From contig JAEEMK010000052.1 of NCBI GenBank assembly GCA_016283175.1, forward strand, positions 1-47,802: a stretch of 47,802 nucleotides of DNA, written 5' to 3'. The stretch's first letter is position 1. Every line of letters starts with the position of its first letter. The position numbers and the translations under genes are program-made. The DNA is from Bacteroidales bacterium (GTDB lineage Bacteria; Bacteroidota; Bacteroidia; Bacteroidales; P3). Under the pieces are notes generated by a model. It was not told the DNA's origin. It worked only from the letters and a program-made list of their open reading frames with translations, and searched no databases. Shown here in pieces: positions 1 through 47,802 of this stretch.

Positions 1-12
1 AATCAAACTAAT

Positions 13-2109
13 TTACCTTTTCATCAGGCGTGATGTGATGCGGTGGCCGGAGGCGGTGACGAGGGTCAGCAGGTAGTTGGCCGGGGGCATCGAGGAGAAA
101 TCGACCGTGTAGCGGCCTTGGCCTGCGGCTTTGAGGATTATATCGTATGAGCGGCCGCTGATGTCGGTGACGAAAGCCGATGCGAGAGGTTCCTCGCCGT
201 CCCAGTCCACGGTGACGCGCTGTGCGCAGGGGTTGGGATATACCGTCACCACAGGCTCGCCGTCGCGCACCACCAGCTGAATGTCCTGCTGGCCGCCGGG
301 CCGCACATAGGGATGCATAAACGCCGTGTCGACATAACGTGCTATGAACGACTGGCTTGCGCCCGCGTTAGGCACTGTTATGTCGCCGAACTGCGCCCCG
401 CCCGATGCCAGCATCCCCGTCAGGTACAGCACACTGTCCACCAGACATACTGAGCTTGTGGCGTGGCTTGAGCTGCCGTTGGTGCCATAGTCCACAAAAT
501 ACAGTTCATTGCCGTCGTAGTCCCATACCGCGAAGCCCATACCCCATTCGTAGGCCTCGGCTTTCTCGTAGCGCTCGCCAGCGAAGTCAAGCCACCAACG
601 GTATTTAAGCTGAGTCACAAGTCTGTTATTATTCGCCACAAGGCAGGTCGAATTGCCTGCGCTTGAACCCAACGTCGGCGAAGGAATCTCACAATTCTTG
701 CACGATACAAGCCCCCCGTCATCGAGGTTGACTCTCAAAATAAGAAAACCTTTCACTTTGAGTTCTGTGGAGTCAAGCCAGCACCTTGTGTTTACAGTGT
801 CATTATAGGCAGTGGCTCCTAACAAGGCTATATTGCCATTGTTGTCAAATTGCATAACGTTAAAGCCGTCATAATACCTGTTGCTTTCATTAGGTGTGCC
901 TAAATCTCTCCTGCCAATCTGCTTCAAATATACAGGTGTCAGAATGGAATCATATTTAAGAAGAAAACCTTTGCTCTCGTCATACTTTGAAAACCGTAGG
1001 TATAAATCTTCCGAACCACCGATTTTATAACTGCAGCTGTCATTGGATATGCTTAAATCTCGTCCGAATGTTCCTAAAAGAAAAATGTTGTTGTTAAGAT
1101 CTGATTTCAAATCAAAGAGTCTACATCCCCCCAGCGAATCACAATGCTCTGGCGTAGGCTCGAAAAGAAACTGTGATGCCAGCAAACTGTCAAAATGAGG
1201 AGAAAATTTAAGAATCTGATAATTATGGCTACCTGTCGACGGTCTGACATCGGGCAGCGGCACGTAGAAATATCGCTTGCCGTCAACATAAAACCGTAGA
1301 CCACCAATTATAGGATTGCTTATGTCGTATTGAACATTTCTTCCTTCAATCGAATCGTACACAGAAACATATTCTGTCATTGTCCTGATAACTATTATAT
1401 TTCCATTGTTGTCTATCGTAAAAGGCGAATCGTCGCTATATAAAGGGTAGTTCCGGTAAAGTCCACTATACTCGAACAAGTCTCCATTTCTGTCACACGG
1501 CGCAACAGAAAGCCAATGCGTCTCTTTTGGGGTTCCATCGTAATCCAATAAAACATACGCAGAAACGACTCTAGTACGAGCATAATCTAAAGTGTCTCCA
1601 TTATAGACCAAATTTTGCCCATAAACAAGAGTCCCGTTAGAATCATAATAACATAACCTAAATAGCGTGTCTAGGAAGAATGTATATGCGTTAATACTGT
1701 TTGCGAAAAGTCCGACCCTGTTTACAAAACAAGCCACAGCTGAATCCCCGACTGATTGAATGTTGCCGAATACAGTTTTAAAACTATTATTTGAATTTAC
1801 AACCTTGCTCCATTTTAAGTCACCGTCAGGTGTGATTCCTCCTATCACGATGCTTGGGGTGTTCCAATACGACCCATAAGCCGTAAAAGGAAGGAATCTA
1901 TTGCCGCCAAATCCTGCGTCTACACTACATACACCCATAAAATATAAATTTCCGGCAGAATCAACGACAGTTTGTTTAATGTTGTTCGTTGCGTTAATGC
2001 CTGTTGCTTCGCTGCCGGTATATGTCTTCACCCAGTCGAAGTACTGGGCACGGGAGAAAGACGGAATCAACAACAATAAAAGAACAATTGACAATTTGTG
2101 GTTTTTCAT
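13..2109 (-). CDS. T9SS type A sorting-domain secreted protein, 698 aa
   Basis: An N-terminal signal peptide (Lys/His start, Leu/Ile core, ending near SRAQ, about residue 22) and a C-terminal domain of about 75 residues starting at VVTVYPNPCAQ are seen. The latter has the usual features of a T9SS type A sorting domain: YPNP, a DISGR-like turn, LP/MPPANYLL and a basic end (RLMKR). The middle has repeated motifs of the kind D.NGNI..L/IVIR found in secreted SBBP or propeller-like proteins, but I cannot name a family with confidence. The protein is expected to be exported by Sec and then secreted or surface-attached by T9SS. The gene is transcribed away from the 2110-2769 region. Oddity: the 3' quarter (about nt 13-700) is GC-rich, while the 5' three quarters are clearly AT-rich, as if the passenger and the sorting domain had different histories. 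Function is unknown. Confidence 0.85.
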   Translation of the reverse strand: MKNHKLSIVLLLLLIPSFSRAQYFDWVKTYTGSEATGINATNNIKQTVVDSAGNLYFMGVCSVDAGFGGNRFLPFTAYGSYWNTPSIVIGGITPDGDLKWSKVVNSNNSFKTVFGNIQSVGDSAVACFVNRVGLFANSINAYTFFLDTLFRLCYYDSNGTLVYGQNLVYNGDTLDYARTRVVSAYVLLDYDGTPKETHWLSVAPCDRNGDLFEYSGLYRNYPLYSDDSPFTIDNNGNIIVIRTMTEYVSVYDSIEGRNVQYDISNPIIGGLRFYVDGKRYFYVPLPDVRPSTGSHNYQILKFSPHFDSLLASQFLFEPTPEHCDSLGGCRLFDLKSDLNNNIFLLGTFGRDLSISNDSCSYKIGGSEDLYLRFSKYDESKGFLLKYDSILTPVYLKQIGRRDLGTPNESNRYYDGFNVMQFDNNGNIALLGATAYNDTVNTRCWLDSTELKVKGFLILRVNLDDGGLVSCKNCEIPSPTLGSSAGNSTCLVANNNRLVTQLKYRWWLDFAGERYEKAEAYEWGMGFAVWDYDGNELYFVDYGTNGSSSHATSSVCLVDSVLYLTGMLASGGAQFGDITVPNAGASQSFIARYVDTAFMHPYVRPGGQQDIQLVVRDGEPVVTVYPNPCAQRVTVDWDGEEPLASAFVTDISGRSYDIILKAAGQGRYTVDFSSMPPANYLLTLVTASGHRITSRLMKR

Positions 2110-2189
2110 ATTATTTCCTCCCTTCTTTATTAGGCGATCGCATCGGTGGTCGGTGCTCTACATTGCGATTAACGATTTGGATTAAAGTG

Positions 2190-2197
2190 CAAAAATA
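2190..2197 (-). promoter_or_regulatory. Putative -7 box for the 698-aa T9SS gene
   Basis: On the minus strand this reads TATTTTTG, matching the Bacteroidota -7 consensus TAnnTTTG. It lies about 80 nt upstream of the start at 2109. A clear TTTG -33 box is not present at the expected spacing, so support is partial. Confidence 0.4.
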
Positions 2198-2238
2198 CAA
2201 AAAAATTTTGGATTAACACACATATGAATGAAATTAGT

Positions 2239-2294
2239 TGGTACGCAGGCACCCTCGCCTGCGAAAAGACCGCAGGCGGGACGCCTGCGTACCA
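2239..2294. repeat. GC-rich REP-like hairpin
   Basis: The outer arms TGGTACGCAGGC (2239-2250) and GCCTGCGTACCA (2283-2294) pair perfectly. An inner pair, CGCCTGCG (2256-2263) and CGCAGGCG (2271-2278), extends the stem. Each half contains the same GCAGGCG/CGCCTGC core, as in short extragenic palindromes. It has no T-tract and lies between divergent genes, so a terminator role is unlikely. Confidence 0.7.
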
Positions 2295-2450
2295 GATTTT
2301 CATTTCCTATTATCCCCAAAAAACAAGTGTTTTCTGACGGTATTCGGGGTTTCCTGGCAGGGTAGGACGCTGGTTTTCAAACGGTATGAAAAAATAGGAA
2401 ATCCCCCTAAAAAACACCTTTGCAAACGCTTGATTTGCAACACTATCATA

Positions 2451-2549
2451 GGCACTTGTACAGTATATGTACAGTATATGTACAGTATATGTACGCTTTA
2501 GAAGCGTACATATACTGTACATATACTGTACATATACTGTACAAATGAC
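2451..2549. repeat. 99-bp palindrome, copy 1 of 3 (TGTACAGTATA family)
   Basis: Arms of 42 bp (2457-2498 and 2502-2543) are perfect reverse complements around a 3-nt loop, TAG. Each arm is three 11-bp units TGTACAGTATA followed by TGTACGCTT. Six more bases on each side pair in four of six positions (GGCACT against AATGAC), which matches the outer ends of copies 2 and 3. Function unknown. See copies at 15922-16020 and 32826-32924. Confidence 0.95.
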
Positions 2550-2723
2550 TATGCTGGTGCAGGGAAAAACGAGGGAAAAACGAGGGGAGAACCGGGCGGC
2601 CACGCACAAGGCTCCTCCACGCGCTCAACTGGAGCTTGTAACAATTGACAGGGAAAATACACCCTTTTTTCAGGAAAAAAATCCCAGGTGAAACGTTTTA
2701 AACGACAAATAAGCTTTTTTTCG

Positions 2724-2731
2724 TAAATTTG
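2724..2731 (+). promoter_or_regulatory. Putative -7 box for the small lipoprotein gene
   Basis: TAAATTTG followed by C matches TAnnTTTG. It lies 38 nt upstream of the ATG at 2770, a fitting distance. No clear TTTG -33 box is seen 19-21 bp upstream. Confidence 0.45.
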
Positions 2732-2769
2732 CATTTTGAAAACTAATCAGAAACAACAGACAAAAAACT

Positions 2770-3102
2770 ATGAATAAAAGATTTATGATTGCAACAGTGC
2801 TGTTTGGTGCACTGATGCTGACAACAGCCTGCAAAGGCGGCGACCCTCATAGCAAGGGCGTCGAAGCCGGCAAAGCTGCCTGCGAATGCTACAAACTCGA
2901 CGGTCTGGAGGCTGTTGAAAAATGCCTTGATAAAATAGAACGCGAGAATCAGGAGTTTTTGACAGACACGGCATACACCAATGCCGTGGAGGCACAGCTG
3001 CTGGAATGCATCACCGACGGTGTTATCGATATCGTCAAGCCTATAAAGGAAGCGCCAGCTCCCAAGGCTGCTCCTGCCGACACCACCTCGAAAGCGGAAT
3101 AA
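2770..3102 (+). CDS. Small putative lipoprotein, 110 aa
   Basis: A lipoprotein signal is seen at the N-terminus: a basic start, a hydrophobic stretch (IATVLFGALML) and a lipobox LTTAC with the acylated Cys at residue 21. The mature protein is about 90 residues, acidic, with three further Cys (in ACECY, EKCLD and LLECI). It ends in an Ala/Pro/Lys tail (APAPKAAPAD). The even Cys and helix pattern suggests a small helical periplasmic-facing domain, perhaps disulfide-bonded. I do not recognise a named family. The DUF2461 gene follows on the same strand 53 bp downstream and probably shares the transcript. A -7 box lies 38 nt upstream. Confidence 0.8.
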   Translation: MNKRFMIATVLFGALMLTTACKGGDPHSKGVEAGKAACECYKLDGLEAVEKCLDKIERENQEFLTDTAYTNAVEAQLLECITDGVIDIVKPIKEAPAPKAAPADTTSKAE

Positions 3103-3155
3103 ACAACTGTTTCCAAGACATATACAAGAATTTTCCCTTTAAAAAAAGCAGAACA

Positions 3156-3836
3156 TTGAACTCCGATATTTTCAAATTCTTCGAGGAACTGGCAGCCAAC
3201 AACAACCGCGAGTGGTTTATGGACAACAAGGCCCGCTATGATGCTATCCGTGAGGAGTTTATCGACTTTACGGCGCAGATTGTCGACGAGTTGTCGGTGC
3301 TCGACCCCACCATTGGCCGCCCCGACCCGAAGAAATGCCTGTACCGCATATACCGCGACTTGCGCTTCACGCAGGACAAAAGGCCGTACAAGACACATAT
3401 ATCATTCTTTCTCAGCAGCTACGGCATAAAACGCTCAGGCGAAGCCGGATACTACCTTCAAATAGGGCAAGAGGACTACGGTCTGCACGGCAACTGCAGC
3501 CTCGGCGGCGGCATCTTTATGCCCGACAAGGAGAAGCTGGTCGCCATCAGGCAGGAGATTTTCTACAACACCGACGACTTCCTTGCAATAGTCAACAACA
3601 AGAATTACAAGAAATATTTTGGCAGTACATTTTTCACCACCAAAGTGCTGAGCCGGGTGCCCAAGGGCTACCCTGCCGACTGGGAGTATGCCGATTGGTT
3701 GAAATACAACGACTACTGCACAATGCACGAAGTGCCCAACGACATCGTACTAAGCGATGGATTCAAAGACTACGTTATGAAAGTATTCACTGCCAGTGTG
3801 CCGTTCAACAAGTTCATCCTGCAGGCCACGAGTTGA
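3156..3836 (+). CDS. DUF2461 family protein, 226 aa
   Basis: The product matches the DUF2461 (TIGR02453) family throughout: an N-terminal FFEELAANNNREWF segment, then KKCLYRIYRDLRFTQDKRPYK, GYYLQIG and a C-terminal region with LSRVPKGYPAD. The family's biochemical role is not established. The open frame extends upstream to 3006, but that part overlaps the lipoprotein gene in another frame and has no family similarity. The best start is TTG at 3156, directly before NSDIFKFFEEL and behind an A-rich stretch, which suits weakly SD-dependent Bacteroidota initiation. The length is usual for the family (about 220 aa). It probably forms an operon with the upstream lipoprotein gene and ends just before a strong terminator. 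Confidence 0.9.
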   Translation: MNSDIFKFFEELAANNNREWFMDNKARYDAIREEFIDFTAQIVDELSVLDPTIGRPDPKKCLYRIYRDLRFTQDKRPYKTHISFFLSSYGIKRSGEAGYYLQIGQEDYGLHGNCSLGGGIFMPDKEKLVAIRQEIFYNTDDFLAIVNNKNYKKYFGSTFFTTKVLSRVPKGYPADWEYADWLKYNDYCTMHEVPNDIVLSDGFKDYVMKVFTASVPFNKFILQATS

Positions 3837-3853
3837 AAAACGAATCATAAAAT

Positions 3854-3893
3854 AAAAGGAGAGCGCCGCCCGAATGGGCGGCGCTCTCCTTTT
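3854..3893. terminator. Bidirectional terminator between DUF2461 gene and MFS gene
   Basis: An 18-bp perfect stem (3854-3871 with 3876-3893) around the loop GAAT has a GC-rich core GAGCGCCGCCC flanked by AAAA and TTTT. This gives a T-tract on both strands. The genes on either side converge on it. Confidence 0.9.
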
Positions 3894-3908
3894 ATTTTAA
3901 TAATTATC

Positions 3909-5591
3909 TTAGTTTTCTGCCTTGATATTGGGTTCCTCAAGGCCATAGCCTTTCTTCTTATCGACGGCTTTCAGATAAACCGAAATAAGCAGAGCAGCAA
4001 TACCGAGTGATGCCAGCATAACAAGAGCCCATTTGTAGTCGTAGGGAACGAGGACACCTTCCTCGCCAGCTTTGATAGCCTCTTTGGCAGCAACAACAGC
4101 GGCATTGTTGGCATTGGAACTTTCGAGGACGTTACCAATCAGAGTCGGGAACAGACCGAGACCAATATTCTGAATCCAGAAAATAGCTGCGTAGGCCGAA
4201 CCGATAATCTTTTCGTCAACCAGCTTGGGCACCGAGGGCCACAGAGCAGCAGGAACCAGCGAGAACGAGGCGCCAAGCACGAGGATGGTGACATATGCAA
4301 CCACGACGCCGCCGGCAGCGGAAGAAGCCGAGACACCGGGCAGTATGAATGCGAAAGTGAGGTGGCATACAACCAGCAAGATGGAGCCAAGCATAAGCAT
4401 TGAAGCTGCCTTACCCTTATGGTCGACATAGCTGCCCAGAATTGGTGTGATAGCCACAGCCAACAACGGGAAAACGGCGAAGATGGTCTCAGCGGTGCCA
4501 CGCATATAGCCCATATAGCAATATACCACCAGGGCAACGACGGCCATACCCATAAGACCATATTTCATAGCTTTGTTATTCTTGATAAAGTTGCTCGAGA
4601 AGGCGCAGGCGGCCACAACAAGCATTATGATATACTGCACAATGGTCACAGTGTTACGGCCCCAGAAAGTATCGGGTGATGCAGCAGTAAGATCAAGGTT
4701 GCACTGCAGCATATTGACGGCGTATTTCTGGAAGGGGAAGATGGCACTGTAGTAGAGCACGCAAAGCAGAGCCACCAGCCAGAATCCAAGGCTGGAGAAA
4801 ATCTTGCCAAGGTCGCTGATTTTGAAGGGGTCATCCTTTTCTTCAGCCTCGCCAGTCTGACTGTCGAGTTTCTTGTCCATAAAGAAGTAGACGATGAACA
4901 TAATCAGAGCGATGCAGAGCAGCACAACGCCAAACTTTACGGCATTGTCGACGTGAATCTCACCGCCGAGTTTTGCAAAGAAGGGTGAGAATATCATACA
5001 GGTAGCGACGCCAAGACGAGCCAGAGCCATTTCAGAACCCATAGCGAGGGCGGTTTCACGTCCCTTGAACCACTTGACAATACCGCGGCTAACAGTAATA
5101 CCGGCCATTTCGCATCCACATCCGAAAATCATAAAGCCGCAAGCTGCCAATTTGGCCGATGCAGGCATACCGTCAGCAAACGGCAGGATGGCACCGATTA
5201 TAGGCAAATCACCATTCCAGTTCAGGTGTGTGGTAAACCAAGCCTCAAGTCCAGTACCTTTAAACATCTCGCTTACTGCATAGAACTTGATGATACCGCC
5301 AACGAGCATCACGGCACCCGAGAGAACAGCAGTAAAGCGGACACCCATCTTGTCAAGGATGATACCTGCAAAGATGAGGAAAAACACATAGACGTTGAGG
5401 AACACCTCGGCGCCCTGCATACGGCCGAACGAACCACTATCCCAACCGCGAGTGGACTCCATATAGTCCTTGATAGGCGACAGAATGTCCATAAAAATGT
5501 AGGCGCAAAACATAGCAAGCGCCAAAAGCAAGAGAGCTGTCCAGCGCATTCCTGCACTGTCTCTCAATGTTTTAATACCTGTTTGTGTCAT
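3909..5591 (-). CDS. MFS transporter, 560 aa
   Basis: About twelve hydrophobic helices in two halves, separated by a charged cytoplasmic loop (KKLDSQTGEAEEKDDPFK), identify a major facilitator superfamily permease of the inner membrane. The first loop reads SPIKDYMESTRGWDSGSFGR, followed by a helix and the MFS loop 2-3 signature-like DKMGVRF. Later segments include SYVDHKGKAASM. The general look recalls the MFSD1-like branch, but the substrate cannot be read from sequence. The frame stays open to 5705, but that extension contains the terminator of the neighbouring gene and the promoter. The ATG at 5591 (MTQTGIKTL) is 26 nt from a good -7 box and is chosen. Confidence 0.9.
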   Translation of the reverse strand: MTQTGIKTLRDSAGMRWTALLLLALAMFCAYIFMDILSPIKDYMESTRGWDSGSFGRMQGAEVFLNVYVFFLIFAGIILDKMGVRFTAVLSGAVMLVGGIIKFYAVSEMFKGTGLEAWFTTHLNWNGDLPIIGAILPFADGMPASAKLAACGFMIFGCGCEMAGITVSRGIVKWFKGRETALAMGSEMALARLGVATCMIFSPFFAKLGGEIHVDNAVKFGVVLLCIALIMFIVYFFMDKKLDSQTGEAEEKDDPFKISDLGKIFSSLGFWLVALLCVLYYSAIFPFQKYAVNMLQCNLDLTAASPDTFWGRNTVTIVQYIIMLVVAACAFSSNFIKNNKAMKYGLMGMAVVALVVYCYMGYMRGTAETIFAVFPLLAVAITPILGSYVDHKGKAASMLMLGSILLVVCHLTFAFILPGVSASSAAGGVVVAYVTILVLGASFSLVPAALWPSVPKLVDEKIIGSAYAAIFWIQNIGLGLFPTLIGNVLESSNANNAAVVAAKEAIKAGEEGVLVPYDYKWALVMLASLGIAALLISVYLKAVDKKKGYGLEEPNIKAEN

Positions 5592-5616
5592 ACTATTGTT
5601 TTTTTGTAATTTTTTG

Positions 5617-5647
5617 CAAAGATACAAATAATGCTGGAACTGGCAAA
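5617..5647 (-). promoter_or_regulatory. Bacteroidota-type promoter of the MFS gene
   Basis: On the minus strand, TTTG (5644-5647) is followed by 19 bp and then TATCTTTG (5617-5624). This matches the TTTG / TAnnTTTG consensus with standard spacing and lies 26 nt upstream of the ATG at 5591. Confidence 0.8.
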
Positions 5648-5663
5648 AAAAACTTGTAGTCCA

Positions 5664-5700
5664 TAAAAAAAGCGTGGTTCCCGATGTGGGAACCACGCTT
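5664..5700 (-). terminator. Rho-independent terminator of the 1772-aa T9SS gene
   Basis: A 13-bp perfect stem, AAGCGTGGTTCCC (5670-5682) with GGGAACCACGCTT (5688-5700), is followed on the minus strand by seven T. It lies just after the stop codon at 5732 and immediately upstream of the MFS promoter. Confidence 0.9.
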
Positions 5701-5731
5701 CTCATTATATGTCTGTCGACTGACAGCTGCC

Positions 5732-8700
5732 TTAGCGAAGTACAACAACGCGTTTGGTAACTGTATTGCCAATCTTGACAACATAGACACCCGTTGCCGG
5801 CATACGGAACTGAACAGTTTCGGTGGCATTGAGAGTCTTGGCCATTGTACGGCCGTTGATGTCATAGACAGTCACATCGTAGCCTTCAGCACCGTTGACA
5901 AATACATTGCCCTCTTTGCTGTAGACGTTGACATTGAGGCCGTCAACACCGTCGATACCCTGTACAGGAGCAAAGGTAGCGGTGAGAGTGATATCGCTGT
6001 TGACCGTAACGGTAATGGTGTTTTCAGTCGAACCGTTGCTCCAGCTTACGAACTTGTAGCCGTCATAAGGATCAGCGGTAACGGTGATGGTTTCACCTGC
6101 TGCATAGGTATACTGTCCCGGAGCGGGAGTAGTGGTACCCATAGTAGCATCATTGACAGCGATGGTGACATTGTAGGATTCAGATCCAATAGGAGCAAAA
6201 ACAGCATAGATGCTCATAGTTACTCCAATATAATCTGCATCAACAGTAATGGTATCGAACAAAGGTTCGTCTTCCATATCTTCTGCGTAGATAGTGTCAT
6301 TGATGGTGCCATATCCAGGAATGGTGACGCTTGTGTAAACAGCAGTGATTTCATAGCCCGGGTTAGGTTCGACACCGATGACTACGACATCGCCTTCAGT
6401 ATAATAATGTGTACCGGCAGCGGGATAGAGTGTACCCCAAGCAGTGTTGTTAGCACCGGTGATAACCGTCAAACTGTCGTGCTGTTCGATAGGATCGCCG
6501 ACTGCGAAGTTAGCGGTAAAGCTGAATACGTAGTTGTGGGAACCAAATTGAACGACCATACCACCGAACAGATCAAATGCATCGGTTACTGCCAGATTAA
6601 GAGTCGTATCAATTATTACGCTACCAGCTGCGGTTACATTGACGCTCCAGCCTTCAAGGTGATAGCCACTGTTGGGAACAGCAATTACACTGCAGGTGTC
6701 GCCTTCATAGAAGTAGTGGACACCGGGAGCGGGAATGGTGGTACCCATAGTCGGGTCGTTCACGGCCACATTGACCTGCATACTGTCGCGAGTTATCGGA
6801 GCAGCACCAAGAGTCAGCGAAATGTCGTCGATGAGCAGATAGTTTTCATCGTAGTCAACGTGATGGAAAGCAATGTAGACGCTCTGACCGGCATAGTCGG
6901 ACAGGTCGATGGTCTGCATCGTCCAGCTACCGGCAGCAACGGCATAAGGACGGATAACGGTGAATGCGTTGGTATCGTCGGTAGTAGTGGAAATCTTCAC
7001 ACTGTAGCTATCGGGATAGCCGGCATTGGTCATTTCATACCAGCTGAAGATAAGGCTGTCGCTGGTGTTCGGAAGCACGAACTTCGGTGAAATCAGCCAA
7101 GCATTGGCGTGCATAGCACCACTGTTCCAGCTCCACGAAGAAGCAAAATAGTTGCCACCGTGAGGAACAACGCCGGTAAGGCCAGCGCCGTCATAAACGA
7201 ACCAGGGCATACCATCGACGCTGCCATTGACAGTGCTCCAGCAGCCAAGACCATTCTCGAAGCCCTCGAAGTAAGGCAGCGAGGTCACATCGGTGCAGGA
7301 AGTCATCGTGGTGATGGTAGCCAGCGACGAGCTGTCAGTAGCCGAGCAGATAGCCTGGACACCGAAAGTGTAGCTTGTAGCAGCAGTGAGGTTGTTGAAA
7401 GTATAGGTATTGGTGTTTACATTGGCCACGAGTGTGGTACCATTGTAGACATTGTAGCTGGCAGCATTGCCTGTCCAGCTGATGGTGATGCTGGTTTCAG
7501 TAGCAGCATCGACAGTGATAACAGGAGTGTTGCAGCTCGGGCAAGCATCGGTCAAAGTGTAGATAACGCCATCAGTCAAGGTGCTGGCATCGCTGACAGT
7601 GTAGACAATTGCACCACCGCCGTCGACAATGGCAAAGCTTGCTTCATCATCGTAGTCGCTTCCACTAGTCCAGCTGAAGCTTACAGGCATACCGCTGCAA
7701 ACGCTGACCTGGAATGTGTCGTAGCTTGTTGTGTTGTATAAGCCCTGACTTGCCATATTGTAGGTAGCAACAGTAGCGCCATTCTGGCTGATAGTGAGGG
7801 TGGAGTTATCCCAACCGTCACCATAACCGTCCTGAGCATAGATGCTGATGACACAGCTGCCACCGGCACAATCGGTCACGGCAGTGATGGTAGCGACATC
7901 GGAAGCATCGGTAGCCGAGCAGTTGGCAACAACACCGAAGGTATAGCTTGTGCTGGCGGTCAGACCAGTAACGGTGTAGTTGGTGGTGTTAATTCCACTG
8001 GCTACAACTGTACCAGTGCTGCTATAAACACTATAGGTAGCGCCAGTGTTCTCATTGTCGCTCCAGCTGAGAGATACGCTGTTAGCGGTAACGCTGTCAA
8101 CAGTGAGGTTGGTGACGGCCATACAGCTGGGAGCTGATGTTACTGCCAGGGTGTAGTCCTCGACAATGGCATAGCTGCTGCTGAAACAAGGATTGGCAGA
8201 GGCAGCGTCGGTGACAGAGCTGGTGTAGTTGTCGAAGTAACTGTCAGCACCGGCGATACGCATACGGTAGTTGCCCATAGTTGTACTGACGGGGATTTCG
8301 AAAGTGGCAGTCAGAGTGGTGGGGTTGCTGTTGGTGCTTTCACCAGCATAAACAACCTCTGTACCATCAAAAGTCATACTGTTGTCCCAGTCAACCCAAA
8401 TAATAGTACCATAGGTGTAACCGGTGGCGTAGGTAATGTCAACAGTTGCGGTGGTGCCGGCGGGAACCGAGGCAACCATCGAGCTGTTATTAATATAGTA
8501 AGGAGAGGTAGTAGGATGGCTGGTGCTGTTGGACATACTGCCAATGGTGATATTGGTGATACCGCTGTTGTCAACCGAGGTGGGGTTGGGCAGGCAGTAA
8601 CCAATATGGATTGAAATGGTAGAAGCGGAAGAAACATCGCTACCGCAGTTGGCAACAACAGTAACAGTGTAGTCGTTGTCCATCTGTAAACCGGTCAGGA

Positions 8701-11050
8701 CACAGCTGGTATCGGTCTGTGTAAGCGGAGTGCCTACTTGCTGGTTGCTCTGGTCAAGGACGGTGACAGTATAACTGTCGGCACTTGTGCCGTTCCAGGA
8801 AATAGTAGCACTGTTGGAAGTCATTTCAACAACAGAAAGATTGGTCACAGGGTAGCAAATGTCGCCGGTACTTTCGTCAACAGAGATGTTGTCGATATGC
8901 AGGTTGTTGTCACCACCACTAACGGTAGACTCAGCATAGAAAGCAATACGAACTGTTTGACCAGCAAAAGCACTCAGGTCAACATATTGTGTCTGGTAGG
9001 TACTGCTGGCAAGCGTGGTAAGATCGAAATTATTTGCAACAGTCCAAGTCGAACCACCGTCGGTAGAAGCCAAAACCATAAACTTGTCATCAGCAATGTC
9101 CGAAGTATTGGCAGGATCCGAGCTACTGCTGGTGTATACAGTGAAAGCAGCATCAAAAGTCAGCAAGGGGTTGCTGGCCGTGGTGAAATCGATTGAAGGA
9201 GTAATGAGCCAGTATTTGCAGCTGGTACCGTAAATGTTCACACGGTAGTGACCGGCAGGAAGACCGTTGTTGGTGCTGCTCTGATAAGCCCATCCAGTTA
9301 TTGAACCCAAAGTCGGGGTAACACCGGCAGCGTAAAGGGTGCTGGAACCACGCCAGCACTGATTGTTGGCAAGTGTTGCGGAGAAGTCCTCGGTGAAAGG
9401 AAGAGCTTCGGAAGCGCAGGCAGTGGTAGCGCTGATGGTCATAACACCGGCATCACCGCCAGCACAGTTGGCCTGGACGCCAAAGGTGTAGCTGGTATTG
9501 GGGGTCAGGTTGGTAACAGTGTAGTTTGTACCGGTAATATTGTTGTCAATAAGGGTCTGTGTACCGTTTTCAATACTGTACACAGAGTAGGTGGTGGTAG
9601 AAGGATTGCTGTTGTCGTTCCACGAGAGGTCGACACTGTTGGAGGTGATGTTGCTGGTGGCAAGACCAGAAATCTCCAAGCAGGAGGGCAACTCTTCAAG
9701 AGTAACATCATCGATATACATCGAACCAGTACCCTTAAGAACTACAAGAGCCACATAAGGCGCACTTGCAGAGGCATTGCCCAAAGAAACCGAATGCATA
9801 GTATAGGTATTACCACTGACAAGAACAGAATCAACCAAAGCGAAGGTTGTCGGGTCTGTAGGATCGGTCAATGTACCTACATAGACGTTTTTGCTATTGG
9901 AAGCGGCGCCCATCTTGGCCCAGAAGGTAATACGGTTGCCGTTCATCGGATAGGTGTTCACATCCAGCTCGGGCAGAATGGCAACCATAGTGTCAGAATA
10001 AGTGTCTCCGGTCGTACCATAGAAATAGAGGCTGCGGCTGCCACCGTGGGCATTACCGGAGTAACTGTACGGATAGACAGCTGTACTGGTATATGCCGAA
10101 GCATAGCGGTTCCAGCAGAAAGGCATCTGATAGCTGCCACTGGGGACGGTCTCAAAATCTTCAGTGATAGGAAGGCTCATAGCTGCACAAGCAGTACGGA
10201 AAGATACGCTGCGCATTACGCTCTCGCCATCGGCTCCACAATCGGCAACAACACCGAAGGTGTATTCTGTGTTGGGTTGGAGCGTGTTGAAAACAGCAAA
10301 GGTATCAGTATACATATAATCAGCAGAGTCGACATTTGCATACTCATATACAGTATATCCGGTAGCATTGCCACTCCAGCTCAGCGTAGCGGTGGTGCTG
10401 GTAATATTTGTAGCCACAAGGTTTTCAACCGGAGGGCAGGTGTTAGCCGTTCCACCGGTGAAAGTGAAGGTAGTCTTGGGAATGAAAGCGCGGGTGGCAC
10501 CGGTGATATTAGCCACACTGGTTCCGTTGTTACCCTGCCAGCTTGCGTCGGTAGCGGTAACACCATAGAACGAAGCACTCTTCCAGGTACCCTCAAGGGT
10601 GTTGTAGATTTCAATCAGCAAGTTGCCGCCCTGATAGGTATAGGGCGTAGTAAAAGTGATTTCCATTGTGGACTGGGTGGCATCCAGCGAGCCGGTATAA
10701 ACCGTCGTTGCGTCAGTCATATCCACAAAGGCCGACAGCGTGGTAGCCGACACCTCCTTGATGTTGACCACAAAAGTGGCAGCACCCCACGATGCAGCAG
10801 CTGACGAGCTCAAATAGTAGGTCAGTCCCGTTATGGTGCCTCCAGTCATATAATAACTGGTGGCAGCACCTAAAATCTCGCTGGCCGGATAGATTGTCTG
10901 GCAGCGCACAAAATCGTCGACATACAAGCCATAGACAGGCACATAACTGTTGGTCGTTGTGCCGTCGGCCACTGTCAACGTATTCTGCGCTTGCGATGCG
11001 AACGGCAGCAACAGCGCCGCAAGCATCAAAGTTCGTAGAATTTTTTTCAT
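5732..11050 (-). CDS. Large adhesin-like T9SS type A secreted protein, 1772 aa
   Basis: A signal peptide (MKKILRTLMLAALLLPFASQ) is followed by a long modular exterior. Rough residues: a beta domain (25-200), FN3 modules near 205-290, 456-545, 738-825, 980-1065 and 1177-1262, and three cleaved-adhesin/choice-of-anchor J domains (about 292-455, 550-735, 1268-1430; motifs such as PFTEDFS, YFEGFEN and LLIDDISL). There is also a GEVED-like domain (about 828-975; VDWDNSMTFDGTE, VEDYTL), a Cys-bounded domain with DGYGDGWDNS, three InlB-type bacterial repeats (1435-1690; TMGTTTPAPG, WSNGSTENT) and a T9SS sorting domain from about 1695 ending TKRVVVLR. The cleaved-adhesin domains recall the gingipain/hemagglutinin adhesins, so binding to host or matrix ligands is a fair guess, but no enzyme domain is seen. 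It has its own terminator and a likely promoter. Confidence 0.9.
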   Translation of the reverse strand: MKKILRTLMLAALLLPFASQAQNTLTVADGTTTNSYVPVYGLYVDDFVRCQTIYPASEILGAATSYYMTGGTITGLTYYLSSSAAASWGAATFVVNIKEVSATTLSAFVDMTDATTVYTGSLDATQSTMEITFTTPYTYQGGNLLIEIYNTLEGTWKSASFYGVTATDASWQGNNGTSVANITGATRAFIPKTTFTFTGGTANTCPPVENLVATNITSTTATLSWSGNATGYTVYEYANVDSADYMYTDTFAVFNTLQPNTEYTFGVVADCGADGESVMRSVSFRTACAAMSLPITEDFETVPSGSYQMPFCWNRYASAYTSTAVYPYSYSGNAHGGSRSLYFYGTTGDTYSDTMVAILPELDVNTYPMNGNRITFWAKMGAASNSKNVYVGTLTDPTDPTTFALVDSVLVSGNTYTMHSVSLGNASASAPYVALVVLKGTGSMYIDDVTLEELPSCLEISGLATSNITSNSVDLSWNDNSNPSTTTYSVYSIENGTQTLIDNNITGTNYTVTNLTPNTSYTFGVQANCAGGDAGVMTISATTACASEALPFTEDFSATLANNQCWRGSSTLYAAGVTPTLGSITGWAYQSSTNNGLPAGHYRVNIYGTSCKYWLITPSIDFTTASNPLLTFDAAFTVYTSSSSDPANTSDIADDKFMVLASTDGGSTWTVANNFDLTTLASSTYQTQYVDLSAFAGQTVRIAFYAESTVSGGDNNLHIDNISVDESTGDICYPVTNLSVVEMTSNSATISWNGTSADSYTVTVLDQSNQQVGTPLTQTDTSCVLTGLQMDNDYTVTVVANCGSDVSSASTISIHIGYCLPNPTSVDNSGITNITIGSMSNSTSHPTTSPYYINNSSMVASVPAGTTATVDITYATGYTYGTIIWVDWDNSMTFDGTEVVYAGESTNSNPTTLTATFEIPVSTTMGNYRMRIAGADSYFDNYTSSVTDAASANPCFSSSYAIVEDYTLAVTSAPSCMAVTNLTVDSVTANSVSLSWSDNENTGATYSVYSSTGTVVASGINTTNYTVTGLTASTSYTFGVVANCSATDASDVATITAVTDCAGGSCVISIYAQDGYGDGWDNSTLTISQNGATVATYNMASQGLYNTTSYDTFQVSVCSGMPVSFSWTSGSDYDDEASFAIVDGGGAIVYTVSDASTLTDGVIYTLTDACPSCNTPVITVDAATETSITISWTGNAASYNVYNGTTLVANVNTNTYTFNNLTAATSYTFGVQAICSATDSSSLATITTMTSCTDVTSLPYFEGFENGLGCWSTVNGSVDGMPWFVYDGAGLTGVVPHGGNYFASSWSWNSGAMHANAWLISPKFVLPNTSDSLIFSWYEMTNAGYPDSYSVKISTTTDDTNAFTVIRPYAVAAGSWTMQTIDLSDYAGQSVYIAFHHVDYDENYLLIDDISLTLGAAPITRDSMQVNVAVNDPTMGTTIPAPGVHYFYEGDTCSVIAVPNSGYHLEGWSVNVTAAGSVIIDTTLNLAVTDAFDLFGGMVVQFGSHNYVFSFTANFAVGDPIEQHDSLTVITGANNTAWGTLYPAAGTHYYTEGDVVVIGVEPNPGYEITAVYTSVTIPGYGTINDTIYAEDMEDEPLFDTITVDADYIGVTMSIYAVFAPIGSESYNVTIAVNDATMGTTTPAPGQYTYAAGETITVTADPYDGYKFVSWSNGSTENTITVTVNSDITLTATFAPVQGIDGVDGLNVNVYSKEGNVFVNGAEGYDVTVYDINGRTMAKTLNATETVQFRMPATGVYVVKIGNTVTKRVVVLR

Positions 11051-11145
11051 AACTGTTTGTTTAAAATTGGTTTGTTAAAAAAATTTTCTTAATAAAAGTT
11101 AATCAAAATCTCAGTATTTCTGCACCTTTTGAGAATTTGGAAGTG

Positions 11146-11175
11146 CAAAAATACAAACATTTTTTTAAATGCAAA
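11146..11175 (-). promoter_or_regulatory. Likely promoter of the 1772-aa T9SS gene
   Basis: On the minus strand, TTTG (11172-11175) and TATTTTTG (11146-11153) are separated by 18 bp, one less than the usual 19. The leader to the ATG at 11050 would be about 90 nt. It starts right after the tyrS stop codon, so the gene need not depend on tyrS read-through. Confidence 0.6.
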
Positions 11176-11183
11176 AAAAAATT

Positions 11184-12458
11184 TTATTCCACATTGAAAA
11201 TGTAATAGTTCTTCTTGCCTTTTTGAACAAGAATACATCCACAGCTCAATATGTCGGCAGCAGAAAGACGGCAGTCTTCTCCAACTTTTTGCTTGTTGAC
11301 CATAATGGAATTCTGTTTCAACTCACGACGGATTTCTCCCTTGCTGGCAAACATACCGACCTCGGCAGAAAGGTCTATGAGGGTGGGATTGGATTCAATA
11401 GTTGCCCTGCTGACATTGAACTGCGGAACACCGTCGAAGACACTGAGCAGTGTGTCGCGGTCAAGTGCGTTGAGTTGCTCCGTGGTGGCTTTGCCAAACA
11501 GGAGTTCACTTGCAGCGATAGCCGTCTCATATGCCTGTTGACCGTGGACGCGGACAGTGATATCCTTGGCCAAAGCCTTCTGCAGAACGCGACGTTCGGG
11601 AGCCTCAGCGTGCTGACGTTCCAGTTCTTCCACTTCTTCTTTTGAGAAGAGGGTGAAAATGCGTATGTAGCGAGCCGTATCAACGTCCGAGCAGTTGAGC
11701 CAGAACTGATAGAACTTGTAGGGGCTTGTCTTTTCAGGGTCAAGCCACACGTTGCCGCCCTCAGTCTTGCCAAACTTAGTGCCGTCGGCCTTGGTTATAA
11801 GCGGACAGGTGAGTGCAAATGCCTCGCCGCCTTCCATACGGCGTATCAGTTCCGTACCTGTAGTGATATTGCCCCACTGGTCGCTGCCGCCCATTTGCAA
11901 CTTGCAGCCTTTGGTACGGTAGAGCGTCAGGAAGTCATAGCCCTGCAGCAGCTGATAGCTGAACTCGGTGAACGAGATGCCTGTCTCCATACGCTTCTTG
12001 ACAGAGTCCTTGGTCATCATATAGTTTACCGTTATATGCTTGCCCACATCGCGTATGAAATCAAGGAAAAGATAATCCTTCATCCAGTCGTAGTTGTTAA
12101 GGATTTCGGCGCCATTGACGGCATTGTCGAAATCAAGGAAACGCTCCAGCTGTTTCTTGATGCAACTGACATTATGCTGTATTTCTTCAGGTGTCAACAG
12201 CTTGCGTTCGGCGGCTTTGAACGAAGGGTCGCCAATCATACCTGTTGCTCCTCCCACCACGGCAAGAGGTTTGTGGCCTGCCATCTGCAAATGTTTGAGC
12301 AGCATTATGCTGACAAGATGACCTATGTGCAGACTGTCGGCAGTGGGGTCGATACCCACATAGGCAGTAGTCACCTCTTTGTTGAGTTGTTCTTCCGTGC
12401 CCGGCATCATATCGTGTATCATACCGCGCCATTTCAGTTCTTCTACAAGGTTGCTCAT
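11184..12458 (-). CDS. tyrS: Tyrosyl-tRNA synthetase, 424 aa
   Basis: This is a class I aminoacyl-tRNA synthetase that charges tRNA-Tyr with tyrosine in the cytoplasm. The HIGH motif is HIGH at residues 44-47, the tyrosine-binding region reads YQLLQGYDF and [10 protein letters not shown], and the KMSKS-equivalent loop is KFGKT at 228-232, as usual for bacterial TyrRS. The C-terminus carries the S4-like RNA-binding domain (about 345-424; [17 protein letters not shown]). The length is normal. The gene sits between two T9SS genes on the same strand, behind a terminator (12499-12536), so it likely has its own promoter in the AT-rich 12459-12500 stretch. I see no T-box or tyrosine-specific regulator element. 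Confidence 0.98.
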
Positions 12459-12498
12459 TATATAAATATATATGTTTTATACAATATTATTATCTTAC

Positions 12499-12536
12499 AA
12501 AAAAAAGAGGTACTGCTTTGCAGTCAGTACCTCTTT
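12499..12536 (-). terminator. Rho-independent terminator of the 1051-aa T9SS gene
   Basis: AAAGAGGTACTG (12504-12515) pairs with CAGTACCTCTTT (12525-12536) around a 9-nt loop that can itself fold (ACTGC/GCAGT). On the minus strand the stem is followed by a T-tract (A-run at 12499-12506). It lies 17 bp past the stop at 12553. Confidence 0.85.
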
Positions 12537-12552
12537 CTCTATCTAATTATTA

Positions 12553-15500
12553 CTATCGTACGATCAGTTTGGAAGTAGCTGACTCTTTGCCGATGTTGAC
12601 GTTCACAAGGTAAAGACCCGAGTTGAACTTGCGGCAGTTGAGGCTGTACTGATGCAGACCCTCGTTGAGGTAGCCAAGGTTCTCGCTGTGGACAAGCTTG
12701 CCATTGATGTCGTAAATCTTGACGACAGCATTGCCGCCATTGACAATGGAGAGGTCGACGCTGACTTGGTCAACAGCCGGGTTGGGATAGATGTTCATAC
12801 TGTTGTCGCCATTGTCGACGGTGGTGATGCCCAGCCAGTCGTCGCTGTCGCAAACCTCGGCGAGATTGTCAACCACATAGCTGGTATCCATAAAGATTCC
12901 GCGGCCATAGGTACCGAAGTAGATGGCGTAGGGATATTTGGTCTTGGCAAACAGATATTTGACATTGTTGACACCTTCGCGGACAGTGTAGCTCTCGCGT
13001 TTCAGGTTGTTGGTCTGCTGCACGATGGAAGTCACGGGAACGCCGTTGAACTCACCGTAGGGCTGCCAAACAGGGCTGTTGGCAGAAGCAGTGGTGAACA
13101 CACCCTTCTCGGTACCAGCATATATGGCGCCAGTGGTGCATTCAATCATAGCCGAGTAGACAGGGTCGGCAACGCCCATAGCATTGGCGCTGTTGGTAAC
13201 GTTAATATTGGTGACTGTACGGGTGCCGGGGTTGCAGGCGTTCTTGACATAAACCATATTGGCATCGTTGTTGTCATAGCCACCAAAGGTGATGACAAGG
13301 TTGTCCTGACCGTCGCGCGGGTCAACGGCAAACGAAGTAACGGGACGATTGAACCAATTGCCGTCGGCAGCAAAGATGGTATCGAAGTGAGTGATACGCG
13401 GGTTGTCGGGGAAGTTGATGGGGTCGTCCTTCGAGAAGAGCAGCTGGCTCTTATACGTCATAACGGTGTTGACATCGGTGTTGCAGTAGTCATAGAGACG
13501 GAACACAAAGCTTCTGCCTGTCGAGTCATTATAGACATTGATGAAAATGCTCTTGCCGTCGCGGCTGAAAGCGATGTTGCCGACCGAGTAGCCCTCGTCG
13601 CTGGTGTAGACGTTGACCCAGTGCATCAGTTTCTCGATGGTAGCATCGTCGCTGCTGCCAGCCTCGTTGATGTTCCACACGTTGCGGAAATAGTTGGGGG
13701 TCATATTCATATAGACAGCACCATAGCCTCTGACTGTGCGGGCGTTGACAATGGCGCGCGACACAACAGGATTGTGAACCTTGTGGTGCATTTTGTCCTT
13801 GACAAAGAACGACTCTGTGAAACGATGGTAGAAAGGATAGTCAAAGTTGGGTTTCGACTGAACGAGGATACTGTCGCCCACCTGAATGCGAGTGTTGCCG
13901 GTAAGGGGAGTCTCCTGACCATTGTGGATGTAGGTCAGATTGGTGTCAATGGTGAAGCTGATGCTGTCATTCCAAATGGTATTGTTTGTGGTCTCCCAGA
14001 TTTTGATCTGCGGAATAGCGTTGCTGCTGGAAATGATGTCCGACAGGAAAGCCTCGGCGATGGTCCAAGTCTGAGTGTTGGTATAGTCAGTATAGTCAGC
14101 GCAAGCACGACCGAAGCTAGCCGAGTTCGAGGAACCCATAGCACCCTGGAAGCTGAAACGGCCAGGCTCGGACGACACAAAGAGGGCGCGACGGGTGAAC
14201 GGCATCAACTGCTGGAAGCGCGAAGAGGCCACACCACCGCCGTTGCCAACCCACAGGATGTTGGCCAAGTGGTTCATAATCGAAGCCGTGTCGTCATCAT
14301 ACCACGAGTTGGTGGGCAGGACGCCGTCGTGAGCGTTACGCGACTGGATGAAAGGACATCCGTTGTCGATGGCACCGCCTATGAGGGAAGCATCGTTGCT
14401 GACAGCAATATGGTTGAACTGAACAGTGTTGAGACCTTTGTTGAGCGAACGGAAAGTACCGATATTGCCATTATAGTCGCAAAATACGCCAGCGTCGGTG
14501 GCATAGTAGTTCAGCCAGATGGTGTCGCCGTCCTTGATGGTCCAAGTGGGAACGATCTGGTGGATACCCGAGTGGAGGCACATCGGATTGGAATAAACAC
14601 TACCCATATAGTTGCCAGTGTTCAACTCGCTTTCAGAATACGATTCCTTGATCCACTGATAATAGCTGTTCTCCACATAGCCTTCGCCCGACCACAGCGT
14701 TGCGCCGCCGACATAGATAGACTTGTAGTTTCTGGGGTTGATGGCAATGGAGGCGTTGAGGGTACCCGGATTCTCGGCGGTGAAAGGATTGACCGTCGAG
14801 GTAGTCAGACGTGACCAGGTCTGCTGGTTCTTGGTGATGTAGACACCGTCGAGCAGACCATCCTTGTCGACCACGAGGGCATAAAAATAAGTAGTGTGGT
14901 CGTAAGTGCCGTTAGCGTTGAGGCTATGTGCTGTGTTGGCTGCCAGTTCAATGCGGCTTGACTTGCCGAAAGCGGTGTTGCTGTTGGTGATTTCAACGGC
15001 AGCAGCCTCGCCGGTGACATTACCGATGCGGTACATTTTGCCAGGAGCCGTAGCGTAGGCAATATTGTCTGCCGAAACGATAATCACATCGTGGAATTTG
15101 CCAGCCTGCACCAGCGTGGGGGCAGTGGTCCAGTCAGGATTCGAGGCATTGAGTTTCCATCTGTAAAGGCCTTCGTTGGTGGCGGCATAGATATAAAGAA
15201 AACCGTCACGCTCGAGTTCTGCCAAACGGTTGACATACGCCCAATCCGAGTTGACCGAAGGATTGGTGCTGTTTATAAGGCTGAAAGTGTTGTCGTTGAC
15301 GTTGAAAACATAGACGCCACGACCTTTGGGAGACATACGGTCGTCGTTGACACCGTGTTTCTCGACAAAGCCCTCACCCGTACCGATAAGGATGTTGTTG
15401 TTCGGGAGCTGAATCATACAGGAAATGGGGAGGGTGATTTCCATATTGTTATTCTTGTAAGGAAGATACTGCCAGTTGTCGTCGCCGGTCTTTTTGTAGA

Positions 15501-15708
15501 GACCGCCAGCCACGCCGCCGGCATAGAGAGTCGTGTGGTTGGGATCGGCCTGGTCAACGACGATGGCGCGCACGCGACCGGCGATGTTGTCGGGGCCGAT
15601 TTCGACAAGGTTGTTCTGGTAATTAGCCTTTGGTTGTGCGGATGCAAAGTGCGCTCCGCCCACAAAAGCTGCGACAATTAAGCCTAGAAGTACTTTTTTG
15701 CTTTTCAT
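12553..15708 (-). CDS. BNR/propeller-like T9SS type A secreted protein, 1051 aa
   Basis: A signal peptide (hydrophobic LLGLIVAAFVGGAHF, cleavage near ASAQ) is followed by repeats of the BNR/sortilin-propeller type, in which short beta blades read LYAGGVAGGLYKK, IYAATNEGLYRW, IYVGGATLWSGEGY, IYAGTEKGVFTT and YFGTYGRGIFMD. The last 80 or so residues form a T9SS type A sorting domain (MNIYPNPAVDQVSVDLS, IYDINGKLVHSE, SGLYLVNVN, ending SKLIVR). The protein should leave the cell through T9SS. Propeller proteins of this kind are often glycan- or protein-binding, but no catalytic residues can be assigned. The 5' end faces the 15709-16380 region with palindrome copy 2, 213 bp upstream of the ATG. The gene ends at its own terminator. 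Confidence 0.88.
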   Translation of the reverse strand: MKSKKVLLGLIVAAFVGGAHFASAQPKANYQNNLVEIGPDNIAGRVRAIVVDQADPNHTTLYAGGVAGGLYKKTGDDNWQYLPYKNNNMEITLPISCMIQLPNNNILIGTGEGFVEKHGVNDDRMSPKGRGVYVFNVNDNTFSLINSTNPSVNSDWAYVNRLAELERDGFLYIYAATNEGLYRWKLNASNPDWTTAPTLVQAGKFHDVIIVSADNIAYATAPGKMYRIGNVTGEAAAVEITNSNTAFGKSSRIELAANTAHSLNANGTYDHTTYFYALVVDKDGLLDGVYITKNQQTWSRLTTSTVNPFTAENPGTLNASIAINPRNYKSIYVGGATLWSGEGYVENSYYQWIKESYSESELNTGNYMGSVYSNPMCLHSGIHQIVPTWTIKDGDTIWLNYYATDAGVFCDYNGNIGTFRSLNKGLNTVQFNHIAVSNDASLIGGAIDNGCPFIQSRNAHDGVLPTNSWYDDDTASIMNHLANILWVGNGGGVASSRFQQLMPFTRRALFVSSEPGRFSFQGAMGSSNSASFGRACADYTDYTNTQTWTIAEAFLSDIISSSNAIPQIKIWETTNNTIWNDSISFTIDTNLTYIHNGQETPLTGNTRIQVGDSILVQSKPNFDYPFYHRFTESFFVKDKMHHKVHNPVVSRAIVNARTVRGYGAVYMNMTPNYFRNVWNINEAGSSDDATIEKLMHWVNVYTSDEGYSVGNIAFSRDGKSIFINVYNDSTGRSFVFRLYDYCNTDVNTVMTYKSQLLFSKDDPINFPDNPRITHFDTIFAADGNWFNRPVTSFAVDPRDGQDNLVITFGGYDNNDANMVYVKNACNPGTRTVTNINVTNSANAMGVADPVYSAMIECTTGAIYAGTEKGVFTTASANSPVWQPYGEFNGVPVTSIVQQTNNLKRESYTVREGVNNVKYLFAKTKYPYAIYFGTYGRGIFMDTSYVVDNLAEVCDSDDWLGITTVDNGDNSMNIYPNPAVDQVSVDLSIVNGGNAVVKIYDINGKLVHSENLGYLNEGLHQYSLNCRKFNSGLYLVNVNIGKESATSKLIVR

Positions 15709-15760
15709 AAGATATTAATAATTAATTAGATTTTTGATTTCACGCTAAAAATACAATATG

Positions 15761-15768
15761 CAAAGATA
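15761..15768 (-). promoter_or_regulatory. Putative -7 box for the 1051-aa T9SS gene
   Basis: The minus strand reads TATCTTTG, matching TAnnTTTG, about 53 nt upstream of the ATG at 15708. The expected -33 position (about 15788-15791) reads TGTG rather than TTTG on the minus strand, so the match is partial. Confidence 0.5.
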
Positions 15769-15921
15769 TGTTTTTTTTTTTGAATAGACACATTTTTCGA
15801 TGTTTTTTTCAAAAAAAATATTTCTCAACAGTTTTTCAACACCCACAAAACAGCTTTTTTTGCCACCCCGAAAAGGCCTTATTTGCCACCCTCGTCAACA
15901 GACACAAAACCGGAAAACCCC

Positions 15922-16020
15922 GGCATATGTACAGTATTTGTACAGTATATGTACAGTATTTGTACGCTTCTAAAGCGTACAAATACTGTACATATACTGT
16001 ACAAATACTGTACATATGCC
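15922..16020. repeat. 99-bp perfect palindrome, copy 2 of 3 (TGTACAGTATA family)
   Basis: Two 48-bp arms (15922-15969 and 15973-16020) are perfect reverse complements around the loop CTA, which is the complement of the TAG loop of copy 1. From outside in, each arm reads GGCATA, then 11-bp units TGTACAGTATT, TGTACAGTATA, TGTACAGTATT, then TGTACGCTT. The unit variants are in the same order in both arms, so the arms match in full. Confidence 0.97.
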
Positions 16021-16380
16021 ATAGGAAATACACCTAAAGTATGTCGGAAGTACAACAAAAACAACGTTTTAAAATACATAAAGGGGATTTGAAACAATAC
16101 GAAATCAAAAGTCCTACAGCAGATTGAGCCTCAGCAGATTAACTATTTTCGCGTTTTTAGGGGATTTTTCCCCTTTTATGACACTTTTTTGACCTATGGT
16201 AAAGGGTGTTCAGACAACAAAAAAATGTCTGCCGAAGAAAAGCCGGAAAGGAGCCTGACTACAGGACTTTTGCACGAAAGCCAATATTAAAAAATCAAAA
16301 AAAGTTTTTTTTCTACAATTTTTCGCCTGCGTGTACGTTTGAGAAAGTACTTTTACGAAAACAAAAACCACTAAAATATT

Positions 16381-17376
16381 ATGAACGAACCTGTAAATAT
16401 CAAAGAGCTGAATGAACGCATAGAACGCGAGAGCGCCATTGTCGATGCTTTGACTATGGAGATGCGCAAAAACATTGTAGGTCAAAAACATATGGTCGAC
16501 AGTCTGATGATCGGTCTGTTGTCGAACGGCCACGTGCTGCTCGAGGGTGTCCCCGGCCTGGCCAAGACGCTGACCATCACGACGCTGGCCAAGGCCATCG
16601 ATGCCAAATTCAGCCGCATCCAGTTCACTCCCGACCTGCTGCCCGCCGACCTTGTCGGCACAATGATTTACAGTCAGAAGAGCGAGACATTCCAGGTGAA
16701 GAAAGGACCTATTTTCTCCAACTTCATCCTTGCCGACGAGATAAACCGCGCCCCCGCCAAAGTGCAGAGTGCCCTGCTCGAGGCTATGCAGGAGCGCCAG
16801 GTCACCATTGGCGAGAACACCTACAAGCTGGAGGAGCCTTTCCTGGTTATGGCAACACAGAACCCCATTGAACAGGAGGGCACCTATCCCCTGCCCGAGG
16901 CACAGGTGGACCGCTTTATGCTGAAGGTCGTCATCACCTATCCCGAGAAAGCCGAGGAACGCCAGATACTGCACCAGAGCCTTGGCGAAGGCTTCAACCG
17001 CCAGACGGCTATGATGAAACCTGCCGACATTCTGAAAGCCAGAGAGTTGGTCAAGGAGGTATATATGGACGAAAAGATTGAAAACTACATCACCGACATT
17101 ATTTTCGCCACACGCTATCCCGAGCAGTATCACCTTGAGAAACTGAAAGGTATGATAAGCTACGGTGCTTCGCCGCGCGGTTCGATAAGCCTTGCCCAGG
17201 CCTCGAAGAGCTATGCCTTTATGAAACGCCGCGGCTACGTCATCCCCGAGGATGTGCGCGCCATAGCTATGGACATACTGCGCCACCGCATCGGCCTGAC
17301 CTACGAAGCTGAAGCCGAGAACGTGAAGAGCGAGGAAATAGTCAACGAGATACTCAACCGCGTCGACGTTCCCTGA
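16381..17376 (+). CDS. MoxR family AAA+ ATPase, 331 aa (Bat operon)
   Basis: This is a MoxR-type AAA+ ATPase: Walker A GVPGLAKT at residues 56-63, Walker B ILADE ending at residue 120 with the family-typical INRAPAKVQSALLEAM after it, and the sensor-1 stretch ATQNPIEQEGTYPLPEAQ, then the lid domain. MoxR ATPases act with VWA-domain partners as chaperones for assembly or maturation of protein complexes; here the partners are the DUF58, BatA and BatB proteins directly downstream. The length is normal. The start at ATG 16381 agrees with family N-termini. It is the first gene of the block, and the next gene follows after 50 bp. The long antisense frame over this gene is a shadow. Confidence 0.97.
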   Translation: MNEPVNIKELNERIERESAIVDALTMEMRKNIVGQKHMVDSLMIGLLSNGHVLLEGVPGLAKTLTITTLAKAIDAKFSRIQFTPDLLPADLVGTMIYSQKSETFQVKKGPIFSNFILADEINRAPAKVQSALLEAMQERQVTIGENTYKLEEPFLVMATQNPIEQEGTYPLPEAQVDRFMLKVVITYPEKAEERQILHQSLGEGFNRQTAMMKPADILKARELVKEVYMDEKIENYITDIIFATRYPEQYHLEKLKGMISYGASPRGSISLAQASKSYAFMKRRGYVIPEDVRAIAMDILRHRIGLTYEAEAENVKSEEIVNEILNRVDVP

Positions 17377-17426
17377 TCAATATTGAACTTTGAATTCCGA
17401 ATATCGAACATTGAGCGTTGAGAGAT

Positions 17427-18299
17427 ATGCAAGAGAGTGAAATAATCAAACAGGTAAGACGTATTGAAATCCGTGCGCGAGGCTTGTCGCAGCAGATGTT
17501 TTCGGGCGAATACCACAGCGCCTTCAAGGGTCGCGGTATGGCTTTCAGCGAGGTGCGCGAATACCAGTACGGCGACGACGTGAGGAACATCGACTGGAAC
17601 GTCACCGCACGCCTCAACCACCCCTATGTGAAGGTGTTCGAGGAAGAGCGCGAACTGACGGTGATGCTGCTGGTCGATGTGAGCGGTTCACACCGTTTCG
17701 GCACCACCGACCAATACAAGTCGGAGCTGATAGCCGAGATTGCAGCCACACTTGCTTTTTCGGCCATCCACAACAACGACAAGGTGGGAATGGTGATGTT
17801 CAGCGACCGCATCGAGAAATTCATTCCTCCGAAGAAGGGTAGCAGCCACATTCTGAGAATCATACGCGAACTCATAGGATTCCGTCCCACAGGCCACGGC
17901 ACCGACATCGCCGAGGCACTGCGCTATTTCACCAATGTGACGAAGAAGCGGTCGACAGCCTTTCTGCTAAGCGACCTGTACGACGACAACTACGAGAATG
18001 CGCTGAAGATAGCCGCCGGCAAACACGACCTTGTCGTGCTTCACATCGACGACCCGCGCGAACGCACACTGCCAAAGATGGGCCTTGTGGCTTTTGAAGA
18101 CCTCGAAACCGGCGAGACACGATGGATAGACACCTCGTCAGCCACGGTGCGCAACAACTACGAGCAGTTCTACAGGCAATACAGCGAACGCTGCGAGACA
18201 CTGATGCAGAAATACGGCATCGACCACACCACCATCACTACTGGGCAGGATTTCGTCAAGCCGCTGATAGGACTTTTCAAGCGCAGAGGCAAAATCTGA
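17427..18299 (+). CDS. DUF58 / VWA-like protein, 290 aa (Bat operon)
   Basis: The DUF58 signature is clear: FSGEYHSAFKGRGMAFSEVR followed by YQYGDDVRNIDWNVTAR at about residues 46-62. A von Willebrand A fold follows with a MIDAS motif DVSGS at 84-88, and a FLLSDLYDD stretch later. DUF58 proteins are usual partners of MoxR ATPases. It lacks a signal peptide and membrane helix and is probably cytoplasmic. I chose ATG 17427 over the in-frame TTG three codons earlier. The 50-bp spacer before it is a degenerate low-complexity string of ATTGAA/TTGAA-like words. It belongs with moxR and the bat genes. Confidence 0.95.
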   Translation: MQESEIIKQVRRIEIRARGLSQQMFSGEYHSAFKGRGMAFSEVREYQYGDDVRNIDWNVTARLNHPYVKVFEEERELTVMLLVDVSGSHRFGTTDQYKSELIAEIAATLAFSAIHNNDKVGMVMFSDRIEKFIPPKKGSSHILRIIRELIGFRPTGHGTDIAEALRYFTNVTKKRSTAFLLSDLYDDNYENALKIAAGKHDLVVLHIDDPRERTLPKMGLVAFEDLETGETRWIDTSSATVRNNYEQFYRQYSERCETLMQKYGIDHTTITTGQDFVKPLIGLFKRRGKI

Positions 18300-18331
18300 T
18301 GTGCTAATTACTGATTTGTGAATAACTTGAA

Positions 18332-19501
18332 ATGAGAAACATAATAAAAATAACGGTTTTCGGTTTGCTGGCCGGTCTGTCGGTGGCCGTGTCGGCCCAA
18401 AACAATGCCGACGGCAAAGGCCTGGTGGACAGACGTGTGACACTTGACAACAAGGCACCACAGACCACACAACAACAGACCACTCCGCAAAATGGCAAAC
18501 AGAACGCCACCGCACACAGGCAACAGCCCGCCGCCAACAGTGCCACCGTCGCGGACAGCGCTGCCAAGCCTGCACTGCCGTCGAAATACAACGGCATCGA
18601 GGTCAAGGCGAAAATCGACTCCGACACCATCACCATAGGCGACCAGACAACGCTTCATATCACAATCGACGGCATAGAAGGCCAGCGCATAGAACTCCCT
18701 TCGCTGGAAGCCCTTGGCAAAGGCACCGTCGAAGCACTTGAAAGCGAATGCGACACCCTGCGCGACGACAGCGGCAAAAGCCGCAGCATAGAGCAGCGAG
18801 TGACGATAACTTCGTTCGAAGCCGGTCTGCAAACAATTGACAACATCATTGTTCGCATCGCGGACGGAGGCAAAATCGTGGCACTGGCGCCGGAGGAATT
18901 GCCAAACATCTTTGTCGCTTATGCCGCAGACGCCGACACGGTGAAATGCGAGACCAAAGCCGACGCCGACTACATTGCCGAGCCTTACACGTTCTGGGAA
19001 ATAGCAAGATGGGCGGTTTATGCCCTGCTGCTTGCCGCCGCTGTTTTCGCCATAGTATGGATTCTGAAGCGCCGCAAGGAGCACAAACCCATTCTTGTTC
19101 TGCCCGGTGCCAAGCCCGTTCCTGCCGACAAGAGGGCTTTGAACGAGCTGGAATCGCTGAGGCGCAAAGAATTGTGGCAAAAAGGAAGGATAAAGAAATA
19201 CTACACCGATATGACCGACATTGTGCGACGTTTCCTGCGCAATATGTACGGTATTTCCGCCGCTGAAATGACCACACGGCAGACACTGGCAGCTTTCCAC
19301 GGCATCAGCGACTGGAGCGAAGAGAGCGAAAGCCTTCTGCGCCAGCTGCTGCAGAAAGCCGATATGGTGAAATTTGCAAAGATGGAACCCGAGATGTACG
19401 AACACGACCTTGCGATGCAGAATGCCGTAGATTTCGTACGCAAGGTTGCCGAAACCCACAGAATCAACAATCCCGAAAAGGAGGGCGACAAAAATGTTTG
19501 A
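18332..19501 (+). CDS. Bat-operon membrane protein of unknown function, 389 aa
   Basis: An N-terminal signal (IIKITVFGLLAGLSVAVSAQ) is followed by a low-complexity Gln/Thr/Ala/Asn stretch (about 37-80), a periplasmic beta domain (about 85-210) resembling the oxygen-tolerance/BatD-like immunoglobulin fold, one transmembrane helix at about 226-246, and a cytoplasmic helical part (about 250-389) rich in Lys/Arg. Bacteroidota bat operons often carry such a gene between the DUF58 gene and batA. The order signal, periplasmic domain, TM and cytoplasmic helices suggests it links an envelope target to the MoxR/VWA proteins. Its 3' end overlaps batA by 8 bp, so translation is probably coupled. Function is inferred from context only. 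Confidence 0.85.
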   Translation: MRNIIKITVFGLLAGLSVAVSAQNNADGKGLVDRRVTLDNKAPQTTQQQTTPQNGKQNATAHRQQPAANSATVADSAAKPALPSKYNGIEVKAKIDSDTITIGDQTTLHITIDGIEGQRIELPSLEALGKGTVEALESECDTLRDDSGKSRSIEQRVTITSFEAGLQTIDNIIVRIADGGKIVALAPEELPNIFVAYAADADTVKCETKADADYIAEPYTFWEIARWAVYALLLAAAVFAIVWILKRRKEHKPILVLPGAKPVPADKRALNELESLRRKELWQKGRIKKYYTDMTDIVRRFLRNMYGISAAEMTTRQTLAAFHGISDWSEESESLLRQLLQKADMVKFAKMEPEMYEHDLAMQNAVDFVRKVAETHRINNPEKEGDKNV

Positions 19502-20468
19502 CAATTTGACTTTCGCACACCCCTGGCTGTTGCTGATGCTGGCTCTGGTGCCACTGATGATTGTGTGGTACATAGCACGTCACAAACGCATCAAGGCTCC
19601 TATCCACATTGCCGACACACGTATGTTCGGCGCCAGCGTCAAGACCGTAAGACACACCCTTTACCACGCAAGGTTTGTATTGCGCTGCATTGCAGTGACG
19701 ATGCTGGTCATAGCACTGGCAAGACCGCAGAGCAAACTGAGCCGTGAGGAGATGGAGGTAGAAGGCATAGACATTGTTTTGGCTGTCGACGTGTCGGGAA
19801 GTATGAAAGGCGAAGACTTCAAACCCAACCGCCTGGAGGCTGCCAAAGAGGTGGCAAAGCGGTTCATTGAAGGCCGGAAGAACGACCGAATAGCCTTGGT
19901 GGAATTTGCCGGCGAAGCCTTCACACAGACACCGCTAACCATTGACCACAACATCCTGGAGCGCCAACTGTCGGCAATGCGCATAGGCTTGCTAGAAGAC
20001 GGCACCGCCATAGGCGACGGCCTTGCAACAGCCATCAACAGAATAAAAGAAAGCGAGGCAGTAAGCAAAGTAATCATTCTGCTTACCGACGGTGTCAACA
20101 ACCGCGGTTCCATAGACCCAGAGACGGCATCAGAACTGACGGGTGAATACGGCATTCGCCTGTACACCATAGGCGTAGGCAGCCGTGGCGATGTGCTGTA
20201 CCGTGACGAATACGGCCACGCCACGTATATGAAATCCGACCTTGACGAGGCGCTGTTGACACGTATGGCTGAAAACACCGACGGTGGCCACTACTACCGC
20301 GCCACCGACAAGAACTCGCTGAACGAAATCTTTGAACAGATAGACAAAATAGAGAAGACACGCATCGACGTCACCCAATACCAACAGACACGCGAGGAGT
20401 TTAAACTGTTCCTGTTGCTGGCCCTGCTGGCCTTAGGGCTGGAATTGTTGCTGCGCATCGACAATTAA
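19494..20468 (+). CDS. batA: BatA, VWA-domain membrane protein, 324 aa
   Basis: Two N-terminal membrane helices (about 9-28 and 60-77) precede a von Willebrand A domain with a complete MIDAS motif, DVSGS at residues 99-103, and the later LLTDGVNN. A last helix near the C-terminus (LFLLLALLALGLELLL) anchors the end. This is the BatA layout. The start at ATG 19494 is set by a rare strong Shine-Dalgarno (AAAGGAGGG at 19478-19486, inside the preceding gene) and by family length; the frame is open further upstream without family similarity. It acts at the inner membrane with MoxR and BatB. In Bacteroides fragilis the operon was linked to aerotolerance; its exact role is unsettled. Confidence 0.96.
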   Translation: MFDNLTFAHPWLLLMLALVPLMIVWYIARHKRIKAPIHIADTRMFGASVKTVRHTLYHARFVLRCIAVTMLVIALARPQSKLSREEMEVEGIDIVLAVDVSGSMKGEDFKPNRLEAAKEVAKRFIEGRKNDRIALVEFAGEAFTQTPLTIDHNILERQLSAMRIGLLEDGTAIGDGLATAINRIKESEAVSKVIILLTDGVNNRGSIDPETASELTGEYGIRLYTIGVGSRGDVLYRDEYGHATYMKSDLDEALLTRMAENTDGGHYYRATDKNSLNEIFEQIDKIEKTRIDVTQYQQTREEFKLFLLLALLALGLELLLRIDN

Positions 20469-20480
20469 AACTGAAGAACT

Positions 20481-21551
20481 ATGCATTTTGAACATATAAA
20501 AATATTATGGTTTCTTGTAGTCATTCCACTCATTGTTGTTGTATACTTCCTGCGCCAGCGGCATAAAAGAAAGCTGCTTGCCACTTTCGCATCGGAAGCG
20601 ATGATACACCGGCTGCAACCCGACGCAACGTGGAGAATGCCTTTTGCCAAAATGGTTCTTCTTTCATTGGGCATAGGATTTCTTATCATCGCACTGGCCA
20701 ATCCACGGATGGGTTCCACCATTGCCGAAGGCGAGCAGAGAGGAATTGATATGGCTGTTTGCATCGACGTGTCGAACAGTATGCTGGCACAGGATATGAA
20801 GCCCAGCCGTATGGAGAAGAGCAAACAGACCGTCCGCAACCTGATGAGTCAATTGGGCGGCGACCGCATATCGCTGGTGGTCTTTGCCGGCAGAGCCTAC
20901 ATAGAGATGCCGCTGACCAACGACTATGGCGCCACAAAGATGTTTCTCGACCAGATAAACACCGACCTTATCAATGAACAGGGCACCGCCATCGGCGATG
21001 CCATCGACAAAGGTATGGCAACCCTAGGATACAACGATGGCGAGGACGACCAACCCAAATGGGAACCCAACAAAAGCCGCGCGATAATAGTTATCAGCGA
21101 CGGCGAGAACCACGAGGACGATGCCGTTGAAGCCGCAGAAAGAGCCGCGGAACAGGGCATAATGGTTTGCACCATCGGCATTGGATCGACAACAGGCAGC
21201 CAGATACCTATTATCGGCCGCAACGGCAAAATTACCGACTGGCGCAGAGACAGCGAAGGCAACATAGTGACAACACACCTCAACGAGGAAATGCTGCGCG
21301 ACATTGCCAAAGCCGGCAACGGCATCTACACCAATGCCGACGGCGGGAACGCCGCCATCGACGACCTTGTGAAACAACTGTCGAAACTGGACAGCCAAAA
21401 GTTCGGCGCATCACAGTTCTCGTCATACGAATCTGTGTACCAGTATCCACTTGCCGCTGGACTTATACTGTTGCTGCTCGAATTCTTTTTGTTGGAACGC
21501 AGAAACAGAAGAATCAACTTTAACAAAATAATCCGAAGGAACACCAAATGA
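20481..21551 (+). CDS. batB: BatB, VWA-domain membrane protein, 356 aa
   Basis: It has the same plan as BatA: N-terminal helices (about 10-25 and 57-74), a VWA domain with MIDAS motif DVSNS at 96-100, VISDGENHED later, and a C-terminal hydrophobic helix (LAAGLILLLLEFFLL) followed by a basic tail. BatA and BatB are paralogues and are thought to act together at the inner membrane. The start at ATG 20481 lies 12 bp after the batA stop. The stop overlaps the batC start in an ATGA of 4 bp, implying translational coupling. Confidence 0.96.
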   Translation: MHFEHIKILWFLVVIPLIVVVYFLRQRHKRKLLATFASEAMIHRLQPDATWRMPFAKMVLLSLGIGFLIIALANPRMGSTIAEGEQRGIDMAVCIDVSNSMLAQDMKPSRMEKSKQTVRNLMSQLGGDRISLVVFAGRAYIEMPLTNDYGATKMFLDQINTDLINEQGTAIGDAIDKGMATLGYNDGEDDQPKWEPNKSRAIIVISDGENHEDDAVEAAERAAEQGIMVCTIGIGSTTGSQIPIIGRNGKITDWRRDSEGNIVTTHLNEEMLRDIAKAGNGIYTNADGGNAAIDDLVKQLSKLDSQKFGASQFSSYESVYQYPLAAGLILLLLEFFLLERRNRRINFNKIIRRNTK

Positions 21552-22432
21552 AGAAATTCTGGATATTGACAATATTGGCAGGTCTTTTTGTACTGGATTG
21601 CAGCGCCCAGCAGCAGTCTGACGAGCAAAAACAGGACAACTCGATGCTTGCCCAATACCGTCGCGAGAAAACGACGGTGCCTTACAAAGTGAACCACAAA
21701 ACTGCAAAAGCAAGACGAGTGGACACACGCAAAGGCAACAGCGATTTGAAAAAGAAAAACTACAGCAACGCCGTCAACAGTTACCGTAATGCCGTAAAAG
21801 CAGACAGCAACTACGCCAAAGCCCAATACAACAGAGCATTGGCCCACAGCAAACTTGGTCAGAACGACACCGCCCTTGCCTATTACGACCGTCTTTGCAA
21901 GAACAGCAGCGCCACACCGGAACAGCGCGCCAATGCACATTATAACGCTGGAAACATACACCTGCGCACAGCTTTGGCGGCACGCGACACAGGAGGATAT
22001 GATGCCCAAAGCCTGATGAAAGCTGTGGAAGAATACAAGGCTGCCTTGCGGCTCGATAGCAAAAACAGCGATATCAAGCACAACCTGTCGCTTGCCAAGC
22101 AGTTGATACGCCCAGAACAGCAGAACGGTGGCGGAGGTGGTGGCAATGACCAGAATCAGCAGAACCAAGACAAACAGAACAAAGATCAGCAAAACCAGCA
22201 AAACCAAGACCAACAAAATCAAAACCAGGATAAGCAACAAAACAAAGACCAGCAAGACCGCCAAGACCAGCAGAAACCGCAAGACAAAAAACAACAGGAA
22301 CAACGTCGACGCGAAGCCGAGCAAATGCTCAACGCGATGAAAAACAACGAGCAGCAGACAATGAAAGCTGTGAGAATGAAGGAAGCCAACAAAGAGCAGC
22401 GCAACAATAGCCGCATCGAAAAAGACTGGTAA
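21548..22432 (+). CDS. batC: BatC, TPR protein with Gln/Asn/Asp/Lys-rich tail, 294 aa
   Basis: A signal-peptide-like N-terminus (FWILTILAGLFVLDCSAQ) is followed by tetratricopeptide repeats (about 60-185; YSNAVNSYRNAVKADSNYAK, KAVEEYKAALRLDS). A strongly low-complexity stretch comes next (about 195-265), made of runs such as QNQDKQNKDQQNQQNQD preceded by six Gly, and the end is charged. BatC is the periplasmic TPR member of the Bat system. The CVLDC-like end of the signal also allows a lipoprotein (LDCS), but the box is poor. The repeat-rich DNA (CAGAAC/CAAGAC words) is prone to length change. The start overlaps the batB stop by 4 bp. Confidence 0.94.
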   Translation: MKKFWILTILAGLFVLDCSAQQQSDEQKQDNSMLAQYRREKTTVPYKVNHKTAKARRVDTRKGNSDLKKKNYSNAVNSYRNAVKADSNYAKAQYNRALAHSKLGQNDTALAYYDRLCKNSSATPEQRANAHYNAGNIHLRTALAARDTGGYDAQSLMKAVEEYKAALRLDSKNSDIKHNLSLAKQLIRPEQQNGGGGGGNDQNQQNQDKQNKDQQNQQNQDQQNQNQDKQQNKDQQDRQDQQKPQDKKQQEQRRREAEQMLNAMKNNEQQTMKAVRMKEANKEQRNNSRIEKDW

Positions 22433-22457
22433 CAATCAATTCTGAATCCAACACAAA

Positions 22458-24338
22458 ATGAAAAAATATTTCAAAATAATCATTTTTCTGACCATACTGC
22501 TGCCTGGCATAGCAACGGCCCAGAACACCGTTATGAATGTCCGCAGCCGACAAACAGTAGCAGCAGGACAGTCATTCCAGATAACCTTTGAAGTTAATGC
22601 GAGACCGGACAATTTCAATCTGCCGACGGTGAAAAACTTGACTATAGTCGGTGGCCCAAGCCAAGGTTACAGCAGCTACGAGCAGAATATCAACGGACGA
22701 AGAAGTGTATCCGAAAACTACACCTTCACCATACTGGTACGCGCTGACAAGGAAGGCACCGCAAACGTCGGTTCAGCCAGCTGCACTGTCGATGGGAAAA
22801 CAGTGTCGAGCAAGCCCTTCACCATAAAAGTGGACAAGGCCGATCCCAACAGCAACCGTCAGCAGCAAGGCGGATGGGGATGGGGACAGCAGTCACGACC
22901 AAGACAGCAGCAACAGCAACGCCAACAACAGCAAGCTCCCCAACAGACAACAACAATCGACAAAAACACACTTTTTGCCCGTGCATCCATCAACAAAAAC
23001 AACCTCTATCAGGGCGAAGAGGCCATAATCGTCTATAAAATCTACACACAGGTTCCACTTGCCCAGTTTATGATAGACAAACTGCCACGCAACAAGGGTT
23101 TCTGGAGCGAAGACCTAAGTGAAAATATGACACAGGTCAAGCAATATTCAGAGACCTACAACGGCCGGCAGTACCAGGTGGCCGAGATACGTCGCGGTGC
23201 CCTTTATCCGCAAGAAAGCGGCACTCTCAACATTGCACCATTGAAGACAGACGTTGTAGCCATCATTCAAACAAGAATGCAGCAACAGAGCACTGGTACC
23301 ATTCTGGATTTTTTCATCAACGACCCATTCTTCGCTCCCACCCGCCAGCAAGCTGTGGAGCACTCGCTGACAAGCAACTCCATCAACGTGAATGTAAAGC
23401 CATTGCCCGAAGCACCAGAAGGGTTTGCAGGCGGTGTCGGTCATTTTGATGTCAAAGCAAAAAGCGACCTAACCGATCTACACGCCAACGATGCATTCAC
23501 ATACAGCGTAACCGTAAGCGGACGCGGCAATCTGAGTCTTCTCGAACCGCCAGTCATAGACTTTCCCAAAGGTATGGACGTATACGAGCCTCGTGTCATA
23601 GACAATATCAACAAAGGAGACAACGGGCTTAGCGGCAGCCGCACTTTCGAATGGATTGTTACGCCACAAGTCCAAGGCGAATACGATATGCCCGACTTCG
23701 ACTATATATATTTCGACCCCGCAACAGGACAATATGTCACAAAAAAATGCAATAAAATCCATATCAAAGTCGGGAAGCCACTGCACAGTGCTGCATCGAA
23801 GAGCGATGTCAAAATGCTCAACAGTGACATCCATCATATTAGAAAAACTACCCGATTGCATAACATCGACAACAAAACACCTCTGATGTTCTGGATTTTG
23901 CTAGCTCTGCCCATAGTCGCATCGGCTGTCGTCATAGCCATTGCCCGACGTCGGCAAGACATAGCCTCCGACGAAGCATCGATGCGTCTGCAGCGTGCGA
24001 CAAAACTGGCAAGAAAACGCCTTCGCAACGCCGAGCGCTATCTAGACGACGGCAACGACGAAAAATTCTACGAAGAGATCTACAAAGCCCTTTGGGGCGG
24101 CATTGCCGACAAATTCAACATACAGCAGTCGCTCCTATCAGCAGACACTATTCGCCAGCACCTAGCCGACAAGCAGGTGGACGAGGCCCTGCAGCAGCAA
24201 ATATTAAGCACACTGTCTGACGTTGACTTTGCCCGTTTTGCACCGGGAGACAGCAGCGCCAAGAAACAAAACATCTACAACGAAGCGATGAACACCATCA
24301 CACGAATCGCCGCCATTAAAATAAAAGTCAAACGATAA
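22458..24338 (+). CDS. batD: BatD, large membrane-anchored protein, 626 aa
   Basis: A signal peptide (IIIFLTILLPGIATAQ) leads to immunoglobulin-like beta domains of the BatD/oxygen-tolerance family: the family motif GQSFQITFEVNAR near residue 40, NFNLPTVKNLTIVGGPSQG, and later GHFDVKAKSDLTDLHANDAF and MPDFDYIYFDP. A Gln/Arg-rich insert interrupts the first part (about 135-165). A transmembrane helix lies at about 477-495 (FWILLALPIVASAVVIAIAR), followed by a cytoplasmic helical domain. The large exterior part probably contacts periplasmic clients, and the cytoplasmic tail the MoxR/VWA proteins. It lies 25 bp behind batC. Confidence 0.95.
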   Translation: MKKYFKIIIFLTILLPGIATAQNTVMNVRSRQTVAAGQSFQITFEVNARPDNFNLPTVKNLTIVGGPSQGYSSYEQNINGRRSVSENYTFTILVRADKEGTANVGSASCTVDGKTVSSKPFTIKVDKADPNSNRQQQGGWGWGQQSRPRQQQQQRQQQQAPQQTTTIDKNTLFARASINKNNLYQGEEAIIVYKIYTQVPLAQFMIDKLPRNKGFWSEDLSENMTQVKQYSETYNGRQYQVAEIRRGALYPQESGTLNIAPLKTDVVAIIQTRMQQQSTGTILDFFINDPFFAPTRQQAVEHSLTSNSINVNVKPLPEAPEGFAGGVGHFDVKAKSDLTDLHANDAFTYSVTVSGRGNLSLLEPPVIDFPKGMDVYEPRVIDNINKGDNGLSGSRTFEWIVTPQVQGEYDMPDFDYIYFDPATGQYVTKKCNKIHIKVGKPLHSAASKSDVKMLNSDIHHIRKTTRLHNIDNKTPLMFWILLALPIVASAVVIAIARRRQDIASDEASMRLQRATKLARKRLRNAERYLDDGNDEKFYEEIYKALWGGIADKFNIQQSLLSADTIRQHLADKQVDEALQQQILSTLSDVDFARFAPGDSSAKKQNIYNEAMNTITRIAAIKIKVKR

Positions 24339-24372
24339 AATCTGCATCTCAGAATTCCAAAACGACAAGAAT

Positions 24373-25146
24373 ATGCACAACATTCTTAAAATATTGACCT
24401 TAGCATCGGCGATGTTGATTTCAGCCAATGCCAATGCCATTTCTACCATTCAATTAAATGAGGCGTTGTTTGCCGACGCAAATGCCGCCTACGACAGCGG
24501 GGATTACCAACAGGCTGCAGACAGCTACAACCAGATTCTTGATGCCGGTTTTGCAAGTTGGGAACTGTACTACAACCTCGGCAACGCATACTACCGTCTC
24601 GATCAGATAGGCTTAGCCATTATCAACTATGAACGTGCACTGCGACTGGCTCCCAACAAACAGATTATAAAAGACAACCTTGAACTGGCTCGCAGCAAAA
24701 CCACCGACAACATTGAACAGTTGCCAAAACTGTTTCTCGTCCAGTGGATGGAAAACATATCTCGAATCACTTCGCCACGCGGATGGCGTGTACTGCTGCT
24801 GGCAGCACTCATCCTTACCGCCGCAACAGCCTGTATCTTCTTCATAGCCAAAGACTACCGCACACGTCGAACACTGTTTATCATCGGTGGCATTCTACTT
24901 ATTGTCACAATATTTTTTGCTTTCAATACAGCATTTTCGGCAAAATCTGTGACTAATAATAAAGAAGCCGTAGTAATCGACCCGATGATTGTCGTCAAAG
25001 GATCTCCCGATGCCAAAAGCGTCGACAAGTTCATCATCCACGAAGGCACCACCTTCACCATCAGCGACCGACAGGACAAATGGTGGCAGATAACCTTAGC
25101 CGACGGCAAGAGCGGTTGGATAAACAGCGGCGCAGAGATAATCTAA
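24373..25146 (+). CDS. batE: BatE, TPR and SH3-like protein, 257 aa
   Basis: A signal sequence (LASAMLISANANA) is followed by TPR repeats (about 30-105; ANAAYDSGDYQQAADSYNQI, YYNLGNAYYRLDQIGLAIIN), two membrane helices (about 137-158 and 168-187) and a C-terminal bacterial SH3-like domain (about 195-257; DKWWQITLADGKSGWINS). This is the BatE architecture. The gene ends the classical batA-E set; the WG-repeat gene starts only 8 bp later, so the operon seems to run on. Confidence 0.95.
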   Translation: MHNILKILTLASAMLISANANAISTIQLNEALFADANAAYDSGDYQQAADSYNQILDAGFASWELYYNLGNAYYRLDQIGLAIINYERALRLAPNKQIIKDNLELARSKTTDNIEQLPKLFLVQWMENISRITSPRGWRVLLLAALILTAATACIFFIAKDYRTRRTLFIIGGILLIVTIFFAFNTAFSAKSVTNNKEAVVIDPMIVVKGSPDAKSVDKFIIHEGTTFTISDRQDKWWQITLADGKSGWINSGAEII

Positions 25147-25154
25147 TTGCAATT

Positions 25155-26450
25155 ATGAAAAAAAACAGACTGTACATCTTACTGATAGCCCTACTGTTTC
25201 CAACAGTATTGTCAGCACAGGAAAAAGTCGTCATCGTCGACGACGAGGAATGCGGATGCGAACTCTACTTCATTGACGGCATACAGACCATAGAGCGCAA
25301 CGGGCTGTATGGCTTCAAGCGTGAAGACGGCACCGTCTTTGTAGAACCACAATACAAGTTTGTAGACCGTTTCCACGGCGACTACTGCATAGTGTATCAC
25401 GACTACGGAGTGTGCGGACTCATAGACCGCAATGGTCGCACCGTAGTGCCTGTCCAGTACGATGAAGTCAATTATCCCACAGACGGGATGATTCGCTACT
25501 GCGACAAGGGACTATACGGGTTCTACGACACAACTGGCAACATCGTCATCCAGGCACAGTATCGCACCGCTTCAGGATTCAACGAAGGTCTTGCAGTGGC
25601 CATAATCGACTTCGACAGCAACACTTTCGGCTACGGCTACATTGACAAAAGCAACAAACTCGTCATCAATGCCGATTACCAATACGCCTGTGTTTTCAAC
25701 GAAGGTTATGCCATTGTGAAGAAATACGACCGCTATGGAATGATTGACCATAATGGTCACGAAGTGCTGCCAATCAAATATTTGGAGCTAACCCAGATGT
25801 TCGACGGACATTTCTTCGCATTTGACGTCAACAGCGAAAAAGCAGCCCTCTTCGACAACCGCTTCCGACAGCTCACCGATTTCAAATACGATAAAATACA
25901 CAGCTTTAACGAAGGCATCTATGTCGTTGAACATAAAGGGCAAAAAACATATCTTGACGGTAAAGGCAAAGAACATTTTGGATTCTACGATGTAGCAAAC
26001 GCCTTCACAGATGGCTATGCAATGGTCGGAAAAAATGGCAAATACGGCATTATCAACCGTAAGGGGAAGACAATTCTGCCCATAGAATACGACAACAGTG
26101 GCTACCGTTCAATGGAATACGTCTTTTGCGAGAACCTTGCAATGGTCGAAAAAGACGGCAAATACGGCTTTGTCAACAAAAGCGGGAAAATAGTAATACC
26201 CATAATATACAAATCCGCGCAGCACTGCACCGAAGGTCTTATCCCCGTGCAGAAAGGAGCTATGTGGGGCTTTATCGACAAAGAAGGACGCCAAGTGTCA
26301 CAGTTTGTTTACGACGCTGCCTCCTATTTCGAATACGGTCGTGCAGAGGTAGTCTTCGAAGGCAACACATACAAAATCAATACCGACGGCATATGCGTGA
26401 AAAACTGCAAAACCTATCCCAAAGAACTCAGCTTCAAATTTCACGATTGA
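25155..26450 (+). CDS. WG-repeat secreted protein, 431 aa
   Basis: A signal peptide (LYILLIALLFPTVLSAQ) is followed by about eight or nine WG/KWG repeats, each a beta unit such as GLYGFKREDGTVFVEPQY, GVCGLIDRNGRTVVPVQY, GKYGIINRKGKTILPIEY and GKYGFVNKSGKIVIPIIY. These repeats cover nearly the whole mature protein and are known as surface or periplasmic modules without a set activity. The frame is open upstream to 25080 inside batE, but the signal peptide fixes the start at ATG 25155, 8 bp after the batE stop. Context suggests co-transcription with the bat genes. DEECGCE at the mature N-terminus has two Cys. Confidence 0.93.
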   Translation: MKKNRLYILLIALLFPTVLSAQEKVVIVDDEECGCELYFIDGIQTIERNGLYGFKREDGTVFVEPQYKFVDRFHGDYCIVYHDYGVCGLIDRNGRTVVPVQYDEVNYPTDGMIRYCDKGLYGFYDTTGNIVIQAQYRTASGFNEGLAVAIIDFDSNTFGYGYIDKSNKLVINADYQYACVFNEGYAIVKKYDRYGMIDHNGHEVLPIKYLELTQMFDGHFFAFDVNSEKAALFDNRFRQLTDFKYDKIHSFNEGIYVVEHKGQKTYLDGKGKEHFGFYDVANAFTDGYAMVGKNGKYGIINRKGKTILPIEYDNSGYRSMEYVFCENLAMVEKDGKYGFVNKSGKIVIPIIYKSAQHCTEGLIPVQKGAMWGFIDKEGRQVSQFVYDAASYFEYGRAEVVFEGNTYKINTDGICVKNCKTYPKELSFKFHD

Positions 26451-26484
26451 CGCATCATTACGACAACGCATAAAAGAATAAAAA

Positions 26485-26901
26485 ATGTCCACAATAGCAA
26501 CCCACGACGGCACTGTCGTCAACCTTACGTCTGGCAAAGTCATTGTTGAAATGCACACAGTATCAGCCTGCAGCAGCTGCAAGGCACACGAAAAATGCGC
26601 CTTTGTCGACAAAGCCGACAAAATAGTTGAAGTAGAAACCGATCAATGGCAGCAATACAGCTTAGGCGACAGCGTTATCGTCAGCGTCAACGAAAGCCTT
26701 GGATTACTCGCCGTCCTGCTTGCCTACATCCTGCCGGCAGTTGTCATAATAAGCACCGTTGTATTGATGCTTCTCGCAAACACATCCGAAGCGGTAGCCG
26801 CTATAACGACATTACTCGTCACCGTACTATACTTTCTGTTGCTGTACCGCTTTCACGACCGCCTGCAACGTCACTTCTCCTTCGGAATACAGAAAGCATA
26901 G
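26485..26901 (+). CDS. RseC/SoxR-reducing-system family protein, 138 aa
   Basis: This small inner-membrane protein has an N-terminal soluble part with the family cysteine motif (ACSSCKAHEKC: Cys 29, 32 and 38), a GDSVIVSV strand, then two transmembrane helices (about 71-92 and 97-115) and a short basic tail. These features match the RseC/MucC family (SoxR-reducing system), thought to be linked to electron transfer by the Rnf complex. In many Bacteroidota the gene heads the rnfBCDGEA operon; no rnf gene is present here. The usual fourth Cys of the motif is not evident. It lies 34 bp behind the WG-repeat gene on the same strand. Confidence 0.88.
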   Translation: MSTIATHDGTVVNLTSGKVIVEMHTVSACSSCKAHEKCAFVDKADKIVEVETDQWQQYSLGDSVIVSVNESLGLLAVLLAYILPAVVIISTVVLMLLANTSEAVAAITTLLVTVLYFLLLYRFHDRLQRHFSFGIQKA

Positions 26902-26948
26902 GGACGTCCACAAACCGAATCTACTTATATCGGTTTTTATTTTTTTTG

Positions 26949-26956
26949 TATTTTTG
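26949..26956 (+). promoter_or_regulatory. Putative -7 box for the caspase-fold gene
   Basis: TATTTTTG followed by C matches TAnnTTTG and lies 23 nt upstream of the ATG at 26980, in a T-rich stretch. No good TTTG is found at -33. It suggests the caspase-fold gene can be read apart from the bat block. Confidence 0.45.
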
Positions 26957-26979
26957 CATTTAATAATATAAACACAATT

Positions 26980-28662
26980 ATGATGCAAAAACTACATTTA
27001 CATAGACTTACATTTATCGTCATCCTTTTGGCAACTCTCATCGGAACAAGCAATGTGGCACAGGGACAGTTGTCAGAAGCCCTGGTGAACAGCGAATATC
27101 GCGACATTATCCTCAAACAGTTGCAAAAAACGACAATGCAACGCGAAAGGGAAATGAACAGCGCAGCAAAGGACTATCTGCTCGCTCTGCCCGACAACCG
27201 CAAACTGTATGATGAGTCGAAGATGCGAATCAAGACAGACCTTGTCAGCGGGATTACTGCCGACGGACTTCGCGAACTAAACTACCGTGTTGCGATTGAC
27301 TATAGCTGCCACCATTTCGAAAGCAAGACAGACAACTATGCCACTGGTAAATACCTTTGCGAGGAGTCGAATGCTACGATGGCACTTGTGGATATAGCGG
27401 CAATGGTAGTGGACGACATAGCGAGCGATGCGTTCAAGGCTGGCAAACAGATTGATATCCTTATTAAGGCATCTACCGACATAACACCAGTAACAAAGTT
27501 GGACTACAGAGGCGAATATGGTGATTTCCAATATGAAGCAGCACGCTACAACGGCGAATCGGTACGTATTTCCGTATCTCCGCGCACAGGCATCAACAAC
27601 AATGCCCAACTTGCATTTTTGAGAGCACAGGGCTTGAAGAAAAAACTGATAGAACGGTCCAATTTGTTAAAAAACACAGTCAACACATTCAACTACGACA
27701 CACGTAGTTTCAGCGAGAGCGGTCCCCAGTATCGCGATGTAGGAATCGAATTGCTCGTGCACGGTGCTTTCGACGAAGAAATCGTTGAAATGAACGAACG
27801 TCTGATGGACGACGAGTTTGTGGACTACAACATTCCTAAAAACAAAGAGAACAACTCAAAAACATATGCACTGATTGTAGCCAACGAGCGCTACGGTGCT
27901 CCGCTTCCCGATGTACCATACGCCTATAACGATGGCGAGGTGATGCAGCAATACTGTGTCCGTACACTTGGCATCCCCACCCGACAAGTCAGAATTATCG
28001 AGGATGCCACGTTGGAAGACATCAAAGGACAAGGGATAAAATGGATGAGAGAGATTGCAGCAGCACAAAAGGGCGACTGCAAGTTTATCATATATTTTGC
28101 AGGACACGGTTTTTCAGACTACGACCACAACCCTTATCTTGCCCCTGCCGGAATTGACTATAGCCGGATAAAGGCTATGAAAAACAACACCGAAATAAGC
28201 ACTGGGTCACCCTTGACCAAAGGTGACACCAAGAGATTACTGAAGCAATGTATCCGCATTGACACTCTATGCGGATGGTTCAACCGTGTTCAGTACAAGT
28301 CGCTGACTGTCATCATAGATGCGTCGTTCGACGGCAACCAACGCGACGGACTGCCGCTGGTGACCATCAAACACAGCGAAAACAAGGCGAAAGGGTTGCG
28401 ACTGCGCAACGATGCTGTAGTGATGACGTCGGCTGCTTCCAACAAAACAGCCTACGCCTACGACGAACAGCATCACGGTTTTTTCACATATTTCATTCTC
28501 AAAGAATTGAAAAAAAGCAAGGGTGATATAAGTCTTGGCGAGCTGTTTGACAAAGTAGATGCCGAGCTACAGAAAGAATCATCCATCCAAGGGCTGTTGC
28601 AAGTCCCCGTCATTGCTGTGGGCGGCAAGCTCAAGGACAGCTGGGAAGGATTGAGATTGTAG
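26980..28662 (+). CDS. Caspase-fold (C14-like) secreted protein with Ser in place of the catalytic Cys, 560 aa
   Basis: A signal peptide (FIVILLATLIGTSNVAQG) is followed by an unassigned region (31-290) with two short duplicated-looking acidic/aromatic stretches and NAQLAFLRAQGLKKKLIER near 208-226, which faintly recalls OmpA-like domains. The C-terminal part (about 294-550) is a caspase-like domain: YALIVANERYGAPLPDVPYA, VMQQYCVRTLGIP, the His loop FIIYFAGHGFSD (His 376) and the second strand SLTVIIDASFDG. In active members this last motif is D-A-C-F-S-G; here the Cys position is Ser 449 (codon TCG at 28324) and the following Ser is Asp. TSAASNKTAYAYDEQHHGFFT, the S1-pocket end of the fold, is intact. 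It is therefore a likely non-catalytic caspase homologue in the periplasm or at the surface, unless Ser acts as nucleophile. Confidence 0.88.
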   Translation: MMQKLHLHRLTFIVILLATLIGTSNVAQGQLSEALVNSEYRDIILKQLQKTTMQREREMNSAAKDYLLALPDNRKLYDESKMRIKTDLVSGITADGLRELNYRVAIDYSCHHFESKTDNYATGKYLCEESNATMALVDIAAMVVDDIASDAFKAGKQIDILIKASTDITPVTKLDYRGEYGDFQYEAARYNGESVRISVSPRTGINNNAQLAFLRAQGLKKKLIERSNLLKNTVNTFNYDTRSFSESGPQYRDVGIELLVHGAFDEEIVEMNERLMDDEFVDYNIPKNKENNSKTYALIVANERYGAPLPDVPYAYNDGEVMQQYCVRTLGIPTRQVRIIEDATLEDIKGQGIKWMREIAAAQKGDCKFIIYFAGHGFSDYDHNPYLAPAGIDYSRIKAMKNNTEISTGSPLTKGDTKRLLKQCIRIDTLCGWFNRVQYKSLTVIIDASFDGNQRDGLPLVTIKHSENKAKGLRLRNDAVVMTSAASNKTAYAYDEQHHGFFTYFILKELKKSKGDISLGELFDKVDAELQKESSIQGLLQVPVIAVGGKLKDSWEGLRL

Positions 28663-28688
28663 AGCTTGATAGACGTTAACACATTGAC

Positions 28689-30986
28689 TCACGGAATCAA
28701 ATCCTTTGACTCCATCAGGACAGCGCGAAGCTGATAGTACTCATAGCGGCCGTTGAAATGTTCATACATTTCTTTCAACGACTGCGGATTTTCCTCAATC
28801 AAATAGCCCACAATATCGTCGAATTCAGCCGACGTCACAAGTGTATCTATTGTAATGGCACCCGCTGCGAGGGCGCTGATGAGATGACTTGAAACAGTAC
28901 TGACGGTGAGACCGCGTTGTGCCGCAATGGCTTCTATCGACATTCCTTCAGAACGCATACGGGCCGAATCGAGCCACGATGGAGTTTTGGGTTCCTTTGG
29001 TTGCTTGGGTGGTTTTGGCTCTTTGGGTGGTTTTGGAGACTTGGTCGGTTTTACTGTTTGTGGTATCTGAGGTTCGAAGTCCCATTTTTTTGTTTTTGGA
29101 GTCGACGTTTTCGCACGTTCTTTGCGGATAGATTTCGAGCCACGTCGCGATGGTTTAACGCCATCCTTGTCAAGAAGAAAATCCACCTTTGCCTGATTGT
29201 AGACTTCTGGAGAGAAGCCTTTGGCACCTACCCTTTTCAGGCAACGCTGACGCATTCCAAGAGCATCGCGCAAATCGGCAGAAAGTTCCTTGAAATCAGA
29301 AGCAACAGTCTTGCTTTTCACCTCAACTTCAAGTATCGGAGCCACCGTTAGCAGAATCTGTTCAAGTTGATTGTCAAAGTATTCCACACCCTTGGATACA
29401 CGTTCTTGCAGCAATACGCTGTCGGGGGTTCCACTGCATTGCATCCGGATATTCGACAGCTGGCGGTGAAATTTTTCCGAGACCTGAATAAGTGGGACAA
29501 TCCCGTCATTGAGTAGAGAATTCATCTTCTGCGCTTTGTCAGGATACAATCGACGCAGATGGCTTTGGAAGAAACCGTTTAATCGGTCGGCGGAGCGGTA
29601 GATGGCAGAGACATCGAAAAGTTCAAAGAGAAGATCATAATAGTACGACGACTGCGAGACATCGAGCTCGCTTTCAACCTGTTCGGCGGAAGGGATGGCA
29701 TTATTGAAATTCAGGACATCCTCATTGTCGAACTTACACGATGCAGAAATTGGAGAAGCGAGTACAAGACCCTCGAGAGTGCGGCAACGGCTCAAAGCCA
29801 CATATACCTGGCCGAAAGTGAAGGCCGACGCTGCATCGACTATCACCTTGTCGAAAGTCAATCCCTGACTCTTATGAATGGTTACCGCCCAGGCAAGCCT
29901 AAGGGGGAACTGGACAAAAGAGCCGTCGACTATTTGTTTAATCTGGTTGTCAACAGGATCTATCTCATATTTGACATTATCCCAACGTTCACGTTTGACA
30001 ACAATATGGTTGCCATCGGCATCGACGACGGCAACACCTTCTTCCTCGTCGCATCCTTCGACGGTAGCTATCTTGCCGTTAAAAAAAACACCGCCAGAAC
30101 TGTCGTTTTTGACAAACATCACCTGAGCGCCTTTCTTCAGCACAAGCTTGGAATCCGTAGGGAAAGACGATTCCGGGAAAACGCCGTCAACAGCAGCGTC
30201 AAATTCGAACGGTTGCCCCGGCAGCGCTTTCAGTTTGCGTTGATTGACCTCATTGGCCTGATAGTTGTGTGTTGTAAGCCTGATATACCCTTCGCTGTCG
30301 GGCGGGTTGAAGCCGGGTGCATATCGAGCGTTCAAAGCATTGAGAGTTGCAGAGTCGAAACGGTTTTCGCGAATATTGTTAAGCAGTTCTACAAAAGTGC
30401 TCTCCTGCTGTCGGAACACCTGTGTCAACTCGATAGTGACATAGTGCATACGCTGCAACGCTTTGCTGTTGAAGAAGAATGGAGAAGGATAGACCTGATC
30501 GAGATAGGTTTTTTCCGAGTCTTTTACAACTGGCGGCAGTTGTTGTACGTCACCGATCATCAGCAGCTGAATGCCGCCGAAAGGTTTGCTGCTGCGTCGA
30601 TAGCGCCGCAAAGTCATATCGACAGCGTCGAGGAGATCGGCGCGAACCATACTAATCTCATCGATAATAAGGAGATCGAGTGTACGAATAATCTTTATTT
30701 TTTCTTTGCGCAGCGACTTTAGCTTGTCGGGCAATTGGTATTCCGTAACAAGTTCCTTGACATCGGGCAGATAAGGGCACAATGGCAGTTGAAAGAACGA
30801 ATGGATTGTCACACCGCCGGCATTGACTGCCGCCACGCCGGTAGGTGCGAGAACAACAGCGCGTTTACCGACAGTTGAAGCGATATGGTGCAAGAAAGTC
30901 GTCTTTCCTGTACCTGCCTTTCCTGTCAGGAACAGCGACACGCTGGTCGTTGTGACATATTTTTCAGCAAGTTCGAGAGGAGTCAT
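28689..30986 (-). CDS. PIF1-like helicase with C-terminal HTH domain, 765 aa
   Basis: This is a superfamily 1B helicase of the PIF1/RecD-like type: Walker A GKAGTGKT at 22-29, motif Ia APTGVAA, Walker B IIDEISMV near 107-113, motif III GDVQQLPPV, motif IV LTQVFRQQ, and the C-terminal UvrD_C_2 part with TIHKSQGLTFDKV and YVALSRCRTLEGL. A variable region follows (about 470-615), then a Lys/Pro repeat linker (KPTKSPKPPKEPKPPKQPKE, about 640-665) and a C-terminal helix-turn-helix of the HTH_40 type (MSIEAIAAQRGLTVSTVSSHL). It should unwind DNA 5' to 3' and may act on structured or stalled substrates. It starts 23 bp after nadE on the same strand and probably shares its transcript. It converges with the caspase-fold gene with only 26 bp between stops and no clear terminator. 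Confidence 0.93.
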   Translation of the reverse strand: MTPLELAEKYVTTTSVSLFLTGKAGTGKTTFLHHIASTVGKRAVVLAPTGVAAVNAGGVTIHSFFQLPLCPYLPDVKELVTEYQLPDKLKSLRKEKIKIIRTLDLLIIDEISMVRADLLDAVDMTLRRYRRSSKPFGGIQLLMIGDVQQLPPVVKDSEKTYLDQVYPSPFFFNSKALQRMHYVTIELTQVFRQQESTFVELLNNIRENRFDSATLNALNARYAPGFNPPDSEGYIRLTTHNYQANEVNQRKLKALPGQPFEFDAAVDGVFPESSFPTDSKLVLKKGAQVMFVKNDSSGGVFFNGKIATVEGCDEEEGVAVVDADGNHIVVKRERWDNVKYEIDPVDNQIKQIVDGSFVQFPLRLAWAVTIHKSQGLTFDKVIVDAASAFTFGQVYVALSRCRTLEGLVLASPISASCKFDNEDVLNFNNAIPSAEQVESELDVSQSSYYYDLLFELFDVSAIYRSADRLNGFFQSHLRRLYPDKAQKMNSLLNDGIVPLIQVSEKFHRQLSNIRMQCSGTPDSVLLQERVSKGVEYFDNQLEQILLTVAPILEVEVKSKTVASDFKELSADLRDALGMRQRCLKRVGAKGFSPEVYNQAKVDFLLDKDGVKPSRRGSKSIRKERAKTSTPKTKKWDFEPQIPQTVKPTKSPKPPKEPKPPKQPKEPKTPSWLDSARMRSEGMSIEAIAAQRGLTVSTVSSHLISALAAGAITIDTLVTSAEFDDIVGYLIEENPQSLKEMYEHFNGRYEYYQLRAVLMESKDLIP

Positions 30987-31009
30987 CTCGCACCACCCTA
31001 CCCTATCAC

Positions 31010-32566
31010 TTACGAAACAGGCATTCTACGGTCAAGTCCGAACGTCATCGGGGAGACTTTCAGTTGTGGTGCGAACTGCAGGCGTTTCCATTCGTTTATT
31101 TTCACTTTGCGCATCACCTCGTTGACCAGTTCAGCATCATAGCCTTCTTCGACGATTTCGTCTGCCGACATCTGTTCTTCGATGTAAAGATTCAGTATTG
31201 CATCGAGCACGGCATAGTCGGGGAGCGAATCGCTGTCCTTTTGTCCCGGGCGCAATTCTGCAGAAGGCGCCTTGTGTATTGAGTTCCAAGGTATAATCTC
31301 GCCATCACGGTTTATCCATTCCGAGAGCTGGTAGACTTCTGTTTTATAAAGGTCGCCAATCACCGACAGTGCACCGCAGCTGTCGCCATAGAGAGTACCG
31401 TAGCCCATTGCCGCTTCGCTTTTGTTGGTAGTGTTGAGTACAAGTGCTCCAAACTTGTTGGCATACGACATCAGAATAGTGCCGCGGATGCGAGCCTGCA
31501 TATTTTCCTCGGTTACATCCTCTGCACGGTCGCCGAAGACAGGTTTCATAGTCTTGCGGAGAGCGTCGAAACAGTCTTTGATGGGAACGATATCGTAACC
31601 GATGCCGAGATTCTTTGCCAAATCCTCTGCATCGCGTACCGAATGGTCGGTGGAATACTGCGAAGGCATAAGGATGCCGTGTACATTTTCAGGGCCCAAG
31701 GCGGCTACCGCCAAAGCGCAAACCAACGCCGAGTCGATACCGCCGCTGAGGCCTATGACGGCGCGCTGCAGTCTGTTTTTGGAGAAATATTCGCTGATAC
31801 CCATCACCAAAGCCTTGTAAACCAGCTCAACAGCCTCGGGTTTTTCATCCTCGCACTCGGTGAGCAACTGCAGGTCGACAGAGGCGCTATGTTCTTCAAA
31901 ATAAGGGAACTGGCAAAGCACGGAGCCTGCGGCGTTCATTGCTAGTGAACCGCCGGCAAAGAGGAAGGAACCTTCGCCACCGATACGGTTGACGAAGACG
32001 AGGGAGGCGTTGAGGTTTTCGACGGTTTTATGCATACGGTAGCGGATGCTGTATGGTTTGTTGTAGTCGAAGACGTTGCATCCGCAGCAAACGATGATGT
32101 CAGGTTGTTCGCCGTGTCCGCGGGTCAGTTCCTTCAGGTCTTCGTAGAAGCCGATAGCGATCTGCTGTCCTTGGAAATTAAGCGACTGTACACCTTCGCC
32201 CCGGACAAAATACTTTTGTTCGTCAGGAGCGAGATATTTTTTTGTCACGATGGCCCTGATGGCGCAATTCTGAACAAAAACGATGGCGTTGCAAAGGCCC
32301 TTGTCCTGAATTTGCAGTGGCAGTCCGACGAGGAAGGCGCGGTGTTCAGAGCATTGGACGAGCTGTTGCAGAGCGGCCTGTGCGCGTTTTTGTATGTCGT
32401 TGTAAGCCGCCGAAGCGAAAAGGGGGTAACCACAGAGAGTGCAAGCCGGAAAGACCGTCAGAAGGGCTTCGCGCGATTCCTCGGTGTCGAGTTCAGCCAT
32501 TATCCATTTAAGGTTTTCTTCGGGATTGTTGGTGACGACATTATGCTGTACTATATGAACGTTCAT
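31010..32566 (-). CDS. nadE: NAD(+) synthetase with degenerate glutamine-amidase domain, 518 aa
   Basis: The C-terminal half is the NAD synthetase/N-type ATP pyrophosphatase: P-loop SGGIDS at 274-279, then MPSQYSTDHS, GTLYGDSCGALSVIGDLYKT and PSAELRPGQKDSDSLPDY, so nicotinate adenine dinucleotide amidation to NAD is secure. The N-terminal half (about 1-230) is a nitrilase/CN-hydrolase fold, which in glutamine-dependent NadE releases ammonia. Its catalytic Glu-Lys-Cys triad is broken: the usual FPE is FPA (Ala 41), the usual ICED is FYED (Tyr 141), and only the Lys (109, KKYL) remains. The enzyme would thus use free ammonia or ammonia from another source. The length is usual for two-domain NadE with a shortened amidase part. 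The helicase gene follows 23 bp later. Confidence 0.95.
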   Translation of the reverse strand: MNVHIVQHNVVTNNPEENLKWIMAELDTEESREALLTVFPACTLCGYPLFASAAYNDIQKRAQAALQQLVQCSEHRAFLVGLPLQIQDKGLCNAIVFVQNCAIRAIVTKKYLAPDEQKYFVRGEGVQSLNFQGQQIAIGFYEDLKELTRGHGEQPDIIVCCGCNVFDYNKPYSIRYRMHKTVENLNASLVFVNRIGGEGSFLFAGGSLAMNAAGSVLCQFPYFEEHSASVDLQLLTECEDEKPEAVELVYKALVMGISEYFSKNRLQRAVIGLSGGIDSALVCALAVAALGPENVHGILMPSQYSTDHSVRDAEDLAKNLGIGYDIVPIKDCFDALRKTMKPVFGDRAEDVTEENMQARIRGTILMSYANKFGALVLNTTNKSEAAMGYGTLYGDSCGALSVIGDLYKTEVYQLSEWINRDGEIIPWNSIHKAPSAELRPGQKDSDSLPDYAVLDAILNLYIEEQMSADEIVEEGYDAELVNEVMRKVKINEWKRLQFAPQLKVSPMTFGLDRRMPVS

Positions 32567-32825
32567 AAAACAAAAGCATTTAGAATAAAAAGATAATTAC
32601 AATATAATCATTAACGATATGAAAGGGCATATATTGCGCCAAGAGAAAAAAATATCCGTGTGTAGGCACTCCATCGAAGGACGGCGAATCAGAGCGGCGG
32701 AAACGCCAGAGAGAAGAACGCCATCATAAAGGGTTGGCAATAAAGCAGTTGTATAGGTATTTGTTTCACAACAATTCACAAGATACAACGAGGTACAATA
32801 ATGATGATTTCGGAAAACAAACACT

Positions 32826-32924
32826 GTCATATGTACAGTATATGTACAGTACTTGTACAGTATATGTACGCTTCAGAAGCGTACATATACTGTACATATA
32901 CTGTACAAGTACTGTACAAATGCC
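32826..32924. repeat. 99-bp imperfect palindrome, copy 3 of 3 (TGTACAGTATA family)
   Basis: It has the same design as copies 1 and 2: GTACGCTT-CAG-AAGCGTAC core, three 11-bp units per arm and outer ends that pair with the GGCA-type flank. The variant unit TGTACAGTACT is second from outside in the left arm (starts 32843) but outermost in the right arm, so unit order differs between arms and four base pairs mismatch. The 42-bp arms are 32832-32873 and 32877-32918. Confidence 0.93.
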
Positions 32925-33026
32925 CTTGTTGGTATATTTAATGAAGCATTTATGTACTTAAAAAGGCATTGTGAAACGTCGGCAGCTGCAACGTGCTGGT
33001 TTACTGGTGCATCACATCTAGGCAGT

Positions 33027-33290
33027 CGTTTTGAGAGAGCGAGAGTAGTTTTGAGGGGTGAGGGTTGTTTTTGAGGGGTGAGGGGTGTTTTTGAGGGGCG
33101 AGTGTTGTTTTTGAGGGGCGAGGGTTGTTTTGAGGGGTGAGGGGTGTTTTTGAGGGGCGAGGGTTGTTTTTGAGGGGTGAGGGTTGTTTTTGAAGGGCGA
33201 GGGGTGTTTTTGAAAGGTGAGGGTTGTTTTTGAGAGGTGAGGGGTGTTTTTGAAAGGTGAAGGTTGTTTTTGAAGGGCGAGGGTTGTTTT
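33027..33290. repeat. G-rich 20-bp tandem repeat, about 13 copies
   Basis: The unit is close to TGTTTTTGAGGGGTGAGGGT, repeated head to tail with scattered changes (GGGG/AGGG/AAGG, TGAG/CGAG) and one unit a base shorter. One strand is almost free of C. Many GGGG/GGG runs could form G-quadruplexes with long T-rich loops. The period of 20 is not a multiple of 3, so coding is unlikely. No spacer sequences are present, so this is not CRISPR. Confidence 0.95.
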
Positions 33291-33442
33291 ACAGTGCGAC
33301 ACACCCCGGCCTTCGGCCACCCCTCTCCGAGATGGGATGGCGCAGTGCAATGCACTGTACCACTAATTGACTGTCAATGTAATGCGGCAGCCCATCCCCT
33401 CTCGGAGAGGGGTGGCCGAAGGCCGGGGTGTGTCGCATTGTA
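33290..33442. repeat. 153-bp inverted-repeat (MITE/REP-like) element
   Basis: Arms of 51 bp (33290-33340 and 33392-33442) match in 49 positions. The arm contains smaller hairpins: CCGGCCTTCGGCC and, in the right arm, the perfect CCCCTCTCGGAGAGGGG (mutated in the left). The 51-bp centre has its own palindrome CAGTGCAATGCACTG (33342-33356). It carries no transposase. It abuts the tandem repeat. Confidence 0.9.
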
Positions 33443-33607
33443 TAGCCTTGTGGCAATATGGGTAGCAGGGCTGCGGGTTTGTATTGAGGGGAACAGGGTG
33501 TGCTGAAAGAAAAAAGGTGGTTGATGTAGTTTTTTGGTTTGTTGTTTCGTTTTATATATTAATTAGAATTGTTTTCCGTTAAAATTTTGAAAAAAAATTT
33601 TGTTTTT

Positions 33608-36600
33608 ATGAAATTCAAATTGTCTGCTGTTTTGATTGCTGCGATGCTGTATGCGTCGGTGGGCTATGCTCAGGATTGGTATGCTACGGTGCCATATGAA
33701 TGCGGTTTTGAGAATGACGTCGAGAATGGTGCGTGGATGTTGCTTAACGGTGACTCGACCGTTGTGAACAAGTGGTATATCGACACTGCCGTTGCGCACT
33801 GTGGAGATGGTGCCGGGTCGGTGATGTGCGGGAAGTCGCTCTATGTGTCGTCGTCGGGAGGATATACGTACAGTTATGACAACAGTGTTGTTTCGCGCGT
33901 GATTGCCTACCGCGATTTTGCTTTTGGACAGGGTACGTATGTTGTTTCGTTCGACTGGATGGGCGTTGGCGAGCGAGATTGCGATATGCTGATAGCTGCG
34001 CTGGTGCCTGCGAGCGACACGACGCCCCTGTATGGCGGCAGTGAGTTGCCACGCGGAGTGAGTGCGTGGTCGCTGCCCGAGGGATGGATAAGTCTAGGCG
34101 GCGACGGTATTGGCACTGGTTTGAGCGGTGCGGGCGTGTGGCGAAGAAGTGAGAGTATGGTGGAGATCGGTGCGGCTAATGATCCGTCGGCTGGTGCAGT
34201 TCACTACAGGCTTGTCTTTATCTGGACGAACGACTATGCGGGAGGAGAGGATATGCCTGCAGCGGTGGACAACATTGCGATAAGAGAGGTCACGTGTATG
34301 CCGCCTGTTGCACTGAGTGCTCTGCAGGGTGTTTATTCGATGACGCTGAGCTGGCAAGCTGTGGGCGGTGAGAATGGCTGGCTGGTTGGTGTGGAGGATA
34401 CTGCCACCGTCGGGAACGAGATGTGGACTGCTGTGCCGACGATAACGGTTGCGGGTCTTCAGCCGAACACTGGATATGAGTTTGCTGTCCGTGCTGTTTG
34501 CGGCGACGGCGACACGAGTTTTGCGACGCGGATTGTTGCGACCACAGGTGCAACGATACCATACTATGAGGATTTCGACAATACAACGGAGGCTTTTCCC
34601 GGAGGATGGAACTTTGTGCCGACGGGCGATTCGGCCTATGCGACGATGCAATATGCACCCCGCATCGAGGGTGGAAGGCTGGAAACGAGAGGTTTTGGCT
34701 ATATTGTGTTGCCGACGGTGGACAGCGACATAGACACGCTGCGTCTTTCTTTCACCCACGGCACTCCCTACAGCCATATGTCGACGGAGCCGATGCCACT
34801 TGTTGTGGGAGTGATGGAGGCTGGTGTTTTCACGCCGGTAGACACTATAAACGACCCACGAGGCGGCACTTTCACGAGGAATGTTTATTTCGCAGGCTAT
34901 CAGGGCAGTGGTCGGAACATTGCGTTTTACAGCAGTTCGGCGGACCCGGAAGTGCACTATGCAACACACTATATAGACAACGTGAAGCTGGATTTTCTGC
35001 CCTCCTGTTTTCCGGTGGCAGACGCCACTGCGGTAGCCGACTCGAGTTCAATCACTGTGAGTTGGAATGCTTTGTTCGGCTCGTCGATGTGGGAGCTGAC
35101 CTTTGCGGATAGCGACGGAGCAACGGTCGTTGACACTGTCACTTCGAGCACGTCGGTGACGATCGGAGGTCTGGCTGGCAATACGGAATACCATTATGCT
35201 GTTCGCACTGTGTGCGGTGACAGCGACACGAGCGAGGCGACACTGGGCAGGATACGGACAGAGTGTTCGTCGGTGCCCAATGCCGAATTGCCCTATAGTT
35301 ATGGTTTCGAGGACGAGGATGGTGCGGGGCTGTGCTGGAGAGGGTATGCGAGTTCGTCGTTTTACGAGCCACATATGCTGTACGGCACTGCGCACACGGG
35401 GGGCAGCAGCTATGGTTTGAGTTCGTCGGTTAACGACTATTCATATGTTACACTGCCACTTTTTCAGGATGCGCCATCTTCGTTGATGGTCTCGCTATGG
35501 ATGCGCAGTGCGAACAACGGTGGCGGCAGTATTGTTGTCGGCGTTATGGACGATCCTTCGAATATCGGCACATTCACTGCTGTCGACACGATAGTCTGCA
35601 GCGGTACGGCGATGGAGTTCTTTGAGGTTCCGCTGAGCGGCTATAGCGGCACAGGTCGCAACATAGCGCTGCTATGCGGTTCGGGCAGTGCCAACAGTGT
35701 CTGTATTGACGATGTCAGTGTTGAGACAACGCCACTGTGCAGTAGAGTGCGCAGCCTTGAGATACCTATTGTCACTGCGGGTGCGGCCCTTGTGCAATGG
35801 GGCACGGGTCGCATTGGTGAATACCAGGGTGCCGAGGTTCAAACTCGCGAAGAGATGTCGGATGCGTGGACGAGTTATTTCACCGGCGGAACGGAGTATC
35901 TGCTCACCAACTTGAACCACAACACACGCTACGAGGTGCGAGTGCGAGCCATTTGCGGTAACGACGAGGCTTCGCTGTGGACAGGCACAACATTCACTAC
36001 GGCGATGACAAACTGCAACCAGATAGATTCCACGACGCTAGCGACGGACACGATCAGCGGTATCAACAATGCGAACCATTTCGAGTTTCCCGTCCACAAC
36101 TGGCGCAACTATTCATTCTCGGAGCAGCTTTTTACCGCTGTAGAGATTGACACGGCCGGCTCGTTGAGCGCCATCGAGTTCTTCTATGCTTCCGACACGC
36201 TTCCTATGACGGCCAAAGACAGCTGTATGATATATTTGGGTGCGACATCGCTCAGTACGTTGAGCAGTTCCGATTTCGTGGATCCATCCGATATGACACT
36301 CGTATACAGCGGTCCGCTTAACTGCACCTATGGCTGGAACACATTTGCATTCAACCGCAGTTTCTTCAATTACGACGGTCGCAGCAATCTTGTCATTGCC
36401 GTTGTCGACTATTCGGGAGCTGCACACAATCAGAATTACCGTTTTGCCTGTCATTCCGCCACTGGCAAGGCGATATCCTTCTTCAGCGACAACGAAACCT
36501 TCGACAACTACCTGCTTATGCAGCACCAGGAGTATCCGTATCGCAACAACATAGTACTTCATACGTCCGAATGCGGCGCTGAAAGCGAATGCTATCCGCC

Positions 36601-39600
36601 TATGGTTTTCGTCGGAGGGATTGGATCCGACTCGGTCGATTTCACCCTTATACCCGGTGGCTACGAAACAGTATGGGAGATATACTACAAAAGCATTGGC
36701 GAAGAAGACTTCACAAGCCAGGGGTCAACCACCCAGCACCACTATACAATAAACAACCTGGAGCCATCCACGACATACACCATCCGTATAATTGGCGGCT
36801 GTGAGGACAGTGCCTACAGCGATATAACCATTACCACCAAGTGTCTTGCACAATCGCTGCCCTACCACGAAGACTTTTCCTCCTGGCCGACAGGTGCATC
36901 TCCGATTGTCCCTTCCTGCTGGTACAAATACAGCACACTGGGAGTCAATACTCCATATATATATCCCTGGAGTGTGGCTGGTCAACAATCGGTGCTCTAT
37001 CTGTTTTCCAACGAGGAGAGTTACAGTTATGTCGCTATGCCAAATCTTAATGCTGCCATCGACTCGCTTCAAGTAAACTTCAAAATCTTCCGCGAACCCA
37101 ACGCCAGCAATGCCGTCACTGGCAATCACCCTCTTGTTGTGGGTGTTATGTCCGACGTTGACGATATCGCCAGCTTCTATCCCATTGACACCATCGTCAC
37201 AACGCAGACAGGCGTTTGGGAGCAAATAGAGCTTCCTCTCAACGCAATGGCTGCCGACAGCAACCTATCCGTCGAGCGGTTCGAAGCCCTGCGCAACGGA
37301 CACATCGCCTTCCTCTCGCCCGACAGCATATACAGCCGTCCCTATATCGACGAAATAACTGTCGACTACATACCACGATGCCCGCATCCAACGTTCATCT
37401 CCGTCGATCAGAATCTCAGCACACCCGACAGCGTATACCTTTACTGGGACGACAACTCCATAAGCGCTGGCTTCATCCTGACCATCCTCAGCGGTGAGGA
37501 CACCATTGCCGAATATGGCAATCTTCCGATGCCACATTGCATTGTCGGTGGTCTCAACGCATCAATGGTTTATACCGCCATTGTTCGCGGCATCTGTGGG
37601 GAATGGAACGACAACGACATACTCCTCAGAACCGATACCAGTACAGCTATTTCGGCCGATTTCCGCACCCCTTGCGGCATAATCAAACATTCGCCTTGGA
37701 GAGAGGGCTTCGAGCTAAACACCGTGGGCAACCAGTTCTATGCAGGCTTTGCCAAATGCTGGAGCCGCATTACGGATTCTTGCGACTACTACGGAATTCC
37801 ATACGTTTCCAACGATGCGCCTTATGGTGATGTCCATAACGGTTTCCGCGGTATGGCTTGGGCAGCAGGTTCCAACAGCCTATACGGCGACTACCAGTAC
37901 ATAGTCACACCGGAAATAGACACCGCAGCTCTTCACATCAACCAACTGGAACTCAGTTTCTGGGCGCGGTCCTATAGCAGCATCCAGCGACCGACGTTCA
38001 TAATTGGCGTGATGGACAACAACGACAATACAGGAGCTTCATTCACCGCCGTCGACACCGTAGTTATAGACGGAAGAACCACCTGGCAGAAGTACACCGT
38101 ATACTTCGACAATTACAATGGTCCCGGAACACACATCGCCCTCAAAGCCGAACGTCCTGAATCTGAATGGGGAGCCGGTATCGACGACATCGAATTACGC
38201 TTTGCGCCCCTCTGTCCGCCGGTTACCGACATCACAGCCACAAACATAGACACTAACTCGCTCTCCATCGCCTGGAACGACCACTCCTCGGCCATCTCCT
38301 GGGACATCATATACGTTCCACACGGCCACGATCCCGCCAGCGGAACCTATACAATCAGCTATTCTACCTCGCTCACAATCAACGGTCTCAATCCTTCAAC
38401 CACCTACGACATCTATGTGCGACCCGTTTGCGGAGACGAAGCCGCTTTCACAATGGCCACCTTCACCACCGCAGACCCATACTATGAGATTCCTTTCTAC
38501 TGCAACTTCTCCAACTACGAGGAGAATGTCAAGTGGAACTTTAGTAACGGCCAGCACGTCAATGCGTGGGTCATTGGCTCCGCAATAGGCAATGGCGATG
38601 TCAACTCGCTTTACATTTCGCAGGATGGCGGCACAAGCAATACCTACGACCGCGACGTGTCAGGTATCAGCTACGCATACGTCAACCTCAATTTCACGGA
38701 CACCGGCAACTACAATTACCGTTTCGATTGGCGCAGCAACGGGCAGTACGATTTTGACTACCTGCGCGTGGCTCTCGCTCCCATCACGTTCTCACCTATG
38801 GGTGGCAGCAGTATTCCTGCCGGTTTTGGTTCTACGACATTGCCGACAGGATGGATAAGCCTTGACGGAGGAAGCCAACTTTATGGCGACACCAATGGCT
38901 GGACAACCATCGAATGTGAGGTTCACATCACCACTCCCGGCATCTATCGTATGCTTTTTGCCTGGACCGACCAGCATATTGCTGTGGGACATCAAAGCCC
39001 GGCAGCCATCGACAACGTCGTGGTGCGCCGCACTTCTTGTCAAACGCCTTCCGACATCTCAATCATTCCCTTCGACGACAGCATCTATCTTTCCTGGAAC
39101 TCGAACGGCGATGAAAGCCAATGGATTGTTGCCTGTGCCGACACAACTTACATATCTCAGCAGACAACTTTATTAATCAACGGATTGACTCCCAACACCG
39201 ACTATAGCGTCAGCGTAAGAGCGTTCTGCATAGAAGGAGACACCAGTATGGCTGCCATCCGCCAGTTCCGCACGACCTGCACCCCCGTTGAACTTCCCTA
39301 CACAGAGGATTTCAACAGTGTAACCAACTCGACAACAGCCTTTACAAACGCTTTTCCAACCTGCTGGATATACCAAGTAACAGGCAGCGAGGGCACACGA
39401 CAACCTCAAATATACTATGGTTCAGTGAATGCCCACAGCGGTAATTACGCTCTCTTCATTGGCAAGATCGCCTACGTATCGATGCCGCCTATGCCGGTAC
39501 CGCTCAACCAAATAGAGCTTTCATTCTACCATCTTGTCAACAATTCAGATTATGCCATCCAAGTAGGTGTTATGGAAGGTGACGACTTCATTCCAATGGC

Positions 39601-41689
39601 CACTTTTTATGATATGGAAGAAGTATATTCCGAACATACCGTTACTTTCGAATCCTACACAGGACAAAGTCGAATAATTGCTTTCCACAATATAAACGAA
39701 GGCTTGGTTGGCGCACCCAACTTCATCGATGACATCACAATCGACTATCTACCAGAATGCTTGTCTGTGAGTAACATAACGGCTCCGGTAGTATCTACCG
39801 ACCTGATACATCTGGATTGGAGCAGTGGTGCAACGGCTCAAAGCTGGGAAATAGAGTATGGTCCTATGGGTTTCACGCTTGGAACAGGCACCACGGTTAT
39901 GGCCAACATCCACCCATTTGTAATCAGCGGACTTGACACAATGACTACCTACGACTTCTATGTTCGTACTTATTGCGGTGACACAAACTATAGCAACTGG
40001 GCAGGACCAGCACAATTCAGTACAGCTTATTGCGAAGATGCTATTTCATTTTCAAACGGACCTATGAGTTCGAGCAGCCAGTATATGCCCATCAGCACCT
40101 ACTACAGCTACTCATTGACAGAATTCATCATCGATGCTGCCGAGCTTGAGGGCCTTAATTCTATCTCCGCAATAGCATTCTACTATAACGACAATGAGAC
40201 AATGACAGTAAAGAACTCAGTCGACATCTGGCTGCAGCCGACAACGACGGCATCATTCAGCAGCGACAACAGCATAATTACACTCGATACAAATCAAGCC
40301 ATCCTCGTATACAGCGGCAATTTGAACTGTCATCAGGGTTGGAATTTCTTTGACTTCACCTCACCATATGTATGGGATGGAGTTAATAATCTGGTAGTTA
40401 TTGTCGACGACAATTCAGGTGTCGACGAAAGTGTGCCGCTTACGTTTGGCGTCGCCCAATGCAGTGGACAGAAGACCATTTCCTATTACGGTATGCTGAA
40501 CAATATCGACCCCACAAGCCCAAACATAGGATATGTTATGAAATCGCGCTTCAACGCTCGGCCCTTATTGCAACTGATTTCTTGCGGCGGCGCCTCGTGC
40601 CACGAACCAATCAACCTGGTCGCTTCCGCCATTTCTTTCGACTCAGCAAATGTCAGCTGGCAAGGTGTGTCTCACTCCTACGAAGTTTCTTTCAAAAAAA
40701 CCGACGATAGCGAATGGAGCCAACCCGTGACAGTTACCACCTCCTCAACCGCCGGATCATACACCTTCAACGACCTTAATGAAATGACACAATACGATTT
40801 TCGTGTGCGTCAATTCTGTATTAGTGGCGTTTTCTCCGAATGGGCCGAAAGTTCCTTCACCACCGCTACGCGACCCTGCTTACCCCCCACCACACCCTAT
40901 GTAACCAACGTCGGCTACGACCGCGCCACAATAGGCTGGACATCGCACAACGACCAATCGATTGCCTATATCCTTCTAAGCCACAACGCTTACGACTCTG
41001 TTATCGTTGCTGACCATAACCCCTTCACGCTCACCTCACTTGCACAGGACATCACTTACAGCGTCGCCGTCGCCGACAGTTGTACCAACAACGGCACGAC
41101 CTCCGATTACAGCAACACCGTTTCATTCACCACCGCCTCCTGTCTGCCGCCATACAATGTCAGCGTTTCATCCATTTCGGCAACATCGGCACTCGTTTCC
41201 TGGAGCGGAGACAGCCAATACTACACAATCGAATACGGCATCGGCAACTTCACACCAGGCAACGGCACAACAGTCGACAACATCAACGGCAACTCCATTA
41301 CACTCAACGGATTGACACCCGACGTCGACTATACCCTTTACATCCGTGCCAAATGCAGCGAAACTGCCTACAGCGTATGGAGTGAACGGACGACATTCCA
41401 CACCGCCACAAGCGGCATTGGTTTACAATCAGAGTCGCCAAATCCTGCTTTGGATATATCCCCAAACCCTGCAAAGGACAAGACAACCATCAACATTGTT
41501 GGCATAAACGGCGAAGTCGCTCTGACCTTGGTTGATATGAGTGGACGCATTATCAAAGAAACCACAGCATTCTGTGGCGGTGACAGCTGCACAGCAACTG
41601 TGGAACTCCGCCATCTCGCTGCCGGCACCTACTTCGTTCGTGCGTCAGCACAGGGCATCAACATCGTCCACAAGCTCGTAGTCAAATAA
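33608..41689 (+). CDS. Giant modular T9SS type A secreted protein, 2693 aa
   Basis: A signal peptide (LSAVLIAAMLYASVGYAQ) starts at ATG 33608; the frame opens 13 codons earlier without a signal. The exterior alternates beta-sandwich domains with about eleven FN3-like modules, each ending in a YxVxVRAxCG-type strand and usually bounded by Cys. Between them lie choice-of-anchor-J/MAM-like domains (PYYEDFDN, YIDNVKLDFLP, PYHEDFSSW, FIDDITIDYLP). Two domain types occur twice: one at about residues 24-230 and 1625-1810 (SLYVS, YRLVFIWTND / YRMLFAWTDQ), another at about 803-990 and 2140-2330 (LSAIEFFY / ISAIAFYY, NLVIAVVDYSG / NLVVIVDDNSG). The end (LDISPNPAKDKTTINIVG ... HKLVVK) is a T9SS type A sorting domain. 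It is likely a cell-surface adhesin; no catalytic domain is seen. Codon use changes visibly near residue 800. Confidence 0.93.
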   Translation: MKFKLSAVLIAAMLYASVGYAQDWYATVPYECGFENDVENGAWMLLNGDSTVVNKWYIDTAVAHCGDGAGSVMCGKSLYVSSSGGYTYSYDNSVVSRVIAYRDFAFGQGTYVVSFDWMGVGERDCDMLIAALVPASDTTPLYGGSELPRGVSAWSLPEGWISLGGDGIGTGLSGAGVWRRSESMVEIGAANDPSAGAVHYRLVFIWTNDYAGGEDMPAAVDNIAIREVTCMPPVALSALQGVYSMTLSWQAVGGENGWLVGVEDTATVGNEMWTAVPTITVAGLQPNTGYEFAVRAVCGDGDTSFATRIVATTGATIPYYEDFDNTTEAFPGGWNFVPTGDSAYATMQYAPRIEGGRLETRGFGYIVLPTVDSDIDTLRLSFTHGTPYSHMSTEPMPLVVGVMEAGVFTPVDTINDPRGGTFTRNVYFAGYQGSGRNIAFYSSSADPEVHYATHYIDNVKLDFLPSCFPVADATAVADSSSITVSWNALFGSSMWELTFADSDGATVVDTVTSSTSVTIGGLAGNTEYHYAVRTVCGDSDTSEATLGRIRTECSSVPNAELPYSYGFEDEDGAGLCWRGYASSSFYEPHMLYGTAHTGGSSYGLSSSVNDYSYVTLPLFQDAPSSLMVSLWMRSANNGGGSIVVGVMDDPSNIGTFTAVDTIVCSGTAMEFFEVPLSGYSGTGRNIALLCGSGSANSVCIDDVSVETTPLCSRVRSLEIPIVTAGAALVQWGTGRIGEYQGAEVQTREEMSDAWTSYFTGGTEYLLTNLNHNTRYEVRVRAICGNDEASLWTGTTFTTAMTNCNQIDSTTLATDTISGINNANHFEFPVHNWRNYSFSEQLFTAVEIDTAGSLSAIEFFYASDTLPMTAKDSCMIYLGATSLSTLSSSDFVDPSDMTLVYSGPLNCTYGWNTFAFNRSFFNYDGRSNLVIAVVDYSGAAHNQNYRFACHSATGKAISFFSDNETFDNYLLMQHQEYPYRNNIVLHTSECGAESECYPPMVFVGGIGSDSVDFTLIPGGYETVWEIYYKSIGEEDFTSQGSTTQHHYTINNLEPSTTYTIRIIGGCEDSAYSDITITTKCLAQSLPYHEDFSSWPTGASPIVPSCWYKYSTLGVNTPYIYPWSVAGQQSVLYLFSNEESYSYVAMPNLNAAIDSLQVNFKIFREPNASNAVTGNHPLVVGVMSDVDDIASFYPIDTIVTTQTGVWEQIELPLNAMAADSNLSVERFEALRNGHIAFLSPDSIYSRPYIDEITVDYIPRCPHPTFISVDQNLSTPDSVYLYWDDNSISAGFILTILSGEDTIAEYGNLPMPHCIVGGLNASMVYTAIVRGICGEWNDNDILLRTDTSTAISADFRTPCGIIKHSPWREGFELNTVGNQFYAGFAKCWSRITDSCDYYGIPYVSNDAPYGDVHNGFRGMAWAAGSNSLYGDYQYIVTPEIDTAALHINQLELSFWARSYSSIQRPTFIIGVMDNNDNTGASFTAVDTVVIDGRTTWQKYTVYFDNYNGPGTHIALKAERPESEWGAGIDDIELRFAPLCPPVTDITATNIDTNSLSIAWNDHSSAISWDIIYVPHGHDPASGTYTISYSTSLTINGLNPSTTYDIYVRPVCGDEAAFTMATFTTADPYYEIPFYCNFSNYEENVKWNFSNGQHVNAWVIGSAIGNGDVNSLYISQDGGTSNTYDRDVSGISYAYVNLNFTDTGNYNYRFDWRSNGQYDFDYLRVALAPITFSPMGGSSIPAGFGSTTLPTGWISLDGGSQLYGDTNGWTTIECEVHITTPGIYRMLFAWTDQHIAVGHQSPAAIDNVVVRRTSCQTPSDISIIPFDDSIYLSWNSNGDESQWIVACADTTYISQQTTLLINGLTPNTDYSVSVRAFCIEGDTSMAAIRQFRTTCTPVELPYTEDFNSVTNSTTAFTNAFPTCWIYQVTGSEGTRQPQIYYGSVNAHSGNYALFIGKIAYVSMPPMPVPLNQIELSFYHLVNNSDYAIQVGVMEGDDFIPMATFYDMEEVYSEHTVTFESYTGQSRIIAFHNINEGLVGAPNFIDDITIDYLPECLSVSNITAPVVSTDLIHLDWSSGATAQSWEIEYGPMGFTLGTGTTVMANIHPFVISGLDTMTTYDFYVRTYCGDTNYSNWAGPAQFSTAYCEDAISFSNGPMSSSSQYMPISTYYSYSLTEFIIDAAELEGLNSISAIAFYYNDNETMTVKNSVDIWLQPTTTASFSSDNSIITLDTNQAILVYSGNLNCHQGWNFFDFTSPYVWDGVNNLVVIVDDNSGVDESVPLTFGVAQCSGQKTISYYGMLNNIDPTSPNIGYVMKSRFNARPLLQLISCGGASCHEPINLVASAISFDSANVSWQGVSHSYEVSFKKTDDSEWSQPVTVTTSSTAGSYTFNDLNEMTQYDFRVRQFCISGVFSEWAESSFTTATRPCLPPTTPYVTNVGYDRATIGWTSHNDQSIAYILLSHNAYDSVIVADHNPFTLTSLAQDITYSVAVADSCTNNGTTSDYSNTVSFTTASCLPPYNVSVSSISATSALVSWSGDSQYYTIEYGIGNFTPGNGTTVDNINGNSITLNGLTPDVDYTLYIRAKCSETAYSVWSERTTFHTATSGIGLQSESPNPALDISPNPAKDKTTINIVGINGEVALTLVDMSGRIIKETTAFCGGDSCTATVELRHLAAGTYFVRASAQGINIVHKLVVK

Positions 41690-41710
41690 CAAACGACAAT
41701 CCACACAAAA

Positions 41711-41738
41711 AAAAAGGGTCGCAATTGCGACCCTTTTT
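41711..41738. terminator. Bidirectional terminator between giant T9SS gene and pfp
   Basis: A perfect 28-bp palindrome, AAAAAGGGTCGCAA followed by TTGCGACCCTTTTT, has A-tract and T-tract on both sides, so it can stop transcription from both convergent genes. It lies 21 bp after the giant gene stop and 16 bp from the pfp stop. Confidence 0.88.
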
Positions 41739-41754
41739 GCTATTCAATGGAAGC

Positions 41755-42987
41755 CTACCATTCAAGAATTTTCTTGAAATCGTAAGCTTCGGGATTGGGC
41801 AGGTACTTCCTGGCGGCCTCATAGTCAGCCGGGGTAATGTAATCCATAATGTCATTGACATACGACATTACCTTGTTGCTGTTGACATTGACGAGACGTG
41901 GAGGAATCTTGCCTGTCTGCGGATCCTGCAAATCTTTGAGATAGAGCGGAGTTACTGTTCCCTGATGATCGCAGTACACCATACAGCCAGTACAACCCTG
42001 GTTGAAGAGGGTGTGAACTCCCATACCCATCAGCGAGCAGTAGGTAAGGTCGAACGCGATAGGCGTATGGCAGCGAATCTCGTAGCCGATTTCGACAGGA
42101 CGACTCTTCACCTTCAGGCCGAGCTCCTTGACCTTGCGCTCCAGCAAGTCGTTGAAAATATGAGCCTTCGACACCTTGCCCAGTTCGGGGTGGCCGTGTT
42201 CGTCATAGCTGAAATGGATGCCGCTCTTGGCAATCTCTTCGTCGCTTAGGCTGTGGAACACGCCTTCCGAAATCATAGCAGCACCGTAGTTGATGCCCAT
42301 CAGCTTACGTTTCACGATGCAGGAAACCACCATATTTACTATTTTCTCGACGGTAATCTCGGTCTTGTTGAAGAACTCGGGGATGATGACCATCGGATAG
42401 TGGCAGGCACCGGCGATGCCGAGTGCAAGGTGACCGGCGGAACGGCCCATAGCACTCACCACAAACCAATTCTCGCTGGTACGGGCATCTTCCATAACGG
42501 CGGTGGCCAGCACGCAACCTTGAGCCTTAGCGCTATTGTAGCCGAAGGTCGGCGAACTGTTGGGAAGCGGCAGGTCGTTGTCGATAGTCTTGGGAACGTG
42601 GATATTGGCTATAGGATAGTGCTTGCTTTCCAAGAACTTGGCAATGCGGTTGGCCGTAGAAGCGGTATCGTCGCCGCCAACGGTGACAAGGAGCTTTATC
42701 TCGTTGTCTGTGAAAAGTTTCAGATTGAATCTCTTCTCAAAGTCCTCATCTGTGGGTTTGAAACGGCTCATTTTCAGCAGCGAACCACCTTTGTTGAATA
42801 TCTCGTCAGCGACAAGGAAGTTAAGATCCTGCATACGAGGATTTTCCGTGAAAAGTGCCGAATAGCCACCGTGGAGGCCGATGACGCGATAACCATCACG
42901 CAAAAATGTTTTGGCGACCGAAGCCACAACTGTATTCATTCCGGGCGCGGGACCGCCACCAGTAAGGATTGCAATCGATTTGTTCAT
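41755..42987 (-). CDS. pfp: Diphosphate-dependent phosphofructokinase, 410 aa
   Basis: A PFK-family enzyme of glycolysis (fructose 6-phosphate to fructose 1,6-bisphosphate). The N-terminus ILTGGGPAPGMN binds phosphate. The phosphoryl-donor loop is GGDDT (104-108) and the catalytic loop PKTIDND (132-138): the second Asp of GGDDT and the Lys of PKTIDND are the residues that mark PPi-dependent enzymes, where ATP enzymes have Gly at both positions. MGRSAGHLAL and EIGYEIRCH-type substrate motifs are intact. The length is typical of the shorter PPi-PFK group. With pyrophosphate as donor the step is reversible and saves ATP. It has its own strong Bacteroidota promoter (43056-43086) and shares a terminator with the giant gene. 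Confidence 0.95.
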   Translation of the reverse strand: MNKSIAILTGGGPAPGMNTVVASVAKTFLRDGYRVIGLHGGYSALFTENPRMQDLNFLVADEIFNKGGSLLKMSRFKPTDEDFEKRFNLKLFTDNEIKLLVTVGGDDTASTANRIAKFLESKHYPIANIHVPKTIDNDLPLPNSSPTFGYNSAKAQGCVLATAVMEDARTSENWFVVSAMGRSAGHLALGIAGACHYPMVIIPEFFNKTEITVEKIVNMVVSCIVKRKLMGINYGAAMISEGVFHSLSDEEIAKSGIHFSYDEHGHPELGKVSKAHIFNDLLERKVKELGLKVKSRPVEIGYEIRCHTPIAFDLTYCSLMGMGVHTLFNQGCTGCMVYCDHQGTVTPLYLKDLQDPQTGKIPPRLVNVNSNKVMSYVNDIMDYITPADYEAARKYLPNPEAYDFKKILEW

Positions 42988-43055
42988 AGTTTTATTGTTG
43001 TTTATTGTTGATACGTTGATATGTTTTAGGGATTTAATACGACGAAAAGGATTTG

Positions 43056-43086
43056 CAAAGATACAAAAGTTATTAAAACTGACAAA
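43056..43086 (-). promoter_or_regulatory. Consensus Bacteroidota promoter of pfp
   Basis: On the minus strand, TTTG (43083-43086), exactly 19 bp, then TATCTTTG (43056-43063). Both boxes fit TTTG/TAnnTTTG. The ATG at 42987 lies about 68 nt downstream. Confidence 0.85.
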
Positions 43087-43117
43087 ACAAATATTTTTTT
43101 CTTTAAAAACTTATTTG

Positions 43118-43125
43118 TATTTTTG
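43118..43125 (+). promoter_or_regulatory. Putative -7 box directly at the rdgB start
   Basis: TATTTTTG followed by C fits TAnnTTTG but ends only 5 nt before the ATG at 43131. If used, the message would be almost or fully leaderless. No clear -33 TTTG is present (the position reads TTTT/TTTC). Confidence 0.5.
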
Positions 43126-43130
43126 CAGAT

Positions 43131-43802
43131 ATGAAAGAGTTGATTTTTGCTACGAACAACAAGCACAAAATTATGGAAGTCAGCAAGATGCTGAACAGCT
43201 GTGTAACGATAAAAAGTTTGTCGGAGATAGGTCTCGAGGGCGATATTCCCGAGACTGCCGACACTTTGCAAGGCAATGCATTGCAAAAGGCAATGTGGGT
43301 TTATGAGCGTATGCGCGGCCAAAAAAACTTCAACGGCTGCTTTGCCGACGATACAGGTCTTGAAGTCGAAGCTTTGGACGGACGACCTGGCGTATACTCT
43401 GCACGCTATGCCGGCGAGCATTGCTCGTTTGACGACAACATCAACAAAATGCTTGCCGAAATGGATGGCAAAACCAACCGACGTGCCTGCTTCCGCACAG
43501 TAATATGCCTTATTGAGAACAAGGAGAACGAAGAACGAAGAACGGAGAACGATGAAAGAGCTATGCAGGACACCGAAATTAGTATCAAATATTTTGAGGG
43601 GCGTGTGGACGGCATAATACTAACGGAGCGCTACGGCAAGGAGGGCTTTGGATATGACCCGATTTTTATGCCCGACCGATTTGCCGTGAGCTTTGCCGAA
43701 ATGCCGCTCGAAGTTAAGAACCGCATAAGCCACCGCGGACGCGCAGTCGCAAAACTGGCAGAGTATTTGAGAGGGACGAAGAAGGAAGGGAGTCAGAGTT
43801 GA
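43131..43802 (+). CDS. rdgB: RdgB/HAM1 non-canonical purine NTP pyrophosphatase, 223 aa
   Basis: It hydrolyses ITP, XTP and dITP to monophosphates and so keeps deaminated purines out of nucleic acids. Family motifs: FATNNKHKIMEV at the N-terminus (substrate loop), FADDTGLEVEALDGRPGVYS at 71-90, YGKEGFGYDPIFM (168-180) and SHRGRAVAKL near the end. Oddity: between FRTVICLIEN and YFEGRVDG there is a highly charged insert (about residues 131-148, KENEERRTENDERAMQDT) where relatives have a short turn; its DNA is a GAAC/GAGAAC low-complexity string. The last codons (GSQS) are the first unit of an 11-bp tandem repeat that continues past the stop. It heads a plus-strand cluster. Confidence 0.95.
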   Translation: MKELIFATNNKHKIMEVSKMLNSCVTIKSLSEIGLEGDIPETADTLQGNALQKAMWVYERMRGQKNFNGCFADDTGLEVEALDGRPGVYSARYAGEHCSFDDNINKMLAEMDGKTNRRACFRTVICLIENKENEERRTENDERAMQDTEISIKYFEGRVDGIILTERYGKEGFGYDPIFMPDRFAVSFAEMPLEVKNRISHRGRAVAKLAEYLRGTKKEGSQS

Positions 43803-43822
43803 GTCAGAGTTGAATCAGAGTT
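43790..43822 (+). repeat. 11-bp tandem repeat across the rdgB stop codon
   Basis: GAGTCAGAGTT occurs twice (43790-43800, 43801-43811), followed by GAATCAGAGTT (43812-43822). The first unit encodes the end of RdgB and the stop falls across the first junction. Confidence 0.85.
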
Positions 43823-43866
43823 AGAAGAATATTTTTTTCAAACTTTAAACATTAAACTTAAGAACA

Positions 43867-44424
43867 TTGACCTACAAAAAAGTATATCCGACCGAAGTAC
43901 TGCAAGGCTTCACCGACACGTCGATGTTTGTGCTGATGCTTTACGACCCGATAGGCGAAAAAAAAGTGCCTGTGACAATCGGCGAACACGAAGCGGAGAT
44001 GATAATCCTTGAACAGGAACAGCGACAAGCACGGCGACCGATGACATATCAGCTCATTGTGTCGATGATGAACGCATTTGCATTGAGCCTCAAGCTGGTG
44101 CGAATAGACCGTTTTGAAGAGGGCATATTCTATGCCACTCTGGTGGTGAGCGACGGCTTCAACGACAAGGAAATTGACGCCCGCGCGAGCGACGCCGTAG
44201 TACTGGCACTCCACCAAGCGGTAGACATAGAGATGGCAGAAACGGTGCTTGAAGAAACGGGGTTCACTCCGCAAAACGACGACATCGAGCTCGGTAACAC
44301 CCTGTCGGCTGGCGAAACGCTGGAGGAACTGGAAGAGGAACTGCGTATTTGCGAGGAAAACGAAGAATATGAGCGCGCGGAGGAAATTATGAAACGCATA
44401 AACAAAATAAAGAATGGACAATAA
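43867..44424 (+). CDS. Bifunctional nuclease (BFN/DUF151) domain protein with UVR motif, 185 aa
   Basis: The N-terminal 130 or so residues match the BFN/DUF151 domain: FVLMLYDPIGEKKVPVTIGE, EAEMIILEQEQRQARRPMT, FYATLVVSD and DARASDAVVLALH. The C-terminal part (about 150-180, LEELEEELRICEENEEYERA) is a UvrB/UvrC-type UVR helical hairpin. BFN proteins have been described as nucleases in some bacteria and plants; the role in Bacteroidota is unknown. The start is TTG at 43867, needed because the conserved first strand (YKKVYPTEVLQGF) lies before the first ATG at 43924. It overlaps the next gene by 11 bp. Confidence 0.9.
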   Translation: MTYKKVYPTEVLQGFTDTSMFVLMLYDPIGEKKVPVTIGEHEAEMIILEQEQRQARRPMTYQLIVSMMNAFALSLKLVRIDRFEEGIFYATLVVSDGFNDKEIDARASDAVVLALHQAVDIEMAETVLEETGFTPQNDDIELGNTLSAGETLEELEEELRICEENEEYERAEEIMKRINKIKNGQ

Positions 44425-45235
44425 CATCAACCTGATGAACAAGATACGCGAAGCGGCAGAGATGCTTGGCCGCCATTGCACCTACACTCCCGAAACGGGC
44501 ATCATCCTCGGCAGCGGGCTTGGGAAAATGGTCGACGCTATTGAAAACCAGATTGTGATACCATACGGCGAGATTCCCTATTTCAGGACAAGCACGGCTG
44601 TGGGACACAAGGGCAACCTGATTTTCGGCACACTTGACGGCAAAAACGTGGTTGCTATGCAGGGGCGTTTCCACTACTACGAAGGCTATACGATGCAGGA
44701 AGTAACTTTTCCTGTGAGGGTTATGAGTATGCTGGGCGTCAAAAGGCTGCTGGTGTCCAATGCCGCTGGCGGCATCAACACGACGTTCAGCGTCGGCGAC
44801 TTGATGATCATCACCGACCATATCAGCTTTATGCCCAATCCGCTGATAGGGCCAAACCTGGAACAGATGGGAACTAGATTCCCGGATATGACAAACGTAT
44901 ACAGCCGCATATTGAGAAAAACGGCGCACGACAAGGCTGCCCAGCTGGGTGTCACTCTTAAAGAAGGCGTCTATGTTGCCGAAACAGGTCCAACCTATGA
45001 AACACCCGCCGAATACAAAATGTACGGTTTGTTGGGTGGTGACGCCGTGGGTATGTCAACCGTACCCGAAGTCATTGTGGCTCGCCATTGCGGAATGGAG
45101 ATATTCGGTATGAGCGTGATAACAAACTGCGCCAAAGATCTTGGCGAGGAATGCCAGAACGACGGCGACGAGGTGGTGCAGGTGGCCGACAAAGCCGCCG
45201 ACACAATGACCGAGATTTTCAAGGCATTGGTTTGA
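44414..45235 (+). CDS. Purine nucleoside phosphorylase (inosine/guanosine type), 273 aa
   Basis: It cleaves purine nucleosides with phosphate to the base and (deoxy)ribose 1-phosphate, for salvage. Class I trimeric PNP motifs are present: IILGSGLG (phosphate loop, residues 30-37), a GHKGNL segment, MQGRFHYYEGYTMQEVTFPV, LLVSNAAGGIN, the SFMPNPLIGPN loop, and the base-binding region ETGPTYETPAEYKM with MSTVPEVIVARHCGM and SVITNCA. Glu and Asn base-contact residues are intact. The length is normal. The start overlaps the BFN gene stop by 11 bp. The function fits with RdgB two genes upstream (purine clean-up). Confidence 0.95.
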   Translation: MDNNINLMNKIREAAEMLGRHCTYTPETGIILGSGLGKMVDAIENQIVIPYGEIPYFRTSTAVGHKGNLIFGTLDGKNVVAMQGRFHYYEGYTMQEVTFPVRVMSMLGVKRLLVSNAAGGINTTFSVGDLMIITDHISFMPNPLIGPNLEQMGTRFPDMTNVYSRILRKTAHDKAAQLGVTLKEGVYVAETGPTYETPAEYKMYGLLGGDAVGMSTVPEVIVARHCGMEIFGMSVITNCAKDLGEECQNDGDEVVQVADKAADTMTEIFKALV

Positions 45236-45273
45236 AGGAAAAGATTTTGTGTAAAAAAATCAAACAAGTACAA

Positions 45274-47616
45274 TTGAAGAGGCTGACACATACTTTGTTT
45301 TTCGCCACGTTGCTGCTGATTGCCAACGCGGGACATTGCCAAACAACGGCATTGAGTTACGGTATCGACCCACACCGCGACTCGGTAGCCGTTGCGAAGT
45401 TCCAACAACGTATGGACAGTATCCGCCACGAGCGTCCCACAGTTGCGTTGGTGCTTAGCGGCGGAGGTGCCAAAGGCGCTGCACACATAAGCGTGATACG
45501 CTACCTGGAGCGTGTCGGTGTACCGATAGACCTTGTTATGGGCACCAGCATAGGAGGACTTGTAAGCGGGCTCTATGCCTGCGGATACAGCGGCGAAGAA
45601 CTGGAAAGCATCATCCGCAACCAGGATTGGAACAGCCTTCTATACGACACTCACCCTCGCCGATTCGACGCATTGTCGCAAAAGGACTATGACCAGCAGT
45701 TCCAGCTCAGCATACCATTCGGAACTTACAAATGGGATTTCCATAAGCCCGAAATCAACAGCCGCAGCATTCTCAGCGACGGCATCGTGCAAGGACGCAA
45801 CATCGAAGACCTTTTCAGTAGCCTCACCATTGGATACGGCGACGAGATAGAGTTTATCGACCTACCCATACCATTTGTCTGCGTGGCCACCGATATGATT
45901 ACAGCCAAACCCAAAGTATGGTTCAGCGGCAAACTGGGCGACGCCTTGCGATCCACAATGTCGATACCAGGCCTATTCACACCTGTCAAGAAAAACGGTA
46001 TGGTGCTTATGGACGGCAGTATGCGCAGCAACTTCCCAGCTGAAATAGCCAAACAGCTCGGCGCCGACATCATCATAGGCGTTGATGTCTCCTCGCCTGC
46101 CCTCGCCGCAGGACAGATGAAAAGTATGCTCGACATCGTCTACCAAACCACAGACATACTGGGCCGCGAAGCCTACATCGCCGCCGTTAAAGCCACCGAC
46201 GTATACATACAGCCAGAACTGAACGATTTCTCCCTGCTGAGTTTCGACAAGGAAAGCATTGCCACAATGCTGGAACGCGGGCAACAAGCCGTTGAAAGAC
46301 ACGCTGCAGAGATAGATTCGCTGCGACGTAAAATATGCGACATTCCCATCCGCGACTCGCACAACCGCAGCCGCCACGTTGCTGTGAACTTACGACAACA
46401 AACCATACATATAGGCAATATCGTGTTCAGCGGCATCAACGCCAAAGAGGAACGCTATCTGCGAAAACGACTCTTCCCCAACGGACAATACGACAGGCAG
46501 ATGCACATCCTCGAACTCGAAGATGCCATTTCAACAATGATGGGAACCAAGGCTTTTGAGAAGGTCACCTACGAGATACTTGGCGACACCGCACCCTACA
46601 CACTACGCTTCAACTGCTACCGTTCGCCGGTCAACCAGCTCGGTGCCAGCGTACGTTTTGACGCAGTCGACTTCGCATCGATATTGCTACATACAGGCAT
46701 CAACGTCCACCGCCTGACGGGTAGCCGCATCGACTTCACAACACGCCTCGGACTCAACTCTATAATCACCGTCTGCCACACCCTGCGCACCGGACAAGGC
46801 GTAGAACTCGGTACCGAACTTTCGTTCCAAGCAGCCCGCAACGGCGCTTTCCGGATAGAACCTTACGACTTCCGTATAGACTTCAACCGCGGCCGAGGCG
46901 ACCTCTACCTTTCGCTGTCACCGTGGCGTATGATGACCCTTCGACTTGGAATACGTGCCGACTACTTCTACCGCACCACGATGCTTGCCGACTATGGCTT
47001 TCAGAACTACTACAACCTCGACCAAATGTCAAAATCAAACATCTTTGCCGGTCCCTTTGCACAACTACGTTCCGACTCGTTCGATGACCCCTACTTCCCC
47101 ACCCTTGGCGTGCAGTTCAAAGCTTTCTACAACTGGATGCCTGGCGGATTGCAACACGACACCGAGCCAATTCACAGCATACAGCTAGGTTACCGATCAG
47201 CACACAGCGCAGAGCAGATAACGGCAATACCCTTTCTGGACGCACGTTATGTCAGCTCTATGGTTGCCCCCTACGTCAATATGCTCTCCATCAACGATGC
47301 CAACCGCATTCTTGACCAACAGATAACATTTATCGGCATCAACACCGCCACCACCGCCGCACGCACTCTGGTGACAACGGGATTCAACCTTAGATGGCAA
47401 TTCGGGAAACGGCACTATGTGACATCGACAGCACAAATAATAATGCAGTCGCAAGAAATAAGAGATTTCTTCAATGTCGAGAAGTCGACTACCAACTTCG
47501 GTTTTGCACTTGAATATGCCTACAATTCCATTGTCGGTCCCATTCGCGCCAACGTCCATTGGTCGGATATCAACCACGCTGTGGGATTCTATCTCGGCAT
47601 AGGACTGGATTTCTAA
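45274..47616 (+). CDS. Patatin-like phospholipase with POTRA and outer-membrane barrel (PlpD/type Vd-like), about 780 aa
   Basis: A signal peptide (LTHTLFFATLLLIANAGHCQ) is followed by a patatin domain: oxyanion loop SGGGAKGAA (63-68 core), nucleophile motif GTSIG with Ser 92, and catalytic Asp in MDGSMRSNFP (Asp 247). From about residue 370 a POTRA-like segment (IVFSGINAKEERYLRKRLF) and then a C-terminal beta-barrel of the BamA/Omp85 surface-antigen kind, ending in aromatic GIGLDF, are seen. This order is that of PlpD-type (type Vd) autotransporters. It should hydrolyse phospholipids at the cell surface. Start: TTG at 45274 gives a normal signal peptide and A-rich leader; TTG at 45232, overlapping the PNP stop as TTGA, is also possible and would add 14 residues. 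The frame upstream of that lies within the PNP gene. Confidence 0.92.
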   Translation: MKRLTHTLFFATLLLIANAGHCQTTALSYGIDPHRDSVAVAKFQQRMDSIRHERPTVALVLSGGGAKGAAHISVIRYLERVGVPIDLVMGTSIGGLVSGLYACGYSGEELESIIRNQDWNSLLYDTHPRRFDALSQKDYDQQFQLSIPFGTYKWDFHKPEINSRSILSDGIVQGRNIEDLFSSLTIGYGDEIEFIDLPIPFVCVATDMITAKPKVWFSGKLGDALRSTMSIPGLFTPVKKNGMVLMDGSMRSNFPAEIAKQLGADIIIGVDVSSPALAAGQMKSMLDIVYQTTDILGREAYIAAVKATDVYIQPELNDFSLLSFDKESIATMLERGQQAVERHAAEIDSLRRKICDIPIRDSHNRSRHVAVNLRQQTIHIGNIVFSGINAKEERYLRKRLFPNGQYDRQMHILELEDAISTMMGTKAFEKVTYEILGDTAPYTLRFNCYRSPVNQLGASVRFDAVDFASILLHTGINVHRLTGSRIDFTTRLGLNSIITVCHTLRTGQGVELGTELSFQAARNGAFRIEPYDFRIDFNRGRGDLYLSLSPWRMMTLRLGIRADYFYRTTMLADYGFQNYYNLDQMSKSNIFAGPFAQLRSDSFDDPYFPTLGVQFKAFYNWMPGGLQHDTEPIHSIQLGYRSAHSAEQITAIPFLDARYVSSMVAPYVNMLSINDANRILDQQITFIGINTATTAARTLVTTGFNLRWQFGKRHYVTSTAQIIMQSQEIRDFFNVEKSTTNFGFALEYAYNSIVGPIRANVHWSDINHAVGFYLGIGLDF

Positions 47617-47802
47617 CGCTCAAGCCAGTTAAAGACATCAACCCATTCCGGTTCCTTGCCGTAGACATACACCAGCACGCCTACAAAATTCCTGTACGGC
47701 AGGTTCAACCAACGTTTTTCTTCAAGCAGATATATCCGGCTGTCGTTGTCGGCTGTAAAATATATTATGCCGAGCGAATCAAGTTTTTGAGAACATTGAC
47801 TG
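47613..47802 (-). CDS. 3' end of an unrecognised gene, partial (62 codons visible)
   Basis: On the minus strand an open frame runs from the window edge to a TAG at 47613-47615. The visible C-terminus contains KLDSLGIIYFTADNDS, RIYLLEEKRWLNLPYRNFVG and ends EPEWVDVFNWLER. The composition (Leu, Trp, Tyr, Asp/Glu) and codon choice are those of a real protein, and the stop overlaps the patatin stop by 3 bp in convergent orientation. No family is recognised. The 5' part lies outside the window. Confidence 0.65.
   Translation of the reverse strand, partial: SQCSQKLDSLGIIYFTADNDSRIYLLEEKRWLNLPYRNFVGVLVYVYGKEPEWVDVFNWLER

Follow-up and report, generated by a model that had tools for sequence, protein, structure and literature searches.

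Dispersed and mutually spaced palindromes of phased 11-bp units in a Bacteroidales genus

Closest described systems

BIME/REP gyrase-binding sites share with the elements reported here the idea of topological sites, but their sequence and gene context are others. As characterized in excerpts of two papers, REPs are palindromic DNA scattered over intergenic sites, similar to one another in a given genome but not across species (PMC3116915, PMC3733652); the second excerpt gives them as 20–40 bp long, tagged with GTAG or CGTC and mostly situated between unidirectional and convergent ORFs (PMC3733652). Our elements share with REP/REPIN–RAYT systems a dispersed, intergenic, palindromic nature and a species-specific spelling, but they are 99-bp palindromes of phased 11-bp units, have ends without a GTAG or CGTC tag, prefer divergent gaps and are spaced along the chromosome. 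Like MITEs they are short, non-coding, inverted-repeat and high in copy; they differ in keeping a mutual spacing across families, and neither an associated transposase nor a target duplication nor, at the four sites followed, an empty site was found.

The 11-bp period itself has precedents. According to an excerpt of its description, the MerR-type protein CarH binds three or four tandem 11-bp direct repeats on one face of DNA, and the unit of the genome studied here, rotated to TATATGTACAG, fits the pattern nnnnTnnACAn given there (PMC9304148). CarH, however, acts at a few promoters, and by eye the TGTACGG units of the related genome G053 and the TGTCC units do not fit the pattern. In parC of the ParMRC plasmid R1, ParR binds 11-bp direct repeats that differ between families and set specificity, according to the part of the source consulted (PMC9426499). 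That plasmid locus lies next to parM, whereas the elements here occupy dozens of chromosomal sites, and no neighbour was named parM or parR among the 20 of 123 candidates scanned. By analogy with CarH and ParR, the elements would fit an array for a protein lining up on one DNA face.

We know of no described repeat family that combines phasing, spacing, concerted change of spelling and fixed places, and a survey of open-licence literature by title and start of abstract found no description of such elements. The earlier impression of an undescribed element is likewise borne out by database searches: Rfam gave no match within the window at gathering score, and a phage or plasmid origin was discarded after copy 2 matched no phage or plasmid and the exact core had no match in IMG/VR.

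Three palindromes in the window

The window, a stretch of 47,802 nucleotides, comes from a 2.249-Mb draft genome of an uncultured Bacteroidales in 111 contigs (G000). It contains the following features.

Copy 1, 2451–2549, no strand: near-perfect 99-bp palindrome with four phased 11-bp units per arm
Copy 1 left outer arm, 2438–2450, no strand: imperfect inverted repeat with 2550–2562 (reverse-complement alignment)
Copy 1 right outer arm, 2550–2562, no strand: partner of 2438–2450
Copy 1 setting: divergent pair, a T9SS-tail protein at 16–2109 (minus strand) and the next called plus-side gene, which starts at position 2770 at least
Copy 2, 15922–16020, no strand: perfect palindrome with 48-bp arms
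Copy 2 setting: T9SS-tail protein at 12556–15708 (minus strand) and MoxR-type AAA protein at 16381–17373 (plus strand)
Copy 3, 32826–32924, no strand: near-perfect palindrome
Copy 3 setting: NAD synthase at 31013–32566 (minus strand) and a 2706-aa ORF at 33569–41689 (plus strand)

A preliminary description of the window had reported three elements of one length and one design, which we confirm: with up to three mismatches permitted, the core TGTACGCTTNNNAAGCGTACA was found three times (2490, 15961 and 32865), always exact, versus never in 100 shuffles. Eight GTAC sites, also reported, stand at identical positions in all three elements (8, 19, 30, 41, 56, 67, 78 and 89), but copy 3 has two more, ten in total. 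The sharp shared boundaries are accurate in that all three elements measure 99 bp, but symmetry continues past that edge into the imperfect outer inverted repeat of copy 1, and many copies in the genome have longer outer arms. Perfect palindromy belongs to copy 2 alone, copies 1 and 3 being mismatched in ends or arms.

Copy number and distribution

The source genome holds 95 core matches at up to three mismatches, 90 of them exact, and none to a reversed-pattern control, so that the expected dispersed family is present and not just three copies. Elements are near-identical within one genome, with dozens in this gut bacterium and in some relatives. Our core survey covered 118 genomes: the source, 70 others of the same genus and 47 of other families. 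Within the genus seven counts stood out (G069, 68; G045, 56; G025, 47; G053, 27; G042, 25; G049, 7; G024, 5), 45 of the 70 genomes had no match and the remaining 18 had one to three; genomes of other families had 0–4 matches and their controls 0–3. The core is also present in the Bacteroidales MAGs UBA3724 and RGIG5467, among the matches listed. The many relatives with elements speak against a family lacking relatives elsewhere, the outcome named beforehand as evidence to the contrary. Exact cores in at least five records outside Bacteroidales were set aside: there was no phased palindrome there at a score of at least 5, and their number is near that expected by chance (about four matches, given 18 fixed bases in 257 Gb).

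Arm matches in the source genome (187/184 among those listed) fit about 95 elements and leave no room for many split copies. Decayed copies with three phased GTAC away from cores were absent from 921 kb of this genome; one degenerate copy and three 39-bp mini elements were found elsewhere. The latter (GGCATATGTACAGTAT...TATATGTACATATGCC, at about 8166 of locus L227, 10289 of L228 and 4880 of L229) resemble internal palindrome deletions. In G000, G025, G042 and G045 the assemblies break at elements, many of which are no more than about 150 bp from the end of a contig (C34, C75 and C81 of G000, among others).

One architecture, many unit sequences

The elements of the window represent one of several families of a class present in many genomes of the genus. 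Units in G053 and G042 are mainly TGTACGGTATA or TGTACGCTATA, with ends GCCCGTTG; G025 has unequal arms and the core TGTACGTTTATAAAGCGTACA in 45 of 46 elements; G045 has the core TGTACGTTTACCAATTGTACA in 53 of 54. G069 carries TGTACGTTTACCAATTGTACA in 21 elements and, in 44 others, a second family with TGTCCGCTTGT units. A sequence-blind detector, combining a 48-bp palindrome with 11-bp autocorrelation and ignoring rows of N runs (best scores in three shuffles of the 921 kb: 6, −4 and −10), revealed further families at sampled loci, with units CGTTCCTATAT (G042), CGTTTAACCAT (UBA3724) and GTTATACCTTA (G134), and others less regular. Arm matches to GTTCTTCGATT numbered 518 in G029, 373 in G150, 56 in G136 and 45 in G160, with any in 14 of 119 genomes; GTTATACCTTA arms gave 138 matches in G134 and none in the eight other genomes searched. 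These counts include up to about four matches per element. The source genome has one degenerate array of the CGTTCCTATAT type (score 36), a second family at low copy, and four copies seen in G024 (L071, L075, L079 and L083) have their 11-bp units (TACCGTAGAAA, TAGCGGAGAAA) arrayed on one side only, next to a short core.

To sample the genus at random, we took one 20-kb tile from each of 20 genomes (400 kb) and found 14 palindromes of period 11 at the cut-off score of 20 or more, spread over eight tiles. Periods of 9, 10, 12 and 13 gave 4, 1, 1 and 0 palindromes, and shuffled tiles at most 4. Since 12 of the 20 tiles had no phased palindrome at score 20 and 45 of the 70 genomes had no core, it does not follow from these data that the class is universal. 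Eight 12-kb tiles from other families (96 kb) gave one detector match, which was not an array; one match in 96 kb versus 14 in 400 kb is too few to establish restriction to the genus, and the background level of the TGTAC core in other families is the better sign of it.

Helical phasing at 11 bp, noted originally for the window alone, is thus a common feature of families whose unit sequences differ, as expected of an array read on one helix face. Most units, judged by eye, include GTNC, a possible hint of a single protein family. Phasing, inverted arrangement, spacing and choice of gap stay the same, whereas spelling is free yet alike within a genome.

Gene context and spacing

All 89 copies in 921 kb of the source genome, a sample chosen around elements and annotated with our own gene calls, are intergenic. 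Dropping seven at contig edges left 82, flanked by 45 divergent, 34 tandem and three convergent gene pairs, a placement unlike that of REPs; with the size and the missing end tag, membership of a known REP family, which the preliminary description had named as a refuting outcome, is not supported on any of the three counts. On six complete contigs, elements occupied 12 of 36 divergent, 11 of 212 tandem and none of 36 convergent gaps (divergent versus tandem, P = 6.5e-6; convergent versus the rest, P = 0.09). An array or a long RNA hairpin had both been suggested; the 11-bp phasing is as expected of the former, but the latter is weakened by the avoidance of convergent and preference for divergent gaps. 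Genes usually lie 100–600 bp from an element. Neighbours, scanned for 20 of 123 candidates, are mixed (GyrB, topoisomerase, LeuRS, RpoN, PFK, FeoB, acetate kinase, PorP and others), which argues against a simple regulon. At L001 and L004 the element-side genes match GyrB and a bacterial topoisomerase, possibly by chance (two of 20 scanned neighbours).

Elements keep their distance from one another. The 35 within-contig spacings of the source genome run from 7.6 to 45.8 kb, none below 7.5 kb; under a uniform null, 14.4 would be expected below the observed minimum, and none of 20,000 simulations was as extreme. When the null was drawn from real gaps, matched for class and size, the 17 spacings on the six complete contigs included none under 10 kb versus 7.7 expected (0 of 20,000). 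Nulls for G069 and G045 were uniform. The two families of G069 (65 of 68 matches used) gave 48 spacings with a minimum of 4.8 kb (P = 0.0004; for TGTCC by itself, P = 0.013, and for TGTAC by itself, P = 0.23); adjacent elements from different families were less than 7.5 kb apart in two cases versus 4.9 expected (P = 0.09) and less than 4.7 kb apart in none versus 3.1 (P = 0.03). With a third family included (83 of 85 elements, leaving out two K copies whose contigs are of unknown length), 66 spacings contained none under 4.7 kb versus 10.5 expected (0 of 20,000). Two families in G045 gave 39 spacings with a minimum of 4.9 kb, and none of 18 elements had its nearest other-family copy within 5 kb (5.9 expected; P = 0.0005). 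Minimum spacings in G134 (8.4 kb) and G029 (5.2 kb), among the matches listed, agree. Different families within one genome also keep apart from each other. Very close pairs may be missed because drafts break at repeats; the best safeguard is G069, whose contigs number about 30.

Shared positions and replacement in place

Of 20 elements in G053, 11 had a matching gene with a G000 element no farther than 1.5 kb away, two matched without such an element and seven were unmatched in the portion of G000 examined. In G042 the figure was 11 of 22 rows, or 9 or 10 of 20 loci after allowing for the doubled loci L043/L125 and L067/L140. We scored conserved neighbouring gene pairs as holding an element in both genomes, in the query only, in G000 only or in neither, and obtained 7/1/0/21 (G053), 5/2/0/18 (G042), 7/9/1/41 (G045) and 11/5/3/67 (G069), with P of 5e-6 to 4e-4 and 5e-8. 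This association is strong, but when gaps had to measure 150 bp or more after subtraction of the element, the counts were 24/9/3/6, significant in no genome. Gap sharing as proof of conserved position is thus weakened once gap length is considered; significance is lost because elements prefer long gaps and loci were sampled mainly around elements. Gap sharing in G025 (5 of 10) consisted mostly of weak matches and was set aside.

Firmer evidence comes from sites whose DNA flanks can be aligned, as they can by eye between G053 L059 and G000 C38. Seven TGTAC sites are common to G069 and G045, with flanks 89–94% identical and one 74%; there, by eye, GGTCGTTG stands at 10 of 10 visible ends in G069 and GTCCGTTG at 7 of 10 in G045. 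Four gaps hold the TGTCC family in G069 and the TGTAC family in G000. At the locus of copy 2, arrays of different units lie upstream of the gene in nine of 30 orthologous loci and downstream in none (scores 8–90, own locus included); four of the 30 match in part and still have gene in the downstream flank, and the flanks of two are short.

Four TGTCC sites of G069, those with adjoining sequence available and hence not a random set, were followed into G045. Each carries a G045 element, two of them cut by contig ends, between flanks 84–92% identical; no empty site was found, all four being occupied in both species. At these sites GTCC is followed by GC in 31 of 34 contexts in G069 and by AG in 24 of 26 in G045, with no GC in G045, no AG in G069 and the other contexts largely flank or the ends of elements. 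Across whole genomes, TGTCCAGTCATTGACTGGACA cores number 76 in G045, 20 in G069 and one in G000, with none in five other genomes searched; the GC type accounts for 44 elements in G069 and possibly for at most two of the 56 core matches in G045. Between these species spelling has changed together while the tested places have not, which is concerted replacement in place at the sites followed. Provided that these four sites are representative, the same difference extends to hundreds of units between species whose flanks diverge by about 10%; independent point mutation would then not be credible, whereas copying between sites would.

Possible functions

We propose that the elements are spaced arrays for a dedicated, putative DNA-binding protein with a role in chromosome organisation, and that copying between sites keeps them homogeneous; we put the probability of this reading at roughly 40%. 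Each element would consist of two inverted operators with four 11-bp units in either arm, along which subunits of the putative protein might line up on one helix face. Together, the elements would form one set of chromosomal sites at least about 5–8 kb apart, mostly in divergent or upstream gaps, whichever family occupies them. Their most likely function would be to anchor, partition or organise chromosomal DNA, since a role at the level of the chromosome is easier than a regulon to square with neighbours so mixed and with a spacing that holds across families. The sequences could be kept alike by gene conversion or by insertion into existing sites; units of a new spelling, presumably fitted to an altered protein, would supplant the old ones at unchanged places. 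A narrower form, in which the elements are a bacterial counterpart of fast-evolving centromere-like DNA, with fixed sites about one per 5–25 kb whose spelling is replaced in concert throughout the genome as species diverge, in step with a changing array-binding protein and at unchanged helical architecture, we consider unlikely though worth stating. Should the elements organise the chromosome, the genus would offer many differently spelled site families on comparable chromosomes, and bacterial chromosome domains and the co-evolution of site and protein would become directly testable.

The main rival, which we regard as a real if tentative possibility, is a MITE- or REPIN-like mobile element that is non-autonomous and would depend on a putative enzyme acting in trans, with a preference for long upstream gaps, immunity spacing the copies and variants inserting into or converting old ones. 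High copy number, species-specific families, several per genome, presence or absence among relatives, the shortened 39-bp derivatives and the idiosyncratic unequal-arm form of G025, its core nonetheless so uniform, all agree with mobility, and transposition immunity, as in Mu or Tn7, would also give spacing. Immunity tied to the ends of one element, however, would not explain avoidance between families; both species have an element at each of the four followed sites; and no split-arm copy flanking a gene was seen among the arm matches listed in G000. Nor does RAYT appear to track the elements. PF01797 (RAYT) occurs in 73 of 119 genomes, yet G042, 89% complete, has 25 elements and no PF01797 match, and G001 has seven matches and no TGTAC core. 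Pointing the other way, four strong matches (G069 C12, G045 C64, G134 C78 and G025 C15) and one weak (G025 C59) lie within about 2 kb of an element. The first, the one inspected, is a RAYT-type gene of 149 aa (L294, 5100–6000) with GAGCCTCGAAGAGGCTC repeats on both sides, its own REP/RAYT unit 1.4 kb from the phased element. A RAYT link is supported neither by distribution nor by these unrelated repeats. If mobile, the elements would show in-place replacement of dispersed elements and spacing across families.

Supercoil-absorbing cruciforms, palindromes at divergent promoters that would extrude under negative supercoiling as topological buffers or borders, seem improbable to us. The divergent preference agrees with them, as does the strong hairpin of copy 2 (−53.4 kcal/mol as single-stranded DNA, z −19.8, matched by 0 of 200 shuffles). 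So do the arms of three genomes: median identity is 0.98–1.00 in G000, G053 and G042, and agreement at variable positions exceeded all 2,000 shuffles (387 of 492 versus a mean of 321; 93 of 100 versus 67.5; 89 of 105 versus 69). In G025, G045 and G069, by contrast, median identity is 0.75–0.81 and agreement was not above all shuffles (30 of 140, mean 74; 78 of 136, mean 81; 268 of 336, shuffles up to 284). The elements usable in this test were 86 of 89 in G000, 82 of which passed a 75% arm filter, compared with 12 of 19 in G069 and 8 of 15 in G045. G025 has unequal arms, and those of G045 and G069 are often truncated, so that some elements do without complete symmetry. Palindromy is thus the rule with exceptions, and by itself it would need neither 11-bp phasing nor a single spelling per genome.

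Least probable, despite the upstream position and the period shared with CarH-type operators, is a role as regulatory sites in a large regulon or as transcribed RNA hairpins that act on adjoining genes, given neighbours that are mixed (20 of 123 scanned) and usually 100–600 bp away, a mutual spacing for which a regulon offers no reason, and the avoidance of convergent gaps.

Adjoining repeats

Other repeats lie close to the elements. At 2240–2293 of the window a hairpin, GGTACGCAGGC...GCCTGCGTACC, adjoins copy 1, and a similar one lies by the element of L031, possibly a separate REP-like repeat. A dispersed repeat, CCACGCACAAGGC...CCACGCGCTC...GGAGCTTGT, abuts several elements (window, about 2594–2640; L228, L229, L007, L010 and L032), and at L228 and L229 it terminates in CATATGCCAGGG, as the element does.
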